This document shows, piece after piece, positions 1 through 22,538 of a DNA stretch of 22,538 nucleotides (its first letter is position 1; each line of letters opens with the position of its first letter). This stretch comes from a virus. The notes under the pieces are model-generated. The model was not told where the DNA came from, did not search any database, and worked only from the letters and a program-made list of their open reading frames with translations. The translations under genes were made by a program, and so were the position numbers. The DNA lies in IMG/VR virus record IMGVR_UViG_3300020466_000021, positions 1-22,538 of that record; one strand, written 5' to 3'.

Positions 1-513
1 GTTTTCAAAAGCGGTTGTTACATTTATTTTCCTAGGTTGGTTTCTATTATCAGTCCAAAACAATAAATCTTCTAAAAGATTAATGCCTGTTATGGGATAG
101 TTTTTTGAGAAATTTAAAAAATCCCCACCAACTAATAAAGATCCAATTTTAGTTCTATCGTTAAATAAAGCTATAAAACAGTTTTTATTATCATAACCTA
201 AAGCTGAGTTTTGTCCAGTTATATTATTATCTAGTGTATTAGTAGAGTTGTCTGTGTAATCTGTTATAAAAACAAAAATTCTATCATTAGTAAAATCAAC
301 AAAATGACCAATAATTTTATAAGCACAATCATCTAACCCAAAACCGGTTAACAATTCTGTTCCTAAAACATTTTCTAAAGCTCCTACATCAGCAGCATCT
401 GAACGACTTATGGATATGTTTTTACCAAATCTATATTGTCCATTAGGAAGAATCCGACCATCAAGGTCTTGATTCATTTTAGATTGGATAAAAGTATTTT
501 TAACTTCTGCCAT
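1..513 (-). CDS. Tail stabilisation-like virion protein (3' end cut by window edge)
   Basis: The first 171 codons of a gene are present, starting with MAEVKNTF and still open at base 1. The N-terminus (residues about 1-35, with a DLDGRILPNGQYRFGKN stretch) matches my memory of the start of large stabilisation or tail-hub proteins in crAss-like and marine podoviruses, loosely analogous to P22 gp10. Near residues 149-163 there is LLFWTDNRNQPRKIN, which resembles the YWTD strand motif of beta-propeller repeats, so the missing part may be a propeller. It follows two tail-connector-like genes, with 4 bases between it and the preceding gene, which fits a tail role. The start is ATG after an A/T-rich leader without a Shine-Dalgarno motif. 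The family assignment is from memory of sequence character and not from a search. Confidence 0.6.
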   Translation of the reverse strand, partial: MAEVKNTFIQSKMNQDLDGRILPNGQYRFGKNISISRSDAADVGALENVLGTELLTGFGLDDCAYKIIGHFVDFTNDRIFVFITDYTDNSTNTLDNNITGQNSALGYDNKNCFIALFNDRTKIGSLLVGGDFLNFSKNYPITGINLLEDLLFWTDNRNQPRKINVTTAFEN

Positions 514-517
514 TTAA

Positions 518-1714
518 TTAATATTTAATCCATTTAGATTTGCCTCTCATCACTTGAACAAACTCATCTAACTTAATATTTGATAATCTAATTTTAGCAT
601 TTCTTAAAGCTGCTCTTCTTTCTTTCTTAAACCTTTGTATTGTATATTCAGGTACGTTAGCTCTACTTGAAAGTATTCCGTGCAGCATGTGCATGTATAA
701 TGCAGTTTCTGCCATTTTAGGAATTTTAGTATCTTGATCATAAGCTAAGCCATCAGAAATATATTCTATAGTTATTAGTTTCTTATGAAGAACGCTACTA
801 AATGATAATTTTCCTTTACGATCATCTATAGTAAACCATCCGTTTCTTTGAGCGTACTCAGGTAATAAACCATATCTTTGACCTAGTAATCTAACATCCC
901 AATATCTATACCAATTATTACCTAATCCTAAAGGATCTAAAATAGGTTCAATAGTAAAATCTTTTCTTTGACTATCCCATCTTTCTTCTGTTAAAGAGGT
1001 GCCTTCTAAGTTTTCTCCCCAATGGTCTTGAATAGGTACTCCTTCAGGTGTACCATCTTGTATAGGTGTTTCATAAGGATTGATAGTAAGATCAGTAGGA
1101 TATATAATATGTTTAACTCCAGCCATATCTATCCAAGATAATTCTACATAATTTACATAGTCTTGTGGTATTATGACAGATAAACTATCTGGTACAGTAA
1201 CTTCTTGAGATTTAATACTTCGTAAAGTATCAAACGAAAACTCTTGTAATCCTCTTTTAGCATGAAAAATAACATCACCTCTTGGCGCCTGAGAGATTAT
1301 TTTGTCCTTACCTATGTACATCATCATAAAGTTGTTTATAACGTCCTCTAATGTAACATATTGATATCCTCCGTAGTTATTCCATAACGCCTCTTGTTTT
1401 AACTGTATGCCAATATAGCCTACAGGTATAGGACCTGGGGCTGCAATAAGTGTATTGCCTTCCATAGTATAACCACCTATATATTCTGTCCATGTACTAC
1501 CTACTCCTTCAAAAGGACCTATAGCGGTTGGAGATGTATATACTTTAAAGTTATTTAGAGCATAATCAGGATTAGCTGGATCATAACTATTAAAAGCTCC
1601 TAGCTTTAAAACAGTATCAAAGTCAAAATAAAATTCTTCTCCTGGTAAACCAGCTGATTGAAGTATTTCTTGACCTGCATAATATTGAGCATTAGTTTCT
1701 TGTATTAATCCCAT
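518..1714 (-). CDS. Virion structural protein, likely tail connector/ring component (398 aa)
   Basis: A soluble 398-residue protein without signal peptide or membrane helix. The N-terminal half is rich in Gly, Pro, Tyr and Asn. The middle (about 150-205) has a region running from VIFHAKRGLQEFSFD to a VNYVELSWID strand that I associate with virion structural proteins of marine phages. The C-terminal 65 residues are helical and basic, ending GKSKWIKY. It lies between another connector-like gene and the stabilisation-like gene, downstream of terminase, portal and capsid. By position it would be a ring, adapter or tail-tube protein, the role filled by P22 gp4 or the ring proteins of crAss-like phages. 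The structural role is fairly secure from context; the exact component is inference. Confidence 0.65.
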   Translation of the reverse strand: MGLIQETNAQYYAGQEILQSAGLPGEEFYFDFDTVLKLGAFNSYDPANPDYALNNFKVYTSPTAIGPFEGVGSTWTEYIGGYTMEGNTLIAAPGPIPVGYIGIQLKQEALWNNYGGYQYVTLEDVINNFMMMYIGKDKIISQAPRGDVIFHAKRGLQEFSFDTLRSIKSQEVTVPDSLSVIIPQDYVNYVELSWIDMAGVKHIIYPTDLTINPYETPIQDGTPEGVPIQDHWGENLEGTSLTEERWDSQRKDFTIEPILDPLGLGNNWYRYWDVRLLGQRYGLLPEYAQRNGWFTIDDRKGKLSFSSVLHKKLITIEYISDGLAYDQDTKIPKMAETALYMHMLHGILSSRANVPEYTIQRFKKERRAALRNAKIRLSNIKLDEFVQVMRGKSKWIKY

Positions 1715-1720
1715 AACTTA

Positions 1721-2497
1721 TTAAGATTTTTCGTTTACTTGTTCCTGGTTTATCATTTGCGCAGCATTTTGTACTATTTGTGGATCTCTAATAACTACAC
1801 CTGCATACATTAATATTTGCATAACGATATTGGTTTGTTCTTCTGGATGAAGTTCAAAATCAACAGTAGTTAAAGGATCATTAGTATAAGCCCCTGCTCC
1901 TGGTTGTCCAGCTGCGATCACATTATATCCCCATATTGGAGCGTTAGGTTTTCTAATACAAATAGCTCGTACTGAATTAATATTTAACACATCATTACTA
2001 GGACCATACATGTCAATTCTTGTTGGACCAGCGAATGAACCACCGGCATAACCTCCTTGTTGTGTATAAATAGGGTGAATAGATGTGGGTTTTGTGTAGT
2101 TAGAGTTGTTTCGTAGAATTGCTTCTCCTGGATCTACACGTTCCATAAGGTATGATTTACCTGTTGTCTCATTTTGAAAAAATAAGTCTCCAATAAAATA
2201 TATACTACTTGGAGTTGTCCAGTAAGACTGAGCTGGAAATAAGTTTATAAAGTTTAATGCAATGTTATCTTTAAATATAGACATCTTCTCGTCAAGATTG
2301 TCTAATCTGTTTCCATATTCACTGTTGTTTTGTGGAACACGAAACTGTTGATTAAAGTCTTCAAAATATTTTTCAAATATTTCTAGTTGAACTTGTTGAC
2401 TTAATTTGTTAAACTCAGGTGGTGTGATATATCCTCTTTGTTCTTTATTTAAAATCAACAGTACTGTTTTATATACATCATCTATACTTACTGCCAT
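1721..2497 (-). CDS. Virion structural protein, likely head-tail connector (258 aa)
   Basis: A 258-residue soluble protein. The N-terminal 50 residues look helical (a VYKTVLLILNKEQRGYITP segment, then FEKYFEDFNQQF), followed by a mixed beta region with Gly/Tyr-rich loops and a helical C-terminus ending INQEQVNEKS. I recognise this N-terminal pattern from structural proteins encoded next to tail genes in marine phage genomes. It is the first gene after the terminator at 2515-2540 and has only 6 bases before the following 398-residue gene, so the two are probably co-translated. By position it could be the head-tail adapter or first ring protein. No enzymatic motif is visible. The start is ATG after an A/T-rich leader without a Shine-Dalgarno sequence. 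Confidence 0.6.
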   Translation of the reverse strand: MAVSIDDVYKTVLLILNKEQRGYITPPEFNKLSQQVQLEIFEKYFEDFNQQFRVPQNNSEYGNRLDNLDEKMSIFKDNIALNFINLFPAQSYWTTPSSIYFIGDLFFQNETTGKSYLMERVDPGEAILRNNSNYTKPTSIHPIYTQQGGYAGGSFAGPTRIDMYGPSNDVLNINSVRAICIRKPNAPIWGYNVIAAGQPGAGAYTNDPLTTVDFELHPEEQTNIVMQILMYAGVVIRDPQIVQNAAQMINQEQVNEKS

Positions 2498-2514
2498 TGT
2501 AATATTTTTATATT

Positions 2515-2540
2515 AAAAAAGGCGGCGAATGTGCCGCCTT
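2515..2540 (-). terminator. Intrinsic terminator after the 250-aa gene
   Basis: On the minus strand an 8-bp stem AAGGCGGC/GCCGCCTT with a 6-base loop is followed by a run of at least six T (plus strand 2515-2520 is AAAAAA). It begins 16 bases past the stop of the 250-residue gene and is by far the most GC-rich stem in this AT-rich window. It should separate the capsid-proximal genes from the tail genes, unless the polymerase reads through. Confidence 0.85.
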
Positions 2541-2555
2541 AATTATAATCACTTG

Positions 2556-3308
2556 TTATTTGAGTTTTTTCTCTATTGTTTTATAGACTTCTACACCTTC
2601 GTCTGTTTTAAACCAAGCTGCTAAAGCTGAATAAGGATTTTCCTCAAATGGTATAGTCATTAACTTTCTACCATTAGAACCCCATTTAAAAGTTCTTTGG
2701 TCTTGAGCTAACTTAATAATACCCGCTTCTTGAGCTTTGATTCCAAAGTTTCTTAATTCAACGTTTTCATCGTTTAACAATGTTAGAAATAAAACAGGGT
2801 TGCGTTTTGCGAACAAAATAACATCTCTCTTTATTTCTTTAGAACTCATTTTAGATACACCTGAACCTTCTTCTACTCTTAAAATAGCTTCCATGTGTTC
2901 AATATCTAAACTTCTTGCAGCAACTACTGCATCAATTTCTAAATCTAAATCTTCTAAATCATCAGTTGCAATTTTCTGAATGTTTACTTCAGAGTATCTT
3001 TTCCCTAAGTGAGGGTGATATAAAGATAAAAGCTTCTGTAGTGCTTGTTTACGAGCAGGTACTGTAAGTGTACCATCTTTAAACACAATATGTTCCATAG
3101 TACATGGACCTTGTTGCTCATCAACAAAAACTGACTGTTGATTTGTAGCATATCTAATTTCTCTTTGTATCCCTGATTCCTTATCAAACCACAAAAGAGG
3201 AAATCTAGTTGTATGTTTAGATGGAAGAGTATAAGTTATAGGTGATTTACCATGTAGTAAATAATAATTCCTATCTTTAATCTCCCAATTTGAGTTTTCT
3301 TCTGACAT
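2556..3308 (-). CDS. Uncharacterised late protein between two terminators (250 aa)
   Basis: A 250-residue soluble protein that I cannot assign to a named family. Residues about 10-110 contain aromatic- and Pro-rich beta-like sequence (for example THYLLHGKSP-like YYLLHGKSPITYTLP and RFPLLWFD), while 110-250 look mostly helical with an acidic patch (DDLEDLDLEID) and a Lys-rich end. No transmembrane segment or catalytic motif is apparent. It sits immediately after the capsid genes and is bracketed by intrinsic terminators at 3331-3358 and 2515-2540, so it may be expressed at its own level. A head-associated or assembly role is suggested only by position. The start is ATG after an A/T-only leader. 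Confidence 0.6.
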   Translation of the reverse strand: MSEENSNWEIKDRNYYLLHGKSPITYTLPSKHTTRFPLLWFDKESGIQREIRYATNQQSVFVDEQQGPCTMEHIVFKDGTLTVPARKQALQKLLSLYHPHLGKRYSEVNIQKIATDDLEDLDLEIDAVVAARSLDIEHMEAILRVEEGSGVSKMSSKEIKRDVILFAKRNPVLFLTLLNDENVELRNFGIKAQEAGIIKLAQDQRTFKWGSNGRKLMTIPFEENPYSALAAWFKTDEGVEVYKTIEKKLK

Positions 3309-3330
3309 AATATAATATAATTAAAAAGTT

Positions 3331-3358
3331 AAAAAAGACCCCTAATTAAAGGGGTCTT
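3331..3358 (-). terminator. Intrinsic terminator after the capsid/110-aa genes
   Basis: Read on the minus strand, an 8-bp perfect stem AAGACCCC/GGGGTCTT with an 8-base A/T loop runs directly into six T. It lies about 12 bases beyond the stop of the 110-residue gene. The perfect stem and T-tract make a strong intrinsic terminator. The other strand has a weaker T-run, so the minus direction is favoured. Confidence 0.85.
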
Positions 3359-3369
3359 AGTAATAAACA

Positions 3370-3702
3370 TTAAGCGTAAGTATAAGTAGTGAATGATTTA
3401 CATTCATCTGGCTCTAAATACCCACCTGCTTTACATATTTCTGAAAGTACTGGAATATGATAAGGATCTGCAACCGCTGCCTCAATAGCATCGTTTAACA
3501 TCAACGTCATCAATTCTGTTGCTTCCGCAATACTAGCCCAGTTAGTTCCCCATTCGATCTCTAACGTGGTAGCTCCACCAGCATCTGAAGCTGCTATTGT
3601 ACCTCTGTCAACTGCAACAAGTGAAAGTTCAACTGGAACATTAATGTCCACGATTATCTCTGACTTTGCAGCGTCTGTTGTTTCAAATTTTATAAGTGCC
3701 AT
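3370..3702 (-). CDS. Small capsid-adjacent protein, possible head decoration (110 aa)
   Basis: A 110-residue acidic protein directly downstream of the major capsid gene and just before a strong terminator, so probably made from the same abundant transcript. It starts MALIKFETTDAAKSE, has several predicted beta strands in the first half and a helical stretch around 55-80, and ends with a Cys-containing region (EICKAGGYLEPDECKS). There is no signal peptide or membrane helix. The gene pairing with the capsid protein suggests a decoration or head-stabilising protein, but I recognise no named family. The start is ATG after an A-rich leader. Confidence 0.55.
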   Translation of the reverse strand: MALIKFETTDAAKSEIIVDINVPVELSLVAVDRGTIAASDAGGATTLEIEWGTNWASIAEATELMTLMLNDAIEAAVADPYHIPVLSEICKAGGYLEPDECKSFTTYTYA

Positions 3703-3732
3703 AACTTTATATTTTTTAAATGTTAATAATTA

Positions 3733-5190
3733 TTAAGCCGTAAATAATACGAAGTTATTAGCTGCTTGAACACATAGACATCTTTCAGAAAGATAGTGAA
3801 CTTGCATTGCATCTAAAGAAGATGTGTAAGCTCCACCAACAGAACCAGTGATCCAAGATTTCATTCTTCTATCATCAGTTTCTGAAGCTCTATATCTTAC
3901 GTGTAAGAAAGGTCTTCTGATGTTTTGACCAAGCATTTGATCATATACAGTTGAAGTACCAGCTGGAACCATAACACCTTTGATGTTATCAACCATCCCT
4001 CTAGTAGAAGCATCGTTTAAGTATTTCCAATCAGTCTTGTAGAAGTCATAAGAACCTCTTCTAAACCCAGAAAACCCAAAGTTTAACGCCATTTCCTCTG
4101 CATTGTCAAATAGACCGTAAGAAGCTGAAGCAACTGAAGAATAACCTCCACCAGCTTGAGCACCGATCATATCGTCAAAATCAAGAGCAGTAGCTCTATC
4201 TAAGAAAAGCATGTTTTCTTCAATAGCACCTTGCTTATCTAATTGCTGTAGGATTTGATCGAAATCACCTAATGCACCAGCTCCAGGAGCAGCAGCACCA
4301 GCAAATCCAGCATAAACATTACCTCTTTGTTCAATAGCATCGAACATACCTTGAGTACCTCCGCCACCTTGAGCAAGAGCAGCTGAAGCTGCAGCAGCAA
4401 GTTCACCTTCAACAACAGCCATTTCTAAGTAATCCTCATATCTCAAACGAGTTTCAGATTCGGCTTTCATGTACCATAAAAATCCAGTACCTCCGTCTTC
4501 AGTTGAAACCTCAACCCAACCAATTTGAGCTGTGTCAGAACCGTTAACTTCATACTGATCTTTAATGATCATTGGTTTGTTATTGAACTGTGTAAAGTTT
4601 GGAGTAACTCCACCGCCCATGCCTTCAGTTCCTTTAGCGAAATCTGAACCATAAACGAATAGTCTTAAACCACCTGTACCTAAAGCAATTCCTTCAGCTA
4701 CAAAAGTATTACCACTATAAAGAGCAACTTGGATTTCATCCGCGCCAACAACTGGAGCTGGAGTTTGTCCATAATCATACCCTGTATCAGTTACAATACC
4801 TTTCACAGTAAGACCAGATGCAGGATCATAAATAACTACAGTTTGGTTAACTCTAATTACATTTTCTCCAGCAGGAGCATTTAATGCAATCGTGCCATCA
4901 GTAACAGCATCTTGAGCAGCCGCATCATAAGCAATGTGTAATCTATTTTGTTCAGACCAGATTACTTGATCTGAGGTCATTGGCATCTCTGCCCCGACCA
5001 TTCTTAAGAAACCAGAGATGGTTCTATTACCAAATCTCTCAACTTCTTGTTCGTATAATTCAGGTAAATATTGTTGTGCAAAATCAGCAAAATCTGCTCC
5101 AGCAGCGTCAGTCCACTGAAGATAATTTGTTGATAATGCTACCTGCTCGGAATAAGGTTGCAATCCCGCATGCATACTAGTAAACGCCAT
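3733..5190 (-). CDS. Major capsid protein (485 aa)
   Basis: A 485-residue soluble protein rich in Ala, Gly and acidic residues, with no membrane helix. Residues about 40-80 contain LPELYEQEVERFGNRTISG followed by MVGAEMPMTSDQVIWSEQ, a stretch I associate with major capsid proteins of marine podovirus-like and crAss-like phages. The length fits that group. The gene order terminase, portal, scaffold-like protein, this gene strongly supports the role. The C-terminal part carries FYKTDWKYLNDASTRG and ends in a beta-rich segment (NNFVLFTA). It probably forms the icosahedral shell with an HK97-type fold, which I infer from phage biology. GC content and codon choice look higher than in neighbours, as expected for a highly expressed gene. 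The leader AAAATTTAAAAAATG is typical of strongly expressed Bacteroidota genes. Confidence 0.85.
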   Translation of the reverse strand: MAFTSMHAGLQPYSEQVALSTNYLQWTDAAGADFADFAQQYLPELYEQEVERFGNRTISGFLRMVGAEMPMTSDQVIWSEQNRLHIAYDAAAQDAVTDGTIALNAPAGENVIRVNQTVVIYDPASGLTVKGIVTDTGYDYGQTPAPVVGADEIQVALYSGNTFVAEGIALGTGGLRLFVYGSDFAKGTEGMGGGVTPNFTQFNNKPMIIKDQYEVNGSDTAQIGWVEVSTEDGGTGFLWYMKAESETRLRYEDYLEMAVVEGELAAAASAALAQGGGGTQGMFDAIEQRGNVYAGFAGAAAPGAGALGDFDQILQQLDKQGAIEENMLFLDRATALDFDDMIGAQAGGGYSSVASASYGLFDNAEEMALNFGFSGFRRGSYDFYKTDWKYLNDASTRGMVDNIKGVMVPAGTSTVYDQMLGQNIRRPFLHVRYRASETDDRRMKSWITGSVGGAYTSSLDAMQVHYLSERCLCVQAANNFVLFTA

Positions 5191-5204
5191 TTTTTAAATT
5201 TTAG

Positions 5205-6386
5205 TTATCGTTTTCTTTTTATTTTCAACTTAGAACTATCTATGCCAGTTACTGCTTTAATTTTCATTCCACCTAACGTTAAATCTTCTTCTCTACCTGA
5301 AGGTCTAGCTTCTTTATTTATGTTTTTGGAACTAGCTATAACATTCTTAGTCGCGTCAGTTACACCTTGGTCGTAAAAATGTTTAGCAATTGTATCAATA
5401 TTTCTGGCAGCATAAATAGCTTTGTGATATCCATCGTAATCGTTAACAGTACCATCTTCGTTTAAGAACGTCTTAACAAAATCTTGTATGTCTGATTGCT
5501 TGTTGGCAACTTCTGAGGGATTACCTATTTGATACTTAAACTTCTTTTCACCTATATTAAAATCAAAACCTTTGAATTCGTTGAAATATCGGTTAGTATC
5601 TTTTTTAAACTCCTCATGTTGTTTTTGAGCTATCTGTTGTCTATCGTTGTATCTATTGAAAAAATCCATAGCTTTTTGTTGTTCCTGAGTAGTACCTGGT
5701 CTCAACTTGATCTCATCGTAGTACTTACTTTTTGTTTCCTCTAAAAAGTTTTTGGCTTTTGCAATTTCTTCTTTCATCGCAAGTTTTTTCCTGCGAACAG
5801 TTTTTTCATCATCGTAATCCTCATCATAACCAAATCGATCTTCTAATTGAAGTTCTATTTCGTCTTTTTCTAAATAAGGTTTACTTTGTTTGTAATATTC
5901 TTTTAATAGCATCGTATCATCTACCGTACTATAATCAGCATTTAATCTTACGTAGTCTTCTACCGTACCACCTGTATCTTTCATGAAGTTAACCAACTTA
6001 TCTAAGTTTTCTGGTACTTCATATTTTTGCTGATTTTTTAAATTTTCTTCTACACTTTTAGTGTCAATATTTTTATTACCATTTATAACCGTTACTTCTT
6101 CTTTCTCTTCGGTAGGCTTTTCAGGTTCTTTGTGTGTCGATCCCACTTCTTGCAATCCCACTTCGGTCTTTTCCCCTGTCTCTTTGCTTTGCTCAGTAGA
6201 CTGTAACACTTCTTTCTTTGATTCTTGCTCTTGAACGGCATTTTCTTCTTTTTTGTTTAAATCAATTTTAGCTGGTTCTTTGCTAGTACTAGCTAACTTC
6301 TTAGGTTTAGGTTTGTTTTTTATTTTAAGAGACTCAACCTTAGTATCTACTACAGGTTCTTCTCTAACTGGTGCTTTTTCTTCCAT
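5205..6386 (-). CDS. Putative capsid scaffold / assembly protein (393 aa)
   Basis: A highly charged 393-residue protein between portal and major capsid genes, the usual place for a scaffold. Residues 1-110 are low-complexity and Lys/Glu rich (KNKPKPKKLAS, KPTEEKEEVTV), probably disordered. Residues 130-340 are helical with acidic clusters (DRFGYDEDYDDEKTV) and long charged helices. The C-terminus is basic (SSKLKIKRKR), like the capsid-binding end of known scaffolds. It has no Cys and no membrane segment. The gene ends 14 bases before the capsid start codon. The call rests on position and composition; scaffold proteins are poorly conserved, so sequence gives little more. No protease motif is visible. 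Confidence 0.65.
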   Translation of the reverse strand: MEEKAPVREEPVVDTKVESLKIKNKPKPKKLASTSKEPAKIDLNKKEENAVQEQESKKEVLQSTEQSKETGEKTEVGLQEVGSTHKEPEKPTEEKEEVTVINGNKNIDTKSVEENLKNQQKYEVPENLDKLVNFMKDTGGTVEDYVRLNADYSTVDDTMLLKEYYKQSKPYLEKDEIELQLEDRFGYDEDYDDEKTVRRKKLAMKEEIAKAKNFLEETKSKYYDEIKLRPGTTQEQQKAMDFFNRYNDRQQIAQKQHEEFKKDTNRYFNEFKGFDFNIGEKKFKYQIGNPSEVANKQSDIQDFVKTFLNEDGTVNDYDGYHKAIYAARNIDTIAKHFYDQGVTDATKNVIASSKNINKEARPSGREEDLTLGGMKIKAVTGIDSSKLKIKRKR

Positions 6387-6403
6387 GATATGATATTATA
6401 TAA

Positions 6404-8851
6404 TTATTCTTGAATATTTACTTCTTCAGTTATATTCATTTGTTCTTGTCCCATTGCTTGTTGAGGCATTGGAGTTTCTTCTGGTTGCGTTTTTGGAGGA
6501 GAACTAAAGTTTATAGGTAGTAAATCATCTTGTCTTTGTCTAATCATTTCGCTTTGTTGAGTAGCCTCCATTTTAGATCTTTGATCTTTTCTATCTTCTA
6601 TTGCTTTTTCCTTTTGTTGCATTTGTTGGAGTTCCATAGCTTTTAACTGCTTGTCAAACTCGAATTGCATAGTCATTAATTGTTTTTTAATTTCTCCTTC
6701 TGTTTGTATTTTTTGAAGATCAAACTGGCTTTTACCTTGCTCTATTTGTAGTTCTGTTTGAGCTAAAGCTTGTTTCTTTTGTACTTCTGCCATAGCTGCT
6801 TGTTCAGCAGCTTTTGCATTAGCTTGAGCTTGAGCTTCCATCATTTGTTGTTGACGTTTTTGATCTTCTTCAGCTTTTTGTTTTTGTCTAAGTTTAAGTA
6901 ATTGATTTGCTAAAGTTAAATTATGTACATCTCTTATATCTATAGCATCAGACAAAGTTATAGTTTGTTGTTGTAAAGCCATTTGAATATTTTGCTCTAA
7001 TAATGCTTTATCTTCTTCATCTGGTTCTAGTTCAAGGTATAAACCAAAATCACAATTGTGAATATTTTCAATTTCTGATAATGTCTCAACATTGTATAAA
7101 CTTATACTACTTATTAAAGATTCTTTTAATAAATCAAATTGAATACTATCCGCAACTCTTAAACAAATATTTTCACAAGCTCTAAGAGTTAAAAATAAAC
7201 TAGCTTGTAATATGTGTCTTGTGGCTACATTAGATTGTGCAGCAGCTAATTTTTGTAATCCAACTAAAGCATCCTTATCTGGCATCGTACCATCTCTAGC
7301 TTCATTTAAACCGGTTACATCTCTTATCATTTTCAAGTAATACTCATATGTTTGAATAAGAGCTTGTATTTTCTGTAACCCACTAGAACTATTTAACTCT
7401 TGAATAGGTACTTTTCCATGATTTAAATCTCCATCCTGTGTCATAGATCTACCAACAATAGATCCCGTTTGGAAGTACATGTTTAAAGCTTCAGCTGGGT
7501 TATAATTAGTTCCATTACCTAAATCTACTTCTGCTAAACCATCCACGTCTACAAATACTCCATCTGGCACAGTTCTAGACAATACTTGTTGTAATTTCAA
7601 TGATGTTAACTGTATCATATCAGCAAATCCCATCATTCTATGAACTAAAGATTCTATTCTTCCCTTATATAGATTAGGAGCACATATCTGATAATTCATT
7701 TTAACTTTACAAGTGTTAGAAAATGGTCTAGTCATATTTTCAGCAACTTCCCATTTTAATAAAATTGGGTGACCTAGTATTTTCACACCATGATATAATA
7801 CTTCAATTGATCTACTTACTCTTTTAAAGTTATCGTTTGGTGGTGGATTAAAATCTGAAGGTTTTTCAATTGTTTTTTCTAATCCGTTATCTGTGTTTTT
7901 TACTTTAAATACTTGATCTGCATAAGTTTTATATTCAAAGTAAAGTACTTGAACTGTGTTATTATTGTTTTGTCCTTCCCAATTTCTTACATAATTTGTT
8001 GTTCCAGGAAATTTTTGTATTTCTTCTAATTCCTCTAAACTTATATCTGGAAATTCTTTTCTAAGTTCTGGTAAAGATAGATTTTTTACTTCTCCTACGT
8101 AGTAAATATCTTCAAAGTTAGGATCTTCTGTATACGACCATACTAAACAAGCGGGATCAACATAATCTACTGTAATTCCCTCAGACCTATTCCAATTTGT
8201 TTTTACTGCACCTATTCCTAAAGTTACTAAATCTCTATTAAATCTTCTTTTGGTTAATTCAAACTTGTTTTTAGATAATGTATTAGAAATTAATTCTTCT
8301 TCCGCAAGTTCTATAGATTGTTTATAATCTAATTGCATGTGTATTTCTAATTCTTGTTCGCTTTCAGGAACGTTTTCCATTCGCTGTGTTTCAGAAACAT
8401 TTAATCCTAAAGAAGCTTCTACATTTTGAAGATATTCTCTAGTTTTAATATCTTTGTGTATCCTTGTAGCGTAGTCTGTTCTTTTCTTTCTTGATGCTGG
8501 ATCTTGTGCAAATGCTTTAATGTCATATATTTTGTCTGACATTCCGTTTACCACTATATCCACAAACTTAGGTATAACTGGTACAATTGACCAATCTAAG
8601 TTTAAATATGATAAATCCCCATTAATAGATAATTCGTCTTTGTATTTTTGAATAGGTTGCTCTCCTCTAGCGTATAACCTTCTTCTGTGAAACATGTTCC
8701 AATTAAATGAATATCTAGTTCCACCTACTCCTTGACGAAACCACTCTCCTTCTATGGCCTGTGCAACCTGCAATCCATATTCTGTAGTCATCTTCATCTC
8801 TTGAGGAACCACTTGATCGGGGAAAGAACTTCTTGTGTTTGTATAAATCAT
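6404..8851 (-). CDS. Portal protein (815 aa)
   Basis: The 815-residue portal protein would form the dodecameric ring at the capsid vertex through which DNA is packaged and ejected. It directly follows the large terminase gene (3 bases between the coding regions). The N-terminal 300 residues contain aromatic/charged portal-like sequence (WFRQGVGGTRYSFNWNMF; FNRDLVTLGIGAVKTNW; VDYVDPACLVWSYTEDP). The middle includes the helical stem region and a QTYEYYLKMIRDVTGLNEARDG-type segment. Residues about 665-770 form a long Gln/Lys/Glu/Ala-rich coiled coil, similar in character to the barrel of P22-type portals. The C-terminus is Pro/Gln rich. The length agrees with large portals of crAss-like and related phages. 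The start follows the A/T leader AATTAATAAATG. Confidence 0.85.
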   Translation of the reverse strand: MIYTNTRSSFPDQVVPQEMKMTTEYGLQVAQAIEGEWFRQGVGGTRYSFNWNMFHRRRLYARGEQPIQKYKDELSINGDLSYLNLDWSIVPVIPKFVDIVVNGMSDKIYDIKAFAQDPASRKKRTDYATRIHKDIKTREYLQNVEASLGLNVSETQRMENVPESEQELEIHMQLDYKQSIELAEEELISNTLSKNKFELTKRRFNRDLVTLGIGAVKTNWNRSEGITVDYVDPACLVWSYTEDPNFEDIYYVGEVKNLSLPELRKEFPDISLEELEEIQKFPGTTNYVRNWEGQNNNNTVQVLYFEYKTYADQVFKVKNTDNGLEKTIEKPSDFNPPPNDNFKRVSRSIEVLYHGVKILGHPILLKWEVAENMTRPFSNTCKVKMNYQICAPNLYKGRIESLVHRMMGFADMIQLTSLKLQQVLSRTVPDGVFVDVDGLAEVDLGNGTNYNPAEALNMYFQTGSIVGRSMTQDGDLNHGKVPIQELNSSSGLQKIQALIQTYEYYLKMIRDVTGLNEARDGTMPDKDALVGLQKLAAAQSNVATRHILQASLFLTLRACENICLRVADSIQFDLLKESLISSISLYNVETLSEIENIHNCDFGLYLELEPDEEDKALLEQNIQMALQQQTITLSDAIDIRDVHNLTLANQLLKLRQKQKAEEDQKRQQQMMEAQAQANAKAAEQAAMAEVQKKQALAQTELQIEQGKSQFDLQKIQTEGEIKKQLMTMQFEFDKQLKAMELQQMQQKEKAIEDRKDQRSKMEATQQSEMIRQRQDDLLPINFSSPPKTQPEETPMPQQAMGQEQMNITEEVNIQE

Positions 8852-8854
8852 TTA

Positions 8855-11095
8855 TTAATTATATTTTCTGTGTACTATCTTTGATATTGAATCAGAATTA
8901 TCATAAGTTTTAATTCCTAAATCTATTTTTTTAGTTGTTCTATTTGCTATAGGTTTATACTTGTTTCTATTACAAGCCATAATAGCTAAACCTGAACTAA
9001 TTGAAGCATCGTGCTTTGTTCTGTCATGAATATTAAATTTAGCCCAATCCTCCAGTGTTTCTTGGAAATACATTTCTCCACATATTCCATTATCATCATA
9101 TCCTACATAATTCTCTATATAAGATTCTATTGCTGCAGCATGAGCTTGTTTAATGTCTTCACTTGAATTTGGAATACCTCCTAATTCTCTCTCTGTAACC
9201 GACATTTTACTCCAAATTCTATCTGGTCTATTAATAGAAAAATTCCTATATCCTCTTTTTCGTAAATAGTATAATAATCTAGGTTTGTTATTTTCTGCTA
9301 ATATTGGCATTCCATAAAACACTAAAGCCATTAACACATCTTCAAAAAATATTTCTGCTGTTGGAGGTCTTGATATATATTGTAAGAAAAACTTGTTTAC
9401 TGGTCCATCTTCTAAATGAAACTTTGTTAATCCGTGTAATGATCCTTTAGATCCTCTTCCGTCAACAGTTCCACTTATATCGTAACTATCACAACCAAAA
9501 GCACCTATATGATCATTACCAGGGTACTTTAAATTATTTTTAACTAATACTTGATTTTGTAAATCTCTAGGCGGAACCCATGAGATTTTAAACCTACCAT
9601 TTTTATTAGGAACAAATATAACTTGAGTATCTTTAACACCGTCTAACCATTGGAAACTTCCTTGTGTTACTTGAGCACTGTTGTTAATATCTTCATTATA
9701 ATCTACTTGTTCGTATATTTTAATTAAATTAAATAAAGATTCTTTTGTTTCATCTCGAAACGCATGTTTTTCTGTTCGTGGAAATTGTCTATAATATTCA
9801 TTTAAAGCGTCTTGATCATTCTTTAATCCTTCAACTTCATTATCCCAATGTTCTATTACACCTATTTGAATATAATTACCATCTATGCCTTTTATAGGTG
9901 TTGAGGGAGTATCAAAAACAGGGTAACCATATTGATCAATAAACCCTTCATAGTTCCATTCCATTGGAATAAACAATGAATACAAACCTTCTTTAGTTTG
10001 ACCATTTCTATTTCTTTGTAAACAGTCAGATCCTGCGTAAATATCTTTAAAGTTTTGCCCTCCTTTATCTAAAGCATTAGAAGTGGAACCCATCATACAT
10101 TTACCTATAATTCTACTACCTAATCTTAAACAGGTTTTTGTTACTTTCCAATTGTTCTTAATATTGTCAGGTCTCTCCCACTTACCACTTTCATCGTGAG
10201 CTAATAGTTTTAATTTTTCACCATCATAACTATTGTCTCCAGTGTTTTTCCAATCGATAGTAGTATCTAATCCCTCTAATTCTCTAAGCTCTTCATTAAC
10301 CTCCAGCTTTCTACGTGTAAGTTTAGATGCCGGAACCCTGTATGCCAATTCGGTTTTAGGACGATCCATACCATCTTGGATTGGTTTGAAGAAAAACGGA
10401 TAGTTAACCGAGATTGGTACAACTTTATCTGTGAACATTTTTTTAGCATCTGCACCAGTCTTAGATAAAATCCCGTATCTACTGTCGGATGATATGGTTG
10501 CTTGATTAACCAGTTCAGCTGATGACATAAAAGAAAATCCTGATCGTCTGTTTTTAAGATAGCACATTCCATATGCCCTAGTGTCGGCTTTACAAGCTTC
10601 CCAAAAGATAAAGAATAATCTATTTGCTTCTCTATAGTCTGGTGCTCCAATGTCAATTTTTGACCATTGCAAGTACATGTAGTGAGTACCAGTAATGTAA
10701 GTAGGCAAACCGTTATTATAAAACCAAAACCCTTCATCTCTTCTTTTAAATTCTTCATCTATATAATCCCACCATTCTTCTCTAAAATCTTGTGGATATT
10801 TTTCCCAATCAAATCTACTTTTAATTTTTTTTAATTGCTTTGGATATTCAAATTGCTCCCAGTATTGTTTCTCTCTTTCTTCATTTCGTTTATACGGGTT
10901 GTCAACTGCTGGTAAAGCAATGCGGAGATTTTGTATTTCAATGATCTGTCCAATTTTCCCAGTTTTACTTATACAAATAAAATCATATTCAGGGTTATAT
11001 CCGTAATCCCATTTCTTTAAACGATTTTGTTTTTTTAGAATTTTAGGATTTACAACATCTTTAATTTCTTTCCATAGAGTTTGTTGATACTTCAT
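8855..11095 (-). CDS. terL: Terminase large subunit (746 aa)
   Basis: The ATP-driven DNA packaging motor with an N-terminal ATPase and C-terminal nuclease. A deviant Walker A-like loop lies at about 178-189 (CYLKNRRSGFSF), close to the KxRRxGFS form of crAss-like terminases. A Walker B is at 295-302 (LKLLAHDE, with D301-E302), and a coupling motif is near 335-340 (MMGSTSN). RNase H-like nuclease residues fit D536 (GAFGCDSYD), E601 (LAENNKP) and D696 (TKHDASIS). The first 120 residues are an extra, basic and aromatic N-terminal region. The start overlaps the preceding small gene by an ATGA, suggesting translational coupling, and portal follows within 3 bases. At 746 residues it is longer than many terminases but in keeping with crAss-like ones. 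Confidence in the family is high. Confidence 0.9.
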   Translation of the reverse strand: MKYQQTLWKEIKDVVNPKILKKQNRLKKWDYGYNPEYDFICISKTGKIGQIIEIQNLRIALPAVDNPYKRNEEREKQYWEQFEYPKQLKKIKSRFDWEKYPQDFREEWWDYIDEEFKRRDEGFWFYNNGLPTYITGTHYMYLQWSKIDIGAPDYREANRLFFIFWEACKADTRAYGMCYLKNRRSGFSFMSSAELVNQATISSDSRYGILSKTGADAKKMFTDKVVPISVNYPFFFKPIQDGMDRPKTELAYRVPASKLTRRKLEVNEELRELEGLDTTIDWKNTGDNSYDGEKLKLLAHDESGKWERPDNIKNNWKVTKTCLRLGSRIIGKCMMGSTSNALDKGGQNFKDIYAGSDCLQRNRNGQTKEGLYSLFIPMEWNYEGFIDQYGYPVFDTPSTPIKGIDGNYIQIGVIEHWDNEVEGLKNDQDALNEYYRQFPRTEKHAFRDETKESLFNLIKIYEQVDYNEDINNSAQVTQGSFQWLDGVKDTQVIFVPNKNGRFKISWVPPRDLQNQVLVKNNLKYPGNDHIGAFGCDSYDISGTVDGRGSKGSLHGLTKFHLEDGPVNKFFLQYISRPPTAEIFFEDVLMALVFYGMPILAENNKPRLLYYLRKRGYRNFSINRPDRIWSKMSVTERELGGIPNSSEDIKQAHAAAIESYIENYVGYDDNGICGEMYFQETLEDWAKFNIHDRTKHDASISSGLAIMACNRNKYKPIANRTTKKIDLGIKTYDNSDSISKIVHRKYN

Positions 11096-11379
11096 TTACT
11101 CCTCCCTTCTGGAAATCCTTTAAAACTTTTTTTAGGTTTTTCTTCTTTGGGTTTGTTGTTCAACAAATCTTCTTCTTCTTGAATTCTTTGAAGAATTTCA
11201 AAAGCATCAAATATAGCTAACTTCTTTGTTGCAGCTGCATTCTTTAGTCGGTCCGCAGACACATCCTCTCCCGTGTCCACAATTTCCTCCTTGGCAACTT
11301 TTATCAACTCTCTCACCGCCTCGTGCCCAGCTTGGATTATAAATCTCTTCGTTTCCTCTGTTTTCATGTTTAATAACAA
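11092..11379 (-). CDS. Small helical protein upstream of terL, candidate small terminase (95 aa)
   Basis: A 95-residue, mostly helical protein with a charged core (residues about 15-70, e.g. ADRLKNAAATKKLAIFDAF) and a basic Lys/Pro tail ending GFPEGRSK. It overlaps terL by 4 bases (ATGA), the classic place for a small terminase subunit, and would be translated in step with terL. No helix-turn-helix is obvious, so the small-terminase idea is only positional. An in-frame ATG four codons downstream (MKTEETKR) is an alternative start. The first 173 bases of this gene are also read in another frame by the preceding gene; the Lys/Glu-rich, helix-like composition of this frame looks the more natural of the two. 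Confidence 0.6.
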   Translation of the reverse strand: MLLNMKTEETKRFIIQAGHEAVRELIKVAKEEIVDTGEDVSADRLKNAAATKKLAIFDAFEILQRIQEEEDLLNNKPKEEKPKKSFKGFPEGRSK

Positions 11380-11890
11380 TATCTTTTGATTTCATACAAT
11401 ATAATAATTGATCATTTAAAATAAATTCAAATTCTCTATCAGGTTTAAAAGAAACTACATCTTCCTTGCTAATTCCTTTTTCATTTAACAACCTGTTGTC
11501 GTATTTTATTATTCCTTTTTGATCTTGATCTTTTAATGGAGCCACGAAACATCTATCTAAAAAACTTTTCCATTCATGTCCATTATGATATAAGTAAACT
11601 TGATCTATTCCGGCAAAGTACATTTCATCTTTAAAATATCCTCTACTATTTCTTTCTTTACCTTTTACGTCATACCATCTTCTAAATACATTATGATGAA
11701 GGCAAACTATATCTCCAGCTTTTATATCACTTTCTAAAATTAATGGAGTAGAAATTACTTTTCCTAATTTGCTTACAGATTTGAAGTTTTCAATATTAGC
11801 GTTTATTATAACTTCTACTTCACCTATTTTTTTAGTATTTTGATATCGTTCACTTAAAGGCGTTACTAGAAAATCATACGTACTATTCAC
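11207..11890 (-). CDS. Second Cpn10 (GroES)-like protein with overprinted Cys-rich tail (227 aa)
   Basis: A 227-residue protein with a likely GTG start overlapping the preceding stop by 8 bases; no in-frame ATG occurs until about residue 90. Residues about 144-176 (DVVSFKPDREFEFILND, then a Y-x4-KDIVI pattern) line up with the C-terminal half of the GroES encoded at 18192-18452 (DVIYFDRHSGFNLEIND, then Y-x4-KDVVI). An N-terminal strand (DFLVTPL) and KAGDIVCLHHNVF also fit the Cpn10 fold. Between them is a long insert with RRWYDVKGKERNSRGYFKD. The Cpn10 match ends near residue 176, while the frame runs on over the next gene as a Gly/Cys-rich tail with six Cys. It may cap the phage or host chaperonin with a modified chamber, as T4 gp31 does. 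That function is inference. Confidence 0.65.
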   Translation of the reverse strand: MNSTYDFLVTPLSERYQNTKKIGEVEVIINANIENFKSVSKLGKVISTPLILESDIKAGDIVCLHHNVFRRWYDVKGKERNSRGYFKDEMYFAGIDQVYLYHNGHEWKSFLDRCFVAPLKDQDQKGIIKYDNRLLNEKGISKEDVVSFKPDREFEFILNDQLLYCMKSKDIVIKHENRGNEEIYNPSWARGGERVDKSCQGGNCGHGRGCVCGPTKECSCNKEVSYI

Positions 11891-12113
11891 TATACTCTAA
11901 ATCAAATTCTACAGCTATAGCCATATTATGATTAAACTTTTTCCAAGGCAATACTTCATTATTTTTAGTTATATAAATCATGTACTCTCCTTGTTCAGGT
12001 TCTAGTATATCACAAATAGTATGACCTCCATAAACTGATTGACCTACAGAGTAATGCATTGCTTCGTTTTTATAATCTGATCCAATGCTGATTTTTCTAA
12101 TTTTATTCAGCAT
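11883..12113 (-). CDS. Small conserved marine-phage protein of unknown function (76 aa)
   Basis: A 76-residue protein starting MLNKIRKISIGSDYKNEAMH. The pattern of a basic start, a GSDYKNEAMHYSVGQ segment and a WKKFNHNMAIAVEFDL end is one I recognise from small hypothetical proteins encoded beside packaging and virion genes in many marine phages. It is predicted to be mostly beta and soluble. The start overlaps the end of the preceding coiled-coil gene by 11 bases and its stop overlaps the next gene by 8 bases, so it is firmly embedded in the operon. The function is unknown. Confidence 0.65.
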   Translation of the reverse strand: MLNKIRKISIGSDYKNEAMHYSVGQSVYGGHTICDILEPEQGEYMIYITKNNEVLPWKKFNHNMAIAVEFDLEYSE

Positions 12114-12393
12114 TTTCTAAAACTTTTAAGTTTGGAGTTTTACCTTGTTTTAAGTTTTCTATATCATCTTTAGATAATTTAGTAAATTCTCCTGTTTGCA
12201 TGTCTATATTAATAGCTCCGTATTCACTCTCTAATTCGTGTTTAGTAGCTTCAATTTGTTTGTTTTTCTCAACTATCTCGTGTAACAAGCTATGTTTTCT
12301 TGTTTCTAATAGTCCTATTGAAGTTACTAAAGATTCTAATTCTTTTTGTTGAGTTTGAATAGTGTTTAATTGTTCTTCTTTTATTTTTTTCAT
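12103..12393 (-). CDS. Coiled-coil protein of unknown function (96 aa)
   Basis: A 96-residue protein. Residues 1-60 form a continuous charged coiled coil (KEEQLNTIQTQQKELESLV, then ETRKHSLLHEIVEKNKQIE), followed by a short polar tail (NIDMQTGEFTKLSKDD, then KQGKTPNLKVLE). It contains no Cys or Trp and no membrane helix. Genes of this kind occur near the terminase in marine phages and may encode a virion or packaging accessory, but no function can be read from the sequence. Its leader is an unusual TAAAA pentamer repeat. Confidence 0.6.
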   Translation of the reverse strand: MKKIKEEQLNTIQTQQKELESLVTSIGLLETRKHSLLHEIVEKNKQIEATKHELESEYGAINIDMQTGEFTKLSKDDIENLKQGKTPNLKVLENAE

Positions 12394-12415
12394 TTTATTT
12401 TATTTTATTTTATTT
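12391..12415 (-). repeat. TAAAA pentamer tandem repeat in a gene leader
   Basis: On the minus strand the start codon at 12393 is preceded by about four tandem copies of TAAAA (plus strand: ATTTT units). They fill almost the whole gap between the upstream stop codon and this ATG. The A-rich, unstructured leader may serve as the translation enhancer in place of a Shine-Dalgarno sequence, and its copy number could vary by slippage. Confidence 0.6.
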
Positions 12416-12872
12416 ATAAAGGAGTAACGGTTCCGCCTGTTACAAGAATTATACCATTGTCTACATATCCAGGAAAAACAGGTGATGGATCAAGCTCGTA
12501 GACTACTCCACCATCTAGTATAGCAAATATAGGAATATCACCATTATCTAGTCCATCTTTTGTAGGAGACCCAGGCGTACGTCCCCAAATTACTAAGCTA
12601 AAAACTCCAGGATCAATGGTTGATAATGCAACACACTGAAGATTACCATCACCATTTAAATCATAAAACGCACCTAATTCACCTCCCGCATAAGGAGTAT
12701 TTACTACTGCAGTAGCAGCAATTGCAGCTGTCATATTAATCCCAGTATTTGTAGGAGTTGTAAACTGATCAGGTGCAGGTTGAGGTGGTGGCGTAGGTGG
12801 TGTTCCTCCGCTTCCTTTCTGACCTGGTAAGTTAGATATTGCAGGTATAGTTGATTTATTACCTATTGCCAT
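12414..12872 (-). CDS. Pro-rich surface/decoration-like protein with Bacteroidota-type domain (152 aa)
   Basis: A 152-residue protein with a Gly/Pro linker at about 20-38 (GSGGTPPTPPPQPAPDQ) and then one compact beta domain. The domain carries GELGAFYDLNGDGNLQCVAL, a DxNxDG calcium-loop-like segment, then VIWGRTPGSPTKDGLDNGD. This G-x-x-x-GAF ... WG ... KDG layout resembles repeats I know from secreted surface proteins of Bacteroidota. There is no signal peptide, as expected for a virion protein. It overlaps the preceding fibre-like gene by 1 base (TAATG). I infer an exposed virion ornament or adhesin, possibly one that binds carbohydrate or calcium. The family call is tentative. Confidence 0.6.
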   Translation of the reverse strand: MAIGNKSTIPAISNLPGQKGSGGTPPTPPPQPAPDQFTTPTNTGINMTAAIAATAVVNTPYAGGELGAFYDLNGDGNLQCVALSTIDPGVFSLVIWGRTPGSPTKDGLDNGDIPIFAILDGGVVYELDPSPVFPGYVDNGIILVTGGTVTPL

Positions 12873-13510
12873 TAGAATAAAGCTAATACATCATCTAAAT
12901 CAGTGGGTCCAGCAACTACGCTTAACACTGAAACAGGTAAAAAACTTCCTGCTTTAACTCCTTTATATTCTACTTCTGTGCCAGCTTCGTTTATAACAGT
13001 AATATCCATATCAGCTCCTACATATAAAGCAGCACCAGGACCAGGTGTATGGTAAACAGTTGCTCCCAATGATGTGGTATATGTATAAGACATTTTTTCG
13101 TTCCAATATGAAACTGTATTAAATGTAGATCTTGGAGCTACAATAGGATCTCCAAAAGCCCATACTCCAGTAGCTGCTACAGTAGCAACTTCTAAAATGC
13201 AATCATTATTTCCAGTTCCACCTACTAATCTTAATCTATCTCCTACGGTGTAATTTCTTCCACCGTCACCGCCAGCTAAATTAACACTAGTAACATCACC
13301 ACCAGCGCCAACAGTTACTACATTTACATTAGCTTCTCTTCCACCTTGGCTTACTGTTCTGTATACAGTTCCTCCTGTATAATCTGTTCCTCCATCAATA
13401 ATAGTAAAAGTAGCAGCTGGAGTGGGAGGGTATCCAGTTAAGTCTGCCAATGCTATAGCATCGTGTGCAAATACTCTTGGCTCTTTTAATGTTGTTCCTA
13501 TTGTACTCAT
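12872..13510 (-). CDS. Fibre/decoration-like protein with duplicated GGxxY modules (212 aa)
   Basis: A 212-residue, Gly/Thr/Val-rich, beta-predicted protein without signal peptide. Residues about 34-67 and 68-111 look like two copies of one module built round IIDGGTDYTGG and GGDGGRNYTVGD, each followed by a short V-rich strand (VNVVTV, ILEVATV). A related GGSGY module is inserted in the large fibre at the right edge of the window. The C-terminal half (112-212) contains a SYWNEKMSYTYTTSLGATVY segment and ends DLDDVLALF. Repeated beta modules and position among virion genes suggest a fibre, baseplate or head-decoration protein. The start overlaps the holin stop by an ATGA. Confidence 0.6.
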   Translation of the reverse strand: MSTIGTTLKEPRVFAHDAIALADLTGYPPTPAATFTIIDGGTDYTGGTVYRTVSQGGREANVNVVTVGAGGDVTSVNLAGGDGGRNYTVGDRLRLVGGTGNNDCILEVATVAATGVWAFGDPIVAPRSTFNTVSYWNEKMSYTYTTSLGATVYHTPGPGAALYVGADMDITVINEAGTEVEYKGVKAGSFLPVSVLSVVAGPTDLDDVLALF

Positions 13511-13977
13511 TGTTTGTTTTTATTTATAAATACTTTTTCAGCTCCTCTAGAACCAAAGTATGCTACATATACTGTAACTAGTAATGTTTGTAATAAATCT
13601 ATCCAAGCAGCATTCATGTCAAATAGTAGATCGACAGAATCGAAAACTATGAATAATGTCATACATACTGTTAAATAAATTAATGTTAATGGTCTCGTAT
13701 TTTTACTTAACCATGAATCAGACTGCATATCATATTGCCACCTTTCTGAAACACTATTCATTTCAGCTATATCTTGGTCAATTAACTTAAGTGCTAATTC
13801 TTTATCTTTAGGAGTTATTTCATCATCTTGACTTATTAAGTTTTTAACAACTCCATAAACTCCGTTATTAGGTAATACATCACCTATTGAATCTAAGATT
13901 TTAGGTGCTTTTTCTTTTAAAAAAATACCTACCTTAGTTTCTTTAAATTTTTTTCTTTTCTTTTTTTCCTTAGACAT
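13507..13977 (-). CDS. Probable holin with two membrane helices (156 aa)
   Basis: A 156-residue protein with a strongly basic N-terminus (MSKEKKKRKKFKETK), a soluble helical region with DKELALKLIDQDIAEMNS, and then SWLSKNTRPLTLIYLTVC, leading into two hydrophobic helices at about 103-119 and 127-143. The W-L-x-K-N-x-RPL entry to the first helix is characteristic of the phage and gene-transfer-agent holin family with two to three membrane spans. It would form inner-membrane lesions that release the endolysin at lysis. The ATG at 13977 overlaps the preceding stop as TGATG; a GTG one codon earlier is possible. The endolysin candidate lies about 3 kb upstream, so the lysis genes are split. Confidence 0.65.
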   Translation of the reverse strand: MSKEKKKRKKFKETKVGIFLKEKAPKILDSIGDVLPNNGVYGVVKNLISQDDEITPKDKELALKLIDQDIAEMNSVSERWQYDMQSDSWLSKNTRPLTLIYLTVCMTLFIVFDSVDLLFDMNAAWIDLLQTLLVTVYVAYFGSRGAEKVFINKNKQ

Positions 13978-14990
13978 CACGAAAACAATCTTCTCATTTT
14001 AATTTTAAAAGGAACTCTAGCGTTTTTCCTAAGGTTACTGCTGTAACTAGTATTAGATTTTCCTCTACTAGCTTTTTTAGCATCTCTTTGTTGCGCTCTT
14101 ATATCAGCCATTTGTGATCTATAACCCTGTCTAGAAGCTCTATTATACTGCCGCATTTGTTTATTCATAGATCTTCTATCTTTCGCACTAGGAGATCCAA
14201 ACATTCCACTGCTGTAAAGTTGACCTGGACCACAACTACCTTCTTTTGTACAAGAAGCACTAAATTTAGTACTATATAAAGATGGTGGTGCAAATTGCTT
14301 TTTTCTAGGTGGATCTTGTATTTTTACTTTATCTTTACCTTTTCTTTTCCTCCAAGATTCAGTTTTTATTTCTTGTTCGTGAGTTTTTATAGGATCTGAT
14401 GCTATAGTAGTTTTAATTGTAGGTGTAATTTTAACAGCTGGTTTAGAAGGAATTTTTTGTAAAGTAGGTTGGGTTTTAGTAGGTTTAGTTTGTGTAGGTT
14501 GTTGTTGCTTGTTCCATTTTATAGCTGCGTCTTTAAAACTATCAAAAGTTGGATATTTAGTTTTGTCTGCTTCTTTGTAAGCATCTTCATATGAAGGTTT
14601 ATTTATAGGTTTTACATAAGGTTTATCCTTAGCAGGAGTTTCTGTAGAAGGAGTTTCTGTAGAAGGAGTTGTTTTAACAGTAGGTTTAAATGGCTCTGTT
14701 TCATATGTTATGTCAGTTTTTATACCACCTCCACCAGTATAGCCTTCTTTTTGTTTAATTGGACCTTCTATAGTTTTACTTCCACCTTTTTCTCCAGTTC
14801 TCGTATCTTTGTACTTAGTTGTGGTTATTACACTTCCTTTGTCAGGTCCAAATTTTTTAATCTTTGTTTTAGTTTTAGATACGACGTTAGGCTTTTCGTC
14901 TTCTCCACCTCCGTTACCATATGTACTGGTTATGTCTTTTATATTATCTTCTGGATCTTTGTTTCCTCTATACCCTTTTAAAATAGCCAT
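13977..14990 (-). CDS. Low-complexity basic virion-associated protein (337 aa)
   Basis: A 337-residue, Lys/Thr/Pro/Ser-rich protein, probably largely disordered. Residues 1-130 hold Lys/Thr repeats and a tandem STETP pair (about 110-119). Residues 133-162 form the only globular-looking piece (KYPTFDSFKDAAIKWNKQQ), a short motif I have seen in marine phage structural genes. Residues 163-230 are a Thr/Pro/Lys linker. A Cys pair occurs near 245-252 (SCTKEGSCGPG), and the C-terminus (260-337) is Arg/Lys/Gln-rich and may bind nucleic acid. A virion or ejected internal protein would fit its composition and place, but no family can be assigned with confidence. Confidence 0.5.
   Translation of the reverse strand: MAILKGYRGNKDPEDNIKDITSTYGNGGGEDEKPNVVSKTKTKIKKFGPDKGSVITTTKYKDTRTGEKGGSKTIEGPIKQKEGYTGGGGIKTDITYETEPFKPTVKTTPSTETPSTETPAKDKPYVKPINKPSYEDAYKEADKTKYPTFDSFKDAAIKWNKQQQPTQTKPTKTQPTLQKIPSKPAVKITPTIKTTIASDPIKTHEQEIKTESWRKRKGKDKVKIQDPPRKKQFAPPSLYSTKFSASCTKEGSCGPGQLYSSGMFGSPSAKDRRSMNKQMRQYNRASRQGYRSQMADIRAQQRDAKKASRGKSNTSYSSNLRKNARVPFKIKMRRLFS
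14635..14670 (-). repeat. 15-bp in-frame tandem repeat (STETP codons)
   Basis: A 15-bp unit (plus strand ggagtttctgtagaa) occurs twice in perfect tandem with the start of a third copy, and encodes STETP-STETP in the Pro/Thr-rich linker. Because the unit is a multiple of three, copy-number change would lengthen or shorten the linker without breaking the frame. Confidence 0.75.
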
Positions 14991-14992
14991 AA

Positions 14993-15175
14993 TTATTTAT
15001 TTTTATTTCCTTGAAATAACTCAGTTATACGTTTTTGTACATTGTCTATTTTTTGTGCTTTTTTTTTACATCCACAATCTTTTTTACCCACAGCTTTTGC
15101 TACTTTATTAGCAACGTTATGTACACCTAACTTTTCGTTTACTTCATATATTCTAGTTCCTATTCCTTTTTTCAT
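14993..15175 (-). CDS. Small basic CGC-motif protein (60 aa)
   Basis: A 60-residue basic protein with an amphipathic start (VNEKLGVHNVANKVAKAVG) followed by KKDCGCKKKAQKIDN and a Lys-rich end. The GKKDCGCKKK pattern is one I recognise from tiny proteins in marine phage virion-gene clusters. The Cys-Gly-Cys might bind metal or form disulfides. The start ATG follows a leader (ATTTAAATTAAATCAAATG) nearly identical to that of groEL in this window. The function is unknown. Confidence 0.6.
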   Translation of the reverse strand: MKKGIGTRIYEVNEKLGVHNVANKVAKAVGKKDCGCKKKAQKIDNVQKRITELFQGNKNK

Positions 15176-15196
15176 TTGATTTAATTTAAATTATGT

Positions 15197-15349
15197 TTAT
15201 TTGAATGCATCTAAAAACTTGCAAGCTGCTAATCCAAAACCCATACCAGCATATAATGGATGTGATTCCATTAGTAATACTAATCCAATTCCACCTGCTA
15301 CCGCAGAGTGAAACAAAGGTGATTTAACCATTGTTTTAATCTTTTCCAT
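15197..15349 (-). CDS. Small membrane protein (50 aa)
   Basis: A 50-codon open frame, MEKIKTMVKSPLFHSAVAGG followed by a hydrophobic stretch IGLVLLMESHPLYAGMGFGL and a short tail AACKFLDAFK. It fills the gap between two well-packed genes, and its start lies just 1 base below the stop of the upstream 89-residue gene, so it fits the operon spacing. Two short hydrophobic segments (about 15-27 and 33-45) could form a hairpin in the membrane. A holin-accessory or virion-membrane role is possible. No family is recognised. Confidence 0.55.
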   Translation of the reverse strand: MEKIKTMVKSPLFHSAVAGGIGLVLLMESHPLYAGMGFGLAACKFLDAFK

Positions 15350-15350
15350 A

Positions 15351-15620
15351 TTACGATCTTTTACCTCTATTATAACTTTTCTTTTCTAACCCAGGATATT
15401 TTTTCAATACACAAGCTCTAATTCCTTCTGGATTAGGTGCATTGTGTGCTAGTTTAAGAGCAGACTTAGCTCTTTTTCTAGTGTTTACAGGATAACTACC
15501 TTCTGGTGCTCCACCTGCTGGTCCACAGAAATCTCCTTTTTTTACATTAGGATAATCTCCAACATTAGACCCACCTGGTTTAGTTCTTGCTTTTCTTTCT
15601 TTTTCAGTTAATTCAGCCAT
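15351..15620 (-). CDS. Small phage protein with FCGPAGG...NPEGIRACV motif (89 aa)
   Basis: An 89-residue basic protein. Residues about 29-78 contain GDFCGPAGGAPEGSYPVNT, then a helical RAKSALKLAHNAPNPEG and RACVLKKYPGL. I know this layout from small domains in phage virion gene regions, where a C/F-GPAGGSFPV turn precedes a helical AL-x-A-x-APNPEGI segment. The structural or capsid-linked role is inferred. It has two Cys and a Lys/Arg-rich C-terminus. The start codon overlaps the upstream stop by a single base. Confidence 0.6.
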   Translation of the reverse strand: MAELTEKERKARTKPGGSNVGDYPNVKKGDFCGPAGGAPEGSYPVNTRKRAKSALKLAHNAPNPEGIRACVLKKYPGLEKKSYNRGKRS

Positions 15621-15892
15621 TATTTTTTCTTTTTATGTTTGTTACAAAAAGCTCTAGCTGCTCCTTTGCTACTAAAACCCCATTTTTTAAGAGCCATTGC
15701 TAAGTTACTTGGTTTACCATTTTTAGTCATACCACCTGACATACCTGCAAACCTACAAGCAAAAGAAACTCTTCTACTTCCTGTACCAGATGTTTGTCTT
15801 TTACCTAAAGTTTTACCAGTTTCTTTTTTATGTTTTGAACGCATTTTTTTATTGCGTCTTTCATATCGGGCGTTGTGACTAAGTTTACTCAT
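15620..15892 (-). CDS. Small, very basic protein with SFACRFAGM motif (90 aa)
   Basis: A 90-residue protein with about 27 Lys/Arg and only two acidic residues. The first 40 residues are an extended basic region (YERRNKKMRSKHKKETGKT). Residues 40-87 hold RRVSFACRFAGMSGGMTKNG and ALKKWGFSSKGAARAFCNKH, with two Cys at similar distances from the ends of this domain. I recognise the RVSFACRFAGM ... ALKKWGF pattern from small proteins of marine phages. The charge suggests a nucleic-acid partner, such as packaged DNA. The start overlaps the upstream stop as ATGA. The function is unknown. Confidence 0.6.
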   Translation of the reverse strand: MSKLSHNARYERRNKKMRSKHKKETGKTLGKRQTSGTGSRRVSFACRFAGMSGGMTKNGKPSNLAMALKKWGFSSKGAARAFCNKHKKKK

Positions 15893-16008
15893 TTCTTAAC
15901 ACAGTTATTAACTCTTTTAGGTTTACCACTTTTAGTACGTTTACCACTAGGAGAATTTTTAGTTCCTTTAGCAACATAACCAGGCCAACACTTCTTACGT
16001 TTTCTCAT
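15889..16008 (-). CDS. Tiny basic CWPGY peptide (39 aa)
   Basis: A 39-codon gene, MRKRKKCWPGYVAKGTKNSP onward, with 15 Lys/Arg and no acidic residue. Cys near both ends (KKCWPGY and NNCVKK) could pair. The CWPGY-x-x-xGTK ... KRVNNCV pattern recurs in very small phage proteins known to me from marine genomes. It overlaps its neighbours by 4 bases on each side (ATGA with the 90-residue gene; the upstream 78-residue gene ends at 16005), which strongly supports a real gene. It may be a DNA-associated or minor capsid peptide, which is inferred from charge. Confidence 0.6.
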   Translation of the reverse strand: MRKRKKCWPGYVAKGTKNSPSGKRTKSGKPKRVNNCVKK

Positions 16009-16241
16009 TTTGGTGAATGATTGTGCTTTAATATAGGATGACGATAATGTCTATCTCTCCTATGTTCAGCATCGTAATGTGCATCTTTTTTTAAGGCGTG
16101 TGCATGATCAATATCATCTCCAGCCCAATCTCCGTGACCGTGTTCCATATCCCATCTAGCGTCTGCACCTAGTTTTTTTTCATGAGAATAATCATCCATT
16201 GACGCTTCTTTATCCTCATATTTATTCATTCTTTTTGCCAT
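16005..16241 (-). CDS. His/Asp-rich small protein (78 aa)
   Basis: A 78-residue protein with 11 His, plus many Asp, Glu, Lys and Arg; segments include WDMEHGHGDWAGDDIDHAH and AEHRRDRHYRH. I place the start at the ATG at 16241 (MAKRMNKYED), four bases after the upstream stop; a longer reading from 16277 would overlap the upstream gene and begin with an unlikely hydrophobic stretch. The His/Asp density suggests metal binding. The upstream 98-residue protein is also His-rich and shares a DHGH/EHGH element. No family is recognised. Confidence 0.6.
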   Translation of the reverse strand: MAKRMNKYEDKEASMDDYSHEKKLGADARWDMEHGHGDWAGDDIDHAHALKKDAHYDAEHRRDRHYRHPILKHNHSPK

Positions 16242-16245
16242 GATA

Positions 16246-16542
16246 TTAAATAAAACGACCTTCAGCGTCAGGATCACCTAATCCTTCAATACCTCGATCA
16301 GTTACACTTAAACCACGACCACCCATATGTTTTAATACTTTACTCATAGCATGATGTCTATTACTTCCTCCATCATGTCTGTATGACATTCCTGCATCTG
16401 AACCATATTTGTGTCCATGATCTTTTTTCTCCATAGCTTCTGACTCATGTCTTCTATCAGCCATTGATTGTTTCTTGCTAGATTCTTTACCATCTTTATT
16501 CCCAAGAGTTTCGTCTAGTCTTGCGTTATATCCTTGTCCCAT
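16246..16542 (-). CDS. His-rich small phage protein with QSMADRRHES motif (98 aa)
   Basis: A 98-residue hydrophilic protein starting MGQGYNARLDETLGNKDGK and continuing SSKKQSMADRRHESEAMEKK. The NARLDE-LG ... KKQS-DRR-ES pattern is familiar from small proteins in marine phage virion clusters. It has seven His, including DHGHKYGSD and RHHAMSKVLKH, and a Gly-rich C-terminal half. The start follows an A/T leader (AAAAAATTAAATTATG). It may be a virion accessory protein. The function is unknown. Confidence 0.6.
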   Translation of the reverse strand: MGQGYNARLDETLGNKDGKESSKKQSMADRRHESEAMEKKDHGHKYGSDAGMSYRHDGGSNRHHAMSKVLKHMGGRGLSVTDRGIEGLGDPDAEGRFI

Positions 16543-16553
16543 AATTTAATTTT

Positions 16554-16751
16554 TTAAGGTGCTGGTTCTTCTACTTTTAGTTTAGCAACAAGTCCATCCA
16601 TTTCATATTCTACTGGTGCGTCAGGTCCAGCTACTGCTTCAGGGATAGCTCCTACTCTCTTAAATTCACCATCTTCCTTTTCTAATCCCATCATTTTTTC
16701 TACAGTGTCAAGATCTTTTTGATTACCTCTGATCCGAGCTCTGTTTTCCAT
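16554..16751 (-). CDS. Small acidic protein of unknown function (65 aa)
   Basis: A 65-residue protein, MENRARIRGNQKDLDTVEKM onward, with an acidic, Val/Pro/Ala-rich C-terminal half containing YEMDGLVAKLKVEEPAP. I prefer the ATG at 16751 because it follows an A/T-rich AACTTTAAATTTATAATG leader like its neighbours; an ATG seven codons upstream (16772) is possible. The EMDGLV element is echoed in the Lys/Pro-rich protein at 20347-20598. It lies directly after the endolysin gene. The function is unknown. Confidence 0.5.
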   Translation of the reverse strand: MENRARIRGNQKDLDTVEKMMGLEKEDGEFKRVGAIPEAVAGPDAPVEYEMDGLVAKLKVEEPAP

Positions 16752-16784
16752 TATAAATTTAAAGTTATACATGTGTTTGTAGTA

Positions 16785-17198
16785 TTATAAGTTTTTGTAT
16801 TCTTCTGTCGCATCAAATGATGGACATGCTTTTCGTGCAAAATCCCTATGTGAATGTATAGTCGCATCTGGATACATTGCTTTTAATGTACGAAGCACAC
16901 ATAACAATGCTTCTTCTTGTTCAAATGTTCGCGTGTCGGCTGGAGTTTTTCCATCGGCTTCAACACCACCCGCGTAACATATGCCTATTGAATTTCTATT
17001 ATATCCTTTACAATGAGCACCCATTTTAGCAATATCTCTACCTTTATGGATTTTCCCAAAAATATCTATATAAAAATGATAACCTATATCTGACCATCCA
17101 CGACCTTCAACATGCCATTTTCTTATTGTGTCTACAGTAACATCTTGTCCTTCTCTAGTTGCAGAACAATGTACTATAAGTTTATTTATCTGTCTCAT
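16785..17198 (-). CDS. N-acetylmuramoyl-L-alanine amidase, T7-lysozyme-like endolysin (137 aa)
   Basis: A zinc amidase that would cleave the bond between N-acetylmuramic acid and L-alanine in peptidoglycan at lysis. Zinc ligands fit H10 (LIVHCSAT), H117 (HSHRDF) and C125 (RKACPSFD). Y40 and K123 match the catalytic Tyr46 and Lys128 of T7 lysozyme, and the HRD-to-Cys spacing is the same eight residues. At 137 residues it is a single compact domain without a cell-wall-binding module or signal peptide, so it needs a holin to reach the wall. The small membrane-protein gene upstream overlaps it by 17 bases. Assignment is secure from motifs; whether it also inhibits RNA polymerase, as in T7, cannot be told. 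Confidence 0.92.
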   Translation of the reverse strand: MRQINKLIVHCSATREGQDVTVDTIRKWHVEGRGWSDIGYHFYIDIFGKIHKGRDIAKMGAHCKGYNRNSIGICYAGGVEADGKTPADTRTFEQEEALLCVLRTLKAMYPDATIHSHRDFARKACPSFDATEEYKNL

Positions 17199-17355
17199 TA
17201 TTTCCTTTCTTTAGTAAGTACCACTTATGTAGCGTGTAACCTAAAGTGGCTCCTAATAATAATATCTTTAACGTTGGTTCTAACCAATCACAACAACTTG
17301 CCATAAACGCTCCCGTGTTTACTGCATAAAGCTTTAAGCTATCAGCAACTTCCAC
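17182..17355 (-). CDS. One-helix membrane protein overlapping the endolysin (57 aa)
   Basis: A 57-codon frame with a probable GTG start: VEVADSLKLYAVNTGAFMAS, then CCDWLEPTLKILLLGATLGY with a membrane helix at about 28-45, and a basic cytoplasmic-like tail (HKWYLLKKGNNETDK). It overlaps the amidase start by 17 bases, and its start is one base below the preceding stop, so spacing supports a real gene. An internal ATG at residue 18 is an alternative start. The single helix plus charged tail next to an endolysin suggests a holin, antiholin or lysis accessory, similar to small helical proteins before lysis genes in other marine phages. The exact role is inference. Confidence 0.55.
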   Translation of the reverse strand: MEVADSLKLYAVNTGAFMASCCDWLEPTLKILLLGATLGYTLHKWYLLKKGNNETDK

Positions 17356-17356
17356 G

Positions 17357-17497
17357 TTACTCTTTGTTTGCTCTTAATACAACGTTGCCCTTGTATGTAG
17401 GATATTCTTGACCTGGAAGTGGAATATTTTTTACTTTAGGTTCTTTTATTACATTAACCTTTCCTGCAGGTTTTTGTTTTTTTCCGTAGCTTGGCAT
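17357..17497 (-). CDS. Small Lys/Pro-rich protein (46 aa)
   Basis: A 46-codon frame, MPSYGKKQKPAGKVNVIKEP, then KVKNIPLPGQEYPTYKGNVV and LRANKE. It fills the gap between the 79-residue and membrane-protein genes, with an ATG after an A/T leader (TAAAAATAATATTATG). It is basic, Pro-rich and probably extended. The spacing to neighbours (1 base before the next start) supports it. No family or function is recognised. Confidence 0.5.
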   Translation of the reverse strand: MPSYGKKQKPAGKVNVIKEPKVKNIPLPGQEYPTYKGNVVLRANKE

Positions 17498-17507
17498 AAT
17501 ATTATTT

Positions 17508-17747
17508 TTAAGTTATTATTGGATTTTGAGGAGTATTATTTAAAAGAGTATTAGAAATAACTTTTCCTGTACTAGCGTCTATTTCGTTCTGAGCTATAGC
17601 ACCAGTTGTTTGTGCTCCCATTGGAGTAGGTAATGGTACTTGAGCTAAAGGATCTAAAGTGCTAGTTCCAGCTAAATCACTAAACATAGCATTAGTATTT
17701 TTAGGATCTGTAGGTAACATTGAATAAGGTTGTAATGTTCTTTGCAT
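17508..17747 (-). CDS. Uncharacterised polar protein (79 aa)
   Basis: A 79-residue Pro/Thr/Asn/Gln-rich protein (MQRTLQPYSMLPTDPKNTNA, then a LAQVPLPTPMGAQTT stretch), probably disordered and with no Cys or membrane helix. It begins one base after the winged-helix gene stop and ends 10 bases before the next start. It may be a structural peptide. I recognise no family. Confidence 0.5.
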   Translation of the reverse strand: MQRTLQPYSMLPTDPKNTNAMFSDLAGTSTLDPLAQVPLPTPMGAQTTGAIAQNEIDASTGKVISNTLLNNTPQNPIIT

Positions 17748-17748
17748 T

Positions 17749-18195
17749 TTATCTTGTTTTATCTTTGTTTACGTTAGTTATGGAAGTGGATAATACCTTG
17801 TCACTGTAACTAGTTCTTTTCATAATTGAATTAGACCTAGTTGTTTCAGGAATATCCTCTTCCCCTAACATTATCCGGTACATCCGAGAAATTAGTTGTT
17901 TACACTTGAAAGAAACTTTATATATATGATACTTCTGAGTGGTGCGGTTTCGTGCGCGCCATACCACTATCCATCCCTCCTTAAGTAATCTGTTCCAGCG
18001 TCTGTTGTCCCAACTATATGCGTGTGTACCGATTTTAAAATCTTGTTTCGTAAATAAATTAACTGCATCTAAATAAATCAACAACTCGAGATCTGCTTCT
18101 TTAAGATCACTTGTTTTCGCTGCCCATTTACGTATAATTCTATAATGTTTAAGTAAATTTAAATCTTTAAGATCAGATGAGGTTAATTTTCTCAT
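17749..18195 (-). CDS. Winged-helix (MarR-like) protein coupled to groES (148 aa)
   Basis: A 148-residue basic protein with a winged-helix layout. A helix (LKEADLELLIYLDAV), a Phe-rich turn, a putative recognition helix (DNRRWNRLLKEGWI) and a beta-hairpin wing (VVWRARNRTTQKYHIYKVS) are followed by a C-terminal helix (KCKQLISRMYRIML) and a polar tail. This arrangement fits MarR-type DNA-binding proteins. Its start overlaps the groES stop as ATGA, so it is translated with the chaperonins. It may regulate late transcription or bind virion DNA; I recall similar proteins in marine phage virion regions. The DNA-binding call is moderately supported and its target is unknown. Confidence 0.65.
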   Translation of the reverse strand: MRKLTSSDLKDLNLLKHYRIIRKWAAKTSDLKEADLELLIYLDAVNLFTKQDFKIGTHAYSWDNRRWNRLLKEGWIVVWRARNRTTQKYHIYKVSFKCKQLISRMYRIMLGEEDIPETTRSNSIMKRTSYSDKVLSTSITNVNKDKTR

Positions 18196-18452
18196 AATAC
18201 TATAACTACATCTTTCTCTTGTATAACTATATATGTTATGTCGTTTATTTCTAAATTAAAACCAGAATGTCTATCAAAATATATAACATCTCCACTTTTA
18301 ACTACTTTTACTTCATCTCCGGATTGTTCAACTGTAGCTTTATGGTATCTAATATCTTCTCTTTGTTTTTCTCCTAACAGTAAACCAGATATATTTTCTT
18401 TTACCTTTTCTTCTTCTAATTCTACAATTATGTTTTTACCAACTACTTTCAT
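18192..18452 (-). CDS. groES: Co-chaperonin GroES (Cpn10), 86 aa
   Basis: A Cpn10 that would form the heptameric lid of the phage chaperonin. The N-terminal strand (KNIIVELEEE) leads into a mobile loop, residues about 15-32, with the hydrophobic tripeptide in SGLLLGEKQ that docks into GroEL apical domains. The body has SGDVIYFDRHSGF and the C-terminal IQEKDVVIVL matches the SESDILAIV end of bacterial GroES. The length is slightly below the bacterial 95-97 residues. It lies downstream of groEL, and both its ends form ATGA overlaps (with groEL and with the winged-helix gene). The residue pattern leaves little doubt about the family; the cognate partner is inferred from the linkage. Confidence 0.9.
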   Translation of the reverse strand: MKVVGKNIIVELEEEKVKENISGLLLGEKQREDIRYHKATVEQSGDEVKVVKSGDVIYFDRHSGFNLEINDITYIVIQEKDVVIVL

Positions 18453-20005
18453 GCTCTTAAATTATTAATTACACAATCAGTAGATAATATAGTAGTAGCT
18501 ACGGAAGCCGCGTTTTTTAAAGCGCTTTTAGTAACAAGTAAAGGATCTATTATTCCGGACTTTACCATACTTACTTTTTTACCTGTAACCACATCCAATC
18601 CTTCTCCTTCGTTCATCTCTGCTGGAATTGCTTTAATCCCCGCATTATCTAATATAACGTTAAAAGGAGCACGTATAGCTTTTAGTAATACCTCTTCACC
18701 TGGAGAAACTGGTCCAACCATTAGTTTTTCAGAAGCATTTATTAAAGCAATACCACCACCTGGTACTATTCCTTCTTTAATCGCGGCTTTTGTAGCACAT
18801 ATAGCATCTTCTACTCTATCTTTTTTTTCTTTTAATTCTACCTCAGAATTTGCCCCTACTTTTACTACAGCCACTTTAGCTAGTAATTGACTTAATCGTT
18901 TTTCGTATCTACTTCTAAGGTTTTCATTAGTAGTTTTATCTAAAAGCTTTTGAACTTTATCTGCTCTATTTATAACACCTTCTGGTAATTCTTCAACTTT
19001 TATTAATGTGTTATGAGCCGTACTAGTTGCTTGTAAACAAGATCCAAAGTGTTCAGGTTGTATTAAATCTATATCATCACCTAAATCTTCATTTATAACA
19101 GTAGCACCTGTCATTAAAGCTAGATCTTCTAATACATCTGTTCTACTTAATCCGTGAATAGGAGCGTCAATTAAATTAACTTTTAATCTTCCTTTCATAT
19201 TGTTCATGGCTAAAGCTTGTTTTACCACCATGTCAACATCGCCTATTATTAATAAAGGAGATTCATTTTTGTTAGTCTTAATAACATATTCTAATACACG
19301 TTCTAATCTTCGCATATTATCTATTTTATTACCTATTATTAAAACCAATGGATTGTTTAGTTCACAAATACCTTTTTCTTTGTCTGTGGTGAAGTATGGA
19401 GAACTATATCCTTTATTATATTCAAAACCATCTATAATTTCTACTTCTGTAAATGGTTGTTCATTTGTATCCATAGTAACGATACCGGTCTTATCTATAG
19501 CTATAAAAGCTTCACTAATTATTTTGCCAACAGTACTATCATTATTAGCTGATATAGTAGCAACCTGTTCTATTTTATTATTGGTTACTTTTTTAGTAGT
19601 TTTCTCTAAATACTTAACTACTTTGTTTACTGCTGTATTAATACCTTCTTTTACTTCTCTAATATTTGATGGTGTTAGTACTTTATATGCTTCTTCTAAT
19701 ATAGCATGTGAAAGTACTGTTGCTGTTGTAGTTCCGTCACCCGCTTCTTTAACGGTTTTTCTTGCAGCTTCTTTAATTAATTTAGCACCTATGTTTTCTA
19801 CAGGATCTAAAAGTATAATGCTATTTGCTACACTAACTCCATCTTTAGTAATATGAGGATTTCCATTATTGTCCTCTAGTATTACACACTTGCCGCTAGC
19901 TCCTAATGTAGAGCCAACGGCTTGTGTTAGCTTTTGAATTCCTTCAAATATTTTATTTTTAGCATCCTCTCCAAAGTTGAGGTGCTTTACTATTGTCTCG
20001 TTCAT
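18449..20005 (-). CDS. groEL: Chaperonin GroEL (Cpn60), 518 aa
   Basis: A group I chaperonin that would form an ATP-driven folding chamber, probably for phage capsid or fibre proteins. It keeps the ATP-binding GDGTTTAT (89-96, D90), D55 in ITKDGVSVA and catalytic D400 in RVEDAICATKAA, equal to E. coli D87, D52 and D398, plus the PGGG turn (415-418). The apical face keeps Y200, Y204 and F205 (GYSSPYF) for substrate and GroES binding. Departures: the usual TLGPKG loop reads TLGASG (33-38), and the flexible Gly-Met tail is missing, the protein ending TDCVINNLRA. The order groEL-groES is inverted relative to bacteria. The start has an A/T leader and no Shine-Dalgarno sequence. It appears intact and functional. 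Confidence 0.95.
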   Translation of the reverse strand: MNETIVKHLNFGEDAKNKIFEGIQKLTQAVGSTLGASGKCVILEDNNGNPHITKDGVSVANSIILLDPVENIGAKLIKEAARKTVKEAGDGTTTATVLSHAILEEAYKVLTPSNIREVKEGINTAVNKVVKYLEKTTKKVTNNKIEQVATISANNDSTVGKIISEAFIAIDKTGIVTMDTNEQPFTEVEIIDGFEYNKGYSSPYFTTDKEKGICELNNPLVLIIGNKIDNMRRLERVLEYVIKTNKNESPLLIIGDVDMVVKQALAMNNMKGRLKVNLIDAPIHGLSRTDVLEDLALMTGATVINEDLGDDIDLIQPEHFGSCLQATSTAHNTLIKVEELPEGVINRADKVQKLLDKTTNENLRSRYEKRLSQLLAKVAVVKVGANSEVELKEKKDRVEDAICATKAAIKEGIVPGGGIALINASEKLMVGPVSPGEEVLLKAIRAPFNVILDNAGIKAIPAEMNEGEGLDVVTGKKVSMVKSGIIDPLLVTKSALKNAASVATTILSTDCVINNLRA

Positions 20006-20031
20006 TTGATTAAATTAAATTAGATTGGTTT

Positions 20032-20319
20032 TTATTTAAATGTTTTAACTACTTTAGGTCCATTGCTAAACTCTAACTTTTTTGTATAATGTTCCACTGA
20101 TCCATCTATAGCAGCTTCTGCACCTTCTATAGTTTCTCTTCTTGTAACATCCACCCAAAAATCTTCATCAGGATGTTTATATTCGGTTTGATAAAATCCA
20201 TTTGGTAGTTGAACTATTCTCCAATTTCCCTTTTGAGATACATGTTCCCAATAAGCAATGGTTTTTTCATCTGGTTGTGGTGTACTACTCCACGTTTGAG
20301 TACGGTATAAAAACGTCAT
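20032..20319 (-). CDS. Small conserved marine-phage protein (95 aa)
   Basis: A 95-residue soluble protein with many Trp, Tyr and Phe. A beta-rich middle (GNWRIVQLPNGFYQTEYKHP, then DEDFWVDVTRRETIEGAE) is followed by a helix (AAIDGSVEHYTKKLEF) and a NGPKVVKTF end. I recognise the WRI-QLPNG-YQTEY ... VDVTRRETIEGAEAAID pattern from small proteins near virion genes in marine phages, where no function is known. It precedes groEL by 26 bases. Confidence 0.65.
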   Translation of the reverse strand: MTFLYRTQTWSSTPQPDEKTIAYWEHVSQKGNWRIVQLPNGFYQTEYKHPDEDFWVDVTRRETIEGAEAAIDGSVEHYTKKLEFSNGPKVVKTFK

Positions 20320-20346
20320 GGTTTTATATTTTAGGTTATTTAATGG

Positions 20347-20598
20347 TTACTTTTCAGATTTAACTTTGGCTTTCTTTTCAGTTGGTTTTAATCTTTCAGT
20401 AACGTTTTGTTTTGCAGGTCTTTCCTTCATTGGTCTATTTTTAGTAGGATCGACTAATTTTATCATTACACGTTCAGGTTCTTCTTTTACCTCTTCTTTT
20501 TCTGCGGGAGGATAAGGATTTGGTTTTGTTTTTGTTGATACAACTAACCCGTCCATCGCTTCTAGTTTACCGCTTTTTGCTTTAGTATCTTTTTCCAT
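20347..20598 (-). CDS. Lys/Glu/Pro-rich small protein (83 aa)
   Basis: An 83-residue highly charged, low-complexity protein (MEKDTKAKSGKLEAMDGLVV, then Pro/Glu/Lys runs), likely disordered. The EAMDGLVV segment resembles EMDGLV in the 65-residue protein at 16554-16751. It starts 5 bases after the fibre gene stop. It may be a virion or linker protein. No family is recognised. Confidence 0.5.
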   Translation of the reverse strand: MEKDTKAKSGKLEAMDGLVVSTKTKPNPYPPAEKEEVKEEPERVMIKLVDPTKNRPMKERPAKQNVTERLKPTEKKAKVKSEK

Positions 20599-20603
20599 TT
20601 TAA

Positions 20604-22538
20604 TTATTGAAAGTTAGTTTCTACTGTTCCATAAAGATTGGTGCCATCAGATGTAAATGATATAATATCAGTTGCATTTGTACTTGTGGGTGCTGGAACT
20701 ACACCACCAACCCATTTAAAGTTACCTGCTCCCCATATTATAGTATAAGCATTTCCACCAGGATTATTTATTATTAATTTATATTCTCCAGCACCTATAT
20801 TTAATGGAAAATCTATTTGAAAACTATATATTGGTCCAGGATCTAGAGGATCTATATTTAGTATTTGAATATCTCCGTCATTAGCATTCCATGGAACTGT
20901 AATAGCGGAGACTATACCATTGTATGTTGCTGTCCCTAATATAGTTTGTCCAAAGAATTCTGTTCTTTCAAAACCAAGGAAACACTCATTAACACCACCA
21001 GCTCCATTAAAACCAGAGATTTGTAAGTTACCGTCTAATAACATGCTACTAGAAAGTCCTAATCCATTTTCTTGAGATACTAGATTTATATGTGGATTAC
21101 CATTAAAAGCTACTTGGAAAGTATAGTCGCTATCAATAAAGTGTCTAAACCCTAAACCAACTGAACCTAAAATACTTCCTAAGAAAACAGGAGGGTTAGG
21201 CCAGAAAACATTAGAATATCCAATTTTACCATCAGCACCTAAACTTACATTTTCACCTCCAGCAACACTTCCGTTATTACCCATTAATACGTTATCATAA
21301 CTTGTATCAGTAGGTGTACCTATAATACTATAATTACCTTGTTGATCATTGAAACTGCCATATTGTTGAGCAGCTGTACCAATCATTGTGGAGTAAGTTT
21401 CACCAGCACCAAAAGTTGTTGGTTGAAATATCTGACCTACTCCTATCATTATATATCTACCTGCCTCAGGATCATATGGTGTTGCCAGCGGTCCTTCTAC
21501 TTGACTACCACCTATGAGCACATTTTCTGTTCCATAAGCAATTCCACCAAAACCAATAACTACACTGTTGTCAGGATCTAGTCCACCAAGTTGATTGTAT
21601 ACAGCTTGAGCGCCACCACCTAAAACAGTAGCTCCAAGAGCGGAACCTGCGTCAGCTTCTTGTCCTATAATTACATTAAAAGCTGGTGCTAATCCTGATA
21701 CTGGGTTGTTTATTAACCCACTTGTAGGGACCGTGGTACCGGAAGGACCACCATCTGCAGCTTCAAACCCTATTACTACGTTTCCGTAAGCTTGAGTGGC
21801 TGTAAACGCGGCATTATGACCTAAAACTGTGTTTGTTTCACCACCATCTAGATCTTCTAAGCTTCTACCACCAACAGATACGTTAAATGAGCCAGAAAAT
21901 TCTGTTCCTGTAACTGGTTCTAGTAAAGCTCCAGTGTTTAAGGTCTGTGAAGCGAATCCAACAGCTACATTTTGGCCAAATTGACCTAATCCTGAAGGAA
22001 CATAGCTAGATAATCCAAAATTCTTTAATGCTGAATTACCAATCGCTACATTTTCGTTGTTATCTCCAACAGTACTAACCGCTGTAATTGGAATAACTGC
22101 ATTACCATCGCCTCCTGGCACGGTAATTGTGTCTGCTATGTTGTAACCAGACCCACCATTTACAATAGTTATACCATCTACTTGATTTCCACCGTTAACA
22201 GTCCACTCAATTGTTAAATTTTCGCCCGATCCACTTGTTGTGGTGACTAAAGTGGGACCGGTTGAGGCCGTATAGTTAGTTCCTGTAGGTAAACCAAGTA
22301 TATTAAGTGATGTAACAGCTCCAAAGAAAGAGTTTAAACCAGAATTTATCAATGCATCGACACCTAAGGCAACTGAATCGGTGTCATATCTATGATTACT
22401 AGTTATTGCTCCATTAACTCCACCGCCAATATAGATATTTCTTGTACCTTGACTGTTGTTATTGATTGGAATAAAGAAAGATGAGTCTTTTTGTGGTGTT
22501 CCACTAGCTGCTGGGTTAGTACCAATCTGTATTTGACT
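20604..22538 (-). CDS. Tail-fibre/adhesin with YadA-head-like repeats (5' end cut by window edge)
   Basis: At least 644 residues, with the frame still open at the right edge; a TTG at 22352 is not a convincing start because the frame upstream carries the same kind of sequence (GGGVNGAITSN, DTDSVALGVDALINS). The body is built of repeats of the form N-V/x-IG-x-x-A (for example ENVAIGNSAL, NVAVGFAS, GNVVIGFEAAD, ENVLIGG), like the left-handed beta-roll heads of trimeric adhesins such as YadA. A beta module with NGGSGYNIADTITVPGGDG (residues about 80-158 of the fragment) is inserted between two repeats. The last 110 residues (PLNIGAGEYKLIINNPGG, then NAYTIIWGAGNFKW) look like a phage fibre tip domain. 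It probably recognises the host surface; it is not secreted, with no passenger-anchor domain in view. Confidence 0.75.
   Translation of the reverse strand, partial: SQIQIGTNPAASGTPQKDSSFFIPINNNSQGTRNIYIGGGVNGAITSNHRYDTDSVALGVDALINSGLNSFFGAVTSLNILGLPTGTNYTASTGPTLVTTTSGSGENLTIEWTVNGGNQVDGITIVNGGSGYNIADTITVPGGDGNAVIPITAVSTVGDNNENVAIGNSALKNFGLSSYVPSGLGQFGQNVAVGFASQTLNTGALLEPVTGTEFSGSFNVSVGGRSLEDLDGGETNTVLGHNAAFTATQAYGNVVIGFEAADGGPSGTTVPTSGLINNPVSGLAPAFNVIIGQEADAGSALGATVLGGGAQAVYNQLGGLDPDNSVVIGFGGIAYGTENVLIGGSQVEGPLATPYDPEAGRYIMIGVGQIFQPTTFGAGETYSTMIGTAAQQYGSFNDQQGNYSIIGTPTDTSYDNVLMGNNGSVAGGENVSLGADGKIGYSNVFWPNPPVFLGSILGSVGLGFRHFIDSDYTFQVAFNGNPHINLVSQENGLGLSSSMLLDGNLQISGFNGAGGVNECFLGFERTEFFGQTILGTATYNGIVSAITVPWNANDGDIQILNIDPLDPGPIYSFQIDFPLNIGAGEYKLIINNPGGNAYTIIWGAGNFKWVGGVVPAPTSTNATDIISFTSDGTNLYGTVETNFQ

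Follow-up and report, generated by a model that had tools for sequence, protein, structure and literature searches.

Group I chaperonins are encoded by phages in several described systems, of which two groups infecting flavobacteria offer the closest comparisons for the locus analyzed here. In the Flavobacterium phages vB_FspP_elemo (Elemovirus), groEL is followed by groES with touching reading frames, the next gene is a homologue of the winged-helix gene of our locus, and a tandem co-chaperonin gene lies upstream of terL. The elemo GroEL is, however, 41% identical to ours, and the elemo groE genes are on the strand opposite to that of the late genes and the winged-helix gene. The Cellulophaga phages phi38:1 and Calle (Pervagoviridae) carry a sister GroEL lineage, a tandem co-chaperonin by terL and a winged-helix homologue, but their arrangement is Cpn10-hypothetical-GroEL in the replication region, and the winged-helix gene is far away. 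For the marine 'group 2' Flavobacteriaceae phages, which contain phi38:1 and are related to Cellulophaga phages, 36 genomes with GroEL homologues have been reported (Nishimura 2017; PMC5332604); the GroEL of phi38:1 has been detected as a protein during infection (PMC13288928), and the Panino paper reports both GroEL and GroES.

Comparisons can also be drawn outside these phages. The bacterial groESL system, including E. coli GroES-GroEL, likewise consists of a group I Cpn60 and a Cpn10 with conserved ATPase residues, but bacteria place groES first, their GroEL ends in a GGM tail, and the loop at 461-464 and the apical residues differ (reference Salmonella). T4 gp31 is a phage-encoded GroES-like lid that works with the host GroEL and is a structural match to the tandem protein of our locus (Z 6.1-6.5), whereas the phage described here encodes its own GroEL as well. 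Chloroplast Cpn20 (Chlamydomonas, 7ekq) has two tandem GroES domains, as does our tandem protein, but identity is 14-15%, the mobile-loop region of domain 2 is much shortened in the phage protein, and the phage gene belongs to a packaging operon.

The window analyzed is the whole of a 22,538-base virus contig (IMG/VR IMGVR_UViG_3300020466_000021). Almost all of its genes lie on the minus strand, as do all features located below. In the order of transcription, a fibre-like protein (22538-20604) is followed by two small ORFs, GroEL, GroES, a 148-amino-acid protein, small genes and an amidase (17198-16785), and beyond the amidase by further late genes, a 227-amino-acid protein, the large terminase subunit TerL (11095..8855; phrog_6681, E 2e-171), the portal (8851-6404) and capsid-type proteins. 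Flanked in this way on one strand, the cassette region is phage late sequence. It belongs to tailed phages of roughly 60-70 kb that are kin to phi38:1 and elemo, and the host of the lineage is probably in the Flavobacteriia.

Some smaller features of the window deserve mention. The small ORF immediately upstream of groEL (20032..20319) has homologues in 109 of the loci surveyed, and a cluster of tiny late ORFs at 15351-16772 has products that are basic or rich in His and Lys. A small helical ORF at 11379..11092 lies directly upstream of terL, between it and the gene for the 227-amino-acid protein, with a long overlap; it is a candidate small terminase or, alternatively, a piece of TerL, the elemo TerL being about 130 amino acids longer. 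A dedicated promoter for the cassette was considered and rejected as far as a single Bacteroidetes-type consensus can tell, a scan that other promoter types would escape: no TTTG/TANNTTTG site was found near groEL or anywhere else along the minus strand.

GroEL (518 amino acids; 20005..18449) is a full-length Cpn60 of the group I type. It matches Pfam PF00118 (Cpn60_TCP1) over residues 26-514 (E 4.5e-57; 194 bits against a cut-off of 34.3), phrog_5725 (E 1e-136) and GroEL entries of the PDB (down to E 1.5e-110). In the residue map derived from the alignment, the ATP-site residues T30, G32, K51, D52, D87-T91, D398 and D495 are all kept, and the ATP/Mg residues (D52, D87, GDGTTT, D398, D495) are found in 116-117 of 117 clade members; because the catalytic residues are conserved, the protein should be an active ATPase. 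GroES (86 amino acids; 18452..18192) contains a Cpn10 domain above the Pfam cut-off (PF00166; E 3.8e-8; 33.7 bits against 21.1) and matches Cpn10 and Cpn20 entries of the PDB. The family alignment gives it a hydrophobic mobile-loop motif, SGLLL, which is GGL(I/L)L in most relatives, and reveals the absence of most of the roof region. The stop of groEL and the start of groES share an ATGA (18449..18452), and a second ATGA (18192..18195) joins groES to the gene for the 148-amino-acid protein (18195..17749), the overlap being 4 nt in each case as read from the sequence. The original prediction had placed a Cpn60/Cpn10 pair among late virion genes, with ATGA overlaps at both junctions, and it is upheld on each of these points, coordinates included. 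An apparently conserved ESNR tail at the C-terminus of GroEL in relatives was discarded as a protein feature, as it corresponds to the start of groES (MKAIGK) in another frame, within an overlap of 17-20 nt.

Further properties of the pair were read from a multiple sequence alignment with Salmonella as the enterobacterial reference. The apical domain carries the changes L234E, L259K, V263A and V264M, the inter-ring loop at 461-464 is shortened (positions 463-464 are gapped in 111-115 of 117 clade members), and the GGM tail is missing. The altered apical residues are among those that enterobacterial GroEL uses to hold substrates and GroES, which suggests tuning to phage substrates, and the shortened loop perhaps weakens the ring-ring interface. 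Chaperonins of other phages have been reported to have a labile interface of this kind (PMC7185714, PMC5934643). We infer that GroEL and GroES are a phage-specific pair tuned to each other, possibly with such an interface.

To place the cassette among its relatives, IMG/VR was searched with GroEL and the third protein and phage records were added, for a total of 134 distinct sequences. All 125 distinct IMG/VR contigs holding the three genes have them in the order groEL-groES-winged helix on one strand, which is the co-occurrence that a survey of marine viral genomes had been proposed to look for. Of 128 distinct relatives, 125 have groEL and groES frames that overlap, by 1-44 nt, and groES overlaps the winged-helix gene by 4 nt in 93 of the 125 contigs; 0.25-2.2 kb of extra sequence separates the latter two genes in 28. 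Because these loci had been picked for the cassette genes themselves, the survey was repeated with TerL as the seed. All 15 window-type contigs that held the genes had them in the same order and on the same strand, shared with TerL, and 10 of 10 elemo-type contigs, many of them near copies of each other, have groEL-groES and then the winged-helix gene in the opposite orientation. For longer contigs in which the cassette was beyond the surveyed range, searching the whole record again found GroEL and the winged-helix gene as neighbours, also where TerL is only 51-60% identical to that of elemo. The recurrence of the arrangement in both surveys argues that it is not due to chance. In all the long viral contigs and phage records tested (13/13 and 5/5), GroEL, the winged-helix protein and the tandem co-chaperonin are encoded once each. 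Stop codons interrupt both groEL and the tandem co-chaperonin gene in one long contig (GroEL at record positions 42151-43597); with both genes affected, sequencing error is likely.

The order groEL-groES is also found in the elemo phages, MW202828 and Panino. Among 80 bacterial loci examined, groES precedes groEL in 77 and no groES is seen in the flank of the other three, so that none has groEL first, and a further five phages that encode the pair (immuto, DAC16, MT835992, MW202566 and phi38:1) likewise have groES first. The inversion relative to bacteria, pointed out in the original prediction, is thereby confirmed, and in the sample examined it is specific to one phage lineage.

The 227-amino-acid protein (11890..11207), which the original prediction did not include, is a second co-chaperonin. 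It matches phrog_13932, 'co-chaperonin GroES' (E 1.2e-19), and its AF2 model (pLDDT 78.8) has two GroES folds in one chain, as in a Cpn20-type co-chaperonin. The top Foldseek matches of the model are co-chaperonin chains of Chlamydomonas (7ekq_R/Q); VIA aligned it to 7ekq_R (Cpn20) with Z 10.6 and rmsd 3.2 (151 residues aligned over 1-176), and each half also matches a single GroES (Z 7.8 and 8.3). A PDB sequence search with the alignment of this family gave only a chance acyltransferase match, and homology to GroES is concluded from the structural matches together with a sequence profile that also reaches flavobacterial GroES genes. The loop region of domain 1 (residues 11-40) is modeled with lower pLDDT, and the loop of domain 2 is about 6 residues in the window protein and longer in most relatives. 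The window protein also has a Cys-rich C-terminal tail, which overlaps the next ORF. Every one of the 104 contigs that contain the tandem gene together with terL has the tandem gene upstream and in the same orientation, within 400 bases in 100 of them, and the protein occurs in 77 phage records, namely those of elemo, Cellulophaga phages, MW202828 and Panino; GenBank labels some of the homologues GroES or cpn10.

The reading that we favor, with a probability of roughly 0.7, is that the phage GroEL/GroES folds virion proteins, the winged-helix protein is a late regulator and the tandem protein is an extra lid. Its starting point is a group I GroEL that is intact, keeps the ATPase residues and is encoded together with a dedicated GroES in overlapping frames on the late-gene strand. 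Translation coupled through the overlap would make GroEL and GroES together, and the GroEL ring would bind newly made phage structural proteins and fold them under the phage-made lid. Such a cage would make virion assembly independent of the host GroES-GroEL. The winged-helix protein would regulate late transcription, outside the chaperonin itself, and the tandem co-chaperonin beside terL could act as a second, alternative or mixed lid. T4 gp31 is a precedent, as a phage-made lid that favors phage proteins and takes over the role of GroES (PMC6318259). The phage EL chaperonin showed no interaction with E. coli GroES, nor did it refold an encapsulation-dependent substrate (PMC7185714), and therefore the presence of a chaperonin is no proof of a closed-cage mechanism.

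It may be asked whether the clients are virion proteins at all, as the chaperonin could serve mainly infected-cell or replication proteins. Such a role would suit phi38:1 and Calle_3, where groES and groEL sit in the replication region, as well as elemo, where groE runs opposite to the late genes. In the window clade, however, groE is inside the late virion block and on its strand, and we regard this alternative as unlikely.

With respect to the extra lid, one plant Cpn10 has to form hetero-oligomers with Cpn20 in order to function (PMC4242682), and a mixed lid in these phages is therefore a testable idea rather than a result. One fully specified scheme, drawn by analogy with chloroplasts, has two lids for one GroEL, namely the co-translated single GroES and a tandem protein made with the packaging genes. 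These would combine into a mixed seven-domain lid (for example three tandem proteins with one single-domain GroES, or two with three), the cage would be specialised for folding capsid or portal proteins, and the winged-helix protein would control the late operon. That all of these details hold is doubtful.

The third gene of the cassette had been assigned to a winged-helix protein, and the AlphaFold2 model of the product (pLDDT 88.8) agrees: it is helical and contains a winged helix in an apparently MarR-like arrangement. The protein matches phrog_17028, of unknown function (E 3e-11), and the window sequence matches no Pfam family. In VIA-align the best match of the model has Z 8.2 and rmsd 5.4 over 90 aligned residues; the listed matches are of the MarR type, with Z near background. 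No MarR model appeared among the Pfam matches of 43 family members (E 0.1), and a PDB search with the family alignment returned only a chance match to PtuA. Among viral structure models there is one clear match, to an unnamed viral protein of 86 amino acids, from which no function can be gained. Conservation within the family is among the highest in the DNA-facing recognition helix and the wing, and lowest in the C-terminal tail. No homologue was found in 397 Flavobacteriaceae genomes, a set without a positive control.

The original prediction held that the three genes could define a fixed folding module, in which case the winged-helix protein would be a chaperonin partner, for example an adaptor or an autoregulator of groE. 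The conserved adjacency is real: it persists across relatives whose GroEL identity falls to 35-40%, and the ATGA overlap with groES is kept in most of the marine contigs (93/125). The arrangement is not fixed, however. The winged-helix gene is opposite in strand to groEL-groES in elemo-type phages, MW202828 and Panino, it is set apart from groES by extra sequence in the 28 contigs mentioned above, and in phi38:1, which keeps both, it is unlinked to groEL. Moreover, the fold looks DNA-binding. In the lineages tested, it is groE that changes orientation in elemo-type phages, the winged-helix gene staying on the late-gene (TerL) strand, and a late-gene regulator with groE beside it therefore fits better than a chaperonin partner, a role that we consider decidedly unlikely. 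Fold and position point instead to a putative MarR-like DNA-binding regulator of late transcription, whose gene would be a conserved neighbour genetically linked to groE and not a chaperonin component. Another conceivable identity, the terminase small subunit without a regulatory role, would suit a small HTH-type protein that was found only in phages in this analysis, that is present in every long relative tested and whose gene is on the TerL strand. It is very unlikely, however, given that the gene is about 6.6 kb from terL, that a different small ORF (11379..11092) occupies the position directly upstream of terL, and that the listed fold matches are MarR-type.

The origin of the phage GroEL was addressed with a maximum-likelihood tree; a phylogeny had been proposed in the original prediction, which argued against a simple recent capture from a host. 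Phages with the inverted order group in a single clade (99/93) outside all sampled bacteria, with phi38:1/Calle as sister (100/93). Long branches limit the tree, but the window clade persists when the long-branch phages are removed (100/100). Bacteroides phage DAC16 and the Vibrio phages nest among host groups, and the tree is therefore able to detect recent capture. That a host groESL operon was captured recently and then rearranged is exceedingly improbable. The GroEL is of the bacterial group I type, and with the long branches left out the AU test does not reject placing the clade on the stem beside Bacteroidota (p 0.37) or Flavobacteriia (p 0.15). However, the closest bacterial GroELs among the matches listed, a set of about 594 stretches of genomes that each represent a bacterial species, are just 38-42% identical, the clade has a long stem and unites our phage with other phages, the gene order differs, and true recent cases look like DAC16 and the Vibrio phages. 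The phage GroEL lineage is instead old or fast-evolving, and on the GroEL tree the inverted order arose once.

A viral GroEL-GroES pair in this phage group was already known. The inverted order probably was as well, since Marine et al. 2017 (ISME J) reportedly found that in virioplankton the relative position of the two subunit genes follows the phylogeny of GroEL. The apparently new elements are the linkage of the winged-helix gene to groE and the tandem second co-chaperonin beside terL, for whose double-domain nature no description was found in the literature searched.

Finally, we note that the ocean abounds in viral chaperonins and that few of their clients and lids have been tested. The cultured members elemo, phi38:1 and Panino carry GroEL, a single-domain GroES and the tandem co-chaperonin, and therefore offer a testable system for a phage-built folding cage and for asking if lids of the tandem type also evolved outside plastids. 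The inverted gene order, with its single origin, is in addition usable as a lineage marker.
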